In this document: positions 1 through 64,000 of the stretch, piece by piece | Position numbering within the stretch: the stretch's first letter is position 1 | Layout: every line of letters starts with the position of its first letter | NCBI GenBank assembly: GCA_000722615.1 | Contig: JOKI01000006.1 | Coordinates: 149,557 to 213,556, forward strand | From: Pseudorhizobium pelagicum | Lineage (GTDB): Bacteria > Pseudomonadota > Alphaproteobacteria > Rhizobiales > Rhizobiaceae | Direction of reading: 5' to 3' | DNA: 64,000 nucleotides | Notes under the pieces: generated by a model | What the model was told of the DNA's origin: nothing | What the model saw: only the letters and a program-made list of their open reading frames with translations | Databases searched by the model: none | Made by a program: the position numbers and the translations under genes

Positions 1-637
1 CATAGGTCAGCCCGAACTCGTCCTGCAGGTCGGCGAGCAAGTTCAGCACCTGTGCCTGGACCGAAAGATCGAGCGCGGAGACGGGCTCGTCGAGCACCAG
101 AAGCTTGGGGTTCAGCATCAGGGCGCGGGCGATCGCAATGCGCTGGCGCTGGCCGCCGGAGAACATGTGCGGGTAGCGGTTGAAGTGTTCCGGCCCCAGG
201 CCAACCTTGACCAGCATCTCGTTGGCGCGATCGCGACGTTCCGCGGACGACATGTCGGTGTTGATCAGCAGGGGCTCGCCCAGCACGTCGCCGATCTTCT
301 GGCGGGGATTGAGAGAGCCGTAGGGGTTCTGGAAGACGATCTGGACCTTCTGGCGCATTTCCTTGGTGAGATGGCCGGGGCGCGTGTCCGTCTTCTTGCC
401 GTCGATGATGAGATCGCCGCCGGTGGGCTCGTCGATGAAGGTCAGCATGCGGGCGAGCGTCGACTTCCCGCAGCCGGACTCGCCGACGATCGCCAGCGTC
501 TTGCCGCGCTCCAGCGCGAAGGAGACGCCCTTCACGGCATGGATGATCTTCTTGGGCTTGAACAGGCCGCCCGGCAGCTCGTAATCGCGCCGGATGTCGC
601 GGACCTCAAGCATGATGTTCGTGTCGTGGTCGGTCAT
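1..637 (-). CDS. dppF: Dipeptide-type ABC transporter ATP-binding protein (DppF/OppF-like), 3' end outside window
   Basis: This is the second ATPase of a peptide importer and energises uptake with the DppD-like partner. 212 residues are visible; the C-terminus lies beyond the window edge. Reading from the ATG at 637 there is a Walker A (GESGCGKST, about residues 52-60), an ABC signature (SGGQRQR) and a Walker B (LLVLDEP) followed by a SALD D-loop. The start codon overlaps the stop of the upstream ATPase gene (ATGA), the usual translational coupling in dpp/opp operons. Family assignment is firm. Substrate assignment (dipeptide, oligopeptide or other) is inference from the operon. Confidence 0.9.
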   Translation of the reverse strand, partial: MTDHDTNIMLEVRDIRRDYELPGGLFKPKKIIHAVKGVSFALERGKTLAIVGESGCGKSTLARMLTFIDEPTGGDLIIDGKKTDTRPGHLTKEMRQKVQIVFQNPYGSLNPRQKIGDVLGEPLLINTDMSSAERRDRANEMLVKVGLGPEHFNRYPHMFSGGQRQRIAIARALMLNPKLLVLDEPVSALDLSVQAQVLNLLADLQDEFGLTY

Positions 638-1488
638 ACGCGTGTTTCCGCTGGTTCAGGCGTGCCGTCGAAGAAGTCGGAAACGGTCGTCAGACGGTCG
701 CCGGTGGCATTTTCGGGTAGCGCCGCAAGCAGGGCCTTGGTGTAGTTGCTCTTCGGGTTCTCGAAGAGGGTCAGCACGTCGGCTTCCTCCATCTTCCGGC
801 CCTTGTACTGCACGATCACGCGGTCTGCAGTTTCGGCAACCACGCCCATGTCGTGGGTGATCATGATGAGGCCCATGCCGTTCCTGGCCTGGAGCGCCAT
901 CAGAAGATCGAGGATCTGCTTCTGGATGGTCACGTCGAGTGCCGTGGTCGGCTCGTCGGCGATCAGCAGTTTCGGATTGCAGGCAATCGCGATGGCGATC
1001 ATGACGCGCTGGCACTGGCCGCCGGACATCTGGTGCGGGAAGTGGTTCAGCCGCTCCTCCGGGTTTGGCAGGCCAACCTGGTTGAACAGTTCGATCGCAC
1101 GTGCCCGGCGGGCCTGCTTGTCGAGGCCGAGGTGGATGCGCAGCACCTCCTCGATCTGGAAGCCGACCGTGAAGCACGGGTTGAGGCTGGCGACAGGCTC
1201 CTGGAAGATCATCGCGATATCCTTGCCGATCAGCTTGCGCCGCTCGCCAGGGCTGATGTTCTGGATGTCGCGGCCTTCGAAGAGCATGCGGTCGGCGGTG
1301 ATCTTCGCCGTCCAGGGGAGAAGCCCCATGACGGCCAGCATGGCAACGGACTTGCCGGAGCCGGATTCACCGACGATGGCCAGAACTTCACCGGAGTTGA
1401 CGGAAACGGACACGCCATCAACGGCGCGGAACCAGCCGGACGACGTCTCGAACTCGACCGTCAGATTGTCGATTTGCAGAAGCGCCAT
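634..1488 (-). CDS. dppD: Dipeptide-type ABC transporter ATP-binding protein (DppD-like)
   Basis: First ATPase of the peptide importer, 284 aa. Walker A is at residues 40-47 (GESGSGKS), the signature MSGGQ at about 154-158, and Walker B (LLIADEP) at about 174-180, followed by TTALD. It starts one base after the DppC-like permease gene ends and overlaps the next ATPase gene by four bases, so the genes are translated as one unit. DppD/OppD proteins are often longer, with a C-terminal cysteine cluster; this one ends soon after the nucleotide-binding domain. It acts on the cytoplasmic face of the inner membrane. Confidence 0.9.
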   Translation of the reverse strand: MALLQIDNLTVEFETSSGWFRAVDGVSVSVNSGEVLAIVGESGSGKSVAMLAVMGLLPWTAKITADRMLFEGRDIQNISPGERRKLIGKDIAMIFQEPVASLNPCFTVGFQIEEVLRIHLGLDKQARRARAIELFNQVGLPNPEERLNHFPHQMSGGQCQRVMIAIAIACNPKLLIADEPTTALDVTIQKQILDLLMALQARNGMGLIMITHDMGVVAETADRVIVQYKGRKMEEADVLTLFENPKSNYTKALLAALPENATGDRLTTVSDFFDGTPEPAETRV

Positions 1489-1489
1489 G

Positions 1490-2413
1490 TCAGGACCTCT
1501 TCAGTTTGGGGTCGAGCGCGTCGCGCAGGCCATCGCCCATCAGGTTGATGGCCAGGACGGTGATCAGGATCGCGAGGCCCGGGAAGGTGACGACCCACCA
1601 GGCGCGCAGGATGAATTCGCGGGCTTCGGCGAGCATCGTGCCCCATTCCGGTGCCGGCGGCTGGGCGCCCATGCCGAGAAAGCCGAGTGCTGCCGCATCC
1701 AGGATCGCGTTCGAGAAGGAGAGCGTCGCCTGGACGATCAGCGGTGCCGTGCAGTTCGGCAGGATCGTCTTGAACATCAGCCGCAGCGGACCTGCGCCGG
1801 CCAGACGCGAGGCCGTCACATAGTCGCGGGACTTTTCGGTCATCACCGCGGCGCGCGTCAGGCGCACGAAGTGCGGCTGCAGCACGAGGGCGATGGCGAT
1901 CATGCCGTTGATCAGCCCGGGTCCGAGGATGGCAACGAGCACCAGGGCCAGCAGCAGCGACGGGAAGGCAAGGATGATATCCATCAGCCGCATGATGACG
2001 GTGTCGATCCAGCCGCGATAGTAGCCGGCGATGACGCCGATGAGGATGCCGCTGGTCAGCGAGAGGGTGGTCACGAAGACGCCGATGAACAGCGAGTATT
2101 GCGCGCCGTAGATCAGCCGCGACAGGATATCGCGGCCCACCGGATCGGTGCCGAGCAGATAGGTGAAGCTGCCGCCTTCCATCCAGACCGGCGGCATGAG
2201 AACGGCGTCGCGGTATTGTTCGAACGGCGAATGCGGCGCGATCAGCGGCGCAAAGATGGCCGTCAGCACAAGCGCCACGAAGACGTAGAGCCCGATGACG
2301 GCACCGCGGTTTTCGGAGAAGTAGAACCAGAAATCCTTGAGCATCCGGCGGCGCAGTGCCGCGCTCGACAGGACTTCCGGGGAGTTGTCGATATCAGGGA
2401 TAGTATCGGCCAT
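1490..2413 (-). CDS. dppC: Peptide ABC transporter permease (DppC-like)
   Basis: Inner-membrane permease, 307 aa. After a soluble N-terminus there is a first membrane helix at about residues 38-57 (GAVIGLYVFVALVLTAIFAP), then the BPD_transp_1 domain with about five further helices. The cytoplasmic EAA-like loop that contacts the ATPase is near GFLGMGAQPPAPEWG. It follows the DppB-like permease gene after an 11-base gap and is followed directly by the ATPase genes. This gene order (substrate-binding protein, B, C, D, F) is the standard one for the dipeptide/nickel family. The exact substrate cannot be read from the sequence. Confidence 0.9.
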   Translation of the reverse strand: MADTIPDIDNSPEVLSSAALRRRMLKDFWFYFSENRGAVIGLYVFVALVLTAIFAPLIAPHSPFEQYRDAVLMPPVWMEGGSFTYLLGTDPVGRDILSRLIYGAQYSLFIGVFVTTLSLTSGILIGVIAGYYRGWIDTVIMRLMDIILAFPSLLLALVLVAILGPGLINGMIAIALVLQPHFVRLTRAAVMTEKSRDYVTASRLAGAGPLRLMFKTILPNCTAPLIVQATLSFSNAILDAAALGFLGMGAQPPAPEWGTMLAEAREFILRAWWVVTFPGLAILITVLAINLMGDGLRDALDPKLKRS

Positions 2414-2424
2414 GGATGATCCTC

Positions 2425-3429
2425 CTAGTGCCGGATACGCGGGTTGATCAGGCCGTAGAGCAGATCAACAATGAGATTGACGAACATGATGATCGCCGCG
2501 ATCAGCAACAGACCGCCCTGGATGACAGGGTAGTCGCGCCGGAAGACGCTATCGACCATCCATTTGCCGATGCCCGGCCAGGAGAAGATCGTTTCGGTCA
2601 GGATGGCGCCGGCGAGCATGACGCCGATCTGCAGCCCGATCGTGGTGATCACCGGGATCATCGCGTTGCGCAGCGCGTGGATGCCGACAACGCGGAAGGG
2701 CGAGAGGCCCTTGGCGCGTGCCGTCCGAACGTAGTCCTCAGACAGCACTTCCAGCATCGCCGACCGCGTCTGGCGCGCAATCACCGCAAGCGGGATGGTG
2801 GCGAGCACGATCGACGGCAGCGCAAGATGGCTGAGCGCCGAGGTGAAGGCACCCTTCTGGCCCGACAGCAGCGAGTCGATCAGCATGAAGCCGGTCACGG
2901 GCGGGAAGTAGAACAGGAGCGAGATGCGTCCCGACACCGGCGTCCACTGCAGGATCCCGGAGAACAGGATGATCAGCAGCAGGCCCCACCAGAAGATCGG
3001 CATGGAATATCCGACCAGGGCAATACCCATCAGCGACTGGTCGAAGAACGAACCTCGCTTGATGGCCGCGATGACGCCGGCCGGAATGCCGATGACGATG
3101 GCGAGGATGATCGCACAGAGGGACAATTCCACGGTCGCCGGAAAGAGCGCCATGAACTGATCGAGGATAGGTGTCTTCGATACGATCGAAGATCCGAAGT
3201 CGCCCGTCATCACGCCACCGAGGTAGTCGAAATACTGGACGACCAGCGGTCGGTCCATGCCGAGCTGCTGGCTGATCTGGGCATGGCGTTCGGGAGACAT
3301 GACCCGCTCACCCGAAAGGAGCGCGACGGGATCCCCCGGCAGAAGCCGGATGAAGGAGAAAGCAATGATGGAGACCCCGATGAAAGTCGGGATCAGGACG
3401 GCGAAACGCCGCAGGAGAAAGCCGAACAT
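2425..3429 (-). CDS. dppB: Peptide ABC transporter permease (DppB-like)
   Basis: Inner-membrane permease, 334 aa. The N-terminal helix (MFGFLLRRFAVLIPTFIGVS) and the following RLLPGDPV segment are typical of DppB/OppB N-termini. Further hydrophobic segments follow, with a conserved cytoplasmic loop around DYVRTARAKGLSP, where the family EAA motif interacts with the ATPases. It lies about 150 bases downstream of the substrate-binding protein gene, with a stable hairpin in the gap that may lower its expression relative to the binding protein. Confidence 0.9.
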   Translation of the reverse strand: MFGFLLRRFAVLIPTFIGVSIIAFSFIRLLPGDPVALLSGERVMSPERHAQISQQLGMDRPLVVQYFDYLGGVMTGDFGSSIVSKTPILDQFMALFPATVELSLCAIILAIVIGIPAGVIAAIKRGSFFDQSLMGIALVGYSMPIFWWGLLLIILFSGILQWTPVSGRISLLFYFPPVTGFMLIDSLLSGQKGAFTSALSHLALPSIVLATIPLAVIARQTRSAMLEVLSEDYVRTARAKGLSPFRVVGIHALRNAMIPVITTIGLQIGVMLAGAILTETIFSWPGIGKWMVDSVFRRDYPVIQGGLLLIAAIIMFVNLIVDLLYGLINPRIRH

Positions 3430-3524
3430 AGGAAACCTTCTGTGTCCTTGAGCCGCGGCAGGTGTTGGACCCTACTCGTGGCGCTTGAAGTGGTTTCACT
3501 TCATTTTTTCTGGGCTCATAAAGC

Positions 3525-3561
3525 AAATGCCGCGGGAAACGCAACGCGTCCCGCGGCATTT
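3525..3561 (-). terminator. Hairpin between dppA and dppB, probable partial terminator
   Basis: A perfect 13-bp inverted repeat (3525-3537 with 3549-3561, 11-base loop) lies just after the stop codon of the substrate-binding protein gene. On the minus strand the 3' arm ends in TTT and continues GCTTTATG, so the U-run is short. Such hairpins commonly stabilise the 3' end of the binding-protein message or terminate part of the transcripts. The role is inferred; the hairpin is seen directly. Confidence 0.6.
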
Positions 3562-3578
3562 TCGTCAACTAGGCACGA

Positions 3579-5174
3579 TTACTCGGCGATATCGACGTTT
3601 TCGAAGGTGAAATCACCCAGCGGGCTCTGAACGAAGCCGCTGACTTCCTTGCGCATCGGAACGATGGACAGCGAGTGATCGACCGTTGCCCACGGAGCTT
3701 CGCGCTTGAAGACAACCTGTGCCTCTTCGTAGAGCTTGGTGCGCTCTGCCTGGTCGGATGTGACCTTGGCCTTCTTCACCAGCGCATCGAATTCCTCGTT
3801 GCACCACTGGGCGCGGTTGTTGCCACCGACCGCATTGCAGCCGAGCAGCGTGTCGAGGAAATTGTCCGGGTCGCCGTTGTCGCCGGTCCAGCCGAGCATG
3901 ACAGCGCCGTCGCGATCCTTGGCCTTCGAGCGGTCGAGGTATTCGGCCCATTCGTAGGATACGATCTCGACGGTGACGCCGATCTTTGCGAAGTCGTCCT
4001 GGATGATTTCAGCGGCGCGACGTGCATTGAGCATGTACGGACGCGAGACGGGCATTGCCCAGACCTTCATGGACAGGTTTTCGACGCCTGCATCCTGAAG
4101 CATCTTCTTGGCAGCGTCGAGGTCGTAGGCATCTTCCTCAACGGCGTCGTTGTAGGACCACATGGTTGGCGGGATCGGGTTCTTGGCTGGTGTCGCCATG
4201 CCCTGGAAGACCGCATCGACGATGGCTTCCTTGTTGATCGCCTTGTTCAGCGCCTTGCGGACCTCGACCTTGTCGAACGGAGCCTGCGTGGTGTTGTAGG
4301 CGAGGTAGGCGACGTTCAGGCCTTCCTGTTCCATCACCGTCAGGGTGTCGTCGGACCGCATGGTTTCGACGTCGGCTGCGTTCGGGTAAGGCATCAGGTG
4401 GCATTCGCCAGCCTTCAGCTTCTGGTAGCGAACGGCGGCATCGGTGGTGATGGCGAAGACCAGGTCGTCGATCTTCGGTGCGCCACCCCAGTAGTCGGCG
4501 TTCTTCGCGTAGCGGATGACGGCATCCTGCTGGTAGGCGATGAAGGAGAACGGACCGGTGCCGAGCGGCATCTGGTTCAGCTGCTCCATGGTGCCGTCGG
4601 CCTGCAGCTTGTCGGCATATTCCTTGGACATGATCGATGCAAAAGGCATCGCCAGGTTGGCGAGGAACGGGGCTTCCGGACGGTTGAGTACGAACTTGAC
4701 CGTCATGTCGTCGACCTTTTCGATCGACTTGATCAGTTCCGGGAAGCCCATGCCGGCGGCATATTCCCAGGATGCGCCAGCAACGTACTGGTTCCAGGGG
4801 TTTTCCGCGTTGATCTGGCGGTCGATGGAGAACACGACGTCATCCGCATTGAGCTCGCGGCTCGGCGTGAAGAACTCGGTCGTGTGGAACTTGACGCCCG
4901 GGCGCAGCTTGAAGGTGTACTCGGTGCCGTCCTCGGAGACCGTCCAGCTTTCGGCAAGACCTGCAACCGGCTTCGTGGTGCCCGGCTCGAATTCGAGCAG
5001 GCGGCTGTAGATCGGATGCGCGGACGCGTCGAAGGTCGTGCCGGCGGTGTAGAGACCGGGGTCGAATCCTTCCGGAGAGCCTTCCGAGCAATAGACGAAT
5101 GTCTTGGCGCTTGCGCCGCTTGCGAAGAAGGTTGCCGACAGCAGCGCTGCGGCAATGGCGAACTTGTGTTTCAC
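3579..5174 (-). CDS. dppA: Peptide ABC transporter periplasmic substrate-binding protein (DppA-like, SBP_bac_5)
   Basis: 531-aa periplasmic protein that delivers the ligand to the DppBC-like permeases. Residues 1-23 form a classic Sec signal peptide (MKHKF, hydrophobic core, cleavage after ASA). The mature protein opens with FVYCSEGSPEGFDPGLY and has the family block around KLRPGVKFH. The C-terminal lobe carries GWTGDNGDPDNFLDTLLGC, a region matched in dipeptide-binding proteins. It is the first gene of the transporter operon; its promoter should lie in the roughly 500 bases upstream, which separate it from a divergent amidohydrolase gene. A peptide ligand is likely; heme or delta-aminolevulinate, known for some DppA proteins, is also possible. 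Confidence 0.9.
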   Translation of the reverse strand: MKHKFAIAAALLSATFFASGASAKTFVYCSEGSPEGFDPGLYTAGTTFDASAHPIYSRLLEFEPGTTKPVAGLAESWTVSEDGTEYTFKLRPGVKFHTTEFFTPSRELNADDVVFSIDRQINAENPWNQYVAGASWEYAAGMGFPELIKSIEKVDDMTVKFVLNRPEAPFLANLAMPFASIMSKEYADKLQADGTMEQLNQMPLGTGPFSFIAYQQDAVIRYAKNADYWGGAPKIDDLVFAITTDAAVRYQKLKAGECHLMPYPNAADVETMRSDDTLTVMEQEGLNVAYLAYNTTQAPFDKVEVRKALNKAINKEAIVDAVFQGMATPAKNPIPPTMWSYNDAVEEDAYDLDAAKKMLQDAGVENLSMKVWAMPVSRPYMLNARRAAEIIQDDFAKIGVTVEIVSYEWAEYLDRSKAKDRDGAVMLGWTGDNGDPDNFLDTLLGCNAVGGNNRAQWCNEEFDALVKKAKVTSDQAERTKLYEEAQVVFKREAPWATVDHSLSIVPMRKEVSGFVQSPLGDFTFENVDIAE

Positions 5175-5672
5175 GGGCTTTCTCCCAGTTAGGCGGTCCG
5201 GATGTTACCGGTCCCGCCGATACTACATCGATACGCGCTCTGTGCACGCACGTCGTCCTTTGGCTCATCGCCAGCCTGCCGTGACCTTGCCCGGGCAGAT
5301 GTCGACTTCGCCTGATCGAGGCCGTCGCCGGATTTCCTTCCGACGTCCTCGCATTCCAACCCGTGGCGGCTTCCCACCCCGGGTTTCAACTGGCTGCCTT
5401 ATCTTAGAAGAAAATCCTTCAGTTGCGCAGAAAATCTCAGAATCTTGTCACAAGGGCACCCTTCCGCGAAAATTGCGCGCAGGCAGCGGCGGCGGAGAAT
5501 AGCGAATAAGTCGTACTTGTCGAGATGCCTCCGGCGCATCGACGACAGGAGAACAAGCAAGACACCGCGACGACCGTCGCGGTGTCACATTTTGCAGAAG
5601 CGGCGGTTTGCGGCGACCGCTGAATGGCGCTACGGTCGGCCATCTGTGCGTTGCAGCAAAGGGCAGGATTTC
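5175..5672. other. Divergent intergenic region, dppA / amidohydrolase
   Basis: About 500 bases between two divergent genes, with no convincing coding region. There is an A/T-richer patch at about 5400-5455, a likely promoter neighbourhood, and an 11-bp perfect hairpin at 5560-5585. No confident -35/-10 pair was recognised. Confidence 0.5.
5560..5585. repeat. Perfect inverted repeat, 11-bp stem, 4-base loop
   Basis: GACACCGCGAC (5560-5570) pairs with GTCGCGGTGTC (5575-5585). It lies about 90 bases before the amidohydrolase start. On the plus strand ACATTTTG follows, a weak U-run, so it could be a terminator remnant, an attenuator or an operator. It is seen directly; function unknown. Confidence 0.5.
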
Positions 5673-7106
5673 ATGACAGCAGGGACTTCCAATCAACCAC
5701 CGGTCTGGGATGTGGTCGAAGCAAGGAAGGAGGATTTCATCCATCTCAGCGACCGTGTCTGGGAGACGCCGGAAACCTGCTACATGGAAACGAAGTCTGC
5801 GGCGGCACATCGAGAGATGCTGCAGGCCGAGGGCTTCCGGATCACCGACAATGTCGCGGGCATTCCGACGGCCCTCATCGGCGAGGCTGGAGAAGGCGGC
5901 CCGGTGATTGCCTTCCTCGGCGAATACGATGCCCTCGCCGGCCTCAGCCAGACGGCGGGCGCGACACGTCACGAACCGCTGACGGCCGGCGCCAACGGTC
6001 ACGGCTGCGGCCACAACCTGCTTGGCTCGGCTTCGCTTCTGGCGGCGACGGCGCTCAAGGAATGGCTCGAGCAGACGGGAACTCCCGGCCGCGTCCGCTA
6101 CTACGGATGCCCGGCCGAAGAGGGCGGCGCGGCCAAGGCCTTCATGGTGCGCGCCGGCGCCTTCGACGACGTCGACATCGCGATCAGCTGGCACCCCAGC
6201 AATTTCGCCGGCGTGCAGCGGGAGACCTCGCTGGCAAACTGCCGCATCGACTTCGAATTCACCGGTCGATCGTCCCACGCAGCGGCCGTTCCGGAGCTCG
6301 GGCGAAGCGCGCTCGACGCGGTCGAACTGATGAGCGTCGGCGTCAACTACATGCGCGAGCACATGCCGTCCGATTGCAGGATCCATTACGCCATTCTCGA
6401 TGCAGGTGGCATTTCGCCCAACGTCGTGCAGGGATACGCGAAGGTCCGCTACGTGGTCCGTTCGCCGGATCTGGCCGGCCTGCTGACGCTGATCGAGCGG
6501 GTGAAGAAGGTCGCCGAAGGCGCGGCGCTGATGACCGAGACAACGGTCAAGAGCACGATCCTGGCCGGCGTCTCCAACCTTGTCGTCAACACGCCGCTGA
6601 TGGATACCATGCAGGGGATCTGGGAAAGCCTCGGACCACCGGCCTACGACGAGGCCGATCTGGCCTTTGCCCGCGACATCCGCGCGACGCTGACACCGCA
6701 GGATATTGCCGCCAGCTGGAACCAGGAGCGGCTGGAGCAGAGGGACGTGCCGCTCGCCGACTTCATCCTGCCGCCGCACAACGAGGTTCGGCAGATGGGC
6801 GGCTCGACGGATGTCGGCGATGTCAGCTGGGTCGTTCCCACGGTGCAGGCCTATGGGCCTACGCTTGCTATCGGCACGCAGCTTCATACCTGGCAGGTGG
6901 TATCGCAGGGCCAGAGCCCGCTGGCGCACAAGGGCATGGTGGCAACGGCCAAGGTGATGGCGGCGACCGGAATGGCTGCGCTGCAGAACCCGGACCTGCG
7001 CGAGGCGGCCTGGGCAGACCTCAAGCGCCGCCACAGGGGGCAGGTCTACCAAAGCCCGATTCCCGAGGGCGCCGAACCGCCCGTTGCGGCCATGACCGCG
7101 AAGTAG
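5673..7106 (+). CDS. M20-family amidohydrolase, p-aminobenzoyl-glutamate hydrolase subunit B-like (AbgB)
   Basis: 477-aa metal-dependent amidohydrolase. The ATG at 5673 is chosen because the protein then begins a few residues before the conserved part (WDVVEARKEDFIHLSDRVW), as in AbgB; the upstream in-frame extension has no family resemblance. Metal-ligand motifs of the M20D group are visible: GEYDAL, then GHGCGHNLLG, then CPAEEGG, with a dimerisation-domain GRSSHAA block. AbgB-type enzymes cleave p-aminobenzoyl-glutamate or related amides; some members act on dipeptides. It is divergent from a peptide importer and is followed by an aminotransferase, which suggests import and breakdown of a peptide-like or acyl-amino-acid compound. 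The substrate is inference. Confidence 0.85.
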   Translation: MTAGTSNQPPVWDVVEARKEDFIHLSDRVWETPETCYMETKSAAAHREMLQAEGFRITDNVAGIPTALIGEAGEGGPVIAFLGEYDALAGLSQTAGATRHEPLTAGANGHGCGHNLLGSASLLAATALKEWLEQTGTPGRVRYYGCPAEEGGAAKAFMVRAGAFDDVDIAISWHPSNFAGVQRETSLANCRIDFEFTGRSSHAAAVPELGRSALDAVELMSVGVNYMREHMPSDCRIHYAILDAGGISPNVVQGYAKVRYVVRSPDLAGLLTLIERVKKVAEGAALMTETTVKSTILAGVSNLVVNTPLMDTMQGIWESLGPPAYDEADLAFARDIRATLTPQDIAASWNQERLEQRDVPLADFILPPHNEVRQMGGSTDVGDVSWVVPTVQAYGPTLAIGTQLHTWQVVSQGQSPLAHKGMVATAKVMAATGMAALQNPDLREAAWADLKRRHRGQVYQSPIPEGAEPPVAAMTAK

Positions 7107-7197
7107 CGCCCAGAGACCATATCGTCTCATTCAGAGGCTGACGCGTGCCGCGCGTCGGTCTATGAGTGGGCGGCCGATCCAGCAAGGAGACGAACCC

Positions 7198-8556
7198 GTG
7201 ACCGTACAGCCCAATTCCGTCGAGGCCCGCGACCAGGCCTACCAGCTGCACTCCTACACGAATGCGCGTGCGCTCGAGCGAGACGGAGCACTGGTGATCG
7301 AACGTGGCGAAGGCGTCCATGTCTACGACAACAACGGCAAGCAGTATATCGAGGCGATGTCCGGTCTCTGGAGCGTGGCCGTCGGCTTCGGCGAGAAGCG
7401 ACTGGTCGAGGCCGCCACGCGGCAGATGTCGAAGCTGCCCTACTACCACACCTTTACGGGGCGGACGCATGGTCCTTCTGTCGATCTGGCCGAGAAGCTG
7501 ATCCAGATGGCGCCGGTGCCGATGTCGAAGGTCCATTTCACCAATTCCGGATCGGAGGCCAACGATACGGCCCTGAAGATGATCTGGTACCGGTCGAACG
7601 CGCTCGGCAAGCCGGAAAAGAAGAAGATCATCTCGCGCATCAAGGGCTATCACGGCGTCACCATCGCCAGTGCCAGCCTGACGGGGCTGCCGAACAACCA
7701 TCGGTCCTTCGACCTGCCGCTCGCTGGCATCTTCCACACGACCTGCCCGCACTACCGGGTATTCGCCCAGGAGAATGAGACGGAAGAGGCCTTCGTCGCC
7801 CGTTGTGCCCAGGACCTCGAGGATCTCATCCTGCGCGAGGGGCCGGAGACGGTTGCCGCCTTCATCGGCGAGCCCGTGATGGGGGCCGGTGGCGTGATCG
7901 TCCCTCCTGCCGGTTACTGGGAAGCCATTCAGACGGTGCTGCGCAAATACGACATCCTGCTCATCGCCGACGAGGTGATCTGCGGCTTCGGACGTACCGG
8001 TGAAATGTTCGGCACCCAGACATTCGGACTGCAGCCGGACATCATGACGCTCTCCAAGCAGCTGTCGTCGTCCTACCAGCCGATTTCCGCTTTGCTCATC
8101 AACGAGAAGGTCTATGAGCCGCTTGCCGACGAGTCGGCGAAGATCGGCACCTTCGGCCATGGCTATACCGCGAGCGGACATCCGGTCGCGGCTGCCGTTG
8201 CGCTCGAAAACCTCGCGATCATCGAGGAGCGCGACCTCGTCGGCAATGCGCGGACGCTGAGCCCCCTGTTCCTCAAGCGGCTGAAAGCACTCGAAAGCCA
8301 TCCGATTGCCATCGAGGCCCGCGGGGTCGGTCTCATCGGTGCGCTGGAACTGAAGCCGCGGGACGGCTTTGCCCTCGGCCAGCTCGGACCGAAGTTCGCC
8401 GCCCTGATGCTCGAGAAGGGCGTGATCGGTCGGGCGATCGGCGACAGCATTGCGCTCTGCCCGCCGCTGATCATCGACGAGCATCAGATCGGCACGATCT
8501 TCGATACGTTCGAGGCCTCGCTGGACGCTTTCCAGGCGCAACTCGAGTCCGCATGA
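7198..8556 (+). CDS. Class III PLP-dependent aminotransferase (omega-aminotransferase type)
   Basis: Transfers an amino group from an amine or omega-amino acid, usually to pyruvate or another oxo-acid. Start: GTG at 7198, preceded by AAGGAGA at 7184-7190 with 7-base spacing, which decides against the ATG at 7162. From this start the protein is 452 aa. It shows the PLP phosphate-binding NSGSEAND (about 117-124), YHG (151-153), the ADEV aspartate (D258) and the Schiff-base lysine in TLSKQLS (K287). It lies 91 bases after the amidohydrolase gene and is probably co-expressed with it. Similar proteins are annotated as beta-alanine/pyruvate or diaminopelargonic-acid-like transaminases; the sequence alone does not choose. 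Confidence 0.85.
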   Translation: MTVQPNSVEARDQAYQLHSYTNARALERDGALVIERGEGVHVYDNNGKQYIEAMSGLWSVAVGFGEKRLVEAATRQMSKLPYYHTFTGRTHGPSVDLAEKLIQMAPVPMSKVHFTNSGSEANDTALKMIWYRSNALGKPEKKKIISRIKGYHGVTIASASLTGLPNNHRSFDLPLAGIFHTTCPHYRVFAQENETEEAFVARCAQDLEDLILREGPETVAAFIGEPVMGAGGVIVPPAGYWEAIQTVLRKYDILLIADEVICGFGRTGEMFGTQTFGLQPDIMTLSKQLSSSYQPISALLINEKVYEPLADESAKIGTFGHGYTASGHPVAAAVALENLAIIEERDLVGNARTLSPLFLKRLKALESHPIAIEARGVGLIGALELKPRDGFALGQLGPKFAALMLEKGVIGRAIGDSIALCPPLIIDEHQIGTIFDTFEASLDAFQAQLESA

Positions 8557-8632
8557 TGCTAAGCCATCGGCCGCAAGCCAAGTGCAGGGCGGCCGATTGC
8601 TGTCGCGGAAGTCAAACCTATGTTGCGGCGTC

Positions 8633-10090
8633 ATGCTGACTTTCATTGAGCCATATTGGGCCCATATCCTTTTCGTGCTGTCGCTCATCCTGGGAGCGGC
8701 GGCCGCCATCCATGCGGCCATGACGAAAGAAGAGGTCCGCTCGGCGATCGGCTGGGTCGGCATCATCATCCTGTCGCCGATCATCGGCGCCTCGCTCTAC
8801 TTCATCGCCGGCATCAACCGGATGCGGCGGAGCGCGATCAGCAGCCGCCGTTTCCTGCTGGAACATGTCCGCGATCATTTCGAGACCTATGACGCGACCG
8901 ATGAGATGGTCATGGAGCGGTTCGGAGAGCGGTTCGCCGCGATGAAGACGCTCGGTGACCGGGTGACCGAGCACGGCATCACCACCGGCAATACCATCGC
9001 CATGCTGACCACCGGAGACGACGCCTATCGCGCCATGCTCAAGGCGATCGAAGGGGCTAGCCGCTCGATCCTGCTGGAAACCTACATCTTCGACCGGGAC
9101 AGGATCGGGAGACGCTTTGCGGAAGCCCTGGTCGGGGCGGTCAAGCGCGGCGTGACGGTGCGGGTGCTCATCGATGCCGTCGGCGCCCGCTATTCGGTTC
9201 CCAGCGTGCTTGGCATGTTGCGTGACGGGGGTGTCACCGTCGATGTCTTCAACGGCAACGTCATCATGGGCCTGAGGCTGCCGTATGCCAACCTCCGGAC
9301 GCACCGAAAGATCCTGATCATAGACGGTTGCGAGGCTTTTACGGGCGGCATCAATATTCGCGAAGGGTTCTCCGGAGAGTTTCTGGGAGCCGACCGCGCC
9401 ATCGATACGCATTTCCGCGTGACCGGACCGGTGGTGGCGGATCTTTTCGCCATCGCTGCCGCCGACTGGCGGTTTACCACCGGCGAGGATCTGCAAAGCG
9501 GCAGCTGGCAGGTCATCGCGCCCGAGGACGAGCCCGGATCGGGGGTCGCGATCCGGGTGGTCGCTTCCGGTCCCGACCGGAGCGTCGAAACCAACCATAA
9601 GATGCTGATGGGGGCTTTCTCCGTCGCCCGCACCTCCATCCGCATCACCTCGCCCTACTTCCTGCCGGACCGGGAGCTGATCACGGCCCTCATCACGGCG
9701 GCGCGACGCGGCGTGGAGGTGGACATTGTCGTGCCGGAGGCCAACAATCTGACGCTGGTCGACAGGGCGATGGCGGCGCAATTCGACCAGCTCCTGAAGA
9801 ACTATTGCCGGATCTGGCGGGCGCCAGGGGCGTTCAATCATTCCAAGCTGATGGCCATCGACAGTCGATGGGCATTCGTCGGCTCTTCCAACCTCGATCC
9901 TCGGTCGCTGCGCCTGAATTTCGAAGTTGATCTGGAGGTCCTGGACGTGTCTTTTGCGGAGGCGCTGGAACGAAGGATGGATCTTGCCATTTCCTCCTCT
10001 ACCCAGGTGACCCTGGAGGGATTGCAAGACAGGCCTTTCGCCTCACGTCTGCTCGACCGCGTGCTCTGGCTCGGGTCGCCGTATCTGTGA
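8633..10090 (+). CDS. cls: Cardiolipin synthase-like phospholipase D family protein
   Basis: 485 aa from the ATG at 8633, a start chosen because the protein then begins with the expected membrane helices (about 9-28 and 39-60) of the cardiolipin synthase N-terminus. It has two PLD catalytic HxKxxxxD motifs, H224-K226-D231 (THRKILIID) and H403-K405-D410 (NHSKLMAID), each followed by the typical GG or GSSN block. Bacterial enzymes of this type condense two phosphatidylglycerol molecules, or a related pair, into cardiolipin at the inner membrane. The gene is followed by an EEP-family phosphodiesterase gene, probably in the same transcript. Confidence 0.85.
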   Translation: MLTFIEPYWAHILFVLSLILGAAAAIHAAMTKEEVRSAIGWVGIIILSPIIGASLYFIAGINRMRRSAISSRRFLLEHVRDHFETYDATDEMVMERFGERFAAMKTLGDRVTEHGITTGNTIAMLTTGDDAYRAMLKAIEGASRSILLETYIFDRDRIGRRFAEALVGAVKRGVTVRVLIDAVGARYSVPSVLGMLRDGGVTVDVFNGNVIMGLRLPYANLRTHRKILIIDGCEAFTGGINIREGFSGEFLGADRAIDTHFRVTGPVVADLFAIAAADWRFTTGEDLQSGSWQVIAPEDEPGSGVAIRVVASGPDRSVETNHKMLMGAFSVARTSIRITSPYFLPDRELITALITAARRGVEVDIVVPEANNLTLVDRAMAAQFDQLLKNYCRIWRAPGAFNHSKLMAIDSRWAFVGSSNLDPRSLRLNFEVDLEVLDVSFAEALERRMDLAISSSTQVTLEGLQDRPFASRLLDRVLWLGSPYL

Positions 10091-10151
10091 CCCGCATCGC
10101 CCCTCGTGGAAGAACTTTTGGAAAACGTGCGTTGAGATAGCTGACAGACCC

Positions 10152-10991
10152 ATGCAGAAACGCCGCCAGACCCTTTCTTCCAGCATCCTCACCTCCATTC
10201 GGGAGCGCAAGAACCGTGGTGCCGTCGCCTCGGGAGTGTCACCGTCCGAGGCGCCCGGCGGGCTGCTGATTGCCTCCTACAATGTCCACAAATGCGTGGG
10301 CGTGGACGGCAAGTTCGATCCCTACCGGACCAAGCAGGTCATCCGTGAAATCGGTGCCGATGTGCTGGCCCTGCAGGAGGCAGACACGCGCTTCGGCGAG
10401 CGGCGGGGCCTCCTGGATCTCGATTGGCTGGAGCGCGAGACCGGCCTTCTGCCTGTGCCGATTGCGGGGTTTTCGAAGGCGCATGGCTGGCACGGCAACG
10501 TTATCTTCTTTCGCGAGGGGCTGGTTCGCGACGTCCATCAGGTCAAGCTGCCGGGGCTTGAGCCGCGGGGAGCGCTGGTCACGGAGCTCGAGCTGAAGGA
10601 TGGCAGCGTCTTGCGGGTCATTGCGGCTCACCTGGGTCTGCTGCACCGATCGCGCCACCAGCAGACGCGGATGATTGTCGATCTGCTTCGGGCGCGGGAC
10701 GACCAGCCGACGATCCTTCTCGGCGACCTCAACGAGTGGCGACTGGGGGATCGGTCTTCGCTGAACACTCTGACATCGGTCTTCGGCCTGCCGCCGGCGG
10801 TGCCGAGCTTTCCATCGAGACTGCCGGTTCTGGCGCTCGACCGGATCATGGCCAACCGCAGCGATCTTCTGGGCCCCGTAGAGGCGCACGATACCCAGCT
10901 TGCCCGGCTGGCGTCCGATCACCTGCCGATCAAGGCGCGCATCCGGCTCTCGTCCGCCATCATGCAGGCAGACGGGGATCAAAACATTTAA
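10152..10991 (+). CDS. Endonuclease/exonuclease/phosphatase (EEP) family protein
   Basis: 279-aa metal-dependent phosphodiesterase-fold protein. Landmarks of the DNase I/EEP fold appear in order: SYNVHKC (N ligand), LQEAD (E ligand), the AAHLGLLH histidine, GDLNEW (D and N) and the terminal SDHLPI (D-H pair). It has no signal peptide; the first 40 residues are basic and probably flexible. It lies 61 bases downstream of the cardiolipin-synthase-like gene, which suggests a lipid headgroup or membrane-related substrate. Whether it acts on DNA, phospholipid or a small phosphate ester is unknown. Confidence 0.8.
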   Translation: MQKRRQTLSSSILTSIRERKNRGAVASGVSPSEAPGGLLIASYNVHKCVGVDGKFDPYRTKQVIREIGADVLALQEADTRFGERRGLLDLDWLERETGLLPVPIAGFSKAHGWHGNVIFFREGLVRDVHQVKLPGLEPRGALVTELELKDGSVLRVIAAHLGLLHRSRHQQTRMIVDLLRARDDQPTILLGDLNEWRLGDRSSLNTLTSVFGLPPAVPSFPSRLPVLALDRIMANRSDLLGPVEAHDTQLARLASDHLPIKARIRLSSAIMQADGDQNI

Positions 10992-11060
10992 TCATACTAT
11001 TGAACGCCGGGGCCTGACGTCGTAAGTCATCCACCGACCGAAAAACAAGAGGAGCCGACC

Positions 11061-12494
11061 ATGACCATCTACCAGAACCTGATTGCCGGAGAGTGGGTGG
11101 GCAGCGAAGCCTCCAACAACATCAGCCCTTCCGACATCAACGACGTCGTGGGCTCCTATGCTCAGGGCACGGCCGACGACGCCAAGCAGGCGATAGCGGC
11201 CGCCAAGGCTGCCTTCCCCGCCTGGTCCCGCTCGGGCATCATGGAGCGCCACGCCATTCTCCGGAAGGCCGCCGACGAAATCGTTGCGCGCAAGGACGAA
11301 CTCGGCACGTTGCTGGCCCGCGAGGAGGGCAAGACCCTTCCAGAGGCCATCGGCGAGACGCTCCGCGCCGCGCAGATCTTCGATTTCTTTGCCGGCGAAG
11401 CACTTCGCCTGACGGGTGAAGTGGTGCCCTCCGCCCGTCCCGGGATCGGGGTGGAGATTACCCGCGAACCGCTCGGCGTCATCGGCATCATCACGCCCTG
11501 GAACTTCCCGATCGCCATTCCTGCATGGAAGATCGCGCCGGCTCTCTGCTACGGCAATACCGTCGTCTTCAAGCCGGCAGATCTCGTTCCGGGCTGCGCC
11601 TGGGCGATCGTCGACATCCTGCACCGCGCAGGCCTGCCGAAGGGCGTTCTGAACCTCGTCATGGGCCGAGGCTCGGTCGTCGGACAGGCGATGCTCGACA
11701 GCCCGGACCTTGCCGGCATCACGTTCACCGGCTCCACCGGTACGGGCAAGCGCGTTGCTCTCGCCTCCATCGAGCATAACCGCAAGTTCCAGCTGGAGAT
11801 GGGCGGCAAGAACCCGATGGTGGTTCTCGATGATGCAGATCTCAATGTCGCCGTCGAGGCTTCCGCCAATTCCGGCTTCTTCTCGACCGGCCAGCGTTGC
11901 ACGGCCTCCTCGCGCATCATCGTGACCGAGGGCATCCACGACAAGTTCGTCGCGGCGCTTACCGAGCGGCTCAAGGGACTAACCGTCGACAACGCCTTGA
12001 AGCAGGGCACGCACATCGGCCCGGTCGTCGACGAGAAGCAGCTGAAGCAGGACATGGACTATATCGCGCTCGGCCAGCAGGAAGGCGCCAAGCTTGCCTT
12101 CGGCGGCGAGCGGATCGAGCGGGACACGCCCGGTTTCTACCTGCAGCCGACCCTCTTCACGGAAGCCACGAACCAGATGCGGATTTCCCGCGAGGAAATC
12201 TTCGGACCGGTCGCCAGCGTGATCCGGGTGAAGGACTACGACGAAGCACTGGCCGTCGCCAATGATACGCCGTTCGGTCTTTCCGCCGGTATCGCCACCA
12301 CCAGCCTGAAGTATGCGACCCACTTCAAGCGCAATTCCGAGGCCGGCATGGTGATGGTCAACCTGCCGACCGCCGGCGTTGATTTCCACGTGCCGTTCGG
12401 CGGTCGCAAGGCCTCCTCCTTCGGCCCGCGCGAGCAGGGGAAATATGCAGCCGAGTTCTTCACTGTCGTGAAGACTGCCTATACGCTGCCCTGA
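11061..12494 (+). CDS. NAD(P)-dependent aldehyde dehydrogenase, alpha-ketoglutaric semialdehyde dehydrogenase type
   Basis: 477 aa, start supported by AGGAG nine bases before the ATG. It oxidises an aldehyde to an acid with NAD(P). Catalytic residues are visible: N148 in TPWNFP, E246 in LEMGGKNP and nucleophile C280 in TGQRC; the cofactor motif is FTGSTGTGK at about 222-230. Length and the N-terminal NLIAGEWV fit alpha-ketoglutaric semialdehyde (2,5-dioxovalerate) dehydrogenases of arabinose, glucarate or hydroxyproline breakdown, but succinate-semialdehyde-type activity is an alternative. No sugar-catabolic genes are nearby. A threonine-dehydratase-like gene follows 38 bases later. Confidence 0.85.
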   Translation: MTIYQNLIAGEWVGSEASNNISPSDINDVVGSYAQGTADDAKQAIAAAKAAFPAWSRSGIMERHAILRKAADEIVARKDELGTLLAREEGKTLPEAIGETLRAAQIFDFFAGEALRLTGEVVPSARPGIGVEITREPLGVIGIITPWNFPIAIPAWKIAPALCYGNTVVFKPADLVPGCAWAIVDILHRAGLPKGVLNLVMGRGSVVGQAMLDSPDLAGITFTGSTGTGKRVALASIEHNRKFQLEMGGKNPMVVLDDADLNVAVEASANSGFFSTGQRCTASSRIIVTEGIHDKFVAALTERLKGLTVDNALKQGTHIGPVVDEKQLKQDMDYIALGQQEGAKLAFGGERIERDTPGFYLQPTLFTEATNQMRISREEIFGPVASVIRVKDYDEALAVANDTPFGLSAGIATTSLKYATHFKRNSEAGMVMVNLPTAGVDFHVPFGGRKASSFGPREQGKYAAEFFTVVKTAYTLP

Positions 12495-12532
12495 TAGATG
12501 CGTCGGTCGTCGGCGCCTGCCCAGGATTGCCC

Positions 12533-13504
12533 ATGACTGACATTCGCATGATCGAAGCCGCACGCGACCGCCTTGCCGGTCGGGTGCGGCGCACTCCCCT
12601 CCTGTCCTCCCCCTTTCTCGATGAGATCGCCGGACGGCGGGTATTCGTCAAGCCGGAGTGCCTCCAGCATACGGGCTCCTTCAAGTTCCGCGGCGCCTGG
12701 TCGGCCATTTCGGCGCTTTCGCCGGAAGTCCGGGCCAAGGGCGTGCTCGCCTTTTCCTCCGGAAACCACGCCCAGGGTATCGCCCTCGCGGCGAAACTCC
12801 ACGGACTTACGAGCGTCATCGTGATGCCGTCCGACGCCCCCCAGATCAAGATCGCCAACACCCGGGCCTTCGGCGCCGAGGTCGTGCTCTACGACCGCGC
12901 CAGCGAGGATCGCGACGCCATCGGCGCCGAGCTGTCACAGGCGCGGGGGCTGACGCTTGTTCGCCCCTTCGACGATCCGCAGGTGATTGCCGGCCAGGGG
13001 ACGGCCGGGCTGGAGATCGCCGAGCAGGCGGAAGAGCAAGACATCCAGGCGGCTGAGGTGCTGATCCCCACCGGCGGCGGCGGATTTGCCTCCGGGATCG
13101 CACTGGCGCTGGAGGCGAAGTCGCCCCGGCTTCGGGTGCGCCCCTGCGAGCCGGCCGGCTTCGACGACGTGGCCCGCTCGCTCGCCTCGGGCAAGATCGA
13201 GCGCAATGCCAGCCAGTCGGGATCGCTTTGCGATGCGATCGTCACGCCGCAGCCGGGCAATCTGACGTTTCCGATCCTGTCGCGCCTCTGCGGGCCAGGC
13301 ATTGCCGTCACCGACGACGAGGCGTTGCAGGCCGTCGTGCTCGCCTTCAATCGTCTGAAGATCGTCGTGGAGCCGGGGGGCGCGGTGGCGCTGGCGGCGG
13401 CCCTCTTCCATGGCGAGACGCTGGGCGACACCGTTATCGCCGTCGCGTCCGGCGGCAATATCGACCCGGATGTCTTCAAGCTGGCAATGGACCGCTACGG
13501 GTAA
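12533..13504 (+). CDS. Threonine/serine dehydratase family PLP enzyme
   Basis: 323 aa from the ATG at 12533, with AGGA upstream; a TTG six bases earlier is possible. Fold-type II PLP enzyme. The Schiff-base lysine is K51 in SFKFRGA; a glycine-rich phosphate loop (PTGGGG) and the SSGNHAQG cofactor-binding segment are present. There is no C-terminal ACT regulatory domain, so it is the short, catabolic-type threonine dehydratase or a serine racemase/hydroxyaspartate dehydratase relative. It lies just after the aldehyde dehydrogenase gene and is probably cotranscribed. Reaction: deamination of a beta-hydroxy amino acid to an oxo-acid. Confidence 0.8.
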   Translation: MTDIRMIEAARDRLAGRVRRTPLLSSPFLDEIAGRRVFVKPECLQHTGSFKFRGAWSAISALSPEVRAKGVLAFSSGNHAQGIALAAKLHGLTSVIVMPSDAPQIKIANTRAFGAEVVLYDRASEDRDAIGAELSQARGLTLVRPFDDPQVIAGQGTAGLEIAEQAEEQDIQAAEVLIPTGGGGFASGIALALEAKSPRLRVRPCEPAGFDDVARSLASGKIERNASQSGSLCDAIVTPQPGNLTFPILSRLCGPGIAVTDDEALQAVVLAFNRLKIVVEPGGAVALAAALFHGETLGDTVIAVASGGNIDPDVFKLAMDRYG

Positions 13505-13649
13505 AGTCTTCGATTGTCTGCTGCCTGCGGTCGATTCATCACTTGGTAAGATTTTCCTTGCCGAGGAGGTGACTGGAATGGTTATCTCTACCAATCAGGT
13601 AGAGATACGCTACATTCTCGCCTGTCGGTGTCAGTCTCAGGAGGAAATG

Positions 13650-13793
13650 ATGCGGTCCAACCCATACGAGCAGCGGACATCCTCTACGCGCCATGTCGGC
13701 GGCAACAGCCGCTGGAGCGCCCTGATCAACACGTCGCTTGTCACGATTGCCTTCATCTTCGTCGTCGCCGTCACCTTCGGTCTTCTGGGCTGA
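13650..13793 (+). CDS. Small single-span membrane protein (47 aa)
   Basis: Start chosen at the second of two adjacent ATGs, five bases after a perfect AGGAGG (13639-13644). The N-terminal 25 residues are polar (MRSNPYEQRT...), followed by one hydrophobic helix at about 27-46 (NTSLVTIAFIFVVAVTFGLL). No known domain. It is not an artefact of the neighbouring dehydratase: it has its own strong ribosome-binding site and a membrane-protein composition. Function unknown. Confidence 0.65.
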   Translation: MRSNPYEQRTSSTRHVGGNSRWSALINTSLVTIAFIFVVAVTFGLLG

Positions 13794-13804
13794 AGCCCAA
13801 CCGG

Positions 13805-14965
13805 TCACGGCCTCAGCCAGGCCTCCGCGATCTCCACCCACAAGGTTGCGCCGATTGCCAGCGCGTCATCATTGAAGTCGAAGCGCGGGTGGTGGAGCGG
13901 CGGGTCGTCTTCAGTCCGTCTCGTTCCCAAGAAGAAATAGCTGCCCGGCCTTGCTGCCAGCATATACGCAAAGTCCTCGCTCCCCATGCTCGGGCGCGGG
14001 AACTCGTGGACGTTCGATGGGCCCACCACCCGTCCTGCGACGTCGCGGACGAAGTCCGTCTCCACTGCGTGGTTGATGGTCGGCTCATAGCCCCGCTCGT
14101 AGTCGATGCTGACGGTCATGCCGTAGCTCGCGGCCTGTCCCTCCGCCACGGCGCGGATGCGTTCTTCGAGACGGTTGCGGACCTCGGGATCGAAGGAGCG
14201 GATGGTCAGCAGCATTTCCGCGCGCTGCGGGATGACGTTGCTCGCCTGACCAGCGTGAAAAGCGCCCACCGTGACCACGGCCGAATCGACCGGATGCAGG
14301 TTGCGCGATACGACCGTCTGCAGCGCCATGATGATGCTGGCGCCGGCCACGATGGGATCTGCGGTGTCCTGGGGTTCGGCACCGTGGCCGCCGCGTCCAT
14401 TGACAACGATACGGCATTCGTCCACGGCGGCGAGCACCGGCCCGTCGCGAACGTAAACCTCGCCGAGCGGCAGTCCGGGATCATTGTGGAGCGCGAAAAC
14501 CGCGTCACAGGGAAACCGGTCGAACAGGCCGTCCTCGATCATCAGTCTGGCGCCGCCGAAGTTTTCCTCTGCCGGCTGGAAGATCAAGTGGATCGTGCCG
14601 TCGAAGTTCCTGCGCTCGGCGATGCGTTTGGCAGCGCCCAGCAGCATTGTCGTATGGCCGTCGTGGCCACAGGCGTGCATTAGGCCCGGCGTCTGGCTGG
14701 CATATGGCGCTCCAGTCTCCTCCAGGATCGGCAGCGCGTCGATGTCCGCCCGAATGCCAATGGAGCGATGACCGGTGCCGTTTCGCAGCGTTGCCACGAG
14801 TCCCGTCTTCGCCAGGCCCCGAGCCACCTGGTAGCCCATGGCCTCCAGCTTTTCGGCAATGAAATCCGACGTCTTGAACTCGGACAGGCCAAGCTCCGGG
14901 TGTTGGTGCAGGTGGCGCCGGATCGCAATCAGGTCGGGAATGTCGTTGGAGATGGGAATGCTCAT
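13805..14965 (-). CDS. M20D amidohydrolase (hippurate hydrolase / N-acyl-L-amino-acid amidohydrolase type)
   Basis: 386-aa cytoplasmic metallopeptidase-like amidohydrolase. It begins at an RRHLHQHPELGLSE block, the standard start of this family. Metal ligands follow: ACGHDGHTT, then QPAEENFGGA, then GRGGHGAEP in the dimerisation domain, and GSEDFAYM near the C-terminus. Family members remove acyl groups from amino acids (hippurate, indole-acetyl-amino acids, N-acetyl amino acids). It ends facing the small membrane protein gene with only 11 bases between stops. It is distinct from the AbgB-like protein at 5673, which is another M20 branch. Substrate unknown. Confidence 0.85.
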   Translation of the reverse strand: MSIPISNDIPDLIAIRRHLHQHPELGLSEFKTSDFIAEKLEAMGYQVARGLAKTGLVATLRNGTGHRSIGIRADIDALPILEETGAPYASQTPGLMHACGHDGHTTMLLGAAKRIAERRNFDGTIHLIFQPAEENFGGARLMIEDGLFDRFPCDAVFALHNDPGLPLGEVYVRDGPVLAAVDECRIVVNGRGGHGAEPQDTADPIVAGASIIMALQTVVSRNLHPVDSAVVTVGAFHAGQASNVIPQRAEMLLTIRSFDPEVRNRLEERIRAVAEGQAASYGMTVSIDYERGYEPTINHAVETDFVRDVAGRVVGPSNVHEFPRPSMGSEDFAYMLAARPGSYFFLGTRRTEDDPPLHHPRFDFNDDALAIGATLWVEIAEAWLRP

Positions 14966-15285
14966 GCCTTCGCCTTGATCGTGGAGGGATGCTTCTCTGC
15001 AGCCATAGCAAGCATGGCAAGATGCCGTAAGTCCCTGCTTGCCCTCTCCGTTTACCAGATTGTTCAGCTGTTATTCAGGCTCAAGCGATTATGCGCAATA
15101 ATGGCATCAACCGTTCCCGTCTCAGGCGTCCGTTTTGTTTGTAAAATCAGCTTCCTCCTCTACTTCCGTCTTTACCGCGGCTTCGCCGCCCTTTGCCCGA
15201 CTGAATCAGCGTAAGGATCAATGGCTTTTCCTCAGAAGACCACTTAAGCCAGTCTCGACGTCAGTCTAAGCCAGAAGCCGAACCC
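14966..15285. other. Divergent intergenic region upstream of ndvB
   Basis: 320 bases between the divergent amidohydrolase and ndvB starts. No credible gene is seen. It should hold the ndvB promoter and a long leader; the A/T-richest part is about 15050-15165. No confident promoter pair or operator was recognised. Confidence 0.4.
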
Positions 15286-18200
15286 ATGTCCTTTCACAGC
15301 ACCCCATCCGCCTCGCCTCGTGATCCAGACGCCAAGCAGATCGACCACAATGACTCGATCCGGGCGAGCTATCTGGCGAATGACGAACTGCGGGAGCTGG
15401 GACGGAGTTTCGGCCGCGACGGGCTGCAGAACCTGCCGGAATTTTCGGAGTTCGAGTTCTTCGCGCGGCATCGCTCCAACGACAAGGAGATCCTCCGGGT
15501 CTATCGCTCCATTGCGGCTGATGTCGATGCGGGCGCCGCCATCACGCCGGCGGCAGAATGGCTTCTGGATAACCACTATGTCGTTGAAGAGGCAATCCAG
15601 GAAGTCCGGCGCGACTTCCCGCGGCGCTTCTACAAGCAACTGCCGCGGGTAAAGATAGACGGGCAGCAGATGCCGCGGGTCATGGCGCTTGCCTGGCTCT
15701 ACGTCGCGCATACGCACAGCACCATCTCCAAGGATTCGCTTGCCGCCATGGTGGAGGGTTTCCAGGAAACCGATCCACTGGAGATCGGCGAGCTCTGGGC
15801 ACTCCCCTCGATCCTGCGCTTCGTCCTGATCGAGAATCTTCGCCGTATTGCCGTGCGCGTGGATCGCTCGCGGCGAATGCGGGTCAAGGCCAATGATCTT
15901 GCTGACACCATCATCCGGCTCAACGACGAGACCGCCAGTGCCAGCATCCTGAAGGACATAGAGCCGCTCACGCAGGACCACACCTTCGTGACGCAGTTCT
16001 TCTACCGGCTGCGGAACGCCTCGCAGTCGTCCAATTTTGCGGTGTCGTGGCTTGAGGAGCGGCTTCAGCGGGCGGGGACGGACGCCGAGGACGTGATGAT
16101 GGCGGAGCACAGCCGCCTCGCTTCCGGCAACGTCACCATGGGCAATATCATCAAGAGCCTGAGAGAGATCGACGATACCGAGTGGAGCGTCTGGTTCGAG
16201 GATGTCTCGCATGTCGACCGGATTTTCCGGGAACGGTCGGACTATTCCGATCTCGATTTCGGCTCGCGCAACAGCTACCGCAACCGCATCGAGCAGCTTG
16301 CCCGCCGCTCGCCCGGAACGGAGATCGAGGTCGCCCGGCGGGCAATCGAACTTGCCGAGCAGGAACCTGCGGAGGAGCAGTCCTCCGGCGAACAGAATAT
16401 CGGTGCCTTTCTCGTCGGGCGTCGACGGAAGGAGCTGGAAGCGGAGGTGGGCTACCGGCCGCCATTCCTGCAGCGCAGCATTCGCCGGGTGCGGCGGCTC
16501 CACTGGGTCGCCATTGCGGCGCCCGTCATCCTGCTTACCCTGCTCGCCATGGTCGTTGTCGGCTGGTTCCTCGCCAATGCAGGAATGTCGGGGGCCGTGC
16601 TCGTCCTCTTCCTGTTTCTGTTTGCTCTGCCTGCTTCCGAGGGTGCAACCGGGCTGTTCAACACCCTGGTCACCTACTTCGTCAAACCGGCACGGTTCGT
16701 AGGCTACGAATTCAAGGATGGCATTCCGGAGGAGGCCCGCACGCTGCTGGTCGTGCCCTGCATGATCACCAGCCGGGACGTCGTCGACGAGCTCATTCGC
16801 AACATCGAGGTGCACTACCTCGCAAATCCTCGTGGCGAGATCTATTTCGCGCTCCTCAGTGACTGGAAGGACAGCACGGCCGAGGAAACCGCCGCCGACC
16901 TGGAAGTCCTGGACTACGCCAAAGCCGAGGTCGCCGCGCTCAGTGCAAAATATGCCTTCGACGGCAAGCAGCGCTTCTATCTGCTGCACCGGCGACGCCA
17001 GTTCAACCCGGGCGAGGGCGTCTGGATGGGCTGGGAGCGCAAGCGCGGGAAGCTGCATGAGCTGAATCTGTTGCTGCGTGGCGACCAGGATACCAGCTAT
17101 CTGCCCGGCGCAAACGCAGTCCCCGACGGCATCCAGTATGTGATGACGCTCGATGCCGACACCCGCCTGATGCGCGACGCGGTGACCAAGCTCGTCGGCA
17201 AGCTGCATCATCCGATCAACCGTCCGATCCATGATCCGGTGTCGGGTCGGGTCATCGAGGGCTACGGCATCCTCCAGCCGCGCGTGACACCGTCGCTTAC
17301 CACCGGCAAGGATGCCTCGGTCTTTCAGCGGGTCTTCTCGGTCGGCCGCGGCCTCGACCCTTACGTCTTCACCGTCTCGGATGTCTATCAGGACCTGACC
17401 GGCGAAGGGAGTTTCACCGGCAAGGGCCTCTACCACGTCGACGCCTTCGAACGGTCGATCAAGGGCCGGATCGACGAGAACTCGGTTCTGAGCCACGACC
17501 TTCTCGAAGGCTCGTTTGCCCGCTGCGGCCTCGTGACCGACGTCGAACTCGTCGAGGACTTTCCGACCCGCTACGAGGTGGAAGTGTCGCGCCAGCATCG
17601 CTGGGCGCGCGGCGACTGGCAGCTGCTGCCCTATATTGTGGATCCGTCGCGCGGCGTCACGGCGCTGGGCCGCTGGAAGATGATCGACAACCTGCGTCGG
17701 TCGCTGACGCCGGTCGCCTGGTTCTTCGCCTCCGTGCTCGGCTGGTACTTCTTTGAACCGCTGGGCGCCCTGGTGTGGCAGATCTTCCTGATCTTCCTGC
17801 TGTTCGTCGCGCCGACGCTGTCGCTGATCACCGGCATCCTGCCGCGCAGCACGGACATCGTGCCGCGCGCCCATTTCTATTCGCTCTGGTCGGAAATCCA
17901 GTCCGCCAATGCGCAGGTCGCCTTGCGGATCGTCTTCATCGCCGACATGGCCTGCCTGATGACGGACGCTATCGCCCGTTCGATCTTCCGCCTCTTCGTC
18001 AGCCGCAAGCTGATGCTGGAGTGGAAGACCGCGGCCAGCATCCAGTCCAGCGCGCAAGGCAGCGCCATCGACTACTACAGGCAGATGTGGCATGCGCCGG
18101 CAATCGCGATCTTCAGCCTCATCTTCGCAGCCATCCCGGGTGACAACGCATTCCTCGTCGGTGTTCCGTTTGCGCTTCTCTGGATCGCGTCGCCGCTGGT

Positions 18201-21200
18201 GGCCTGGTATGTCAGCCAGTCGGCGGAGACCGAAGACAGGCTCTTCGTGCCCGACGATGTGGCGGTCGAGCTCCGGAAGATCTCCCGCCGCACCTGGCGC
18301 TATTTCGACACCTTCGTCACCCCGGAAGACAACCATCTGCCGCCGGACAATTTCCAGGAGCAGCCGGAGCCGGTGGTCGCGCGGCGCACTTCGCCCACCA
18401 ACATCGGCGTCTACCTGCTCTCGACGGTGTCCGCCCGCCAGTTCGGCTGGATCAGCTTTGCGGACACCATCGAGCGCCTGGAACAGACGGTGGCGACCGT
18501 CGACAAGATGGAGAAGTACCGCGGTCATCTCCTCAACTGGTATCACACCGACACGCTGGCACCGCTCGGGCTGCGCTACGTCTCGGCGGTCGACAGCGGC
18601 AACCTAGCCGGTCACCTGATCGCCATCTCGTCCGCCTGCCGCGCCTGGGCGGAAGCACCGTCGGCGCATCTGCAGGCAAGCCTGGACGGCATCGGCGACG
18701 TGGTCGGCATCCTGTCGGAGAGCATGGAGGCGCTGCCGGACGACCGCAAGACGGTCCGTCCCCTGCGCCGCCGGCTGGTCGAGCGGATCGGCGGCTTCGG
18801 CAACGCCCTGGCTGCGGTGAAGCGCGAGCATGAGTTCGCCTCGATCCGCATCATCAACCTCGCCGTCCTGGCGCGGGACATCCAGAAGCTTGCCGCAAAC
18901 CTCCAGTACGAAACGAAGTCGGGGCTCAGCGAGGAGCTGACCTATTGGGCGGGCAAGCTGGTCGATGTGTGCGAGGCCCATATCTCCGACAGCGTCTTCG
19001 ACCATTCCAACATCGAGCCGCTGCGCAAGCGGCTGATTGCCCTTGGCGATCGCGCCCGCGACATCGCCTTCTCCATGGATTTCACTTTCCTGTTCCGCAA
19101 GGACCGGCGGCTTCTCTCCATCGGTTACCGGGTGGATAGCAACGAGCTGGATGAGGCGTGCTACGACCTTCTGGCGTCCGAATGCCGTCTGACTAGTCTC
19201 TTTGCGATCGCCAAGGGCGACCTTCCAAACGAGCACTGGTATCGCCTCGGTCGCCAGGTGGTGCCGATCGGTGCGCAGGGCGCGCTGGTCTCCTGGTCGG
19301 GTTCCATGTTCGAATACCTCATGCCGCCGCTCGTCATGCAGGAGCGGCAGGGCGGAATCCTGAACCAGACCAACAATCTGGTGGTCAAGGAGCAGATCGC
19401 GCACGGGCGCCGGCTCGGGACCCCGTGGGGGATTTCGGAGGCCGCCTTCAACGCCCGCGACCATCTCCTGAACTACCAGTACACCAACTTCGGGGTGCCG
19501 ACCCTTGGCCTGAAGCGGGGCCTTGGACAGAACGCCGTCATCGCGCCCTATGCGTCGCTTCTGGCCAGCCAGTATGATCCACTGGCGGCGATCGACAACC
19601 TGCACGCCCTGCAGGCACTGGGCGCCCTCGGCCGCTACGGATTCCACGATTCCGTCGACTTTACCCCGACGCGCGTTCCGGCCGGTTCGCGATGTGCGGT
19701 CGTCTACAACTACTATGCCCACCACCACGGCATGTCGATCGCCGCTGTCGCCAATGTCGTCTTCAACGGTTACCTGCGCGAACTCTTCCACGCCGACCCG
19801 GTGATCGAGGCTGCCGAGCTTCTGCTGCAGGAGAAGGCGCCGCGCGACGTTCCCGTGATCAGCGCCAAATACGAAGAGACGCCCGGCAGGGGACAGGCGG
19901 AGCTGTTGCGCTCCGAAGTGCGCTCGATCGACAACCCGGCTTACCGGGATCGCGAGATCGCGCTCCTCTCGAACGGCCACTACTCGGTCATGCTGACGGC
20001 AACGGGCGCCGGCTATTCCCGATGGAACGGGCAGGTGGTGGCGCGCTGGAAGCCGGATCCCACGGAAGATCGCTGGGGCCAGTATATCTTCCTGCGGGAT
20101 ACGGCCAACGGCAACTGGTGGTCGGCGACCGCCGAGCCGCGCCGGGCGCCTGGCGAGGTTTCGAAGACGCTGTTCGGTGACGACAAGGTCGAGTTCCACA
20201 AGACCGTCGGCGACCTGACGAGCGTCGTCGAATGCATCGTCGCGACCGAATACGACGCCGAGGGCAGGCGCGTGACGCTCCTCAACATGGGCAGCGAAGA
20301 CCGCTTCGTGGAAATCACCTCCTACCTGGAGCCGGTGCTGGCACTGGAGCAGGACGACAATGCACATCCGCTGTTCTCGCGCATGTTCGTGCGCACCGAG
20401 ATCGGCCGGCGCGGGGACGTGATCCGCGCCTGGAGGAACAAGCGCAATCCGAACGATCCGGACATGCTGGTGGCGCATCTTGCCGCCGACAATGCCGGCT
20501 CGGCCCGTCCGACCGAGTTCGAGACGGACCGGCGCAAGTTCCTCGGTCGCGGCCGCAGCCTGCCGGACGCCGCCGCCTTCGATGCGGATGCAAGCCTGTC
20601 CGGCACCGACGGCTTCACGCTCGACCCCATCATGGCCCTGCGTCGGGTGGTGCGGATCCCGGCGGGGAAGAAGGTCAGCGTGATCTTCTGGACGATTGCG
20701 GCCCCCAAGCGCGACGAGCTGGATCAGGCGGTCGAACGCTATCGGCACCCTGACGCCTTTGCGCATGAACTGGTGCAGGCCTGGACGCGGACGCAGGTGC
20801 AGATGCGCCATCTCGGCATCACCTCGCAGCAGGCGGCATCGTTCCAGCATCTCGCCCGCTACCTTGTCTATCCGGACATGCATCTGCGCTCCGATCAGGA
20901 AACCCTGATGGCCGGGCTGCGGCCGCAATCGGCGCTCTGGCCGATGGCAATCTCCGGCGACTTCCCGATCTTCGTGCTGCGGATCAACGACGAGATGGAC
21001 TTGAGCGTGGCGCGCGAGGCACTGAGTGCGCAGGAGTATCTGCGTTCGCGCGGCGTCACCGCCGATCTGGTCATCATCAACGAGAGGGCCGCGTCCTATG
21101 CCCAGGAAATGCAGCATACGCTCGAAGGTCTGTGCGAGAAGCTGCGCCGCGCCGGCCAGGCCGAGTCGGGCCGGCCGCATGTTTTCGCGCTTCGCCGCGA

Positions 21201-23769
21201 CATCATGGATGACACCACGTTCGATGCCATCATTTCGGCTGCCCGGGTCGTCCTCCATGCTCGCAACGGCAAGCTGATTGATCAGATCAACCGCTCCGTG
21301 ACGCTTTTCGCCGCGCCGCTCGATGCGCAGGCATACCAGCGCCCACTGCCTGCGACGGACCGTCTGCAGCCTCACGCCGACATCGACGGCTCGGGGCTCG
21401 ACTTCTGGAACGGTTTTGGCGGGTTCGACAAGGATGGCGCCGAATACGTCATCCGCCTGCGCGGTGGCCAGTCGACGCCGCAGCCGTGGATCAACGTCAT
21501 CGCCAATGACCGGTTCGGCTTCCACGTCGCCGCCGAGGGTGGCGGCTTCACCTGGGCGCAGAACTCCCGCGACTACCAGTTGACGCCTTGGAGCAACGAC
21601 CCGGTGATCAACCGTCCGGTGGAAGGCTTCTACATCGCCGACCAGGCCAGCGGCGATGTGGCCACTCCCTTCGCGGCCCTTTCTGCGCGTCCGGAGGTGT
21701 CGTTCGAGGCGCGTCATGGCCTCGGCTACTCGACCTTCTCGACGAAGGACATCGATCTGACGATCGCCCTGACGCAGACGGTTGATCGGCATCGCCCTGC
21801 AAAGGTCTCGTCGTTGACGATCCGCAACGACGGTGCCGAGATGCGGCGGTTGCGGATCTACGGCTATGCCGAATGGCTGCTTGGCGACAATTCGGGCCGG
21901 TCGCTGCCGTATATCATGACCAGCCAGGACGAAGAGAGCGGAGCCGTGCTCGCCACCAACCGCTTCAGCACTGGCCGCTTCGCCTTCCTGGCGGCCAGTG
22001 AAGCGGTATCGAGCTTCACCGCCAGCCGGCGGGACTTCATCGGCCGTTTCGGTTCGATCGCCTCACCGGCAGCGGTCGCCGGGGCGGCGTTGCTGTCGGG
22101 GACGGCAGGGCTGGATGGCGATCCTTGCGCTGCCATCACCTGCGACATCGAGCTGGCATCCGGCGAGGAAAAGGTGGTCACCTTCTTCCTCGGCGATGCA
22201 GAGACCCGCGAGGAGGCGACGGCTCTCATCGGCGCTCTGCAGGCGGACGATGCCCGTACCATTCTTGAAACATCACAGGCCTACTGGCGGGAATTCACCG
22301 GCAGGCTGACGGTCTCGACGCCGGACAAGGGCCTCAACCACCTCGTCAATCACTGGCTACCCTATCAGGCGATGGCGTGCCGGATCACCGCCCGGAGCGG
22401 CTTCTATCAGGCGAGCGGCGCCTATGGCTTCCGCGACCAGCTGCAGGACACACTGGCCTTTCTGCCGCAGCAACCGGAGCTCGCAAGAGGCCAGATCCTC
22501 CGGGCTGCCTCGCGGCAGTTCCCGGAAGGCGATGTGCAGCATTGGTGGCTGCCGGAGAGCGGCGCCGGGGTGCGAACCCGGATCTCCGACGACGTCGTCT
22601 GGCTTGCGCATGCCGCCCATCAGTACATCCAAGCCACGGGCGACCAGGCCCTGCTGGACGAGCAGCTGCCGTTCATCACCGGGCCTCAACTGGACCCGAA
22701 GCAGCACGATTCCTTCTTCGAGCCACAGGTTTCCGGCGAGACCGCCAGCCTCTACGAGCACGCCGCGCGAGCCCTTGATCTTGCCGTCGAGCGGACCGGC
22801 GAGCGTGGCTTGCCGTTGATCCTGGGCGGGGACTGGAACGACGGCATGAACCGGGTCGGCATCGGCGGTCGCGGTTCGAGCGTCTGGCTGGGCTGGTTCC
22901 TGGCCGGGACGCTTCGCGAGTTCGCCGCCTATGCCATCCGGCAAGGCGATCAGGCGCGCGCAGACCATTGGTCCACCCATGCCGCGAACCTCAAGGAGGC
23001 GCTCGAAACGGCCGGCTGGGACGGTTCCTACTACCGTCGCGGCTACTTCGACGACGGCTCCCCGCTGGGCTCCAGCGAAAGTTCAGAATGCCGCATCGAT
23101 TCCCTCGCCCAGTCCTGGAGCGTCCTCTCTGGCGTCGGCGAGCCGGACCGGGCAAACCAGGCCATGGATGCGGTGTTGTCCGAGCTTGTGGATGATGATT
23201 CCGAGATCATCCGGCTCTTTACGCCGCCGTTTGCCAATGCGTCCGTCGACCCCGGCTACATCAAGGCCTATCCGCCCGGCGTTCGCGAGAACGGCGGGCA
23301 GTACACCCATGCCGCCACCTGGGTGGTGATGGCGCTGGCGCGTCTGGGCCGTGCCGACGAAGCGTGGCGCTGCTTCAACCTCCTCAACCCGATCAACCAT
23401 GCGCTCGATCGGGAGGCAGCCGAGCTCTACCGGGTGGAGCCCTATGTGGTGGCTGCCGATGTCTACGGGACCGGAGCCCTGGAGGGACGCGGTGGCTGGA
23501 CCTGGTACACCGGCTCCGCCGGATGGCTCTATCGGGCTGCGGTGGAAGGCATTCTCGGCATCCGCCGCGAGGGCGACCGCCTTCTGGTGCAACCGGTGCT
23601 TCCGTCCGAGTGGGATGGCTTCTCCGCCGAGCTGACGATCGCCGGCGTGGTCTACCGCATCGTCGTCGAGAAATCCGAGACGGGCGAGGCGCTGGTCAGC
23701 GTCAACGGCGATGGTATTGACCTGGAGGTGGGCGCGCCACTCAATACGGCAACGGCGAAGATGACCTGA
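15286..23769 (+). CDS. ndvB: Cyclic beta-1,2-glucan synthase
   Basis: 2827-aa inner-membrane enzyme, close to the usual 2830-2870 aa, that builds cyclic beta-1,2-glucans from UDP-glucose: initiation, elongation, length control and cyclisation in one chain. These periplasmic glucans are needed for osmotic adaptation and host infection in rhizobia, agrobacteria and brucellae. Membrane helices lie around 410-455 and 800-960. Between them is the GT84 domain, with the D-A-D motif at 623-625 and the RQHRW motif at 769-773. The C-terminal GH94-like region includes GDWNDGM (2515-2521), carrying the acid/base aspartate region that trims chain length. The matching exporter gene ndvA lies convergently just beyond a terminator. 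Confidence 0.97.
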   Translation: MSFHSTPSASPRDPDAKQIDHNDSIRASYLANDELRELGRSFGRDGLQNLPEFSEFEFFARHRSNDKEILRVYRSIAADVDAGAAITPAAEWLLDNHYVVEEAIQEVRRDFPRRFYKQLPRVKIDGQQMPRVMALAWLYVAHTHSTISKDSLAAMVEGFQETDPLEIGELWALPSILRFVLIENLRRIAVRVDRSRRMRVKANDLADTIIRLNDETASASILKDIEPLTQDHTFVTQFFYRLRNASQSSNFAVSWLEERLQRAGTDAEDVMMAEHSRLASGNVTMGNIIKSLREIDDTEWSVWFEDVSHVDRIFRERSDYSDLDFGSRNSYRNRIEQLARRSPGTEIEVARRAIELAEQEPAEEQSSGEQNIGAFLVGRRRKELEAEVGYRPPFLQRSIRRVRRLHWVAIAAPVILLTLLAMVVVGWFLANAGMSGAVLVLFLFLFALPASEGATGLFNTLVTYFVKPARFVGYEFKDGIPEEARTLLVVPCMITSRDVVDELIRNIEVHYLANPRGEIYFALLSDWKDSTAEETAADLEVLDYAKAEVAALSAKYAFDGKQRFYLLHRRRQFNPGEGVWMGWERKRGKLHELNLLLRGDQDTSYLPGANAVPDGIQYVMTLDADTRLMRDAVTKLVGKLHHPINRPIHDPVSGRVIEGYGILQPRVTPSLTTGKDASVFQRVFSVGRGLDPYVFTVSDVYQDLTGEGSFTGKGLYHVDAFERSIKGRIDENSVLSHDLLEGSFARCGLVTDVELVEDFPTRYEVEVSRQHRWARGDWQLLPYIVDPSRGVTALGRWKMIDNLRRSLTPVAWFFASVLGWYFFEPLGALVWQIFLIFLLFVAPTLSLITGILPRSTDIVPRAHFYSLWSEIQSANAQVALRIVFIADMACLMTDAIARSIFRLFVSRKLMLEWKTAASIQSSAQGSAIDYYRQMWHAPAIAIFSLIFAAIPGDNAFLVGVPFALLWIASPLVAWYVSQSAETEDRLFVPDDVAVELRKISRRTWRYFDTFVTPEDNHLPPDNFQEQPEPVVARRTSPTNIGVYLLSTVSARQFGWISFADTIERLEQTVATVDKMEKYRGHLLNWYHTDTLAPLGLRYVSAVDSGNLAGHLIAISSACRAWAEAPSAHLQASLDGIGDVVGILSESMEALPDDRKTVRPLRRRLVERIGGFGNALAAVKREHEFASIRIINLAVLARDIQKLAANLQYETKSGLSEELTYWAGKLVDVCEAHISDSVFDHSNIEPLRKRLIALGDRARDIAFSMDFTFLFRKDRRLLSIGYRVDSNELDEACYDLLASECRLTSLFAIAKGDLPNEHWYRLGRQVVPIGAQGALVSWSGSMFEYLMPPLVMQERQGGILNQTNNLVVKEQIAHGRRLGTPWGISEAAFNARDHLLNYQYTNFGVPTLGLKRGLGQNAVIAPYASLLASQYDPLAAIDNLHALQALGALGRYGFHDSVDFTPTRVPAGSRCAVVYNYYAHHHGMSIAAVANVVFNGYLRELFHADPVIEAAELLLQEKAPRDVPVISAKYEETPGRGQAELLRSEVRSIDNPAYRDREIALLSNGHYSVMLTATGAGYSRWNGQVVARWKPDPTEDRWGQYIFLRDTANGNWWSATAEPRRAPGEVSKTLFGDDKVEFHKTVGDLTSVVECIVATEYDAEGRRVTLLNMGSEDRFVEITSYLEPVLALEQDDNAHPLFSRMFVRTEIGRRGDVIRAWRNKRNPNDPDMLVAHLAADNAGSARPTEFETDRRKFLGRGRSLPDAAAFDADASLSGTDGFTLDPIMALRRVVRIPAGKKVSVIFWTIAAPKRDELDQAVERYRHPDAFAHELVQAWTRTQVQMRHLGITSQQAASFQHLARYLVYPDMHLRSDQETLMAGLRPQSALWPMAISGDFPIFVLRINDEMDLSVAREALSAQEYLRSRGVTADLVIINERAASYAQEMQHTLEGLCEKLRRAGQAESGRPHVFALRRDIMDDTTFDAIISAARVVLHARNGKLIDQINRSVTLFAAPLDAQAYQRPLPATDRLQPHADIDGSGLDFWNGFGGFDKDGAEYVIRLRGGQSTPQPWINVIANDRFGFHVAAEGGGFTWAQNSRDYQLTPWSNDPVINRPVEGFYIADQASGDVATPFAALSARPEVSFEARHGLGYSTFSTKDIDLTIALTQTVDRHRPAKVSSLTIRNDGAEMRRLRIYGYAEWLLGDNSGRSLPYIMTSQDEESGAVLATNRFSTGRFAFLAASEAVSSFTASRRDFIGRFGSIASPAAVAGAALLSGTAGLDGDPCAAITCDIELASGEEKVVTFFLGDAETREEATALIGALQADDARTILETSQAYWREFTGRLTVSTPDKGLNHLVNHWLPYQAMACRITARSGFYQASGAYGFRDQLQDTLAFLPQQPELARGQILRAASRQFPEGDVQHWWLPESGAGVRTRISDDVVWLAHAAHQYIQATGDQALLDEQLPFITGPQLDPKQHDSFFEPQVSGETASLYEHAARALDLAVERTGERGLPLILGGDWNDGMNRVGIGGRGSSVWLGWFLAGTLREFAAYAIRQGDQARADHWSTHAANLKEALETAGWDGSYYRRGYFDDGSPLGSSESSECRIDSLAQSWSVLSGVGEPDRANQAMDAVLSELVDDDSEIIRLFTPPFANASVDPGYIKAYPPGVRENGGQYTHAATWVVMALARLGRADEAWRCFNLLNPINHALDREAAELYRVEPYVVAADVYGTGALEGRGGWTWYTGSAGWLYRAAVEGILGIRREGDRLLVQPVLPSEWDGFSAELTIAGVVYRIVVEKSETGEALVSVNGDGIDLEVGAPLNTATAKMT

Positions 23770-23806
23770 ACCCGTTCCGGTTGGGCCTTTGGCACAGAGC
23801 TTCCAG

Positions 23807-23847
23807 AAACGAAGAAGGCCCGCCAGTTTGGCGGGCCTTCTTCGTTT
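23807..23847. terminator. Bidirectional terminator between ndvB and ndvA
   Basis: A perfect 19-bp inverted repeat (23807-23825 with 23829-23847, 3-base loop), with AAA at one end and TTT at the other, so it can terminate transcription from both convergent genes. It lies 38 bases after the ndvB stop and 17 bases before the ndvA stop. Confidence 0.85.
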
Positions 23848-23863
23848 CGGTCCCTAGATACGA

Positions 23864-25633
23864 TCAGGATGCCGGTAACACCGGGATCGCCTCGCCCGGT
23901 TCATCGTCGTCGGTCAGAATGCCGCTTGCCCGCAGCAGTGAGGTGAAGCGTCCGCCGCTTTTGCTCAGCTCGTCGAATGTCCCCATCTCGATGATGCGGC
24001 CATTGTCGAGGAAGATCACCTTGTCCGCATCGCGGACGGTGGACAGCCTGTGGGCGATGATGAAGGTCGTGCGGTTCTGCCGCAACCTGTCGATGGCCGC
24101 CTTCACCCGTGCCTCGGTCTCGACGTCGAGCGCGCTGGTGGCCTCGTCGAGGACGAGGATCGGCGCGTTCTTGAGGATGGCCCGGGCAATCGCGATCCGC
24201 TGGCGCTCGCCCCCGGAGAGCTGGTTGCCGCGCTCACCGACCGCAGTGTCAAACCCGGTCATTCGGCTCTCGATGAAGTCGGTCGCGGCCGCGGCCTCGG
24301 CGGCAGCGATGATCTCGTCCTCGCCCGCCCCTTCGCGGCCGAGGCGGATATTCTCGCTGATCGAGCGGTTGAGAAGACCGGCATCCTGGAAGACGGTGGC
24401 GATCGCGTGGCGCAGGGACCGGCGCGAGACGGTCGTGATATCCGTACCATCGATGAGGATCTGGCCCTGCTTGGCGTCATGGACCCTTTGCAGAAGGTTG
24501 ACCAGGGTCGTCTTTCCCGCGCCTGTCGGGCCGACGATCGCCACCGTCTCGCCGGCGGCGGCGTGGAACGAGATATCCCGCACGCCCTGGGATGTGTCCG
24601 TGAAGTCGAAGGAGACATTCCTGAATTCGACGTCTCCCTTGACGTTCTCCAGTTCGGCGATGCCGGCAGGTTCCTCCCGCTCCTGAACAGCGTCCTCCAA
24701 CGCATAGAAATCCTCGAGCTTGGCGCGGGCCTCGAAGATCTGCGTGATGAACTGCCCCATCTGGTCGAGGCGTCCGATCAGCAGATTGGCAAAGCCGATG
24801 AAGGCGATCACCTCACCGACCCGCAGCTCGCCCCGTTGCACGAGCAAGGCGCCGATGACCAGGATCACCATGAGGGAGACAGTCGACGCCGTGCGGTTGA
24901 GTGCGCTTGCCAGGGCCCACCAGTCGAGGACAGGATACTGCACCTTCAGCAGGTTTTTCGTATAGTCCTGCAGGGCACGCGTTTCAGCTTCTATGCGGTT
25001 GTAGCTGTGCAGCACCGAGACATTGCTGATCGAATCGCTGACATGCGAGAAGACCGTGTGATAATGCCCTTCGACAGATGCCTGTCCCTCTTTCGTCCGC
25101 TTCATCACCATCCTGCCGATGAACCAGTAGAGCACGCTCAGCACGAGCAGAACCAGGCTGAGGCGGACATCCATCGAGAACGCCGTCGGGATCAGCAGCA
25201 GCAGCGCCACCGCCGTCGCCAGGTGCGTCCGCATGAATTCCAGCCACAGGCCGAACAGCGTCTCGCTGGCGCGCAGCAGCGTATGAAGCGCATTTGATGT
25301 GCCGCGGCGGTGGTGCCAGGCAAGCGGCATCGAGATGATGCGCCCGAAAGCCTCGGTGAGCAGCGATGCGCGCCGCCCGTGCGCAAGCCGATCTGCCTGC
25401 CTAGCCACTAGGACATAGGCGACCGTGTTGAACACACCGAATCCTGCCCAGAGCATCAGCACCGGCGTGACGTCTCCTCCGGAGGAGATCGCGTCGATGA
25501 TGCGCCCGAACAAGATGGGTTCGGCGATCGTGATGATGGCCAGAATGATATTGGCGATCACGACGATGGTGACGCGGAAGCGATGCTCCGCGAGGTATCT
25601 GAGAGCTCTCGTATAAACCTGGAACAGCGTCAC
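23864..25633 (-). CDS. ndvA: Beta-(1,2)-glucan export ATP-binding/permease protein
   Basis: 589-aa half-size ABC exporter, acting as a homodimer in the inner membrane, that moves cyclic beta-1,2-glucan made by NdvB to the periplasm. The N-terminal half contains about six membrane helices starting at residue 20. The C-terminal nucleotide-binding domain has Walker A GPTGAGKTT, signature LSGGERQR, Walker B ILVLDEATSALD and the H-loop IAHRLST. The MTLFQVYTRALRYLA start matches NdvA/ChvA. Here it is convergent with ndvB rather than in one operon with it. Confidence 0.96.
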   Translation of the reverse strand: MTLFQVYTRALRYLAEHRFRVTIVVIANIILAIITIAEPILFGRIIDAISSGGDVTPVLMLWAGFGVFNTVAYVLVARQADRLAHGRRASLLTEAFGRIISMPLAWHHRRGTSNALHTLLRASETLFGLWLEFMRTHLATAVALLLLIPTAFSMDVRLSLVLLVLSVLYWFIGRMVMKRTKEGQASVEGHYHTVFSHVSDSISNVSVLHSYNRIEAETRALQDYTKNLLKVQYPVLDWWALASALNRTASTVSLMVILVIGALLVQRGELRVGEVIAFIGFANLLIGRLDQMGQFITQIFEARAKLEDFYALEDAVQEREEPAGIAELENVKGDVEFRNVSFDFTDTSQGVRDISFHAAAGETVAIVGPTGAGKTTLVNLLQRVHDAKQGQILIDGTDITTVSRRSLRHAIATVFQDAGLLNRSISENIRLGREGAGEDEIIAAAEAAAATDFIESRMTGFDTAVGERGNQLSGGERQRIAIARAILKNAPILVLDEATSALDVETEARVKAAIDRLRQNRTTFIIAHRLSTVRDADKVIFLDNGRIIEMGTFDELSKSGGRFTSLLRASGILTDDDEPGEAIPVLPAS

Positions 25634-25953
25634 CCGCCGAAACCTCTTCTTTGTCTTCTTCTATCTGCGCAGCTTTGCTGCCCGAACCCTGCGACTTCGT
25701 CAACGGCTGTGGCAGCAGCATGGCCGTACCGGGCGAACAATGCCTTTTGTACCCGAAGGTTTCCGGAAACAGGCCACAGTCGGCTTTCAAACCAGCGGCG
25801 GCATCACGGTGGCTGCCCACCCGGCAAGATTTATAGCAAGATTTAGCGATGTGACTTCAACTATTGATAACCATAGCCGCGGGACTATCAGAGCGAACAG
25901 GAGACTTGCGACTTGAGGCGTGTGGAACTTAGACTGGCGAACTGGGCGCTGCT
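25634..25953. other. Divergent intergenic region, ndvA / LuxR-type regulator
   Basis: 320 bases with promoters expected for both divergent genes. It contains a 10-bp direct repeat (GCAAGATTTA at 25824 and 25836) and A/T-rich DNA at 25824-25880. No gene is seen, and no clear lux-box dyad. Confidence 0.45.
25824..25845. repeat. Direct repeat, 2 x GCAAGATTTA, period 12
   Basis: Identical 10-base units at 25824-25833 and 25836-25845, separated by TA, about 110 bases upstream of the LuxR-type gene. Could be a tandem protein-binding site. Seen directly; role unknown. Confidence 0.5.
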
Positions 25954-26694
25954 GTGAGCATTCATCTCATCATGCAGCTCCTGGTCCTTGCCGGCGAAAT
26001 CAAAACGGAGGGCGAGCTGACCCAGCGGCTGGAAGCTGTGCTTGATGTCTACAGCTTCGGCTTCTACCGCCTGTCGCTGCAGCCAACCGTGCAGGAGCCG
26101 AGCCGGGAACTGGCCCTTGCCGTCCGGTGGCCGAAGGGCTGGGCCGAAGTCTACAGGTTCAAGAAATATGCTTCCGTCGATCCCGCCGCGAGATTGCTCC
26201 CCACCGCGCAGCGCCCTTACCGACTCCGCGAAGCGGCATTCGCCCTCAGAAACGAGCCCCATCGTGCGCGGATGCAACGCCTGATCCAGGACGCGGCGCG
26301 CCATGGCATACGCGACGGCTATGTCTTTCCGGTGCATGGGCGTACCGGCCTGCTCGGCAGTTTGCTGGTGAGCGGGAAGCCGGTTGATCTGTCGCCTGCA
26401 GAAATGACTCTCTTCGACACGGTGGCCCGAACCATGTTCTGGCGCTACCTCGAGTTGCGCGGCTGGGCTGCCGAACTGGAAAAGTTCGGCCCCTTCGAAG
26501 TCTCTCTCACGAAGCGTGAGGTTGAGGTCGTCACTCACCTTGCCGAAGGACTGACCTCTCACGAGATCGCCCGGGAGCTCCAGATTTCAAATCACACGGT
26601 CGACTGGTACATCAACGGACTGCAGGACAAGATGAAAGCCAGGAACCGGCAGCATGTGGTGGCGCTGGCCTTTCGCCGCGGCCTCGTCTCCTAG
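25954..26694 (+). CDS. LuxR-family transcriptional regulator with autoinducer-binding-like domain (LuxR solo)
   Basis: 246 aa from a GTG at 25954; an ATG six codons later is an alternative start. The N-terminal part aligns with the acyl-homoserine-lactone pocket of TraR-type proteins: W63, Y67, D76, P77 and G122 correspond to TraR W57, Y61, D70, P71 and G113, but L91 replaces the usual W85. The C-terminal HTH (about 185-240) is intact: LTKREVEVV, then EIARELQIS, then TVDWYINGLQDKM. No luxI-type synthase gene is visible in the window. It probably senses a signal made elsewhere, or has lost ligand binding. It is divergent from ndvA and upstream of pyc. Confidence 0.85.
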   Translation: MSIHLIMQLLVLAGEIKTEGELTQRLEAVLDVYSFGFYRLSLQPTVQEPSRELALAVRWPKGWAEVYRFKKYASVDPAARLLPTAQRPYRLREAAFALRNEPHRARMQRLIQDAARHGIRDGYVFPVHGRTGLLGSLLVSGKPVDLSPAEMTLFDTVARTMFWRYLELRGWAAELEKFGPFEVSLTKREVEVVTHLAEGLTSHEIARELQISNHTVDWYINGLQDKMKARNRQHVVALAFRRGLVS

Positions 26695-26800
26695 TGAGAG
26701 CTTGCGGCTGCACCACCAATGGAGAAATTGACTTCGTCTTCCAACTCGCTAGGCTCGCCTTGCAGTGCAGCATGGCTGTGGTTGATGGAGGAGATCTACC

Positions 26801-29800
26801 TTGCCCATTTCGAAAATACTCGTCGCCAATCGATCTGAAATTGCAATCCGCGTTTTCCGGGCGGCGAACGAACTTGGCATAAAGACAGTCGCGATCTGGG
26901 CGGAGGAAGACAAGCTCTCGCTGCACCGGTTCAAGGCGGATGAAAGCTATCAGGTGGGCCGCGGGCCGCATCTCGATCGCGATCTGGGCCCGATCGAGAG
27001 CTATCTCTCCATTCCTGAAATCATCCGGGTTGCCAAGCTGTCGGGGGCGGACGCCATTCATCCGGGCTACGGGCTGCTTTCGGAGAGCCCCGAATTCGTT
27101 GACGCCTGCAACGATGCAGGCATCATCTTCATTGGCCCCACCTCCGATACCATGCGCAAGCTGGGGAACAAGGTTGCTGCCCGCAACCTGGCGGTCTCCG
27201 TCGGTGTGCCTGTGGTGCCGGCGACGGAACCGCTGCCCGATGACATGACGGAGGTTGCCCGCATGGCTGCCGAGGTCGGTTATCCCGTCATGCTGAAGGC
27301 TTCCTGGGGCGGTGGCGGGCGCGGCATGCGAGTCATCCGCAGCGATGCGGATCTCGCCAAGGAGGTGACTGAGGCAAAGCGCGAGGCGATGGCGGCCTTC
27401 GGCAAGGACGAAGTCTACCTCGAGAAGCTCGTCGAGCGCGCGCGACACGTGGAAAGCCAGATCCTGGGCGATACACACGGCAATGTCGTGCATCTCTTCG
27501 AGCGCGACTGCTCCATCCAGCGGCGCAATCAGAAGGTGGTGGAGCGGGCGCCGGCGCCGTATCTGAACGAAGCCCAGCGCCAGGAACTGGCAGATTACTC
27601 GCTGAAGATCGCCCGCGCAACGAATTACGTCGGCGCGGGTACCGTCGAATATCTGATGGATTCCGACACGGGCCGGTTCTATTTCATCGAGGTCAATCCC
27701 CGCATCCAGGTCGAGCACACGGTGACCGAAGTGGTGACCGGCATCGATATCGTGAAGGCGCAGATCCACATCCTGGAGGGCGCTGCAATCGGCACCGTGG
27801 AATCCGGTGTGCCGCGCCAGGAGGATATCCGCCTCAACGGCCATGCCCTGCAATGCCGGATCACCACCGAAGATCCCGAGCAGAATTTCATCCCTGACTA
27901 CGGACGGATCACTGCCTACCGGTCTGCCGCGGGCTTCGGCATCCGGCTGGACGGCGGCACCGCCTATACCGGCGCGATCATCACGCGTTACTACGATCCG
28001 CTGCTGGTGAAGGTGACGTCCTCCGGGAGCACGCCACAGGAAGCGATCAGCCGGATGGACCGCGCCCTGCGCGAGTTCCGCATCCGTGGCGTGGCGACCA
28101 ACCTCACCTTTCTCGAGGCGATCATTGGCCATCCGAGTTTCCGCGACAATTCCTATACGACGAAGTTCATCGACACGACGCCCGAACTCTTCACGCAGGT
28201 GAAGCGGCTCGACCGTGCCACGAAGCTTCTGACCTATCTCGCCGATGTCGGCGTCAACGGTCATCCGGAGGCGAGGGGGAGGCCGATGCCGCCGGCGCAG
28301 GCGCCAAAGCCGGTCGTCCCCTACATCGACAGCCCCGTGCCGGACGGGACGAAGCAGATGCTGGACAGCCTCGGCCCCCGCAAGTTCGCCGAGTGGGTCC
28401 GCAGCGAAAACCGCGTGCTGATGACCGATACGACGATGCGCGACGGGCACCAGTCGCTTCTGGCGACGCGCATGCGCACCTATGACATCGCCCGCATAGC
28501 CCCCGTCTATGCCCGGGCGCTGCCGAACCTCTTCTCCCTGGAATGCTGGGGCGGCGCGACCTTCGACGTCTCGATGCGGTTCCTGACGGAGGACCCGTGG
28601 GAGCGGCTCTCGCTGATCCGCGAAGGTGCGCCCAATCTGCTGCTGCAGATGCTGCTGCGCGGCGCCAACGGCGTCGGCTACACGAACTATCCCGACAACG
28701 TCGTGAAGTACTTCGTCCGTCAGGCGGCCGTCGGCGGTATCGATCTCTTCCGGGTTTTCGATTGCCTGAACTGGGTCGAGAACATGCGGGTGTCGATGGA
28801 TGCCGTGCAGGAGGAAGGCAAGCTGTGCGAAGCCGCCATCTGCTACACCGGCGACCTGCTGAACAGCGCGCGTCCGAAGTACGACCTGAAATACTACACG
28901 GCGCTCGCCAAGGAGCTTGAAGAGGCCGGCGCGCACATCATCGCGGTCAAGGACATGGCGGGCCTGCTGAAGCCGGCGGCTGCCCGTGTGCTCTTCAAGG
29001 CGCTGCGGGAATCCACCGATCTGCCGATCCATTTCCACACGCATGATACCTCCGGGATCTCGGCCGCCACGGTTCTGGCGGCGGTCGATGCGGGCGTCGA
29101 CATCGTCGATGCGGCCATGGACGCCTTCTCCGGAACCACCTCCCAGCCGTGCCTCGGCTCGATCGTCGAGGCCCTGTCGGGTGCGGAGCGGGATCCGGGG
29201 CTCGATCCGGAATGGATCCGCCGCATCTCCTTCTATTGGGAGGCGGTCCGTCATCAGTATGCGGCATTCGAAAGCGACCTCAAGGGCCCGGCCTCGGAGG
29301 TCTATCTCCACGAGATGCCGGGTGGCCAGTTCACCAACCTGAAGGAGCAGGCGCGTTCGCTGGGGCTCGAAAGCCGCTGGCACCGGGTCGCGCAGACCTA
29401 CGCGGATGCCAACCAGATGTTCGGCGATATCGTCAAGGTGACGCCGTCGTCGAAGGTGGTGGGCGACATGGCGCTGATGATGGTGAGCCAGGACCTGACG
29501 GTTGCGGACGTCGAAAACCCTGCCAAGGACATCGCGTTTCCGGATTCTGTCGTTTCGATGCTGAAAGGCGATCTCGGGCAGCCCCCCGGCGGCTGGCCGG
29601 AGGCACTGCAGAAGAAGGCGCTGAAGGGCGACAAGCCATACACTGACAGGCCTGGAGCTCTGCTGGCGCAGGCCGACCTCGATGCCGAACGCGCAGCGAT
29701 CGAGACGAAGCTCGAGCGTCCGGTCAGCGACTTCGAGTTTGCCTCCTATCTGATGTATCCTAAGGTCTTCACCGAGTTTGCCCAGGCGATCGAAACCTAC

Positions 29801-30262
29801 GGCCCGGTCTCCGTCCTGCCGACGCATGCCTATTTCTACGGAATGTCGGACGGCGAGGAGCTGCTGGCGGACATCGAGCGAGGAAAGACCCTCGTCTTTG
29901 TGAATCAGGCCACCAGCGGCACGGACGACAAGGGGCTCGTCACGGTCTTCTTCGAACTCAACGGGCAGCCGCGCCGCATCAAGGTGCCGGATCGCAGCCA
30001 CGGCGCCGCAGGATCGGCCGCACGGCGGAAGGCGGATATTGCCAATGCCAACCACCTGGGTGCGCCCATGCCGGGGGTCGTCTCGACGGTGGCCGTATCG
30101 GCCGGTCAGTCGGTGAAGGCCGGTGATGTCCTGCTCTCCATCGAGGCCATGAAGATGGAGACGGCGCTGCACGCGGAGCGGGACGGTGTTCTTTCCGAAG
30201 TGCTGGTGCGCGTCGGGGATCAGATCGATGCGAAGGATCTGCTTTTAGTATTCGGCGACTAG
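26801..30262 (+). CDS. pyc: Pyruvate carboxylase
   Basis: 1153-aa biotin enzyme that converts pyruvate, bicarbonate and ATP to oxaloacetate, the main anaplerotic reaction in rhizobia. The TTG start at 26801 follows GGAGGAG by a normal distance, and the protein begins MPISKILVANRSEIA as in rhizobial Pyc. Domains in order: biotin carboxylase (1 to about 480, glycine-rich WGGGGRGM loop), carboxyltransferase (about 530-830, opening LMTDTTMRDGHQSLLATRM), allosteric linker, and biotin carrier domain with the biotinyl lysine K1118 in EAMKMET. All expected parts are present. It is transcribed alone; an MFS gene follows 119 bases later. Confidence 0.97.
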   Translation: MPISKILVANRSEIAIRVFRAANELGIKTVAIWAEEDKLSLHRFKADESYQVGRGPHLDRDLGPIESYLSIPEIIRVAKLSGADAIHPGYGLLSESPEFVDACNDAGIIFIGPTSDTMRKLGNKVAARNLAVSVGVPVVPATEPLPDDMTEVARMAAEVGYPVMLKASWGGGGRGMRVIRSDADLAKEVTEAKREAMAAFGKDEVYLEKLVERARHVESQILGDTHGNVVHLFERDCSIQRRNQKVVERAPAPYLNEAQRQELADYSLKIARATNYVGAGTVEYLMDSDTGRFYFIEVNPRIQVEHTVTEVVTGIDIVKAQIHILEGAAIGTVESGVPRQEDIRLNGHALQCRITTEDPEQNFIPDYGRITAYRSAAGFGIRLDGGTAYTGAIITRYYDPLLVKVTSSGSTPQEAISRMDRALREFRIRGVATNLTFLEAIIGHPSFRDNSYTTKFIDTTPELFTQVKRLDRATKLLTYLADVGVNGHPEARGRPMPPAQAPKPVVPYIDSPVPDGTKQMLDSLGPRKFAEWVRSENRVLMTDTTMRDGHQSLLATRMRTYDIARIAPVYARALPNLFSLECWGGATFDVSMRFLTEDPWERLSLIREGAPNLLLQMLLRGANGVGYTNYPDNVVKYFVRQAAVGGIDLFRVFDCLNWVENMRVSMDAVQEEGKLCEAAICYTGDLLNSARPKYDLKYYTALAKELEEAGAHIIAVKDMAGLLKPAAARVLFKALRESTDLPIHFHTHDTSGISAATVLAAVDAGVDIVDAAMDAFSGTTSQPCLGSIVEALSGAERDPGLDPEWIRRISFYWEAVRHQYAAFESDLKGPASEVYLHEMPGGQFTNLKEQARSLGLESRWHRVAQTYADANQMFGDIVKVTPSSKVVGDMALMMVSQDLTVADVENPAKDIAFPDSVVSMLKGDLGQPPGGWPEALQKKALKGDKPYTDRPGALLAQADLDAERAAIETKLERPVSDFEFASYLMYPKVFTEFAQAIETYGPVSVLPTHAYFYGMSDGEELLADIERGKTLVFVNQATSGTDDKGLVTVFFELNGQPRRIKVPDRSHGAAGSAARRKADIANANHLGAPMPGVVSTVAVSAGQSVKAGDVLLSIEAMKMETALHAERDGVLSEVLVRVGDQIDAKDLLLVFGD

Positions 30263-30381
30263 CCAACCATGCTCACGCGACCGAGGGCGGCGACATAAAA
30301 TGTGTGGCCGGCGGTCAGGTTGCCGCTTGCCCCTTTCAATCGATTTAAATAAATGTTGCCGCAACACGATGGGATGCGGAC

Positions 30382-31587
30382 ATGGATATCTCTGGCGGAA
30401 AAGCAGCTGGCGCACGGCCCGGCTATATTACCCGGGAGCGCGCGGGCGTCGCACTGCTGTTTCTGATGAACGGCTTCCTGGTGGGCGCTTGGGCACCGAA
30501 AATTCCCGAGTTCGCCGAGCGTCTGGGCCTGACGGAGAGCATGCTTGGCGTCATGATCTTGGTCTTCGGTCTCGGGTCGCTGGTCATGATGCCGATCGCC
30601 GGCAGCCAGATCGGGCGGTTCGGATCAAGCACTGTGTCCCGGGCCACCGCGCTCCTTGCCGTCCCGACGCTTCTCCTGCTCACCTGGGTCGACGGACTAT
30701 GGTCCGGCGCTGTTGCGATCTTCTTCTTCGGCGGGCTGATCGGCGCGATGGATGTCGCCATGAATGCCAATGCCGTGGCGGTGGAAAAATACATGCGCCG
30801 GGCCATCATGTCGTCCTGCCATGCGTTCTGGAGCCTGGGTGGTCTGCTTGGCGCGGCGACGGGCGGCTACCTCATCGAACATCTCGGCGTGTCCGGCCAC
30901 GCCGCCCTCGTCACCATCCTGGCGGCACTCATGCTGGCCGCGGCCTGGACGCTCGTCCTGCGCGATGCGCCGCATCCGGAGGAGGTTCACGAGAGGGCGC
31001 GCCTGCCTCGCACGGCCCTTCCGTGGCTGATTGGCCTAATGGCGCTGTTCTGCATGATCCCGGAGGGCGCCGTCATCGACTGGAGCGCGCTCTATCTGCG
31101 CCAGGAACTCGGCGCCTCGATCACCGCGTCCGGATTCGCCTTCGCGGCCTTTTCGCTTACCATGGCCATCATGCGGTTCGCAGGCGATCTCGTCCGGGAC
31201 CGGTTCGGGGCCGTTCGCACCCTTCGGGTCTGTGCCGTCATCTCGGTCATCGGTCTGGTGACCGCCGGCTTTGCCGAAACCGGGACCATCGCGATCCTCG
31301 GGTTCGCGCTGGCCGGCATCGGCATCTCCAACCTCGTGCCGATCGTCTTTTCGGCGGCCGGCAATCTGCCTGGCCTGCGGCCGGGCGTCGGCCTCTCCGT
31401 GGTCACGACCATGGGTTATTCCGGCATCCTGCTGGCGCCCTCCGCCATCGGCTTCATTGCCGAATACAGCGGGCTCGCCATCATCTTCGCAGCACTCTCG
31501 ATCCTGCATCTCGTTGTCCTGCTGCTGTCGCCGCTGGCGCGCCATGCCGACGGTGTGCGTCATGAGCAAGATGGGAAGCCCGGCTGA
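30382..31587 (+). CDS. MFS transporter
   Basis: 401-aa inner-membrane protein with about 12 hydrophobic helices in two halves and a charged central loop near residue 200 (PHPEEVHERARLP). It belongs to the small-MFS group often annotated as FucP-like or YbjJ-like (NGFLVGAWAPKIPEFAERLGL at the N-terminus). Substrate unknown: sugars, drugs and other small molecules are all possible. It stands between pyc and ispG on the same strand but with its own upstream gap, so co-regulation with either is not evident. Confidence 0.8.
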   Translation: MDISGGKAAGARPGYITRERAGVALLFLMNGFLVGAWAPKIPEFAERLGLTESMLGVMILVFGLGSLVMMPIAGSQIGRFGSSTVSRATALLAVPTLLLLTWVDGLWSGAVAIFFFGGLIGAMDVAMNANAVAVEKYMRRAIMSSCHAFWSLGGLLGAATGGYLIEHLGVSGHAALVTILAALMLAAAWTLVLRDAPHPEEVHERARLPRTALPWLIGLMALFCMIPEGAVIDWSALYLRQELGASITASGFAFAAFSLTMAIMRFAGDLVRDRFGAVRTLRVCAVISVIGLVTAGFAETGTIAILGFALAGIGISNLVPIVFSAAGNLPGLRPGVGLSVVTTMGYSGILLAPSAIGFIAEYSGLAIIFAALSILHLVVLLLSPLARHADGVRHEQDGKPG

Positions 31588-31665
31588 GAAGTGAGATGCG
31601 CCGAGGTTGACATTAGCCAAGGCATCATCCACCTGAAAGGGACGTTTTCAGACCAAGAGAGCCCC

Positions 31666-32916
31666 ATGTCTGCACCGATCGACCATGATCCGAAGCCACG
31701 CCGCGCAACTGTGGCTGTCGATGTCGGCGGGGTCATCGTCGGCGGCGGAGCACCGGTGGTCGTGCAGTCGATGACGAATACCGATACGGCGGATGTGGAT
31801 GCGACGGTCGCGCAGGTCGCGGCGCTCCATGCGGCCGGCTCGGAGATCGTCCGCATCACGGTGGACCGCGATGAGAGTGCCGCAGCGGTGCCGAAGATCC
31901 AAGAGCGGCTATTGCGACTGGGATTGGACGTGCCTCTCGTCGGCGATTTCCACTATATCGGCCACAAGCTGCTGGCCGATCATCCCGCCTGTGCCGAAGC
32001 GCTCGCCAAATACCGCATCAATCCCGGCAACGTCGGCTTCAAGGACAAGAAGGACAAGCAGTTCGCCGATATCATCGAGATGGCGATCCGCTACGACAAG
32101 CCGGTGCGCATCGGCGTCAACTGGGGTTCGCTCGACCAGGATCTGCTGACGACGCTGATGGACCGCAATGCCCTGGAGGGTTCTCCGCTGTCCGCCCGCC
32201 AGGTCATGCATGAGGCCATCGTGCAGTCGGCGCTGATTTCGGCCGAGCTTGCCGAGAGCATCGGGCTGCCGCGCAACCGCATCATCCTGTCGGCCAAGGT
32301 CAGCCAGGTGCAGGACCTGATCGCCGTCTATTCGATGCTGGCGGAGCGCTCCAACCACGCGCTGCATCTCGGCCTGACCGAGGCCGGCATGGGATCCAAG
32401 GGCATCGTCGCCTCATCGGCGGCCATGGGCTATGTGCTGCAGCACGGGATTGGCGATACCATCCGCGTGTCGCTGACGCCGGAGCCGAATGGCGACCGCA
32501 CCCGCGAGGTGCAGGTGGCGCAGGAACTGCTGCAGGTGATGGGTTTCCGGCAGTTCATCCCGGTGGTGGCTGCCTGCCCCGGCTGCGGGCGCACGACCTC
32601 CACGGTCTTCCAGGAACTGGCGCAGCGGATCCAGGACGACATCCGCAAGAACATGCCTGTCTGGCGGGAGAAATATCCCGGCGTCGAAGCGCTCACCGTC
32701 GCCGTGATGGGCTGCATCGTCAACGGTCCGGGCGAGAGCAAGCATGCCGATATCGGCATCTCGCTTCCCGGGACCGGCGAGACGCCCTCGGCACCGGTGT
32801 TCATCGACGGGCAGAAGGCCATGACGCTGCGCGGCCCCAACATCGCCGGCGACTTCGAGAAGATGGTCATCGACTACATCGAACAGCGCTTCGGACACCG
32901 CTCCGCGGCGGAATGA
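31666..32916 (+). CDS. ispG: 4-hydroxy-3-methylbut-2-en-1-yl diphosphate synthase (flavodoxin/ferredoxin)
   Basis: 416 aa from the ATG at 31666 ([20 protein letters not shown]); the upstream in-frame codons are not family-like. The penultimate step of the MEP isoprenoid pathway: reductive opening of MEcPP to HMBPP using a [4Fe-4S] cluster. Visible features: the N-terminal [10 protein letters not shown] block, a TIM-barrel with FHYIGH and NPGNVG, and the C-terminal cluster domain with cysteines in CPGCGR and GCIVNGPGE. The polyprenyl synthase gene at 34327 uses the same pathway's products. Confidence 0.96.
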
Positions 32917-32922
32917 ATTCCA

Positions 32923-32950
32923 TTGACCCGATATTGCCGCAATTTATGGT
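32923..32950 (+). promoter_or_regulatory. Candidate sigma-70 promoter of the OmpA-lipoprotein gene
   Basis: TTGACC (32923-32928), a 16-base spacer and TATGGT (32945-32950), 41 bases upstream of the ATG at 32991 in an A/T-rich 74-base gap. Inferred from sequence only. Confidence 0.45.
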
Positions 32951-32990
32951 AAATGACGATTCACCATAGACGACGGGGATATCGATTCTG

Positions 32991-33650
32991 ATGATCAAGA
33001 GACTGGCCATCGTCGCGCTCTGCGCGACCTATCTTTCCGCATGCACCACCACCACCGACCCGTACACGGGCGAGCAGAAGGTATCGAATACCGCCGGAGG
33101 CGCGGCGATCGGTGCCGGCCTCGGCGCACTCGGCGGCCTGGTCGTCGGCGGCGGCGACAAGGGCCGCAACGCCCTGATTGGTGCTGCGATCGGCGGCCTC
33201 GCCGGCGGCGCCATCGGCAACTACATGGACCAGCAGGAGTCGGAGCTTCGGGCCCAGTTGCAGGGAACGGGTGTCTCGGTGACGCGCATGGGCGACCGCA
33301 TCGTTCTCAACATGCCGTCCAACGTGACGTTTGCCACGGACCAGGATCAGGTGATCCCACCGTTCTACCAGACGCTGAATTCGGTTGCGCTCGTCCTCAA
33401 CAAGTTCAACCGGACGCTCATCGACGTCAACGGACATACGGATTCGACCGGCAGCCTGGCCTATAATCAAGGCCTTTCCGAACGCCGTGCTGCATCGGTC
33501 GCCAATTATCTCGCCAGCCAGGGCGTCGATCAGCGCCGCATGTCGACGCTGGGCTTCGGGCCGTCGCAGCCGATCGCGTCGAATGCTACGCCGGATGGAC
33601 GGGCGCAGAACCGTCGCGTCGAGGTGCTGATCGCGCCGATCTCGCAGTAG
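32991..33650 (+). CDS. OmpA-family outer-membrane lipoprotein (YiaD-like)
   Basis: 219-aa lipoprotein. Signal peptide with lipobox LSAC; the lipidated cysteine is C18. It is followed by a glycine-zipper segment (about 36-77: GGAAIGAGLGALGG and a second similar run) that can insert in or associate with membrane. Then comes an OmpA/MotB C-terminal domain (about 105-215) with the peptidoglycan-binding signature NGHTDSTGS and NQGLSERRA. It anchors the outer membrane to the cell wall. It probably forms its own transcription unit. Confidence 0.88.
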   Translation: MIKRLAIVALCATYLSACTTTTDPYTGEQKVSNTAGGAAIGAGLGALGGLVVGGGDKGRNALIGAAIGGLAGGAIGNYMDQQESELRAQLQGTGVSVTRMGDRIVLNMPSNVTFATDQDQVIPPFYQTLNSVALVLNKFNRTLIDVNGHTDSTGSLAYNQGLSERRAASVANYLASQGVDQRRMSTLGFGPSQPIASNATPDGRAQNRRVEVLIAPISQ

Positions 33651-33673
33651 TCGGATGATGCGGACGGGCCGCC

Positions 33674-34315
33674 TTACAGGCGGCTCGTCAGAAGCCTCAG
33701 GCCGGCAAAACAATAAAAGGCAGACATGGCTCCCTCGATCCACCGGCGCATGGCGCGGTAGGCGTTAACAGCCTGTGGCGTGGAGAAGAGCAGGGCGTAG
33801 CCGGTGAAGATCAGCAGCCCGGAAGACAGACACAGGCCGATGATCGCAATGATCGCAGATGTCGGCGCAGCCTGCGGGAGCCCGAGCGAGATGATCGCCA
33901 GCCAGGCGAAGATCGCCTTCGGATTGGTGACGTGGATCGCGTAACCGCGCAACAGGAGCTGGCGGACGGACCGGTCCCCGGTTTTCTGCGACAGCTTGAG
34001 CTCGGTGTCGCTGAGGCGTGCCGATCTGTAGGCCTTCCAGCCCAGGTACAGAAGGTAGAAGCCGCCGGCGATCTTCAGAATTTCCAAAGCAAAGGCGTAG
34101 TGTCGCAGCAGGGCGGCCATCCCCATGGCCGCCGCGGCCGCCCAGGTCGCAGATCCGCAGAAAATGCCGAGGGCAATGGTCACGCCGGCGCGGCGGCCTT
34201 GGGCGCTGGCCGTGCCGATGATGGCCAGGATCGCCGGACCGGGGCTCATGACCGCGATCAGGTAGGCGACATAGGCCGGCCAGATCATCGGAAGATAGCT
34301 CATCACCTCTGTCAT
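33674..34315 (-). CDS. LysE/RhtB-family amino-acid exporter
   Basis: 213-aa inner-membrane protein with about six hydrophobic segments. Typical family features are the MSPGPAILAIIGTA segment near residue 25 and NPKAIFAW in the middle. Members export lysine, homoserine/threonine, cysteine or other small molecules; the substrate cannot be told here. It is convergent with the OmpA-lipoprotein gene (23-base gap), and a small GC hairpin (33668-33684) overlaps its stop. It lies 11 bases downstream of the polyprenyl synthase gene on the same strand. Confidence 0.85.
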   Translation of the reverse strand: MTEVMSYLPMIWPAYVAYLIAVMSPGPAILAIIGTASAQGRRAGVTIALGIFCGSATWAAAAAMGMAALLRHYAFALEILKIAGGFYLLYLGWKAYRSARLSDTELKLSQKTGDRSVRQLLLRGYAIHVTNPKAIFAWLAIISLGLPQAAPTSAIIAIIGLCLSSGLLIFTGYALLFSTPQAVNAYRAMRRWIEGAMSAFYCFAGLRLLTSRL

Positions 34316-34326
34316 CGGGCCTCCCG

Positions 34327-35241
34327 TCAGCTCTTTCGGTCCGCGATGAAATGCGCCGCAGCCTGGAGAATGACTGCCTTGTCCCCGTACCCGGATATCA
34401 AATCGCTCGCCTCTTGCGCCAGAACGGCCAGCCGCTCTTCGGCCCAGGCCGCCCCATAGAGCGCGACGAGCGTGCCTTTGCCGCGCGCGGCATCCTTGCC
34501 GGTCGCCTTGCCCATGGTCGCGGCATCCGCCGTGATGTCGAGGAGATCGTCGGCCAGCTGGAAGGCCAGTCCGATCTTCTCGCCGAAGTCCCGCAACCGC
34601 TGCCGGTCTTCCGGCCCCCGCCCCGCAGCAATGGCGCCCGCCTCGCAGGCAAACCGCAGCAGCGCCCCCGTCTTCATCGCCTGCAGGGTGACGATCCCGG
34701 CTTCGTCCGGTGCTGCCTTCTCGGCAGCAAGATCCAGCGCCTGTCCGCCCGCCATGCCGCCGAGACCCGAGGCGCGGGCAAGTGCCAGCACCAGCTCGGT
34801 CTTCTGTCGGTCGGGAAGCATCGTCTCCGGCGCCGCGATGATGTCGAAGGCATAGGTGAGCAGGCTGTCGCCCGCCAGGATCGCCGAGGCTTCGTCGAAA
34901 GCCCGGTGGACGGTCGGCTGGCCGCGGCGCATGTCGTCATCGTCCATGGCCGGCAGGTCGTCATGGATCAGGGAATAACAGTGAACGCATTCCAGCGCCG
35001 CGCCGATCCTGGCGGCAGCCTGCGGATCGCCGCCGAGCATGGCGGCGCTTTCCAGCACCAGGAATGGCCGCAGACGCTTGCCGCCGTTCAGCGTGCCGTG
35101 CCGCATGGCAGCCAGCAGTGTTGCCGGCCGGCTGATTTCACCCGGCAGGCATGTTCCGGAAAGCAGTGATGCCAGCAGCGTTTCCGTTGCTTCGGCGCTT
35201 TCCATCAGGCGTTTTTCGAATTCGTTGATCGGCCCGGTCAT
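34327..35241 (-). CDS. ispA: Polyprenyl (farnesyl/geranylgeranyl) diphosphate synthase
   Basis: 304 aa from the ATG at 35241 ([15 protein letters not shown]); the 95 in-frame codons upstream lack family character and overlap the divergent mtgA region. It condenses isopentenyl diphosphate with allylic diphosphates in the cytoplasm. Motifs: GGKRLRP, the first aspartate-rich motif in [21 protein letters not shown], and the second motif DDLLD. FARM spacing fits a bacterial FPP/GGPP synthase; chain length is not certain. It works downstream of the MEP pathway (ispG at 31666). LysE is probably in the same transcript. Confidence 0.9.
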
Positions 35242-35364
35242 GGCGGCTGTTTGGCATGCCGGACAGGACTGTGCAACGCGATTTCTCGCACGCCAAGAGT
35301 TTTGGAGGTCCACTGGCCATCCGGGCCGCCAGCGGCTAAGAAACGGCAAAAGCGAGAGGCGAGC

Positions 35365-36108
35365 GTGGCGACAGAGCCGGAAGACGATGGGGTAGAGGGA
35401 GATGCCGGCTTGAGCCGCAGCAGAGGACGATCGTTTTCGCAGATCCTGCGCCGGCTGCTGCTGCTCGGTCTCGCCTTGCTGATCGCTCCCTATCTGCTGA
35501 TCCTCCTCTATACGCCAGCCTTCGTTCATCCGGTTTCAACACTCATGGCGGCGGATCTGGTGATGCTCAACGGCTATGATCGCCGATGGGTCAGCCTGGA
35601 GGAGATCTCGCCCAACCTCGTGCAGTCGGTGATGATGTCGGAGGACGGGCAGTTCTGTCGGCATGGCGGCGTCGACTGGGGCGAGATGAAGGCTGTGGTC
35701 CAGGAGGCGCTGGAGGGTGAAAATACGCGTGGGGCGAGCACCATTCCGATGCAGACTGCCAAGAACCTGTTTCTCTGGAACGGACGCTCCTTCGTCCGCA
35801 AGGGACTGGAGCTGCCGCTGGCGATGGTGGCGGATTTCGTCTGGCCGAAGCGACGGATGATGGAGATCTATCTCAACGTCGCCGAATGGGGGCCGGGCAT
35901 CTATGGCGCGGAGGCGGCAGCCCAGCACCATTTCGGGGTTTCGGCCGCCGACCTGACGCGCCGGCAGGCCGCGCTTCTCGCCGTTTCGCTTCCAAACCCC
36001 ATCACCCGGGTCGCCAGCAAGCCCGGTAGAGGCATGCAGCGGATTGCCGGCGTCGTCGAGCGACGGGCCCGCGGTTCGGGCGAATACATCACCTGCATTT
36101 ATGGCTAG
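35365..36108 (+). CDS. mtgA: Monofunctional biosynthetic peptidoglycan transglycosylase
   Basis: 247 aa from a GTG at 35365 with a GAGAGG element 5-6 bases upstream; the longer in-frame extension reads into the divergent ispA promoter region and is not family-like. A GT51 enzyme that polymerises lipid II into glycan strands. One N-terminal membrane helix ([20 protein letters not shown], about residues 32-51), then the catalytic domain with the SEDGQF glutamate, [13 protein letters not shown] and [13 protein letters not shown]. It lacks the transpeptidase domain, as expected for MtgA. Acts on the periplasmic face. Confidence 0.93.
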
Positions 36109-36179
36109 TGTTCAGCCTTTTCATTGGTCAGGCGGGGCGGAGCCGGTTAAGCCATCAACAGCATCTGGCTGGAGGGCAC

Positions 36180-36827
36180 ATGGACGGGTTAACGCTCTAC
36201 ATCGGTAACAAGAACTACTCCTCCTGGTCGTTTCGCCCGTGGATCGCGATGACGGCCGCCGGGATTCCCTTCGAGGAAGTGCTGATCCCCTTCGACTTCC
36301 CGGCAGGCAATCCGCGCTTCAGCGAGATCTCGCCGACAAGCCGCGTGCCGGTTCTCCATCATGGTGGCGTGCGCGTGTGGGAATCGCTGGCGATCATCGA
36401 GTATGTGGCAGAGCTGTTTCCCGATCGCGGCATCTGGCCAGAAGCCGCAGCCGCGCGTGCCGTGGCGCTATCGATCTCCATGGAGATGCTGTCCGGCTTC
36501 CGGGCCCTGCGCGGAGCCTGCCCGATGAACATCCGGCGACCGAAGGGGCGGATCGACCTTCCCGCGGGCGTGGCGGAAGACGTCGCGCGGGTGTGCGCCA
36601 TCTGGAAGGAATGCCGCCAGGAGTCGGGTGGACCCTTCCTTTTCGGTCCGTTCTCCGCAGCCGACGCCATGTTTGCTCCGGTGGTCAATCGCTTCGAGAT
36701 TTACGATCTTGTCACCGAGCCTGACGTGCTGGATTATATGGCGACCGTGAAGGCTCATCCGGCCTGGCTTGCATGGCAGAAGGCTGCGCTTGCGGAAACC
36801 TGGGTCGTCCCCGAAGACGAGGCCTGA
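36180..36827 (+). CDS. Glutathione S-transferase family protein
   Basis: 215 aa from the ATG at 36180 with GGAGGG just upstream. The N-terminal thioredoxin-fold domain (to about residue 80) has a YSSWSFRPW active-site region and the cis-proline segment SRVPVLHHG followed by WESLAIIEY. The all-helical C-terminal domain includes FLFGPFSAADAMFAPV. The YSSWS motif resembles a GST group that includes maleylacetoacetate-isomerase-like and uncharacterised rhizobial GSTs; the substrate is unknown. Monocistronic by position. Confidence 0.85.
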   Translation: MDGLTLYIGNKNYSSWSFRPWIAMTAAGIPFEEVLIPFDFPAGNPRFSEISPTSRVPVLHHGGVRVWESLAIIEYVAELFPDRGIWPEAAAARAVALSISMEMLSGFRALRGACPMNIRRPKGRIDLPAGVAEDVARVCAIWKECRQESGGPFLFGPFSAADAMFAPVVNRFEIYDLVTEPDVLDYMATVKAHPAWLAWQKAALAETWVVPEDEA

Positions 36828-36973
36828 TCGGCGGCACGATTTTTTGCAGTGGGGACTGGTCAACGGCCGGTCCAGCATGTATAAGCCGGCCAAATTTCCG
36901 ATATTGAAGCTTGTCCATTTCGGCTAGAAATCCGGCCGGGGACAATGTCTTGCACGAAAGTGGAGTAACGAGC

Positions 36974-37159
36974 ATGGCTGTACCGAAGAGAAAAACTAGC
37001 CCGTCGAAACGCGGTATGCGCCGTTCGGCTGACGCGCTGAAGACACCGACCTACACCGAAGACAAGAACTCCGGCGAACTGCGCCGTCCGCACCACATCG
37101 ACCTGAAGACGGGCATGTACCGCGGTCGCCAGGTTCTGACGCCGAAGGAAAGCGCATAA
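36974..37159 (+). CDS. rpmF: 50S ribosomal protein L32
   Basis: 61 aa, the normal alphaproteobacterial length, beginning [20 protein letters not shown], the invariant L32 N-terminus. It lacks the zinc-binding cysteines found in some other L32 proteins, as is typical of this lineage. The ATG is at 36974. A strong intrinsic terminator follows 19 bases after the stop. In many bacteria rpmF lies with plsX/fabH; here it is next to the PHB regulator, as in other rhizobia. Confidence 0.97.
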
Positions 37160-37178
37160 GCTTTCTTCGCTGATGTTG

Positions 37179-37213
37179 AACAAAAAAGGCCGGTTTTTCC
37201 GGCCTTTTTTGTT
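37179..37213. terminator. Bidirectional intrinsic terminator, rpmF / phaR
   Basis: Inverted repeat with a GGCCGG/CCGGCC core, flanked by AACAAAAAA on the left and TTTTTTGTT on the right (37179-37213). It serves rpmF on the plus strand and phaR on the minus strand, whose stop is at 37228. Confidence 0.9.
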
Positions 37214-37227
37214 GCGTTTCGTCTGCC

Positions 37228-37803
37228 TTAGAGGTTGTCGATGCGGTCCTGCAGTGTCCGCAGCTGCTCCTTCAGCTCATCGATGTCCTTGGGCTCGTTC
37301 TTCTTGCCGCCCGCTCCCGTCGCCTGGGCGCCAAAGGGAGAAAACATCTGCATGGCCTGCCGAAACATCTCGGTGTTGCGGCGAACCTGTTCTTCCATCA
37401 GTTGCATCGGCGCCTGAAGGTTCTTGGTCAGCGGCGTCTCGCCGAGCGCGCGCGTCATCTGTTCGCGCATCTGGACCTGCTGGTCGGTAAACGCCTGCAT
37501 CGAATGCTCGAGAAACGTCGGCACCACCATCTGCATCTGGTCACCGTAGTAGGAGATCAGCTGTCGCAGGAACGAGATCGGCAAAAGGGTGTTGCCGGTC
37601 TTCGATTCCTGCTCGAAGATGATCTGCGTCAGGACCGAGTGGGTAATGTCCTCGCCGCTCTTTGCGTCCTGAACCGTGAAGTCCTCGCCCTTCTTCACCA
37701 TCTTGGCGAGGTCTTCCAACGTCACGTAAGTGCTCGTGCCGGTGTTGTAGAGGCGCCGGTTGGCGTATTTCTTGATAATCGTATCGCCGTCGTTCTTGGC
37801 CAT
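37228..37803 (-). CDS. phaR: Polyhydroxyalkanoate synthesis repressor PhaR (AniA)
   Basis: 191 aa from the ATG at 37803 (MAKNDGDTIIKKYANRRLYN), preceded by GAGGAGG. The PHB/PHA accumulation DNA-binding domain covers about 1-65 (KKYANRRLYNTGTSTYVTLEDLA), followed by a PHB_acc repeat region and a C-terminal coiled-coil-like end. It represses phasin and PHB genes, and binds PHB granules, so free repressor falls as PHB accumulates. In Ensifer the homologue AniA also affects carbon flow and exopolysaccharide. It is divergent from phaAB, which it may regulate. Confidence 0.93.
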   Translation of the reverse strand: MAKNDGDTIIKKYANRRLYNTGTSTYVTLEDLAKMVKKGEDFTVQDAKSGEDITHSVLTQIIFEQESKTGNTLLPISFLRQLISYYGDQMQMVVPTFLEHSMQAFTDQQVQMREQMTRALGETPLTKNLQAPMQLMEEQVRRNTEMFRQAMQMFSPFGAQATGAGGKKNEPKDIDELKEQLRTLQDRIDNL

Positions 37804-38031
37804 GTTGCCTCCTCGTGTCCATCCATTCGATCCGGACGGTCTCTCCCGCACCAACTGTAAGCCCAAACAATCGGCACTGACAATCCATCTTGTGCAGCGC
37901 GGCGCGGCGTATGCTGCGCAGCAAATCGGCGCAAGCCCCGACATGTGCTCGCTCGCCCTTCGGGCGGTTTGACTTCGGTTGGAAGCTTTGCAAGAGTTTC
38001 ACGATAAAAGTACCCGAGGAGGAAGCCGCCC

Positions 38032-39213
38032 ATGACCCAGACTTCGATCGTCATTGCATCCGCAGCCCGAACGGCCGTCGGCTCGTTCAACGGTGCCTTC
38101 GCCAACATTCCCGCCCACGAACTGGGGGCCGCTGCCGTCAAGGCCACTCTGGTGCGCGCCGGTGTTGATGCTGCAGAGGTCGATGAAGTCATCCTCGGGC
38201 AGGTCCTGCCGGCCGGCGAAGGGCAGAACCCGGCACGGCAGGCCGCGATGAAGGCGGGGGTGCCGCAGGAGGCGACGGCCTGGGGCGTCAACCAGCTCTG
38301 CGGCTCCGGTCTGCGTGCGGTGGCGCTCGGCATGCAGCAGATAGCGCTCGGAGATGCCCGGATCGTCGTTGCGGGCGGACAGGAATCGATGTCGATGGCG
38401 CCGCACTGCGCGCATCTGCGCGGCGGCGTGAAGATGGGCGACATGAAGATGATCGACACCATGATCAAGGACGGCCTGACGGATGCCTTCTACGGCTACC
38501 ACATGGGCACGACGGCCGAAAACGTGGCGCGGCAGTGGCAGTTGTCGCGCGACGAGCAGGACCAGTTCGCCGTCGGCTCCCAGAACAAGGCCGAGGCGGC
38601 GCAGTCAGCCGGTCGCTTCCAGGACGAGATCGTGCCGTTCGTGGTGAAGGGGCGCAAGGGCGACGTCACGGTCGATGCCGACGAATACATCCGCATCGGG
38701 GCAACCCTGGAAAGCATGACGAAGCTGCGGCCTGCCTTCGACAAGGAGGGCACCGTCACCGCCGGCAATGCATCGGGCATCAATGATGGCGCTGCCGCCA
38801 CCCTGCTGATGACGGAGCAGGAGGCCTCGCGCCGCGGGATAACACCGCTTGTGCGGATCGTGTCCTGGGCAACGGCGGGTGTCGATCCGCAGGTCATGGG
38901 GACGGGCCCGATCCCGGCATCCCGCAAGGCCCTGGAGAAGGCCGGCTGGAAGGCAAGCGACCTCGATCTCGTGGAAGCCAACGAGGCGTTTGCGGCGCAG
39001 GCCTGCGCCGTCAACAAGGAGCTGGGCTGGGATCCGGCCATCGTCAACGTGAATGGCGGGGCGATCGCCATCGGCCATCCGATCGGCGCGTCGGGCGCCC
39101 GGGTCCTCAACACCCTCGTCTTCGAGATGAAGCGCCGGGGCGCCAAGAAGGGACTTGCGACGCTCTGCATCGGCGGCGGCATGGGTGTCGCCATGTGCGT
39201 CGAGGCGATGTGA
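38032..39213 (+). CDS. phaA: Acetyl-CoA acetyltransferase (beta-ketothiolase)
   Basis: 393 aa. First step of PHB synthesis: two acetyl-CoA give acetoacetyl-CoA. Catalytic residues: C in [11 protein letters not shown] (about residue 89), H in [10 protein letters not shown] (about 349) and C in [10 protein letters not shown] (about 379). The GAGGAAG at about 38020 supports the start. It pairs with the reductase gene 92 bases downstream. The PHB synthase gene phaC is not in the window, a common arrangement in rhizobia. Confidence 0.95.
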
Positions 39214-39305
39214 AGACCAGACCGATGCCTATCAGCATTGAATGCCGCGTCTGAGGCCGCAGAGACCGGTCGACGCGGACTGCCATGAACGGGAGGGGAG
39301 ACCTG

Positions 39306-40031
39306 ATGAGCAGAGTAGCATTGGTTACCGGCGGCACGCGTGGGATCGGCGCCGCGATTGCGGTAGCGCTGAGTGCGGCGGGATATCGCGTCGCAGCCAA
39401 TTATGCGGGCAATGAGGAGAAGGCCCGCGCCTTTGGCGAGGAAACCGGGATCCCGGTCTTCAAATGGGATGTCTCGAGCTACCAGGCCTGCTCGCAAGGC
39501 ATCGACCAGGTCGAGGGAGAGATCGGGCCGGTCGAGGTGCTCGTCAACAATGCGGGGATCACCCGCGATGCGATGTTCCACAAGATGACCCCTGAGCAGT
39601 GGAACGAGGTGATCGCCACCAATCTGAGCGGTCTCTTCAACATGACACACAGGGTCTGGAACGGCATGCGCGAGCGGAGCTTCGGCCGCATCGTGAATAT
39701 TTCCTCCATTAATGGCCAGAAGGGTCAGATGGGGCAGGTCAACTATTCTGCGGCCAAGGCCGGCGACCTCGGATTCACCAAGGCTCTCGCGCAGGAGGGG
39801 GCGGCCAGGAACATTACCGTCAACGCGATCTGTCCCGGATATATCGCAACGGAAATGGTAAGAGCGATTCCGGAAAAGGTGCTGAACGAGAAGATCATTC
39901 CGCAGATTCCGGTCGGACGACTGGGGGAACCGGAAGAGATCGCGCGTTGCGTCGTCTTTCTCGCTTCGGACGATGCGGGCTTCATCACCGGCTCGACGCT
40001 TGCGGCAAACGGCGGGCAATATTTTCAGTGA
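39306..40031 (+). CDS. phaB: Acetoacetyl-CoA reductase
   Basis: 241 aa from the ATG at 39306, preceded by GGGAGGGGAGA. An SDR-family NADPH enzyme that reduces acetoacetyl-CoA to (R)-3-hydroxybutyryl-CoA for PHB. The nucleotide motif TGGTRGIG is near residue 10; the catalytic triad is S in NISSINGQKGQ, Y in NYSAAKAG, and K in the same YSAAK. The C-terminal NGGQYFQ is near-invariant in PhaB. It follows phaA and is closed by a terminator at 40061-40088. Confidence 0.95.
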   Translation: MSRVALVTGGTRGIGAAIAVALSAAGYRVAANYAGNEEKARAFGEETGIPVFKWDVSSYQACSQGIDQVEGEIGPVEVLVNNAGITRDAMFHKMTPEQWNEVIATNLSGLFNMTHRVWNGMRERSFGRIVNISSINGQKGQMGQVNYSAAKAGDLGFTKALAQEGAARNITVNAICPGYIATEMVRAIPEKVLNEKIIPQIPVGRLGEPEEIARCVVFLASDDAGFITGSTLAANGGQYFQ

Positions 40032-40060
40032 TCCGCCGGCCAAGGTGGGCGATCAAACAG

Positions 40061-40088
40061 AAAAGGCGCCGTGTGACCGGCGCCTTTT
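40061..40088 (+). terminator. Intrinsic terminator after phaB
   Basis: AAAAGGCGCCG (40061-40071) pairs with CGGCGCCTTTT (40078-40088), 6-base loop, 29 bases after the phaB stop. Its A- and T-ended arms also suit the convergent small-lipoprotein gene ending at 40107. Confidence 0.85.
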
Positions 40089-40106
40089 CTCACAGCTGAT
40101 CCGCTC

Positions 40107-40361
40107 TTAGCGGCAGCGGGCTTCGTAGGTGCGGCCATAACGGTCGCGGTAGACGCAGTAGCCGGAGCGTTCCTGCGAGGCGCCGACGAGGGCGCCAACA
40201 GCACCACCAGCCACAGCGCCGACAGCTGCGCCGCCCCAGCTGTTGGAGGCAACGCCGCCGATCACTGCACCGGTACCGGCGCCGATGGCGGTGCCACGCT
40301 CCGTCGAGGTGCACGATGCGAGGGAGCCGATAAGTGCGCCTGCCAGCAAGATCTTCTTCAT
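40107..40361 (-). CDS. Small glycine-zipper lipoprotein
   Basis: 84 aa. Lipobox LASC with lipidated C17, then a glycine-zipper region (about 25-62: GTAIGAGTGAVIGGVASN and GGAAVGAVAGGAVGALVG), ending in a cysteine-containing tail (YCVYRDRYGRTYEARC). The family resembles SlyB/YMGG-type outer-membrane lipoproteins or the rhizobial Omp10/Omp19 class in size. Its start overlaps the end of the frame read from the DUF3309 gene upstream, so the two are probably cotranscribed from the stress-type promoter at 40592-40616. Function in envelope integrity is inferred. Confidence 0.75.
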   Translation of the reverse strand: MKKILLAGALIGSLASCTSTERGTAIGAGTGAVIGGVASNSWGGAAVGAVAGGAVGALVGASQERSGYCVYRDRYGRTYEARCR

Positions 40362-40549
40362 GTTTTTCTTCCTTCCCGTTTCAATAACGCTTTACTTAGA
40401 TCCTGCCCATGAGCAGGGATGAGGACGATGACCAGGACCAGGCCGAGCCCGCCTGAAGGACCATAGCCCCAGTTGCTGCTGTAACCCCAATTCGGCAGAG
40501 CGCCGATGAGAAGCAGTATGAGGATGACCAGCAGCACCGTACCGAGCAT
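40358..40549 (-). CDS. DUF3309-family small membrane protein, probable C-terminal frameshift
   Basis: 63 aa as read from the ATG at 40549. A hydrophobic N-terminal helix (MLGTVLLVILILLLIGALPNW) and a GYGPSGGLGLVLVIVLI segment match DUF3309, whose members are about 50 aa and normally end in a short hydrophobic run plus a MGRI-type tail. Here, after LIVL-I, the frame shifts to PAHGQDLSK; deleting one G from the GGG at 40416-40418 restores LLMGRI and a stop at 40396. So either one base was inserted in this genome (or in the sequence), or a variant tail is used. The upstream EcfG-type promoter agrees with a stress role. Confidence 0.7.
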   Translation of the reverse strand: MLGTVLLVILILLLIGALPNWGYSSNWGYGPSGGLGLVLVIVLIPAHGQDLSKALLKREGRKT

Positions 40550-40918
40550 GTCTTGCAGTCTCCGATCCCTGTTCTTCAGGATGGAGGAACAAACGCATCT
40601 TCTATCGTTTTGTTCCGTCACGGCAACTGGTGTCGACAATGAGGTCTTCCGAGGCGCCATGGTGCTGGTGAAAATGACCTGCCCGAGAAGCTCGACGGCG
40701 GGGCAGAAGAACAAAAACGGACCTGACCGAGTCAGCGATTCGTCGCCTAAACGTTCCGCTTTGTTCCTGACGAAGACAAGCATGAAGGCCGAAATTTCGG
40801 GAGAAACGGTGCCGTCACTTGCCAATGCGCCGGGAAATGGCCATCTCTACACGGTCGCCGCCATACGCGCGCGTCGGCGAAGCCTTGATGTGCGGACGCA
40901 GTTTTGAATTTTCAGCCC
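40550..40918. other. Divergent intergenic region, DUF3309 gene / SUV3 helicase
   Basis: About 370 bases. It holds the stress-type promoter at 40592-40616; the rest (40617-40918) has no recognised gene. In-frame extensions of the flanking genes into it lack coding character. Confidence 0.45.
40592..40616 (-). promoter_or_regulatory. EcfG (RpoE2)-type general stress promoter of the DUF3309 gene
   Basis: On the minus strand GGAAC (40616-40612), a 16-base spacer and CGTT (40595-40592) match the alphaproteobacterial general-stress consensus exactly, about 43 bases upstream of the ATG. The site is also nearly palindromic: on the plus strand GGAAC (40586-40590) and CGTT (40606-40609) are present with a 15-base spacer. 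Confidence 0.75.
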
Positions 40919-43900
40919 ATGATGCTCAGCGGACGCGGCGTGACCGCGGTGCTCGGCCCGACCAATACCGGCAAGACCCACTACGCCATCGAACGGATGG
41001 TGGCCCATGGCAGCGGTGTCATCGGGCTGCCGTTGCGGCTTCTGGCGCGCGAGGTCTATACCCGGGTGGTCGAGAAGGTGGGTGCGCCCGCCGTCGCCCT
41101 GATCACTGGTGAAGAGAAGATCACGCCGCCGGGCGCCCGTTTTTCCGTCTGCACGGTCGAGGCGATGCCGCGCGAGACGAAGGCTGCCTTTGTTGCCATC
41201 GACGAAGTTCAGCTCGCTGCTGATCTGGAACGCGGCCATATCTTCACCGACCGCATCATGCATCTTCGCGGGCGCGAGGAGACCCTGTTGCTTGGCGCCG
41301 GGACCATGCGCCGGATCCTGGAGCGACTGCTGCCTGGGATCACCATCATCGAGCGGCCGCGGATGTCGCAGCTCTTCTATGCCGGGCAGAAGAAGATCAC
41401 CCGCCTGCCGCAACGCACCGCCATCGTCGCCTTTTCGGCCGACGAGGTCTACGCGATCGCCGAATTGATCCGCCGCCAGCGTGGTGGGGCAGCTGTGGTT
41501 CTCGGCGCGCTCAGCCCGCGGACCCGCAACGCCCAGGTTGGCCTCTACCAGGAGGGCGACGTCGAGTATCTGGTGGCGACCGATGCCATCGGCATGGGTC
41601 TCAACCTCGATGTCGACCATGTGGCATTCGCACAGGATCGCAAGTTCGACGGGTATCAGTTCCGCAACCTCAATCCTGCGGAGATGGCTCAGATCGCCGG
41701 ACGCGCGGGGCGCCATGTCCGGGACGGCACCTTCGGCGTCACCGGTCAGGTGCAGCCGCTCGACAACGAGCTTGTCGAGCGCATCGAACGCCACCAGTTT
41801 GACGAGGTCAAAGTCCTCCAGTGGCGTTCGAAGTCGCTGGACTATTCCTCGATCCGCAGTCTCAAGGCGAGCCTTGAGACCTCGCCGACAATCGCGGGCC
41901 TCACACGAGCGCTGCCGGCGACAGACAGCCAGGCGCTCGATTATCTGTCCCGCTATCCCGAGATCATCGATGCTGCCACGACGGCCGAACGGGTCGAGAA
42001 GCTCTGGGAAGCCTGCGCCCTGCCCGACTATCGGCGGATCGCGCCGGCGCAGCATGCGGATCTGATCTCGACGCTCTTCTCCGACCTCGTGCGCCATGGG
42101 GCGGTCAACGAGGATTTCATGGCCGAACAGGTGAGGCGGGCAGACAGGACGGATGGCGAAATCGATACGCTTTCGGCGCGAATCGCCCAGATCCGCACCT
42201 GGACCTATGTGTCCAATCGCCCCGGCTGGCTTGCCAATCCGACACACTGGCAAGAAAAGACTAGAGAAATTGAGGACAGGCTGTCAGACGCCCTACATGA
42301 ACGGTTGACGAAACGTTTTGTTGACCGCAGGACATCTGTGCTCATGAAGCGCCTGAGAGAGAATGCGATGCTGGAAGCTGAAATCAGTGTGAATGGTGAT
42401 GTCTTCGTGGAAGGCCATCACGTCGGACAATTGGCGGGATTCCGGTTTACGCCGGTTTCCGGGGCCGAGGGTCCGGATGCCAAGGCTGTCCAGGGGGCTG
42501 CCCAAAAGGCTCTGTCGCTTGAGTTCGAAGCCCGAGCGGCGCGCCTCTATGCGTCCGGCAACGGCGATCTCTCCGTGGGCTCGGATGGCTTCGTGCGGTG
42601 GCTGGGCGATCCCGTCGGCCGGCTCTCCGCCAGCGACCACATCATGCGCCCGCGCGTCATCCTCCTGGCGGACGATGCCCTGTCGGGCAATGCGCGAGAA
42701 CACGCGCTTGCCCGCATCGAGCGCTTCGTCAACCATCATATCGCGACCGTCCTGAAGCCTCTCGACGATCTCTCTCGCGCCGAGGACCTGCAGGGACTGG
42801 CGAAAGGGCTGGCCTTCCAGCTGGTCGAGGGCCTTGGCGTGCTCTTCCGCCGCGACGTTGCCGACGACGTTAAGTCGCTGGACCAGGACAGCCGCGCCTC
42901 GATGCGCCGTTATGGCATCCGCTTCGGCGCCTACCACATCTTCATGCCGGCCTTGCTGAAGCCGTCGCCGGCCGAACTCATCACCCTGCTCTGGGCGCTG
43001 AAGAACGACGGCCTGGACAAGCCGGGTTATGGCGAACTCATTCCCGCACTTGCGGCCGGTCGTACGTCCGTGGTCGCCGATCCGGGTTTCGAGCGCACCT
43101 TTTACAAGCTTGCCGGCTTCCGCTTCCTCGGCAAGCGGGCCGTGCGCATCGACATCCTGGAGCGTCTTGCGGATCTGATCCGTCCACTTCTCCAGTGGAA
43201 GCCCGGCACCTCTCCGCGTCCCGAGGGCGCCTATGACGGCCGTCGCTTTACGGCCACGACATCCATGCTCTCCATTCTGGGTGCCACTCCCGACGACATG
43301 GAAGAGATCCTGAAGGGTCTCGGATACCGCGCCGACGTGCTGAGTGCTGCCGAGGCGGCAGCCTTCCTGTCGGCGCAGGAGCCGGCGTCGACCGCTGCGC
43401 CTTCGCGCACAGAGGGCGGCGTCGATGCCGAAGCGCAGCCTGCCGATGCCGAAACCAAGACCGAAGCGGCTGATGCCGCTGGGGAAGCGGTGGATCAGCC
43501 TGCCAAGGAGCCAACCGAGGCTGCCGAGACGTCCGAAGCCGCCGAGCCGGTCGCAGTTGCCGAAGCCGTTCAGCCGCCGGAAGGCGTCGAGACGACGGGC
43601 GAGGTCGCGGAAGCGGAAGAGCCCAAGCCTGTGCTGCTGTGGCGGCCAGGTGGACGCAACGAGAACCAGAGAGGCGGGCGCCCTGCGCAGGGCGAGCGCC
43701 GGCCGGGTGGCCGCGGTGGCGAAAACCGTGAGCAGGGCGAGCCGCGCAGCCAGGGTGAACGCGAGACCCGCGAAGGTGGCCGTCCGAAGCGCGACAACCG
43801 CCGGCCTGAGGGCAAGCCCGAGCGGCAGAACCGCGGCGACAGGAATGACCGACCTGATCGCGGCAAAGCGCCGCAGCCGGCTCGTTTCGAGGCGAAGCCT

Positions 43901-43978
43901 CCACGCAAGGAGAAGCCGGTGGATCCGGATTCGCCCTTTGCCAAGCTTGCCGCGCTCAAGGAACAGATGAAGAAGTAG
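40919..43978 (+). CDS. SUV3-type superfamily 2 RNA/DNA helicase with disordered C-terminal tail
   Basis: 1019 aa from the ATG at 40919; another ATG follows immediately. Related to the mitochondrial degradosome helicase Suv3, a standard gene of alphaproteobacteria. Helicase motifs: Walker A GPTNTGKT (13-20), DEVQ box in IDEVQLAADLERGH, motif V region ATDAIGMGLNLDV and motif VI QIAGRAGRH. A large alpha-helical domain follows. From about residue 815 the protein is low-complexity: first Ala/Glu-rich, then Arg/Gly/Glu/Lys-rich, ending PFAKLAALKEQMKK. The tail may bind RNA or partners. An S4 RNA-binding gene begins two bases after its stop, suggesting a joint role in RNA or ribosome metabolism (inference). 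Confidence 0.88.
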   Translation: MMLSGRGVTAVLGPTNTGKTHYAIERMVAHGSGVIGLPLRLLAREVYTRVVEKVGAPAVALITGEEKITPPGARFSVCTVEAMPRETKAAFVAIDEVQLAADLERGHIFTDRIMHLRGREETLLLGAGTMRRILERLLPGITIIERPRMSQLFYAGQKKITRLPQRTAIVAFSADEVYAIAELIRRQRGGAAVVLGALSPRTRNAQVGLYQEGDVEYLVATDAIGMGLNLDVDHVAFAQDRKFDGYQFRNLNPAEMAQIAGRAGRHVRDGTFGVTGQVQPLDNELVERIERHQFDEVKVLQWRSKSLDYSSIRSLKASLETSPTIAGLTRALPATDSQALDYLSRYPEIIDAATTAERVEKLWEACALPDYRRIAPAQHADLISTLFSDLVRHGAVNEDFMAEQVRRADRTDGEIDTLSARIAQIRTWTYVSNRPGWLANPTHWQEKTREIEDRLSDALHERLTKRFVDRRTSVLMKRLRENAMLEAEISVNGDVFVEGHHVGQLAGFRFTPVSGAEGPDAKAVQGAAQKALSLEFEARAARLYASGNGDLSVGSDGFVRWLGDPVGRLSASDHIMRPRVILLADDALSGNAREHALARIERFVNHHIATVLKPLDDLSRAEDLQGLAKGLAFQLVEGLGVLFRRDVADDVKSLDQDSRASMRRYGIRFGAYHIFMPALLKPSPAELITLLWALKNDGLDKPGYGELIPALAAGRTSVVADPGFERTFYKLAGFRFLGKRAVRIDILERLADLIRPLLQWKPGTSPRPEGAYDGRRFTATTSMLSILGATPDDMEEILKGLGYRADVLSAAEAAAFLSAQEPASTAAPSRTEGGVDAEAQPADAETKTEAADAAGEAVDQPAKEPTEAAETSEAAEPVAVAEAVQPPEGVETTGEVAEAEEPKPVLLWRPGGRNENQRGGRPAQGERRPGGRGGENREQGEPRSQGERETREGGRPKRDNRRPEGKPERQNRGDRNDRPDRGKAPQPARFEAKPPRKEKPVDPDSPFAKLAALKEQMKK

Positions 43979-43980
43979 CC

Positions 43981-44346
43981 ATGGCGGCAGAGGGAGAGGC
44001 ACCGGCCGGGACGCATCAGCGTATCGACAAATGGCTCTTCTTCGCCCGCATGGTAAAGTCCCGGGCCATTGCTCAGGCACTTGTCGAGGCTGGCAGCGTC
44101 ACCATCAACGGACGGCCAATCCGGCATGCAAGCGATCTTGTGCGCCCGGGCGACAAGGTCGGCCTCCTGTTCGAGCGACGGGATGTCCTTCTTGTGGTGC
44201 GGAGCGGAGGGTTTCGGCGCTGTCCTTCCAGCGAGGCCCGTCAACTCTATGATGATCTTTCCCCGCCGGTCTCGGAGCAAGCGCGGCTGACACCCTTCGA
44301 GCGCGCACTCAGACGGCCCTTCCATCGTGGCAAGGACGGGAACTAG
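43981..44346 (+). CDS. S4-domain RNA-binding protein (Hsp15/HslR-like)
   Basis: 121 aa. The S4 domain occupies about residues 13-65 (QRIDKWLFFARMVKSRAIAQ, then GSVTINGRPI and PGDKVGLL), as in heat-shock protein 15, which binds free 50S subunits carrying nascent chains. The C-terminal part is basic and ends RRPFHRGKDGN. It begins two bases after the helicase stop, so translation is coupled. Target RNA is unknown. Confidence 0.85.
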   Translation: MAAEGEAPAGTHQRIDKWLFFARMVKSRAIAQALVEAGSVTINGRPIRHASDLVRPGDKVGLLFERRDVLLVVRSGGFRRCPSSEARQLYDDLSPPVSEQARLTPFERALRRPFHRGKDGN

Positions 44347-44567
44347 GGTCTGCGAAGGCGCAGGGGCGCTGCAGGCACCCGAAGAGAATAATGCTTCCGA
44401 AACAGCCGTTTCGATGGAAGCTTTATCCTTGCTAAGCGCGGATAAAGGCACTACGTCACGGTCAATCGAGGCGGAAACCGCCGACCCTAAGGGGCATTTC
44501 GCTGCTCTTCCGGTTGGCCCAGCGTCTCTGGCCGCAGACGGTCCGATCGCGTTTTCTGGAGTGCCGC

Positions 44568-44906
44568 ATGACTTACGTCGTGACTGACAATTGTGTTCGC
44601 TGCAAGTACACCGACTGCGTGGAAGTCTGCCCCGTGGATTGCTTCTACGAGGGCGAAAACTTCCTCGTCATTCATCCGGATGAATGCATCGATTGCGGTG
44701 TGTGCGAGCCCGAATGTCCGGCAGAGGCCATCAAGCCGGACACGGAGCCGGGTCTCGACAAGTGGCTGAAGATCAATGCCGACTATGCTCAGATCTGGCC
44801 CAATATCACCGTCAAGAAGGAGCCTTTGCCCGAGGCGAAGGAGATGGACGGCGTTGCGGACAAGTTCGAGCAGTTCTTCAAGGCCGAACCCGGCAAGGGT
44901 GACTGA
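44568..44906 (+). CDS. fdxA: 7Fe ferredoxin (FdxA type)
   Basis: 112 aa from the ATG at 44568 ([20 protein letters not shown]). Cysteines for one [3Fe-4S] and one [4Fe-4S] cluster are present: the N-terminal [14 protein letters not shown] set and the [12 protein letters not shown] set. It has the C-terminal extension usual for Azotobacter-type FdxA. It carries electrons in the cytoplasm; a partner is not indicated. It is followed by the carD leader and lies 221 bases after the S4 gene. Confidence 0.95.
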
Positions 44907-45275
44907 CGTCTTCCGGAGATTCCCTGGACGGGTGTCCTGCCTGTAGATTGGGCAAACGGACATTGATGCGGATATGCCGCATATAAAAGCAAATTATTGA
45001 TTTCGGCACTTTTTTGTGGTAGACAACAAGAACTGTTCCACAAGGTGGCACTTGCGTGCCCAAAAAACATCACGAAAGCAACAGGTCATCTAGACGCGGT
45101 TTCCGTGACATCACTGTGATCTTATGTGTCGTCGCTGCCGCGATCGAGTTGTTTTTTCGCGCACGTTGGTCGGACCAGTATTGAGTGACCCGACGGTTCC
45201 CCCCGTCTCATCCGGGCCTGCCTGACCCGGCCCCGGTCTTAAAACCGGGTGCGTAACAGGGAGTTTGTGAAACGA
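44907..45275. other. Intergenic region fdxA - carD
   Basis: About 370 bases with no credible gene. Contains a candidate sigma-70 promoter (44997-45025), an 11-base dyad ATCACTGTGAT at 45110-45120, and a 6-bp hairpin (CCCGGT/ACCGGG, 45232-45249) shortly before the carD ribosome-binding site, within the presumed leader of about 240 bases. Confidence 0.5.
44997..45025 (+). promoter_or_regulatory. Candidate sigma-70 promoter of carD
   Basis: TTGATT (44997-45002), exactly 17 bases, TAGACA (45020-45025), with a T-rich spacer. Upstream of the carD start by about 250 bases. Inferred. Confidence 0.4.
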
Positions 45276-45845
45276 ATGACGACCCAGCAGAAAAAATCTT
45301 CGGCGCGCCAAGGCTTTAAAACCGGCGAAGCAATCGTGTATCCCGCCCATGGCGTCGGCATGATCACTGCCATCGAAGAACAGGAAGTTGCGGGCATGAA
45401 GCTCGAACTTTTCGTAATCGATTTCGAAAAGGACAAGATGCGGCTCAAGGTGCCTGTCACCAAAGCGGTCAGCATCGGCATGCGCAAGCTGTCCGAAACG
45501 GATTTCGTGGAGCGCGCTCTCAAGGTGGTTCAAGGCAAGGCACGCGTCAAGCGCACCATGTGGTCCCGCCGGGCGCAGGAATATGATGCCAAGATCAATT
45601 CCGGTGACCTGATTTCCATCGCGGAAGTCGTGCGCGACCTCTACCGCGCCGAGAACCAGCCAGAGCAGTCCTATTCCGAGCGCCAGCTTTACGAAGCCGC
45701 CCTGGACCGCATGGCGCGTGAAATTGCGGCCGTCAACAAGATGTCGGATACCGAATCCGTTCGTCTGGTGGAGGCCAACCTTGCCAAGGGCCCAAAGCGT
45801 GGCAAGGTCGTCGATGAAGATGAGTCCCAGGACGAAGCCGCCTAA
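45276..45845 (+). CDS. carD: CarD-family transcriptional regulator
   Basis: 189 aa from the ATG at 45276; a GTG nine bases earlier lies very close to the CAGGGAG element and is a possible start. The N-terminal CarD/Mfd RNA-polymerase-interacting domain (about 12-70: FKTGEAIVYPAHGVGMITAIE) is followed by a helical DNA-contacting domain (about 80-160) with the conserved WSRRAQEY region. CarD binds the RNA polymerase beta subunit and stabilises open promoter complexes, as at rRNA promoters. A terminator follows; rpoH2 lies next on the same strand. Confidence 0.93.
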   Translation: MTTQQKKSSARQGFKTGEAIVYPAHGVGMITAIEEQEVAGMKLELFVIDFEKDKMRLKVPVTKAVSIGMRKLSETDFVERALKVVQGKARVKRTMWSRRAQEYDAKINSGDLISIAEVVRDLYRAENQPEQSYSERQLYEAALDRMAREIAAVNKMSDTESVRLVEANLAKGPKRGKVVDEDESQDEAA

Positions 45846-45868
45846 CAGCGAACGTCATCGACACTGAC

Positions 45869-45897
45869 AAAAAACCCGGCCACTGGCCGGGTTTTTT
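45869..45897 (+). terminator. Intrinsic terminator after carD
   Basis: AAAAAACCCGGCC (45869-45881), 3-base loop, GGCCGGGTTTTTT (45885-45897). It insulates carD from the stress-type promoter that begins six bases later. Confidence 0.92.
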
Positions 45898-45902
45898 GTT
45901 TT

Positions 45903-45927
45903 GGAACTTTTTCGACCGCGCAACGTT
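45903..45927 (+). promoter_or_regulatory. EcfG (RpoE2)-type general stress promoter of rpoH2
   Basis: GGAAC (45903-45907), 16 bases, CGTT (45924-45927): exact match to the general-stress sigma consensus. The ATG is about 200 bases downstream, giving a long leader. In Ensifer meliloti rpoH2 is known to depend on RpoE2, which agrees. Confidence 0.85.
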
Positions 45928-46129
45928 AACCCGCCGGAACGGCGAAATCTTGCTGCTTTTACGGCCAGGCTTCTCAACTGTTTCAGCGAGATTTAGGGGG
46001 CGGCTGTCGTACGGCAAGTCCCCGAGAAACGAAAAAGAAGGGAAGCAAGCGGCGCATGATCTCGACCCGCACCGTCCACGGTGGGTCATCGCCTGCTTGC
46101 CGTGGTTAGCCAACTGCACGGAGAAGACG

Positions 46130-46990
46130 ATGAAAGCCATGTCTGCGGATCGCAATATGATCAAAATCGCCATGTCTGCCCCCTATCTTGCCCGAGATGA
46201 GGAGCGCAATCTTGCTGTGCGCTGGAAGGACGATAAGGATCAGGATGCGCGCAACCAGATCGCGCTGGCGCATATGCGTCTGGTGATCGCCATGGCCTCG
46301 AAGTTCCGCGGCTTCGGCCTGCCGATGAGCGACCTGGTTCAAGAAGGCTATGTAGGGCTCCTGGAAGCGGCGGCAAGGTTCGAGCCGGCCCGCGACGTTC
46401 GTTTTTCCACTTACGCAAGCTGGTGGATCCGCGCCTCGATGCAGGATTACATCCTCCGCAACTGGTCCATCGTTCGGGGCGGCACGAGCTCGGCACAGAA
46501 GGCCCTGTTCTTCAACCTGCGCCGTCTGCGCGCCAAGCTTTCCCGCGGCGACAGCAATGTGACCTCCCGTGCCATTCATGAAGAGATTGCCGTGGCCCTT
46601 GGCGTCAGCGTGGCCGACGTGCAGACGATGGATGCACGGCTATCGGGTAACGACGCCTCGCTCCAGGCCCCCACCATTGCCGGCGATGCCGACAGCGGCG
46701 AGCGGCTCGACCTCCTGCCGAGCGCCGAGCCCCTGCCGGACGAGCAGGTGTCGGGCATGATCGATGGTGAGCGCCGTCTGAACTGGTTGCAGGGCGCGCT
46801 GACCAAGTTGAACGATCGGGAAAAGAAAATCATCCGCGCGCGTCGCCTGACCGACGACGGTGCAACCCTGGAGGCTCTCGGTACCGAACTGGGCATTTCC
46901 AAGGAGCGCGTGCGGCAGATCGAAAGCCGCGCGATCGAGAAGCTGAGATCCGCCCTCGTTTCCGCCAATCCGCAAATGGCTGCCGTCTGA
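46130..46990 (+). CDS. rpoH2: RNA polymerase sigma factor RpoH2
   Basis: 286 aa from the ATG at 46130, preceded by GGAGAAG. Sigma-70 family, heat-shock/RpoH branch. Regions: 2.1-2.4 with MRLVIAMASKFRGFGLPMSDLVQEG and RFSTYASWWIRASMQDYI; the RpoH-box region QKALFFNLRRLRAKL; region 4 with the HTH TLEALGTELGISKERVRQIESRAIEKL. The N-terminus and the AMSAPYLARDEE segment fit the second rhizobial RpoH (RpoH2) rather than RpoH1. Under the EcfG promoter it would extend the general stress response to a second set of promoters, including oxidative and stationary-phase genes. Confidence 0.93.
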   Translation: MKAMSADRNMIKIAMSAPYLARDEERNLAVRWKDDKDQDARNQIALAHMRLVIAMASKFRGFGLPMSDLVQEGYVGLLEAAARFEPARDVRFSTYASWWIRASMQDYILRNWSIVRGGTSSAQKALFFNLRRLRAKLSRGDSNVTSRAIHEEIAVALGVSVADVQTMDARLSGNDASLQAPTIAGDADSGERLDLLPSAEPLPDEQVSGMIDGERRLNWLQGALTKLNDREKKIIRARRLTDDGATLEALGTELGISKERVRQIESRAIEKLRSALVSANPQMAAV

Positions 46991-47014
46991 TCGGGCAACT
47001 CCTCTGACCCGCAA

Positions 47015-48559
47015 CTACTCGGAAATGATCTTGACCCGCTGACCTGGCGTGATGGCGGCCCCAGCGGGCATGGCATTGATCAGCTTGAAGAGATCCAGCT
47101 TGCGATCGGTACCCATCATCCGGGCTGCCAAGGTGGCTAGGCTGTCGTTCGGACCCACGGTGACGACGCGCACGCGCAGCGGTTTCAGGGCTGCGGTTTC
47201 CTGAGGCGTCATCTGTCTGAAACTTGATTTCAGCACCGTCGAGACCTGTTCCAGCATCGGGCTACCCTTCGGAACCGCCGTCAGGAAACGGAAGATCTGA
47301 TTGTTCAACCGGACGACGGTTACATCAAAGTCCCAACGCTCGGCCGACGCGCGCGCCGTGGCTGCGGGCAGGCCATTGATGGTCGTCGTCTGAACTGTCT
47401 CGGCCTTCAGCCCGGCAACCCACCCGCTGGTCAGATAATTGGCGAGGTTGTCGGTATCGCCGGCGTCGACGCCGTCGAAACGGATCGCTGTATCGCTCGG
47501 CCCGGTCGCCAGTACGGCATCCACCTTGTTGTCGATGCGGAAATCGGAGGGCACGTCGAAGCGTATTCCCAGGCCGCCGTGAAGGAAGGTCTGGCCGCGG
47601 ACGAAGCCCTCCTCCGGACTGTCCCCGTAAAGAAGGCCGTTGATGCCTGCGACGTAGTAGTCGCGGCCCCGATCCCCAACCTGTCCTTCCATCCCTTGCG
47701 CGCGTGCATGGCGGCGCGCCAGATCCACACGCTGGGGTGCATTCGGATGGCTGGACAGGAAGTCGAGGCTCTGGTCCGTATCCGGGTCTACCGACGAGAA
47801 GCGCGCATAGGCGGCCATGGAATCCAGAAACCGCGGTGCGGCATAGGGGTCGTAGCCGGCTTCACCCAGCATGCGAATGCCGATCACATCCGCCTGCAGT
47901 TCCTGCTGGCGGGAGAAGGCTGCGAGGCGAAGCTTGCCACGGGCCAGAGCCTGCTTGCCGGCAAGATCGCTCGACAGGACTTCGGCGACGACGCGGCTGG
48001 CAATGACCTCCGCCTCTTCCCGGCGCTGCCGCTCAATGCCGTGGTTGGCGGTCACATGCGCCATCTCGTGCGAGAGTACGGCGGCGACTTCGGACGCGTC
48101 GTTGGCAAGCGCCAGAAGCCCGCGCGTGACGTAGAGATAGCCGCCGGGCAAGGCGAAGGCATTGATCGCAGGGGAGTTGAGGATGGTGATGCGGTACGAC
48201 TGGTTCGGGTTTTCCGAAACGGCAGTCAGCGCCCCGGCGATACGGGCCACCAGCTTCTCCGTCTTCTCGTCGTGGTATTCGCCGCCATAGCTCGCAACGA
48301 TGCGGGGGTGCTCGCGCGCGCCCATCTGCGCTCGCGGGTCATTCCTCTGGACCTCGTCGACGATCTGTGGCGAATCGGACGGGGAGACGTTCGGCTGGTA
48401 GGCCTGATCAAGAAGCGACTGGCAGCTCGACAAGCCAAGGCTTGCCGCCAGGAGCACGACAGCACCCGTCATCCCCCGGCGCACGGAAGGTGTCTGCCCA
48501 GAAGGGGGCGATCCCAGCCTCTCCGGCTGCATGCTCGTCGTTTTCGGATGTGTCATCAT
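47015..48559 (-). CDS. M48-family metalloprotease lipoprotein with LysM-like C-terminus
   Basis: 514 aa from the ATG at 48559; an adjacent ATG is equally possible. After a basic N-terminus, a hydrophobic segment ends in a lipobox-like LSSC, so it is probably an envelope lipoprotein. The zinc protease motif is LSHEMAHVTANH (HExxH), with the third ligand likely in ELQADVIG. This is the BepA/LoiP-like periplasmic M48 group that processes or degrades misassembled outer-membrane proteins. The C-terminal 60 residues (VTVGPNDSLATLAARMMG, then PAGAAITPGQRVKII) resemble a LysM domain, which could bind peptidoglycan. It is convergent with rpoH2. Confidence 0.85.
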   Translation of the reverse strand: MMTHPKTTSMQPERLGSPPSGQTPSVRRGMTGAVVLLAASLGLSSCQSLLDQAYQPNVSPSDSPQIVDEVQRNDPRAQMGAREHPRIVASYGGEYHDEKTEKLVARIAGALTAVSENPNQSYRITILNSPAINAFALPGGYLYVTRGLLALANDASEVAAVLSHEMAHVTANHGIERQRREEAEVIASRVVAEVLSSDLAGKQALARGKLRLAAFSRQQELQADVIGIRMLGEAGYDPYAAPRFLDSMAAYARFSSVDPDTDQSLDFLSSHPNAPQRVDLARRHARAQGMEGQVGDRGRDYYVAGINGLLYGDSPEEGFVRGQTFLHGGLGIRFDVPSDFRIDNKVDAVLATGPSDTAIRFDGVDAGDTDNLANYLTSGWVAGLKAETVQTTTINGLPAATARASAERWDFDVTVVRLNNQIFRFLTAVPKGSPMLEQVSTVLKSSFRQMTPQETAALKPLRVRVVTVGPNDSLATLAARMMGTDRKLDLFKLINAMPAGAAITPGQRVKIISE

Positions 48560-48753
48560 CAAGATCCGCTATCCGATCCGCGCCCGGCTCAAGTCCATTT
48601 CGACGGAGAGTCGGTGACTGCAATTCTGTCGACTTAGCGATTCTGGCGCAGCAATCACAGAGCTTCTCTTCTAAATAGGGATCCTTGTCGCAACCGGAAA
48701 GGTGCTGTTGCTGCGATGCCACTGCGGCACGTCCAAATTGTGGCATGGGGCGA

Positions 48754-49476
48754 CTAGCCGTCCAGGAAGCTGGCGATGGCGGGAATGTCGCGGCGCGCGG
48801 CGAGGTCGGCCGCGGGAGCTTGCAGAATCACGCGGCCATCGTCGATGAACACGACGTCGTCTGCCAGGCGCCGGACCTCGTCGGGGTCGTGGGTGACGAT
48901 GAGAACGGTGTTTTTTCTCTCCGCCTGCAGGTCCGTCAACAGGCTCGCCATGTTGAGACGCAGGCCGGGATCCAGTGCCGCGAAGGGTTCGTCCAGCAGC
49001 AAAACCGGCTTGTGCCGAACGAGGGCGCGCGCAAAGGCTGCCCTTTGCCTCTCCCCTCCAGACAGGGTCGACGGCTTGCGCTTTTCCATTCCACCGAGAC
49101 CAACGCGCGAGAGGGCGGCGGATACGCCGAGCCGTTGTTCTTTCGACAGTTTCAGAGAGGGGCTGATGCCGAGCCCGACGTTGGTGAAGAGATCAAGATG
49201 ACCGAAGAGATTGTTGTCCTGAAACACCAGGGAAACGGGTCTCTCTGCCGGATGCTCCGGCGTCAGGTCCTGATGTCCTATGACGATCTGGCCGGACTTC
49301 GGAAAGACGAAGCCCGCAACCAGGTTGAGAAAAGTCGATTTTCCCGATCCGGAGGGCCCGATGACGGCGGTGATGGCGCCCCCGCGCAGGGTCAGGTCGA
49401 ACTCGAAGCGCCGCGCACCGAGCACAAGCCGCACGTCCCGCAGATGAATGTCTGGTCCCGGTTCAACCTGCGGCAC
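48754..49476 (-). CDS. thiQ: Thiamine ABC transporter ATP-binding protein
   Basis: 240 aa. Walker [10 protein letters not shown] (about 42-50), Q-loop FQDNNLF, signature LSGGERQR, Walker [14 protein letters not shown]-loop THD. Powers uptake of thiamine, thiamine phosphate and thiamine diphosphate with ThiP and ThiB. Its start overlaps the end of thiP by 14 bases. The operon begins with a TPP riboswitch, which confirms the vitamin assignment. Confidence 0.92.
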
Positions 49477-51097
49477 GCCTGCTCCTGTTGCTATCCTGTC
49501 CGGATGTGCCGACGACGGCCAGGATCAGGCAGACGGCGCCGAGGACAAGCGCCAGTCCGTCGGCATCGGCGGTCCGATAGCTCGACAGGCTGCTGTATAG
49601 CAGCCAGGGCAGCGTGACGAAATCGCTGGAGCCGAACAGAGCGACAGCGCCGAGATCGCCCAGCGACAGGGCCATCGCGAAGGAGAGCGCGAGGGCCGCA
49701 GGCGTCATCAGGATCGGCCGGTCGATGTGCCATAGTTTCCAGAGCCCGGACATGCCGAGACTGGCGGTCAGTCGGGCGGTTCGTGCGTGGTGCGTCTCCA
49801 TGGCCGGTTCCAGGACGCGCACGACGAAGGGCAGCGCCATCAGGGCGTTGATCGCGACGACCAGGACGGGTGCAAAGCGGCTCACGTCGCCCCATGGCCG
49901 CAACAGCAGGAACCATCCCGTGCCGAGGACGATCGGCGGGACGAGCAGGACGAGCGACGATGTGGCACCGAGAATTCGGCCATAGGCGACTGCACCGGCT
50001 CCAGCGCCCTGCGTCTCTGCCACCGTCAGGCGGCCGCGGACGATGGCGATCGACATTGCCAGTGCGAGCAATCCGGATGCGAGGGCAATCGCAAGGCTCG
50101 TCGCGGCAGCGCTTGCGAACGCTGCGCTGGTAACCAGCCGGCCAAGGTCTGCCTGCAGACCGGCCGAGACGACCGCGTCCAAGGGCAGCAAGAGAAAGGC
50201 CACTGCCATGGCAATCCAGAGGGTATCCCAGGTGCGCTTCGCGAGTGTTCGCCCGTCGAAGCGGATTCTTGCGCCGCCAAGCGTTGATATCCTTTCCTCC
50301 GGTCGGCGCATTGTCGCCAAGAGAGCCAGGACCAGGCCCGTCAGCGCAATCTGCAGCAGCGCGAGGGCAATCGCCCGGGGCGGGTCGAAATCGAACCGCA
50401 GGGACTGGTAGATGGCGACTTCCAGGGTCGTTGCCGCGGGCCCGCCGCCCAGCACCAGGACGATGGTGAAGCTGGTCACGCACAGCATGAAGATGAGGCC
50501 CGCAATGCCCGGCAGGATCCTTACCAGCGCCGGCCACTCGACAAAGCGGAAGACCGAGACGGAGTTCATACCGAGGCCTGCGGCGAGCATCCAGGATTCG
50601 CCCGGTTGACGCTCGAGCGCGGAGACCATCAGCCGGCAGGCAAGCGGCAGGTTGAAGAATACATGCGCCAGAAGGATGCCGCTCAATCCGTAGATGCTGA
50701 TCGGTTCGCTGGCACCCAGCGAGAGGAGCAGGCCGTTTGCCCAGCCTTGCCGGCCCCAGATGGCAATCAAACCGAGCGTCACCACCAGGACCGGCAAGCC
50801 CATCGGCAGCGCCATGAGTCTCAGAACCCAGAGACGCCCGTGGAAATGGCTGCTGCGCGCCAGCGCGAGCGCCACGGGCACGGCAAGGCCTGTCGAAAGC
50901 AGGGTCGACAGAGCTGCCTGCAGAAGCGTGAACTGGAGGATCCGGAATGTGTAGGCCGAAAAAATCCACCCATCGGTAGTCGCCGGTTGACTGGCCAGCA
51001 GCGCGGCCAGTGCCAGAAGTATGAAGAGCGCGGTTGCCGCCAGGGCAATGGCGCTGCCGGCAAGTCCCCACCGTCGCTGCCGCCGCGTCATCATCAT
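49463..51097 (-). CDS. thiP: Thiamine ABC transporter permease
   Basis: 544 aa, a fused permease with two BPD_transp_1 halves and about 12 membrane helices, as in ThiP of Salmonella. Three consecutive ATGs make the exact start uncertain by two codons. EAA-like loops for ThiQ contact are in each half ([24 protein letters not shown] in the first, [23 protein letters not shown] in the second). It lies between thiB and thiQ and is controlled with them by the TPP riboswitch. Confidence 0.93.
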
Positions 51098-51118
51098 GGC
51101 TGTCGGCTCACTCGGCGC

Positions 51119-52126
51119 TCATCGGGCGCTCATTGCCGTCAGCCATTCATCGATCCATGCCCGTCGATGGGCGGCAACCTCCTCGGGATCCATCAGCAGC
51201 GTGTTCTGCGGCTTGACGAGCCTGTTGAAGGCGTCCGGAAGGGGTTCGGAGGTTGGTGCTGCCGGCATCATCCAGTTCGTCGTCGGGATGATGTTCTGGA
51301 AGGCCGGCGTCATCATGAAGTCCAGAAACGCTCTCGCCAACTCCTTGCTGTTCGATGTCGTCAGCATTCCGGCCAGTTCGATCTGGATATAATGGCCTTC
51401 CGAGAATGCGGCGGCCTGATATCTCTCCGTGTCCTCGGCGACCATGTGATAGGCCGGCGAGGTGGTGTAGGAGAGCACCATCGGCACCTCTCCCTTGGTG
51501 AACAGCCCATAGGCTTCCGACCATCCCGGCGTCACCGTCAAGATCCTGTCGCGGAGCTTCGTCCAGGCCGCCGGAGCGTCGTCGCCATAGACCGACTTCA
51601 CCCAGAGAAGCAGGCCAAGCCCCGGCGTCGAGGTGCGCGGATCCTGAATGACGATCTTCTGGGCCGGATCTCCTTCTACCAGTTCCTTCAGGCTCTTGGG
51701 CGGCGTCGGCATCGCCTGCGTGTCGTAGACCACAGCGAAATGGCCATAGTCGTAGGGAATGAAGACCTCGTCGTCATAGCCGCCCGGGACTGCGATGGCG
51801 CCCGTGTCGAGGCCATGCGGCTCGAAAAGTCCGGTGGCCTTGGCTTCCGTCGCCAGGTTGGTGTCGAGGCCGAGCACCAGGTCAGCTCCCGTGCCCTGAC
51901 CTTCCAGCTTCAGCCGGGAGAGCAGAGCCACGCCGTCCGCCACGCTGACGAACTCGATGGTGCAGGCGCAGGTCTTTTCGAATTCTTCCTTGACCTGGGG
52001 ACCGGGGCCCCATTCGGCGGTAAAGCTCTCGTAGGTGTAGATGGTCAGCGTCTTCTCCTGCGCCATCGCAGGATAGGCGATTGCGAAGGTCGACAGGAAA
52101 CACAGGAATGGCAGGGTTCTTGTCAT
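51119..52126 (-). CDS. thiB: Thiamine ABC transporter periplasmic binding protein
   Basis: 335 aa from the ATG at 52126, six bases after AGGAGG. Sec signal peptide at about 1-22 (cleavage after AMA). The mature protein begins with the [15 protein letters not shown] block typical of Thi[13 protein letters not shown] and [12 protein letters not shown] are also family-like. It binds thiamine and its phosphates in the periplasm. First gene of thiBPQ, directly below a TPP riboswitch; its ribosome-binding site overlaps a hairpin (52128-52162). Confidence 0.94.
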
Positions 52127-52127
52127 T

Positions 52128-52162
52128 GACGCCTCCTTGTTCAACGAAAGGGAACAGGCGTC
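52128..52162 (-). promoter_or_regulatory. Hairpin covering part of the thiB Shine-Dalgarno (riboswitch expression platform)
   Basis: On the minus strand GACGCCT (52162-52156) can pair with AGGCGTC (52134-52128), a 7-bp stem with a 21-base loop. The second arm contains the last three bases of the AGGAGG ribosome-binding site (52137-52132). Located 16 bases after the TPP aptamer, it suggests control of translation initiation by TPP. Confidence 0.5.
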
Positions 52163-52177
52163 GATCAGAAGCCGTCT

Positions 52178-52262
52178 AATCCCTCCGCCGGTATCAACCG
52201 GATCAGGTTCCGCGGGTTGGCAAAGCCTCTCAGCCGCAGATGCGGCACCCCGTTAGAGCTTC
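52178..52262 (-). promoter_or_regulatory. TPP riboswitch (THI element)
   Basis: On the minus strand the conserved THI blocks occur in order: GGGGTGCC, GGCTGAGAGG, ACCC, GAACCTGATC, GGTTGATACCGGCG and AGGGA. The spacing matches the aptamer that binds thiamine diphosphate. It lies 50-135 bases upstream of thiB and switches the operon off when TPP is abundant. Confidence 0.95.
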
Positions 52263-52266
52263 CTAC

Positions 52267-52295
52267 GGTGTACCGGGCAGCGCAGGCCTTGGCAA
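52267..52295 (-). promoter_or_regulatory. Candidate promoter of thiBPQ
   Basis: On the minus strand TTGCCA (52295-52290), 17-base spacer, TACACC (52272-52267). Transcription would start at the first base of the TPP aptamer, which supports it. Inferred. Confidence 0.4.
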
Positions 52296-52318
52296 GCATT
52301 CGCGCCGGGATCGAGGCG

Positions 52319-52768
52319 CTAGTGAGGGCGCTGGAAAACGTGGAGTTCGCGGGGCAGGGAGGCAATGCCACCGGTGCGCCGTGCAACGGCATAATCGATG
52401 GACTGTTCCACGACATGCGGCATCACGGGTTTCGTCAGGACGCCAAGCACGCCGTTCTGAACCTGATTGACCTCTTCCGGGTTGGCAGTCATGTAGATTA
52501 CCGTCAGGCCGTAGATCTCGGCAAGCTCGCGTCCGAGTTCCGGTCCCGTTCTTCCGTCGGAGAGGTTCACGTCGACCAGGGCGATGTCGGCCGTCTGGGC
52601 AAGCGCCAAGGCATGGCTGCGGCCGCTGGCAAAGCCGGCGATCTGCAATCCCATCGCCTCGATGGTCTCGCCGACGTCGAGCGCGATCAGGAATTCGTCT
52701 TCGACGATCAGAACACGATGGTGCGCTGCTTGCCGATCCAGCCGACGACTCGGTACACTTGCCAGCAT
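52319..52768 (-). CDS. Single-domain response regulator (receiver only)
   Basis: 149 aa from the ATG at 52768, with AGGAGA upstream. A lone receiver domain (about 17-135) with acidic residues E23/D24, phospho-acceptor D66 (ALVDVNLSDG), T94 (YMTAN) and K113 (LTKP): all required residues are present. No output domain; the C-terminal tail is about 20 residues. No histidine kinase gene is nearby. An exact EcfG-type promoter lies about 60 bases upstream, so it probably belongs to the general stress regulon. It is not of the FATGUY receiver type. Confidence 0.88.
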   Translation of the reverse strand: MLASVPSRRLDRQAAHHRVLIVEDEFLIALDVGETIEAMGLQIAGFASGRSHALALAQTADIALVDVNLSDGRTGPELGRELAEIYGLTVIYMTANPEEVNQVQNGVLGVLTKPVMPHVVEQSIDYAVARRTGGIASLPRELHVFQRPH

Positions 52769-52829
52769 TGGAGTTCTCCTAAGGTTCGGTGTCTTACCAG
52801 CGTCTGTCCCAGATCGACACTGACAACCG

Positions 52830-52854
52830 AACGAAGGTCCCGAAGGATTGTTCC
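52830..52854 (-). promoter_or_regulatory. EcfG (RpoE2)-type general stress promoter of the response regulator gene
   Basis: On the minus strand GGAAC (52854-52850), 16 bases, CGTT (52833-52830): exact consensus, about 60 bases upstream of the ATG at 52768 and inside the gap after the ABC-F gene. Confidence 0.8.
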
Positions 52855-52911
52855 GGTTTCCGGCAGAAGCAGCGAATTGGCCGCCCGTTATGGCTAACAG
52901 AGGGTTAACTC

Positions 52912-54735
52912 CTACCCCTCCAGCTCCTCGCGCAGCATCTCGAGCTCCAGCCACTCTTCCTCCATCCGCGTCAGGCCCTGGCGCAGCTTCTCCGTCTCCG
53001 CCGCCAGCCTGTTGAAGGTCGCCGGGTCCTTGCTGAAGAGTTGGGGATCGGCCATCTTCTGTTCTCGCGCGGCAATATCGGCTTCCACCTTCGCCATCTC
53101 CTTGGGAAGGTTCTCGAGCGCGAACTTCTGCTTGAAGGACAGCTTGACCTTGTTCCTGGGAGCCTCCGCTGCGGGTCCGCTGGTAGCGGCTTTCGACTTC
53201 TCCTGCTTTTCGACGCGCCGTCGCTCTTCCTGCGCGCCGCGGCGCTGGGCCAGCATGTCCGTATAGCCGCCGGCATATTCGATCCAGCGGCCATCGGGGG
53301 CGTCGGGCGTGGCCGGCGCGATGGTCGACGTCACCGTGCGGTCGAGGAAGTCGCGATCGTGGCTCACGAGGATGACGGTGCCGCTGAAGCCGGAGACGAT
53401 CTCCTGCAGAAGGTCGAGCGTCTCGATGTCGAGATCGTTGGTCGGTTCGTCGAGGATCAGCAGGTTCGAGGGGCGCGCCATGATCCGCGCCAGCATCAGC
53501 CGGGCGCGCTCGCCGCCGGAGAGGTTCTTGATCGGCGTGCGGATCTGCTCCGGCTGGAACAGGAAGTCCTTCATGTATCCCGCGACATGGCGCTGCTCGC
53601 CGTTGACGAGAAGCGTCTCGCCCCGGCCGTCCGTCAGATACTGGGACAGCGTTTCTTCCGGGTCCAGGTCCTCGCGCTTCTGGTCGAGCGTCGCGATCTC
53701 GAGATTGGTGCCGAGCTTCACGGTACCGGTGTCCGGCGCAAGCTGTCCGGTCAGCATCTTCAGGAGCGTCGTCTTGCCGGCGCCGTTCGGGCCGACGAGA
53801 CCGATGCAATCGCCCCGGTGCACGCGGATGCTGAAGGGCGCGACGATGGTGCGCTCCTCATAGCTCTTGGTGATCTGCTCGGCTTCGATGACCAGCTTGC
53901 CGGACTCGCGGCCTTCCGAAGCCGTCGCCTGCACGCTGCCCTGAGCGCCCTTGTGGCCGCGGTAGTCGGCGCGCATTGTCTGGAGCTCGCCCAAGCGGCG
54001 CATGTTGCGCTTGCGGCGCGCCGTCACGCCGTAGCGCAGCCAGTGCTCCTCCCGCTCGATCGCCTTTCCAAGCTTGTGCTGCTCCAGCTCCTCCGCCTCC
54101 AGCACCTCGTCGCGCCATGCTTCGAAGTATTGGAACCCGCGGTCGAGACGCCGCGACACACCACGGTCGAGCCAGACGGTGGCGGTCGACACCTTCTCCA
54201 GGAAGCGCCTGTCGTGGGAGATGAGCACGAGAGCGCTGCGGGTCTTGCGCAGTTCGTCTTCCAGCCATTCGATCGTCGGCAGGTCGAGATGGTTGGTGGG
54301 CTCGTCCAGCATGAGAATATCGGGCTCGGGCGCCAAGACGCGTGCCAGTGCCGCCCGGCGGGCTTCGCCGCCGGAAAGCCGGTTGGGGTCCTCCTCGCCG
54401 GTCAGGCCCAGGTGCTCCAGCAGATAGGTAACGCGGTAGGCGTCGTCGCCGGGGCCCAATCCCGCCTCGGCATAGGCCTGCACCGTCTGGTAGCTGCCGA
54501 AATCCGGGGCCTGCTCAAGATAGCGGATGGTGGCGGACGGATGCCGGAAGACTTCGCCGGACTGTGCCTCGACCATGCCGGCGGCAATCTTCATCATCGT
54601 CGACTTGCCGGAGCCATTGCGTCCCACAAGGCAGATGCGGTCGCCGGGCTCCACCTGCAGGTTGGCACCCGCCAGAAGCGGCGTGCCGCCGAAGCTGAGG
54701 AAGATATCGTCGAGTTTCAGGATCGGGGGTGCCAA
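52912..54735 (-). CDS. uup: ABC-F family ATPase (Uup-like)
   Basis: 607 aa, soluble, with two ABC domains. First: Walker A GRNGSGKST, signature LSGGEARR, Walker B ILMLDEPTNHLD. Second: GPNGAGKTT, LSGGERAR and LLILDEPTNDLD. An inter-domain linker follows the first, and a C-terminal charged coiled coil (about 525-605, KQKFALENLPKEMAKVEADI to REELEG) is the mark of Uup-type ABC-F proteins, which act on ribosomes or branched DNA. It is located three bases after the thiamine pyrophosphokinase gene and is probably cotranscribed. Uup is favoured over EttA because of the C-terminal coiled coil. Confidence 0.88.
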   Translation of the reverse strand: MAPPILKLDDIFLSFGGTPLLAGANLQVEPGDRICLVGRNGSGKSTMMKIAAGMVEAQSGEVFRHPSATIRYLEQAPDFGSYQTVQAYAEAGLGPGDDAYRVTYLLEHLGLTGEEDPNRLSGGEARRAALARVLAPEPDILMLDEPTNHLDLPTIEWLEDELRKTRSALVLISHDRRFLEKVSTATVWLDRGVSRRLDRGFQYFEAWRDEVLEAEELEQHKLGKAIEREEHWLRYGVTARRKRNMRRLGELQTMRADYRGHKGAQGSVQATASEGRESGKLVIEAEQITKSYEERTIVAPFSIRVHRGDCIGLVGPNGAGKTTLLKMLTGQLAPDTGTVKLGTNLEIATLDQKREDLDPEETLSQYLTDGRGETLLVNGEQRHVAGYMKDFLFQPEQIRTPIKNLSGGERARLMLARIMARPSNLLILDEPTNDLDIETLDLLQEIVSGFSGTVILVSHDRDFLDRTVTSTIAPATPDAPDGRWIEYAGGYTDMLAQRRGAQEERRRVEKQEKSKAATSGPAAEAPRNKVKLSFKQKFALENLPKEMAKVEADIAAREQKMADPQLFSKDPATFNRLAAETEKLRQGLTRMEEEWLELEMLREELEG

Positions 54736-54738
54736 GGT

Positions 54739-55392
54739 TCAGGCTCCAGTCAGGTCATAGGGGCGGGCCAGGATCATCGCCCTGCCGCGATCGATGGACA
54801 GGGAGACGGCGCCCTCAGCCACATTGGATATGGTGCGCGCGGAGCCGAAGGGCAAAGAATACCTGTCGAGCGGATAGCGGGCGTTGGTGATCGTCAGGTT
54901 TTCCAGATCGGAAAATCCGATGACGGAGAACATCGAGCTTTTTGGCACGTCGAGAACTCTGGGCTGTCCGGGCATCAGGGGCATCCCTTCCTCAAGGCCG
55001 GATGTCAGAAGCACATCGACGCCCTGCTCGGCCAGGCGCAGTGCATGGAGAAAATGCTGAAGCGCATGGTCGCTGCGGTCGCCGCCCATGGCGCCGGCGA
55101 GGATCAGCCGCTGTGCCCCTCTCGCCAGCGCCTCTGCGGTGGCGATCTCGCCGTCGGTCTCGTTCTTGGCCGCCGGGAAAGGATGTCGCTCGACCTGCGG
55201 CCAGGCCTCGACGAGCGCCGGCGGCGTGGAGTCGAAATCCCCCACCCAGAGCTCCGGCTCCACGCCCAGAGGCTTCGCATGCCGCATGCCGCCGTCGGCC
55301 GCGATGAAGCGGCTTTCGGCCAGCGCATGCTGCAGTCGATCGGTGAGGGTCAAATCCCCGCCGAGCAGGATGGTGAATGTGGTTTTGATCAT
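54739..55392 (-). CDS. thiN: Thiamine pyrophosphokinase
   Basis: 217 aa from the ATG at 55392 (MIKTTFTILLGGDLTLTD); an in-frame upstream ATG is less likely. It transfers pyrophosphate from ATP to thiamine, making TPP. Motifs of the family: ADGGMRHA, LWVGDFDSTPP, PAAKNETDGEIA and MGGDRSDHALQH in the catalytic domain, then the thiamine-binding C-terminal domain with ENLTITNARYPLD and ISNVAEG. Together with thiBPQ about 2.5 kb away it completes a thiamine salvage route in this stretch, though it is not itself below the riboswitch. Confidence 0.9.
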   Translation of the reverse strand: MIKTTFTILLGGDLTLTDRLQHALAESRFIAADGGMRHAKPLGVEPELWVGDFDSTPPALVEAWPQVERHPFPAAKNETDGEIATAEALARGAQRLILAGAMGGDRSDHALQHFLHALRLAEQGVDVLLTSGLEEGMPLMPGQPRVLDVPKSSMFSVIGFSDLENLTITNARYPLDRYSLPFGSARTISNVAEGAVSLSIDRGRAMILARPYDLTGA

Positions 55393-55488
55393 GGGAAGCC
55401 CATATCGCAAAGCCGGGGCTGAGGGAAAGCCGCTTGCACAGCCGAAACCGAGCTTTTACGTTGCCGGCAACTTCGACAGGGGCATCGC

Positions 55489-56328
55489 ATGCAGTTTCAG
55501 GGTACGGCAGACTACATCGCGGACAAGGATCTGCTGGTCGCCGTCAACGCGGCCATCCAGCTGGAGCGGCCCTTGCTCGTCAAGGGGGAGCCCGGCACCG
55601 GCAAGACAGAGCTCGCCCGGCAGATCGCCTCGGCGCTCGGACTTCAGCTGATCGAGTGGAACGTCAAATCCACCACGAAGGCACAGCAGGGGCTCTACGA
55701 GTATGACGCGGTCTCGCGGCTGCGCGACAGCCAGCTCGGCGACGCCCGCGTCAACGACGTGCGAAACTACATCCGCCAGGGCAAGCTGTGGCAGGCCTTC
55801 ACGGCACCGGACAAGGCCGTTCTCCTGATCGACGAGATCGACAAGGCCGACATCGAGTTTCCCAACGACCTGCTGCAGGAACTCGACCGGATGGAGTTCC
55901 ATGTCTACGAGACCGGCGAGACGGTAAGGGCGAAGGTGCGGCCGGTCGTCATCATCACGTCGAACAACGAGAAGGAGCTTCCGGACGCCTTCCTGCGCCG
56001 GTGCTTCTTCCACTACATCCGCTTTCCCGATGCCGAAACCCTGGCGCGGATCGTCGAGGTCCATCATCCGGGGATCAAGCAGGAGCTGGTTCGCCAGGCG
56101 CTGACGCGCTTCTACGAGATCCGCGAGACGCCGGGCCTGCGCAAACGGCCGTCAACCTCGGAGGCCCTGGACTGGATCCGGCTGCTGGTCTCTGACGACG
56201 TCGATCCCGCCGATCTGGGCGCCGACATCAGAACCGCGCTGCCGAAGCTGCACGGCGCGCTCCTGAAGAACGAACAGGACGTGCACCTCTTCGAGCGCCT
56301 GGCCTTCATGGCGCGCCGCGAACGGTGA
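55489..56328 (+). CDS. MoxR-family AAA+ ATPase
   Basis: 279 aa. Walker A GEPGTGKTE (about 37-45), Walker B LLIDEIDK (about 113-120), sensor 1 in VVIITSNNEKELP and arginine-finger region LRRCFFHYIRFPD. MoxR ATPases are chaperones for assembling or activating metal-containing complexes and almost always work with a VWA-domain protein. The likely partner is encoded 1.5 kb downstream at 57865, with a NUDIX gene and metA between. The start overlaps nothing; the stop overlaps the NUDIX start by four bases (GTGA). Confidence 0.9.
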   Translation: MQFQGTADYIADKDLLVAVNAAIQLERPLLVKGEPGTGKTELARQIASALGLQLIEWNVKSTTKAQQGLYEYDAVSRLRDSQLGDARVNDVRNYIRQGKLWQAFTAPDKAVLLIDEIDKADIEFPNDLLQELDRMEFHVYETGETVRAKVRPVVIITSNNEKELPDAFLRRCFFHYIRFPDAETLARIVEVHHPGIKQELVRQALTRFYEIRETPGLRKRPSTSEALDWIRLLVSDDVDPADLGADIRTALPKLHGALLKNEQDVHLFERLAFMARRER

Positions 56329-56759
56329 AGGTCGACGCACACAAGGTGCTGATCTATGCCACCTGGGAACGGCGGCTGCTGGTCTTTGACGAGCCGGACT
56401 TTCCGGATGTGCTGCTGCAGGTGCCGGGCGGAACCGTCGAGCCCGGAGAGGAGCCGGACGAAGCCGCATGCCGGGAGTTTCGTGAAGAAACGGGCATAAC
56501 GGTCTCCGGCGAGCTTCGCCTGCTGAGCGTAGAGGATTACCGGTTCGGCCAAGCCGGCATCATCACCTGTCACCGGCGCCATCACTTCCATCTCGAGCTG
56601 GCCGGCCCCTTTCCCGAGGAGTGGAGCCATTGGGAGGAGACGCCGTTCAGTGGCGGACCGCCCATCCGGTTCCGGCTTTTCTGGATGCCGCTGCCTGCTG
56701 CGCAGCGAGAACTCGGCTACGGGATGCAGTCGCCGGTGCCGTTCCTGATGCCGCCCTGA
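56325..56759 (+). CDS. NUDIX hydrolase
   Basis: 144 aa from a GTG at 56325 that overlaps the MoxR stop codon (GTGA), a firm sign of coupled translation. A complete Nudix box GX5EX7REUXEEXGU is visible at about 36-58 (GTVEPGE, then REFREETGI). It hydrolyses a nucleoside diphosphate linked to another group; the substrate is unknown. Its pairing with MoxR is unusual to the eye. The SAM-II riboswitch unit for metA starts about 25 bases after its stop. Confidence 0.87.
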   Translation: MKVDAHKVLIYATWERRLLVFDEPDFPDVLLQVPGGTVEPGEEPDEAACREFREETGITVSGELRLLSVEDYRFGQAGIITCHRRHHFHLELAGPFPEEWSHWEETPFSGGPPIRFRLFWMPLPAAQRELGYGMQSPVPFLMPP

Positions 56760-56782
56760 GGGCGGCGAAACGACCGTTCCCA

Positions 56783-56811
56783 TTGACGTTTCGCGTCAGC
56801 AAGCGTAAGGG
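56783..56811 (+). promoter_or_regulatory. Candidate sigma-70 promoter of metA
   Basis: TTGACG (56783-56788), 17-base spacer, TAAGGG (56806-56811). Transcription would begin at about 56817, right at the 5' edge of the SAM-II aptamer. Inferred; the agreement with the riboswitch start is the main support. Confidence 0.5.
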
Positions 56812-56815
56812 GACA

Positions 56816-56872
56816 GCTCGTGGTGATTTGGCCGGCCGGCTTGCAGCCACGTTAAACAAGTCGCTAAAGGGC
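56816..56872 (+). promoter_or_regulatory. SAM-II riboswitch (metA motif)
   Basis: Contains the conserved blocks CGTGGTGATTTGGCC, GGCTTGCAGCCACG, TTAAACAAGTCGCTAAAGGG in order, with the P1 stem CGTGG (56819-56823) pairing CCACG (56847-56851) and the pseudoknot strand at the 3' end. This is the alphaproteobacterial SAM-II aptamer, first described upstream of Agrobacterium metA. S-adenosylmethionine binding should reduce metA expression. Confidence 0.92.
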
Positions 56873-56895
56873 CGCGCGAGTTCCACCTTCACGCG

Positions 56896-56931
56896 CCGGT
56901 TGCGATTTGTTCGCGGCCGGTTTCTTGTTTT
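56896..56931 (+). terminator. Intrinsic terminator between SAM-II aptamer and metA
   Basis: CCGGTTGCGA (56896-56905) pairs with TCGCGGCCGG (56911-56920; two G-U pairs), 5-base loop, followed by TTTCTTGTTTT. It ends 11 bases before the metA ATG, so it would act as a transcription attenuator. An alternative pairing GCGCG (56874-56878) with CGCGC (56892-56896) touches its foot and could serve as a weak antiterminator (inference). Confidence 0.65.
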
Positions 56932-56942
56932 GTGAGTGTGCG

Positions 56943-57863
56943 ATGCCGATCAAGATTCCCGATACGCTGCCCGCCTTCGAAACCCTCGTCCAGGAGGGCG
57001 TGCGGGTGATGACCGAAACGGTCGCCGTGCGGCAGGATATCCGCCCGCTGCAGATCGGCCTGCTCAACCTCATGCCCAACAAGATCAAGACCGAGTTGCA
57101 GATGGCACGGCTCGTGGGCGCCTCGCCGCTGCAGGTCGAACTGTCGCTCGTGCGGATCGGCGGACACAAGGCGAAGAACACCTCGGAGGAACACCTGCTC
57201 TCCTTCTACGAGACCTGGGAGGAGGTGAAGCACCGCAAGTACGACGGCTTCATCATCACCGGTGCGCCGGTGGAGACGCTTCCCTACGAAAGCGTCACCT
57301 ACTGGGACGAGATGCAGCAGATCCTCGACTGGACGACGACCAACGTCCATTCGACGATGAATGTCTGCTGGGGCGCGATGGCCGCCATCTATCACTTTCA
57401 CGGCGTGCCGAAGCACGAGCTCAAGGAAAAGGCCTTCGGGGTCTACCGCCACCGCAACCTGTGCCCGGCTTCCGTGTTCCTGACCGGTTTTTCCGACGAC
57501 TTCCAGGTGCCTGTATCGCGGTGGACCGAGGTGCGGCGCGAGGATATCGCCAAGGTGCCGGAGCTGAAGATCCTGATGGAATCGGAGGAAATGGGTGTCT
57601 GCCTCGTTGAAGAAGCGCAGGGTCGCCGCCTCTACATGTTCAACCACGTCGAATACGACTCCACGTCACTGGCCGAGGAGTATTTCCGGGACGTCAATGC
57701 CGGCGTGCCGATCAAGCTGCCGCACAATTATTTCCCGCACGACGACACCACCCTGACGCCGCAGAACCGCTGGCGCAGCCATGCCCATCTCCTGTTCGGA
57801 AACTGGATCAACGAGATCTACCAGTCGACGCCCTACCAGCTGGAGAAGATAGGATCGGTCTAG
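56943..57863 (+). CDS. metA: Homoserine O-acyltransferase, acetyl-CoA type by residue 111 (MetA/MetAA)
   Basis: 306 aa from the ATG at 56943. First committed step of methionine synthesis: acylates homoserine. MetA fold (glutamine-amidotransferase-like): [10 protein letters not shown], the ITGAPVE block, catalytic Cys in NVCWGAMAA (C142) and His in MFNHVEYD, with Glu two residues later. At position 111 the residue is Glu (APVE111), the determinant known to select acetyl-CoA; succinyl-CoA enzymes such as that of E. coli have Gly here. So homoserine O-acetyltransferase is the better functional call despite the usual 'succinyltransferase' name. Controlled by the SAM-II riboswitch. The VWA gene begins after a single base. 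Confidence 0.93.
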
Positions 57864-57864
57864 G

Positions 57865-59046
57865 ATGCTGCTCCCGTTCTTCCTCAAGCTGAAGGCTGCA
57901 AGGCTTCCCGTCACGCTGCGGGAGTATCTGTCGCTGCTGGAGGGGATGAAGCAGGGGCTGGCGGATTTCGACGTCGAGGCCTTCTACTTCCTCGCCCGAA
58001 CCTGCCTGGTGAAGGACGAGCGGCATATCGACCGGTTCGACCAGGTGTTTGCCGCCCATTTTCGCGGGCTGCAGTCGCTGGCTAGCGAGCCCGGGGTCGA
58101 CCCGGTGGCATTGCCGGAGGAGTGGCTTCGAAAGCTTGCCGAACGCTATCTGAGCGAGGAGGAAAAACGCCTCGTCGAAGCGCTGGGCGGATTCGAGGCG
58201 CTGATGGAGACGCTGCGCCAGCGGCTTGCGGAGCAGGATGGTCGCCACCAGGGCGGTTCGAAGTGGATCGGTACCGCCGGAACCTCCCCCTTCGGCGCCT
58301 ATGGCTACAATCCGGAAGGCGTGCGGATCGGCCAGGATCGCTCCCGCAACCGGCGGGCCGTCAAGGTCTGGGACAGGCGAGAGTTTGCCGATTTCGACGA
58401 CGGCGTCGAGCTCGGTACGCGCACCATCAAGATCGCCCTCCGGCGTCTGCGGCGCTGGGTGCGGGAGGGAGCGACGGAGGAATTCGATCTCGACGGCACG
58501 ATCCAGTCCACCGCGCAGCACGGCTACCTCGATGTCCAGACGCGGCCGGAGCGGCGCAATGCCGTCAAACTCCTGATGTTCTTCGATGTCGGCGGCTCGA
58601 TGGACGATCACGTGCTGGCGGTGGAGCAGCTGTTTTCCGCCGCGCGGAGCGAGTTTCGCCATCTGGAACATTTCTACTTCCACAACTGCCTCTACGAGAG
58701 CGTCTGGAAGGACAACAGCCGGCGCTCGGAGCGTCTCTCAACGGAGACGGTCATCAACGGTTTCGGCAGTGACTATCGCGTCATCTTCGTCGGTGACGCC
58801 TCGATGAGCCCGTATGAAATCACCCATGCCGGCGGGTCCGTCGAACACTGGAACAAGGAACCCGGCGAGCTCTGGATGCGGCGGATGACGGATCATTTCC
58901 ATCGCTGCGTCTGGCTGAACCCGGTCCCGCAGGCGCATTGGCAGTTCACCCAGTCGATCCTCCAGCTGCAGCGGATCGTTTCCGACCGGATGTTTCCGCT
59001 GACGCTCGGCGGTCTGGAGCAGGCCACGCGGGCGCTCGGCCGCTAG
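57865..59046 (+). CDS. VWA-domain (CoxE-like) protein, probable MoxR partner
   Basis: 393 aa. The N-terminal half is helical and charged. It then shows WIGTAGTSPFGAYG and a C-terminal von Willebrand A domain from about 233 with FFDVGGSMDDH. The metal-ion site is D241-x-G243-x-S245, so the usual DxSxS motif has glycine at the first serine; the later acidic FVGDASMSPYEI segment is present. Such proteins act with MoxR ATPases in assembly or chaperone work. Located one base after metA, so it may be co-regulated by SAM, an odd link for a chaperone partner. Confidence 0.83.
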   Translation: MLLPFFLKLKAARLPVTLREYLSLLEGMKQGLADFDVEAFYFLARTCLVKDERHIDRFDQVFAAHFRGLQSLASEPGVDPVALPEEWLRKLAERYLSEEEKRLVEALGGFEALMETLRQRLAEQDGRHQGGSKWIGTAGTSPFGAYGYNPEGVRIGQDRSRNRRAVKVWDRREFADFDDGVELGTRTIKIALRRLRRWVREGATEEFDLDGTIQSTAQHGYLDVQTRPERRNAVKLLMFFDVGGSMDDHVLAVEQLFSAARSEFRHLEHFYFHNCLYESVWKDNSRRSERLSTETVINGFGSDYRVIFVGDASMSPYEITHAGGSVEHWNKEPGELWMRRMTDHFHRCVWLNPVPQAHWQFTQSILQLQRIVSDRMFPLTLGGLEQATRALGR

Positions 59047-59113
59047 CCGCTTTGCCCGTTGCGCGAGGCGCCCAAATCGATCAGGTTCAGCCGGCACTGA
59101 TTTGGGGGTTGAA

Positions 59114-60127
59114 ATGGTCGAGCGCGAAGTTTTCGGAACAACGGCAAAGGGTGAGACCGTCTACCGAGTGAGGATCTCCGGCGGCGGACTGACGGCGCAT
59201 GTCATGACCTGGGGGGCGGTTATCCAGGATCTGCGGCTCGCGGGCCACCAGCCGCCGCTCGTCCTCGGCTTCGATGCTTTCGATGACTATCCGAAGTATT
59301 CGTCCTATTTCGGCGCGACGCCCGGGCGCTGCGCCAACCGAATCACCGAGGGCCGGTTCGAACTGGACGGCAAGGCCTACCAGCTGGAGCTCAACGAGAA
59401 GGGCGTCACCCATCTCCACGGCGGCAGCGACGGCATGGCGAAGCGCAACTGGGAGATCGTCGATCTCGCCGACGACCGGGTGGTGTTGCAGATCGTCGAT
59501 CCCGACGGCCGCGCCGGCTATCCCGGCAACTGCACGGTGACGGCAACCTATCACCTGCACGGCGAGGGCGTGCTGACGGTGCTCTACGAATCGAGCACCG
59601 ACCAGCCGACGCCCTGCAACATCTGCCAGCACACCTATTTCAACCTCGACGGCCGCGACACGGCGCTCGGCCACGACATCATGATCGCGGCGGACGAGAT
59701 TACCGCCGTCGACGACCGGCAGTGCCCGACGGGTACGCTCCTGCCGGTGGCGTCCACCGCCTTCGACCTGCGCGAAATGGGGCCGATGGACAGGGAGGAG
59801 AACGGTGCGCGGGTGCTGTTCGACCACAATTTCTGCCTCTCGACCGAGAGGGTGGAGAAGCGCTCCGTCGCGCTTGCCCGCAGCACCTATTCCGGCGTCT
59901 CGCTGGAGGTGCGCACCACGGAGCCGGGCGTGCAGTTCTATTCCGGCTACAAGCTCGACGTGAAGGTGCCGGGCCACGACGGACGCCACTACGGCCCCTT
60001 CGCCGGCTTCTGCCTGGAGACGCAGATCTGGCCCGACGCCATCAACCACAGCGATTTCCCCGAGGCGGTCCTGCGCCCCGGCGACGTGCTGCGGCAGGAA
60101 ACGGACTACTGCTTCTCGAAGAGCTGA
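59114..60127 (+). CDS. galM: Aldose 1-epimerase (galactose mutarotase)
   Basis: 337 aa from the ATG at 59114; the GGGGG just upstream is a weak ribosome-binding site. It interconverts alpha and beta anomers of aldoses. Family landmarks: the N-terminal MTWGAVIQDL, GATPGRCANRI (active-site Arg region), VTHLHGG (His), the second His in CQHTYFNL, and the catalytic Glu in the GFCLETQ segment. The gene is chromosomal; the tRNA-derived island boundary lies about 105 bases after its stop. Confidence 0.9.
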   Translation: MVEREVFGTTAKGETVYRVRISGGGLTAHVMTWGAVIQDLRLAGHQPPLVLGFDAFDDYPKYSSYFGATPGRCANRITEGRFELDGKAYQLELNEKGVTHLHGGSDGMAKRNWEIVDLADDRVVLQIVDPDGRAGYPGNCTVTATYHLHGEGVLTVLYESSTDQPTPCNICQHTYFNLDGRDTALGHDIMIAADEITAVDDRQCPTGTLLPVASTAFDLREMGPMDREENGARVLFDHNFCLSTERVEKRSVALARSTYSGVSLEVRTTEPGVQFYSGYKLDVKVPGHDGRHYGPFAGFCLETQIWPDAINHSDFPEAVLRPGDVLRQETDYCFSKS

Positions 60128-60232
60128 AGACTTTTTTTGCAACCGCGCGCCCGGCGAAGGCTGGGCGCCGGTCATGCACAGGAGCCGCGTCTATGGCGAC
60201 GCTTTGGCTTATAGATACAACCTGGGAGAAAA

Positions 60233-60284
60233 TGGAGCGGGTGAAGCGATTCGAACGCTCGACCCCAACCTTGGCAAGGTTGTG
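60233..60284 (-). other. Displaced 3' part of tRNA-Gly(GCC), attL of the island
   Basis: On the minus strand this reads as the 3' part of tRNA-Gly: anticodon arm CAACC-TTGCCAA-GGTTG (anticodon GCC), variable loop GGGTC, T arm GAGCG-TTCGAAT-CGCTT, acceptor strand CACCCGC, T and encoded CCA. The D arm and 5' acceptor strand expected at 60285-60310 are absent; the sequence there is unrelated. This is what remains when an element integrates inside a tRNA gene; the intact copy should be at the far end of the element. Confidence 0.85.
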
Positions 60285-60430
60285 ACCTTTGGTTTCTGTC
60301 GGTTGGCGAAGGTTCATGATCATCCCTATAGTCCTTGATTTTCAGCGCTAATACGGGGTACTTAGGTATATCGTGTTATGCAGGGGTTCATGAGAATGGT
60401 GCTGCCCCTGTGCTGCCCAAGGTTCTCGAT

Positions 60431-61678
60431 ATGCTTTCCAAAGTCAAGCTGACAGATGTTGTCGTCTCCCGCGCTGAGCTTCCCGCGGGCAAGGCAGAGC
60501 ATATGATCTGGGACACGGACGTCTCAGGGTTCGGCCTGCGGCTGAGGGGCGAGACGAAGTCCTACATCATTGCCTACCGCCCTGCCGGGCAGGGGCGCGC
60601 GGCCAATATGAAGCGCGTGAAGATCGGCTCTCCGGAGACCATTAAAACAGCAGCGGATGCCCGAAAGATTGCCTTCTCCATGCTGGGTAAGGTGGCCGCA
60701 GGAGGAGACCCTGCGAAGGATCGAGCAGAGGAGAAGCGTCGCGCAAAGTCTCGCGTGGCCGATCTCCTGGACCGCTACGAAGAAGATCTTACCCGGCGCA
60801 ACTATGTTGCCAAAGACATGGTCATGAGCCTCCTGAGGCGCCGGCTCAAGAAGCACGCCGAGCGGGATATCAAGGAGCTCAAGGGCGCCGACTACGCGGC
60901 CGTGATCGAGGGGCTGGAGCGGAAGGGGCTTCCTGGCGCCGCTGAAGAGTTTCGATCCCGCTGCCGAGCCTTTCTCGCCTTCTGTATGACGAAGGCGAAG
61001 GTCATCGACGCGAACCCCCTTTATGGCTTCAGACGCCAGCGGGCGACTAGGGCTGACCGCCTGGCGAAGCAGGAACACGGGCGTGCACTCTCGGACGTCG
61101 AACTGGCATCCGTCTGGCTTGCGGCGTCTCCTGCTACCGTCTTCGGCAGGTTTGTCCGGTTTCTCATCCTGACGGGCTGCAGGCGCGGGGAGGGCGCCGG
61201 CGTGACCAGGAAGATGGTCGATCGGAGCGACCGCGCCCGGCCGGTGATCGACTTCCCAGCCGCATTCGTGAAGCAGGGACGCGGGCATAAGGTCACCATC
61301 ACGGAGGAGTTGGACGACCTCCTGGCGCTGTGCCCGGTCCAAGGGACGCTGGACCTGTTCTTCCCTTCGAACCGCACCGGCGGGCCGATGAGCGGCTGGA
61401 ACAAGATGACTGCAGCGCTGGTCAAAGAAAGCGGCGTGCAGTTCACGTTCCACGATTTGCGGCGAACCTTCCGCACCGGTCTCTCGCGGTTGGGCGTCGA
61501 CACGGAAACCGCCGAGCTTGCGTTGGGGCACGCACGCGAGCATCTGATCGAGATTTATGACCGCCGCGAAGGATCGGAGAAGGTGCACGAGGCGTTCAGA
61601 CTGTGGTCGGCTCACGTCACAACTACCGTTCACGACGAGCAGGCGAAGCGAGCCGAAAAGGTAGGTATCTTCGGCTAG
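60431..61678 (+). CDS. int: Tyrosine recombinase / phage-type integrase
   Basis: 415 aa from the ATG at 60431; an upstream in-frame TTG at 60335 would add 32 residues. N-terminal arm-binding domain of the DUF4102 type (about 1-90, DVSGFGLRLRG and KIGSPETIKTAADARK), a core-binding helical domain (about 105-205) and the catalytic domain with the full set of residues: R251 (TGCRRGE), K281, H341 and R344 (HDLRR), H367 (LGH) and nucleophile Y376 (IYDRR). It lies 147 bases from the attL tRNA fragment. It should integrate and, with an excisionase, excise the island. All catalytic residues are intact, so it may be active. Confidence 0.93.
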   Translation: MLSKVKLTDVVVSRAELPAGKAEHMIWDTDVSGFGLRLRGETKSYIIAYRPAGQGRAANMKRVKIGSPETIKTAADARKIAFSMLGKVAAGGDPAKDRAEEKRRAKSRVADLLDRYEEDLTRRNYVAKDMVMSLLRRRLKKHAERDIKELKGADYAAVIEGLERKGLPGAAEEFRSRCRAFLAFCMTKAKVIDANPLYGFRRQRATRADRLAKQEHGRALSDVELASVWLAASPATVFGRFVRFLILTGCRRGEGAGVTRKMVDRSDRARPVIDFPAAFVKQGRGHKVTITEELDDLLALCPVQGTLDLFFPSNRTGGPMSGWNKMTAALVKESGVQFTFHDLRRTFRTGLSRLGVDTETAELALGHAREHLIEIYDRREGSEKVHEAFRLWSAHVTTTVHDEQAKRAEKVGIFG

Positions 61679-61689
61679 TTACACCTCGC

Positions 61690-61722
61690 CCGTATGGCAC
61701 CCGTATGGCACCTGTATGTCAT
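61690..61722. repeat. Tandem 11-bp repeats after the integrase gene
   Basis: CCGTATGGCAC twice (61690-61700, 61701-61711) and a degenerate third copy CTGTATGTCAT (61712-61722). Period 11 is about one helical turn, typical of arm-type or excisionase binding sites. They begin 12 bases after the integrase stop. Confidence 0.6.
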
Positions 61723-61807
61723 AAGTCATTGTATTTGTTGATGGTAAATGAAGGTATGCGTTGACTCTTTGCGGTTTTGGTGGCAGGATCAATCTGCCGC
61801 GCTCTTG

Positions 61808-61837
61808 CATCGCTTCCATTGCTGACATCGCTTCCAT
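61808..61837. repeat. Direct repeat, 2 x CATCGCTTCCAT, period 18
   Basis: Identical 12-base units at 61808-61819 and 61826-61837, about 50 bases upstream of the AlpA-like gene start. Possible operator for one of the two HTH proteins of the island. Confidence 0.5.
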
Positions 61838-61884
61838 CTTAAGCGGCTCCCCTGAACCAGGTCTTGAACCAAGTGGAGGTCGCG

Positions 61885-62154
61885 ATGCGTCACGCCCCTG
61901 TGCAATCCTATGCCAATCGAGAAGAAGCACCCAATCTGCGAGCCATGCCCGCTGATGCGTTGCTCAGCCGCCGGGAACTCAGCGCCCTTTCCGGCTATGC
62001 CATCATCACCCTGAAAATCTGGGCGGCGAACAACCGCGGACCTCGGATCACCCGCGTCGAGGGACGGCCCCGCTACCGCGTCGAGGACGTTCGCGAGTGG
62101 ATAGGTTTGTCCCCGTCTGCCAAGCCTGAATTCACGCAGGGGATTTTCGCATGA
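61885..62154 (+). CDS. AlpA-like / MerR-type helix-turn-helix protein
   Basis: 89 aa from the ATG at 61885 with GTGGAGGT just upstream; a TTG 21 bases earlier is in frame but less likely. The HTH region is about 27-80: LLSRRELSALSGYAIITLKIWAAN, then GPRITRVEGRPRYRVEDVREWI, the usual pattern of excisionase/AlpA family proteins (recognition helix followed by a wing with a Arg-Tyr-x-x-x-D-V block). In prophages and satellites AlpA-type proteins activate integrase or excision genes. The next gene overlaps its stop by four bases (ATGA). Confidence 0.75.
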   Translation: MRHAPVQSYANREEAPNLRAMPADALLSRRELSALSGYAIITLKIWAANNRGPRITRVEGRPRYRVEDVREWIGLSPSAKPEFTQGIFA

Positions 62155-63158
62155 CCGGCACCCCCACCAAGTCGAGAGTGGAGTTCGTCCGGTTGACGTC
62201 TCCCGACGAGCGCTCGCTGCTCGCATTCAAGTGCTGGCTTCGAGAGGCCTGTCAGACGATCCAGACGCGCCGTCTGACCTACGCGCCTCTGTCGAAACAG
62301 GCTGCAAGAGAAGTGGCAGCCGCCGCCAAGCGCCCGGCCGACCGGTCAACGAGTTCCATCATCCGCTATATGGACGTGAGGAACCAACGTGAGCGGCAGC
62401 GGTACGAGCTTCGCGCTCGCGCATACCTCGAAGCGATCGCTCCTGCTGCCCTGGATCTGCCGGGGGCATCCCCGTTGATCGATACGATTGCTGAGTTGTC
62501 AGCTACGAATGAATCTCTCAGGCAGATAATCCTCACAACATTCGATGCCACCCGCCCCAGAAGCCAGAAGGTCCGACGGGATGGTGATGATTGGCGTCCC
62601 AGCCGACAGACGGTCACCAAAACCACGATGGGCACCCTCGTCAGTCTTGCGGAACGCGCATCAGCATTTGCCGACACCGCGCACCACCTGAGTGAAGGAC
62701 TGCCAGAGCGGGATGGAAAGCGTGAACACGGCATCAGAAGCGATCACGTGGAGGATGCCATTTACCGGTTCGCCTGCGACAATTTTCGTTTCATACCGTC
62801 GGCGGCAATGATGGGCACTTTGGCCGTTCTCGGACGCGAGGAGATGATCGCAGACCAGCTTTGGGCGAAGGTGCTGAGCGCCAGCAAGCCCCGACCAGTC
62901 ACTTTCACGCTTATAGAGCAACTGTTCGATGAGGGCGTGCTCCTTGATTGGGCGGCCGATCTCGAAGAAACGACGGATCTCCCCTCAGACGCTCAGGTCT
63001 TCGCAGCCTATCAGGTGGTCCTGACGATGACGATCCGGCGGCTGAAGGTCGAGCAAAAGAAGCTGACGGGCAGCGGACCCCCGAAAAAGTCTCGTGAAAC
63101 CCGCCTAGTTTCCCGAAGCGCCGCGGTGGATGCTTCAGGTCCACGGAAGGAGACCTGA
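62151..63158 (+). CDS. Unrecognised island protein, 335 aa
   Basis: Start ATG at 62151 overlaps the AlpA-like stop, so translation is coupled. No known family was recognised. The first 125 residues are basic and helical (REACQTIQTRRLTYAPLSKQAAREVAAAAKR, given here only as a region; key feature is the many Arg/Lys). A linker near 128-150 (RPRSQKVRRDGDDWRPSR) is strongly basic. Residues about 155-310 look all-helical with a hydrophobic stretch IPSAAMMGTLAVLGREE. The C-terminal 35 residues are basic and low in structure. No signal peptide or membrane helix. Position between two HTH proteins and a primase-like gene suggests nucleic-acid binding, regulation or replication initiation; this is inference. 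Confidence 0.7.
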   Translation: MTGTPTKSRVEFVRLTSPDERSLLAFKCWLREACQTIQTRRLTYAPLSKQAAREVAAAAKRPADRSTSSIIRYMDVRNQRERQRYELRARAYLEAIAPAALDLPGASPLIDTIAELSATNESLRQIILTTFDATRPRSQKVRRDGDDWRPSRQTVTKTTMGTLVSLAERASAFADTAHHLSEGLPERDGKREHGIRSDHVEDAIYRFACDNFRFIPSAAMMGTLAVLGREEMIADQLWAKVLSASKPRPVTFTLIEQLFDEGVLLDWAADLEETTDLPSDAQVFAAYQVVLTMTIRRLKVEQKKLTGSGPPKKSRETRLVSRSAAVDASGPRKET

Positions 63159-63161
63159 ACC

Positions 63162-63404
63162 ATGAAGATTGCTGACGCGCCCGAATATCCAAGCTTGATG
63201 ACGATCGCCGAGGCGGCGACCTTTGCTGACCGGTCGAGGTCATGGGTTCGCCGTTACCGGACTTTCGGGCCGCTGGTGCCCGACGTGCTGGACGGGCAGC
63301 AAGCTGTCACCACGAGAAGCCTGATCGCGCTCATGGCCAGCTACCAAGAGCGTCGTCCGGAGGAAACTCACAGCCATCTCCGGCTCGTCGTCGACAACAC
63401 CTGA
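63162..63404 (+). CDS. Small helix-turn-helix protein (excisionase/MerR-like)
   Basis: 80 aa, start ATG three bases after the previous stop, with GGAGA in the preceding gene's end. HTH about 12-55: LMTIAEAATFADRSRSWVRRYRTFGPLVPDVLDGQQAVTTRS, where the recognition helix is SRSWVRRYR and a winged segment follows. Proteins of this size in integrative elements are excisionases or regulators. It could act at the repeats near 61690 or 61808. Assignment between excisionase and repressor is open. Confidence 0.65.
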   Translation: MKIADAPEYPSLMTIAEAATFADRSRSWVRRYRTFGPLVPDVLDGQQAVTTRSLIALMASYQERRPEETHSHLRLVVDNT

Positions 63405-63457
63405 ATTGAAAGACCGGCCGCCACGGGAATGGCAGCCGGCCCAAAGGGATCTTCTCA

Positions 63458-64000
63458 ATGCAAACAAATGCTAGCGCAGAACCGCGGAAAACGCAAGGTT
63501 TGAGCTTTGCGGAGCAGGTTAAGCAACGCACCGGCTCCCCTTACATGCGCCAACCGCGCGCGGCCAAAGAGGCCGGCACGACGCCCGCGAAAGCCGTCGC
63601 TACGGCGACAGAACCCGCCGCTGAGAAACCCGAGGCGAAGAACACGCCTTTCGTTGCTGATGCCGAACAGCTGCGCCGTTTCGTCCAAGGCGTCTTCCGG
63701 AACTGTATCGATGGGCACGGAAAGCCGCTTACTGCGCGTTTGGTGCTGAGAGCTTTCACTCACCGCAACGATAAGTGCGTGCTGAGCGAGGAACTGGCGT
63801 TCGGCTCCGGCGTGGTTTCCGCTGCCGTCGACGCCGCCTCCAGGGTCGCAAACCGCCCGGCTGACGGTGCCGCAGTCTTCGCCCCGCCGCCATGCCTGTT
63901 CAGCCCCTTCTCGGAAAAGGCAAGACAAGCCGACATTATGGCGGCGCCGGTGATTGCGGTCGACCTGGACGAGATGGATCCCGAGGAGGGGCATCGCAAG
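63458..64000 (+). CDS. Truncated open frame with primase-like D-x-D motif (candidate replication protein)
   Basis: Open from the ATG at 63458 (AAGGGAT nine bases upstream) to the window end: 181 residues without a stop. Residues 1-65 are low-complexity (Ala/Glu/Lys/Thr-rich, probably disordered). From about 66 it is ordered: VADAEQLRRFVQGVFRNC, then a helical region. Residues 164-174 read PVIAVDLDEMD, a hydrophobic strand with D169-x-D171, the pattern of catalytic motif I of archaeo-eukaryotic primase (PrimPol/RepB-primase) domains at about this distance from the start. The other catalytic motifs lie beyond the window, so the family call is tentative. Confidence 0.55.
   Translation, partial: MQTNASAEPRKTQGLSFAEQVKQRTGSPYMRQPRAAKEAGTTPAKAVATATEPAAEKPEAKNTPFVADAEQLRRFVQGVFRNCIDGHGKPLTARLVLRAFTHRNDKCVLSEELAFGSGVVSAAVDAASRVANRPADGAAVFAPPPCLFSPFSEKARQADIMAAPVIAVDLDEMDPEEGHRK

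Follow-up and report, generated by a model that had tools for sequence, protein, structure and literature searches.

Phage satellites are usually pictured as taking the particle of a helper phage unchanged or as altering its capsid size or packaging (PMC6092414, PMC10690885). PICIs are described as islands of about 12-15 kb whose att sites are never occupied by prophages, whose induction depends on a phage and which are packaged into phage particles; those of Gram-negative bacteria carry int at one end, an AlpA-type regulator, a primase and sometimes terS, and are described as having no phage structural genes (PMC6092414). In E. coli the PICI EcCIMP1 is mobilised by Kapi1, a phage closely related to P22, and its excision and transfer were shown by its authors (PMC11773190). 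In Pseudomonas, the 16.8 kb satellite AH14b, with an integrase, AlpA, a primase and a helicase, is packed in the capsid of its helper AH14a (PMC4936722). MiniFlayer, a satellite of a Streptomyces phage, has a tail fibre protein of its own (PMC10690885).

The present study concerns a 64 kb stretch of the Pseudorhizobium pelagicum genome (G000:C6:149557-213556, here called the window; contig C6 ends at 219506). Our data indicates, with a probability of roughly 0.77, that a satellite of a podophage-type phage, at least 22.3 kb long, is integrated here with its left end in the window, and that it would be moved by the helper mechanism proposed below. It was found that the element belongs to a family with the PICI organisation of int, AlpA and primase, with AlpA as a candidate master regulator (PMC6092414). 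In contrast to the PICIs as described, the family has ejection-type proteins and, in one element, a tail fibre, and its closed elements span 11.3 to 26.1 kb (PMC6092414). EcCIMP1 resembles the family in its integrase, AlpA and primase/helicase; no terminase or capsid genes were identifiable in it, and, compared by description, the family differs in the terminase, for which the EcCIMP1 authors identified no gene. The DNA-transfer-like genes of EcCIMP1 are a partial precedent for the ejection-type genes, although its authors propose a packaging role for them (PMC11773190). AH14b shares the integrase, AlpA, primase and helicase of the family, whereas its authors identified neither a terminase nor a virion protein of its own in the particles (PMC4936722), and the TerS, HGG and C6 protein profiles gave no match to it (KU708005) at E up to 1. 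One gene of that record resembles tail assembly protein I. MiniFlayer is like the window's element in its own tail fibre, yet it is described as encoding a capsid and packaging functions but no primase that is known, while in the window's element a primase is present and head genes were not found (PMC10690885). The system had earlier been proposed as undescribed; no description of this lineage was found in literature searches, but satellites as such are an already known kind.

The sequence-only reading had held that a genomic island split a tRNA-Gly(GCC) gene and that an intact copy should be rebuilt at the far end. The displaced 52-base 3' part of the tRNA lies at 60233-60284 on the minus strand, beside galM, and no complete tRNA was found in the 64 kb window by ARAGORN. 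The second copy of the 63-base repeat was found on another contig (C7:12500-12562), within an intact tRNA-Gly(GCC) at C7:12511-12585, also on the minus strand, which forms attR. The predicted geometry thus held, but the gene is restored at attR and not destroyed. An unoccupied locus with galM, intact tRNA-Gly(GCC), a ybaK-like gene and trx in one stretch was seen in both of the genomes of the same genus examined for it, G012 (L043) and G006 (L044), which come from a set of 57 that includes G000. The intact tRNA at the far end and this empty site bear out the earlier view of a phage satellite or integrative element. A contig break splits the element between C6 and C7, and the sequence between the end of the one and the start of the other is missing, leaving the window's own element unclosed.

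Table. Features at the left end of the element, in window coordinates (gene starts from an in-house frame caller)
Feature	Position	Strand	Evidence
galM (aldose 1-epimerase), left chromosomal flank	59102..60127	+	Pfam Aldose_epim 8.6e-76
attL, 63-base direct repeat	60222..60284	-	98% identical to G000:C7:12500-12562
Paired 9-bp site GTGCTGCCC-CT-GTGCTGCCC	60399..60418	+	2 copies in assembly, other at C7:12424
Tyrosine integrase, 415 aa (probable start)	60431..61678	+	Pfam 2.1e-10 and 3.4e-10; PHROG integrase 1.2e-39
AlpA-like excisionase/regulator, 96 aa from TTG	61864..62154	+	phrog_66 excisionase and transcriptional regulator 3.2e-5
335-aa protein	62151..63158	+	no Pfam or PHROG match
Small HTH-like protein, 80 aa	63162..63404	+	weak HTH_17, E 0.027, below Pfam cut-off
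Primase-helicase start (935 aa whole, L004:3515-6322; runs past window)	63458..64000	+	DUF3987 3e-48, PriCT_2 3.5e-7

The gene order read earlier from the letters (int, AlpA-like, unknown, weak HTH, primase-like) agrees with the Pfam and PHROG results. The integrase is intact, as had been read earlier, and has both the Arm-DNA-bind_3 and Phage_integrase domains; its open frame runs for 447 aa from TTG 60335, and the start is probably ATG 60431, 147 bases from the tRNA fragment. It is 53-69% identical to three family members. Its relatives in named phages are remote (none of 56 records reached 60%, and the best stood at 29%), and the integrase profile found no relative in IMG/VR. Close to the gene lies a paired site, GTGCTGCCC-N2-GTGCTGCCC, which is probably an arm-type binding site of the integrase. 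In the whole assembly it occurs exactly twice, at C6:209955 (window 60399) and C7:12424. Because one copy stands at each end, both ends are taken to belong to one element. The same pair was found exactly twice, at the element ends, in G231, G731, G220 and G736 too. With up to two mismatches, 0.01 such sites would be expected in the window by chance, and a reversed-pattern control gave none in the G000 assembly and none across 11 genomes.

Beyond the window, contig C6 continues after the primase-helicase with an HGG protein, a truncated TerS and a serine resolvase, and the C7 part of the element carries a 1031-aa ejection-type protein as well as a tail fibre with its assembly protein. In alphaproteobacteria 13 elements could be evaluated, the window's element included, and nine of them are closed. 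An integrase, AlpA (by its family profile), a resolvase and a TerS homologue are present in all 13, 12 of which had been selected by integrase. One primase family and the HGG protein each occur in 12/13; the primase of G000 differs from the usual type and gave four weak records when searched against named phages. Podophage-type ejection proteins were found in ten elements, a weaker structural match of C17 type in two more, and none was seen in G732. Two members are independent of the profiles, one in Aureimonas endophytica (L066, found by integrase) and one on a Ruegeria plasmid (L221, found by HGG), and both have the gene set with ejection-type proteins.

The TerS homologue of the window's element is reduced to the C-terminal part. 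A profile built from eight short forms, with G730 left out, matches the longer G730 protein (4.6e-13) and phage TerS (3.6e-11), and hhalign gave a probability of 97.8% (E 1.3e-12). The G730 protein itself matches terminase small subunit families (phrog_51, 3.1e-6; Pfam Terminase_2, 5.5e-5, just below cut-off), and homology at the sequence level is thus found with the Pfam match below its cut-off. The short forms align to the C-terminal part alone and do not have the N-terminal DNA-binding region, which is present in phage TerS and in G730, the member without HGG. A structure model of TerS (pLDDT 66) had a small terminase as its top PDB match, at a non-significant E of 1.6. The HGG protein has conserved Cys and His residues; its fold had no match in PDB and the G000 copy none among named phages. 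The gene for HGG and that for truncated TerS usually share 4 bp, an overlap which suggests a two-part small terminase.

The 1031-aa protein of G000 is 50% identical to a protein of IMG/VR contig L057, a contig that also encodes TerL, capsid and, judged by gene position, a portal; no match was found in named phages. Profiles C20, C6 and C7 match genes that follow one another in Rhizobium phage RHph_N65 and include one annotated 'putative injection protein', and the G737 protein matches the DNA ejection protein family phrog_26400 (8.8e-32). The 1026-aa protein of G266 gave five weak N-terminal matches in IMG/VR and the 495-aa protein of L221 none in named phages. Profile C6 found nothing in the G000 genome, an empty result that shows little. 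RHph_N65, RHph_I1_23 and the IMG/VR phage of L057/L097 have ejection-type genes like the satellites, and L097 also has TerS; unlike the satellites, as far as tested, L057/L097 has TerL and capsid, and RHph_I1_23 has portal and capsid. From their gene sets the relevant phages appear to be short-tailed, their records stating Caudoviricetes only.

The closed relatives have integration and replication genes of their own, and no TerL, capsid or portal was found in them, which agrees with the general picture of a phage satellite as lacking a complete virion set. None of the 14 TerL-family places falls within an element, and the TerL, portal and capsid of L097 and L057 matched none of the element frames. 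Among 24 larger unassigned proteins of eight closed elements (two transposases omitted), 20 PHROG families were matched and none was described as head, tail or terminase; 15 of the 20 have no description, and in a wider listing of element proteins 25 of 63 matched families were covered, so that unrecognised or small head proteins could escape. Thus the lineage probably borrows the shell of another phage. Searches of the host genomes (12 in one case, 11 for capsid and portal) gave no helper of the L057 type. Two 40 kb stretches with strong TerL, G266:C49 and G231:C1, were tried as helpers and set aside; neither matched the satellite ejection proteins at 1e-4. The former has two cargo-type genes in common with the elements; the latter looks T7-like by eye.

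A complete prophage, with its head and packaging genes in the assembly gap, could be argued for, since the window's element is split between contigs and carries a phage-like tail fibre and ejection-type protein. This is improbable: neither the phrog_9953 capsid nor the L097-type portal was found in G000, or in any of the 11 host genomes, the phrog_38 match in G000 is weak and partial, and its PF03354 large terminase lies 88 kb into another contig (C4:88128). Moreover, the pairing of HGG with truncated TerS is typical of elements in whose closed representatives no head genes were seen. The G000 search covered head genes of the L057 phage type, and unrelated ones could lie in the gap. Decay of prophages, leaving TerS and ejection genes as remnants, would fit the genes common to full phages, as a related primase and a full-length TerS occur together in seven IMG/VR contigs, and two of these have a related TerL as well. 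Yet the same reduced set, with long open frames, recurs in 13 diverged elements, the att repeats are kept, and the arm sites are kept in most. Ejection genes of the Ruegeria element are placed differently from the others, between AlpA and primase, and HGG is found in 12/13 elements against none of the seven contig stretches, so that decay is quite improbable. Integrase and AlpA are common to many islands, which would suit movement by conjugation or another non-phage route. The chance of this is very slight, as TerS and ejection-type proteins are virion-related and no relaxase or conjugation family was among those listed for the closed elements (25 out of 63 families in one listing, 25 out of 33 in the other; 97 of 99 listed proteins were annotated, two end fragments being omitted).

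For the satellite reading, a mechanism can be proposed. During growth of a helper phage the element would excise and replicate with its own primase. HGG and truncated TerS could then steer the large terminase of the helper to satellite DNA, while head and tail would be built from helper proteins and the satellite's ejection protein and fibre fitted into these particles, where they may aid delivery of satellite DNA. A split small terminase, in which translationally coupled HGG replaces the DNA-binding half of TerS, would thus select the packaged DNA, and satellite ejection proteins and fibres would set delivery by hybrid particles; we offer this tentatively, as somewhat more doubtful than not. 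An unlikely but weightier rival keeps the satellite and makes truncated TerS and HGG inhibitors of the helper small terminase, with ejection proteins that hinder the helper and are not packaged. Short forms without the N-terminal region of phage TerS and G730 would suit an inhibitor, whereas the longer G730 TerS without HGG, a single case, fits replacement of DNA recognition better. If the hybrid-particle mechanism is true, a small terminase in two parts would represent a novel means of changing packaging specificity. Ejection genes kept without head genes would mean that delivery is a step which satellites must control under a short-tailed helper, and the presence of DNA-transfer-like genes in EcCIMP1 could have its explanation in such control.

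The HGG-TerS overlap together with the paired arm sites makes a simple family signature that can be searched in further genomes. Several loci were dropped from the census. G322 has an integrase 35% identical in a 17.9 kb element in tRNA-Thr, with marginal TerS (0.0015) and resolvase (0.002), and L068 has int and AlpA on a contig that stops 0.9 kb past int. L107, with no family integrase or AlpA found in its stretch, was kept apart; a frame to its left resembles a portal by eye. The 11 loci L073-L083, with distant integrases and several on short contigs, have AlpA in two cases; in L074 and L083 the arm pair precedes int, and nothing more of the set was seen in the 11.

The gene set of the element in Pseudorhizobium pelagicum (assembly G000) fits a satellite of short-tailed phages. 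Such a satellite would supply its own packaging specificity and delivery parts, the head, portal, large terminase and lysis functions would come from a helper, and the satellite ejection proteins may enter the helper virion.

The window, 64 kb in length, contains no complete tRNA. The repeat copy in it contains the 3' 52 bases of tRNA-Gly, adjoining galM; 147 bases further on, an intact integrase probably begins. The sequence-only reading had predicted that this part would recur within a complete tRNA-Gly(GCC), and the second copy was indeed found on contig C7, where it overlaps such a gene. An empty site, which the same reading proposed to look for in related genomes, was also present: in G012 and G006 of the same genus (the two inspected out of 57 genomes) galM, an intact tRNA-Gly(GCC), a ybaK-like gene and trx form one stretch. 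To the right of attL, 9.7 kb of contig C6 remains, and on contig C7 12.5 kb of sequence lies to the left of attR. A paired site, GTGCTGCCC-N2-GTGCTGCCC, occurs at two places only in the whole assembly, namely these two element ends. As the ends lie on contigs C6 and C7 and the sole two pairs are found there, the element measures at least 22.3 kb plus the gap between the two contigs.

Features of the G000 element and one large terminase gene elsewhere in the genome (L005, fetched locus)
Feature	Location	Remark
Repeat copy in window	window 60222-60284	
Paired site	window 60399-60418	between attL and int
int, AlpA-like, 335-aa unknown, small HTH-like protein	contig C6 side	
Primase-helicase, 935 aa	contig C6 side	DUF3987 and PriCT_2
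HGG protein, truncated small terminase (TerS), resolvase	contig C6 side	
Tail fibre, 461 aa	contig C7 side	phrog_4398, 1e-15
Fibre assembly protein, 190 aa	contig C7 side	phrog_3916, 2.3e-6
1031-aa protein	contig C7 side	without Pfam or PHROG match
PIN_8 protein	contig C7 side, L005:5279-6733	3.6e-54; cargo close to attR
SRAP protein	contig C7 side, L005:7879-8634	8.2e-20; cargo close to attR
Small genes	contig C7 side	
Paired site, second copy	C7:12424-12443	57 bp inside attR
Repeat, second copy	G000:C7:12500-12562	98% identity
tRNA-Gly(GCC), intact	G000:C7:12511-12585, minus strand	ARAGORN
Large terminase, PF03354	G000:C4:88128-88661	above cut-off

The paired site was found exactly twice, at the element ends, in the relatives G231, G731, G220 and G736, singly in G266 and G734, and in no copy in G730, G735 and G737; the reversed pattern, used as a control, was absent from all 11 genomes. 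In G732 it lay on two contigs and pointed to a right end next to tRNA-Thr. Judged from sequence, these pairs are probably the arm sites of the integrase. The pair also precedes two distant integrases (L074:9917 and L083:3691, on contigs that stop soon after), so the site may predate the satellite family.

Of 297 genomes of the family, five (G000 being one) gave integrase matches with E up to 1e-40; of 397 genomes of the order, G000 alone gave one at 1e-90. The genome collection contained 21 integrase loci, ten with 47-70% identity and eleven weaker. Thirteen elements could be evaluated: G000, G266 (by coordinates the Mesorhizobium MAG of L063), G220, G231, G730 (Alsobacter soli), G731 (Aureimonas pseudogalii), G732 (Methylobacterium), G734 (Tranquillimonas), G735 (Rhodobacter MAG), G736 (Rhodobacteraceae MAG), G737 (Methylocella silvestris), L066 (Aureimonas endophytica) and L221, a Ruegeria plasmid element found via HGG. 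All 13 carry AlpA, a resolvase, a TerS homologue and the integrase, by which 12 of them were chosen. HGG is present in 12, the exception being G730, and a primase of one family in 12, G000 differing. Nine elements were closed, measuring 11.3 (G734), 11.5 (G735), 15.2 (G266), 19.2 (G736), 20.1 (G231), 20.7 (L221), 21.7 (G730), 23.0 (G731) and 26.1 kb (G220). In eight the tRNA at the int-distal end is intact (Gly, Thr or Pro); G731 has the repeat and no tRNA call. Among the matches listed, cargo of closed relatives includes AbiTii, KAP NTPase, a HicB-like antitoxin, SocA/Panacea, DUF4411 and an M78 peptidase, possibly defence or toxin-antitoxin genes. SRAP homologues also occur within the G231 and G220 elements. 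Another element, of 17.9 kb between tRNA-Thr repeats (L054/L055, G322:C76), has a distant integrase (35%) and large proteins resembling cargo, without the satellite gene set.

Matches to the large terminase (TerL) family phrog_38 fell at 14 places, all outside the elements: strong in G266:C49, G231:C1 and the phage record, weak in ten of 11 host genomes and none in G736. The phrog_9953 capsid and the L097-type portal, the latter assigned by position, matched the phage record itself and none of the 11 host genomes. The 24 larger unassigned proteins of eight closed elements matched 20 PHROG families, five of them described and none as head, tail or terminase. A set of 97 proteins matched 63 families; none of the 25 listed was described as head or large terminase, and among the matches listed two members hit a terminase-small-subunit family. 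For L221 the absence of head genes was judged from annotation. The PF03354 gene on contig C4 probably belongs to another prophage of G000, or to what is left of one. The strong TerL matches (L098/L099, L100/L101) likewise lie elsewhere in satellite-carrying genomes; the G231:C1 region looks to us like a T7-type prophage, and the G266:C49 stretch has two cargo-type genes in common with the elements.

In nine of 11 measured pairs an in-frame TerS start codon overlaps the HGG stop by 4 bp; L221, as annotated, makes this 10 of 12, with L066 outside the count. The nearest plausible TerS starts leave gaps of 41 bp in G266 and 16 bp in G000. The 185-aa TerS of G730 keeps its N-terminal region. A profile built from the eight short TerS proteins, leaving out G730, matched the TerS of the IMG/VR phage L097 (3.6e-11) and of G730 (4.6e-13); hhalign gave a probability of 97.8% (E 1.3e-12), with the alignment covering the C-terminal part of TerS. 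The longer proteins match PHROG TerS families, with Pfam Terminase_2 slightly under cut-off. A related primase also occurs in seven stretches of IMG/VR contigs; these encode TerS of 141-186 aa and give no HGG match, and two of them also have a related TerL. The structure model of TerS was weak (pLDDT 66) and its top PDB match, the NV1 small terminase, non-significant. HGG coupled in place of the TerS N-terminal region, together with its absence from the longer-TerS G730, the one exception, suggests a two-part small terminase. Cys and His residues are conserved in HGG, which may bind zinc. The 4-bp overlap count includes the IMG/VR contig L107 (IMGVR_UViG_2887773926_000001), which has the primase, HGG, TerS and ejection-type protein of the family and a portal-like frame to the left; thus some elements of this kind are entered in viral catalogues.

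Profiles C6, C7, C12 and C20 of ejection-type protein families match ten of the 13 elements: C7 in G000 and G736, C6-C7 in G266 and L221, C20-C6-C7 in G231, C6 in G730, C6-C12 in G220, G731 and L066, and C20 in G737, where a second protein matches the DNA ejection protein phrog_26400 (8.8e-32). Weaker cases than these are G735, whose LPD23-domain protein resembles one that is structural in Pseudomonas phages (H66, for example), and G734, which encodes a homologue of this G735 protein. None was found in G732, whose element is spread over contigs. Consecutive genes of Rhizobium phage RHph_N65 match C20, C6 and C7, one being annotated 'putative injection protein'. The 1031-aa protein of G000 has 50% identity to its homologue in the IMG/VR phage contig L057, as against 27-40% to those of G231, G266, G736 and L107, so the ejection module seems to have been exchanged with phages. 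An 82-codon alignment at the start of the tail fibre shows 51% identity to a fibre encoded on IMG/VR contig L141. The module lies between AlpA and primase in L221, directly after TerS in G736 and after the resolvase in the remaining elements with clear order, and this varied position counts against simple prophage decay.

Ejection proteins of short-tailed phages are needed for infectivity (PMC8954989). In the available portions of the literature on ejection/injection/pilot-protein satellites, rhizobial and alphaproteobacterial satellites and HGGxSTG, no description of this family was found. The closest published systems are AH14b (PMC4936722), MiniFlayer, which has a tail fibre (PMC10690885), and EcCIMP1 (PMC11773190). 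The authors of the EcCIMP1 study describe genes that are similar to DNA transfer proteins and common to phage Kapi1, and demonstrated transfer by that phage (PMC11773190); with EcCIMP1, a verified satellite carrying ejection-type genes is already on record.
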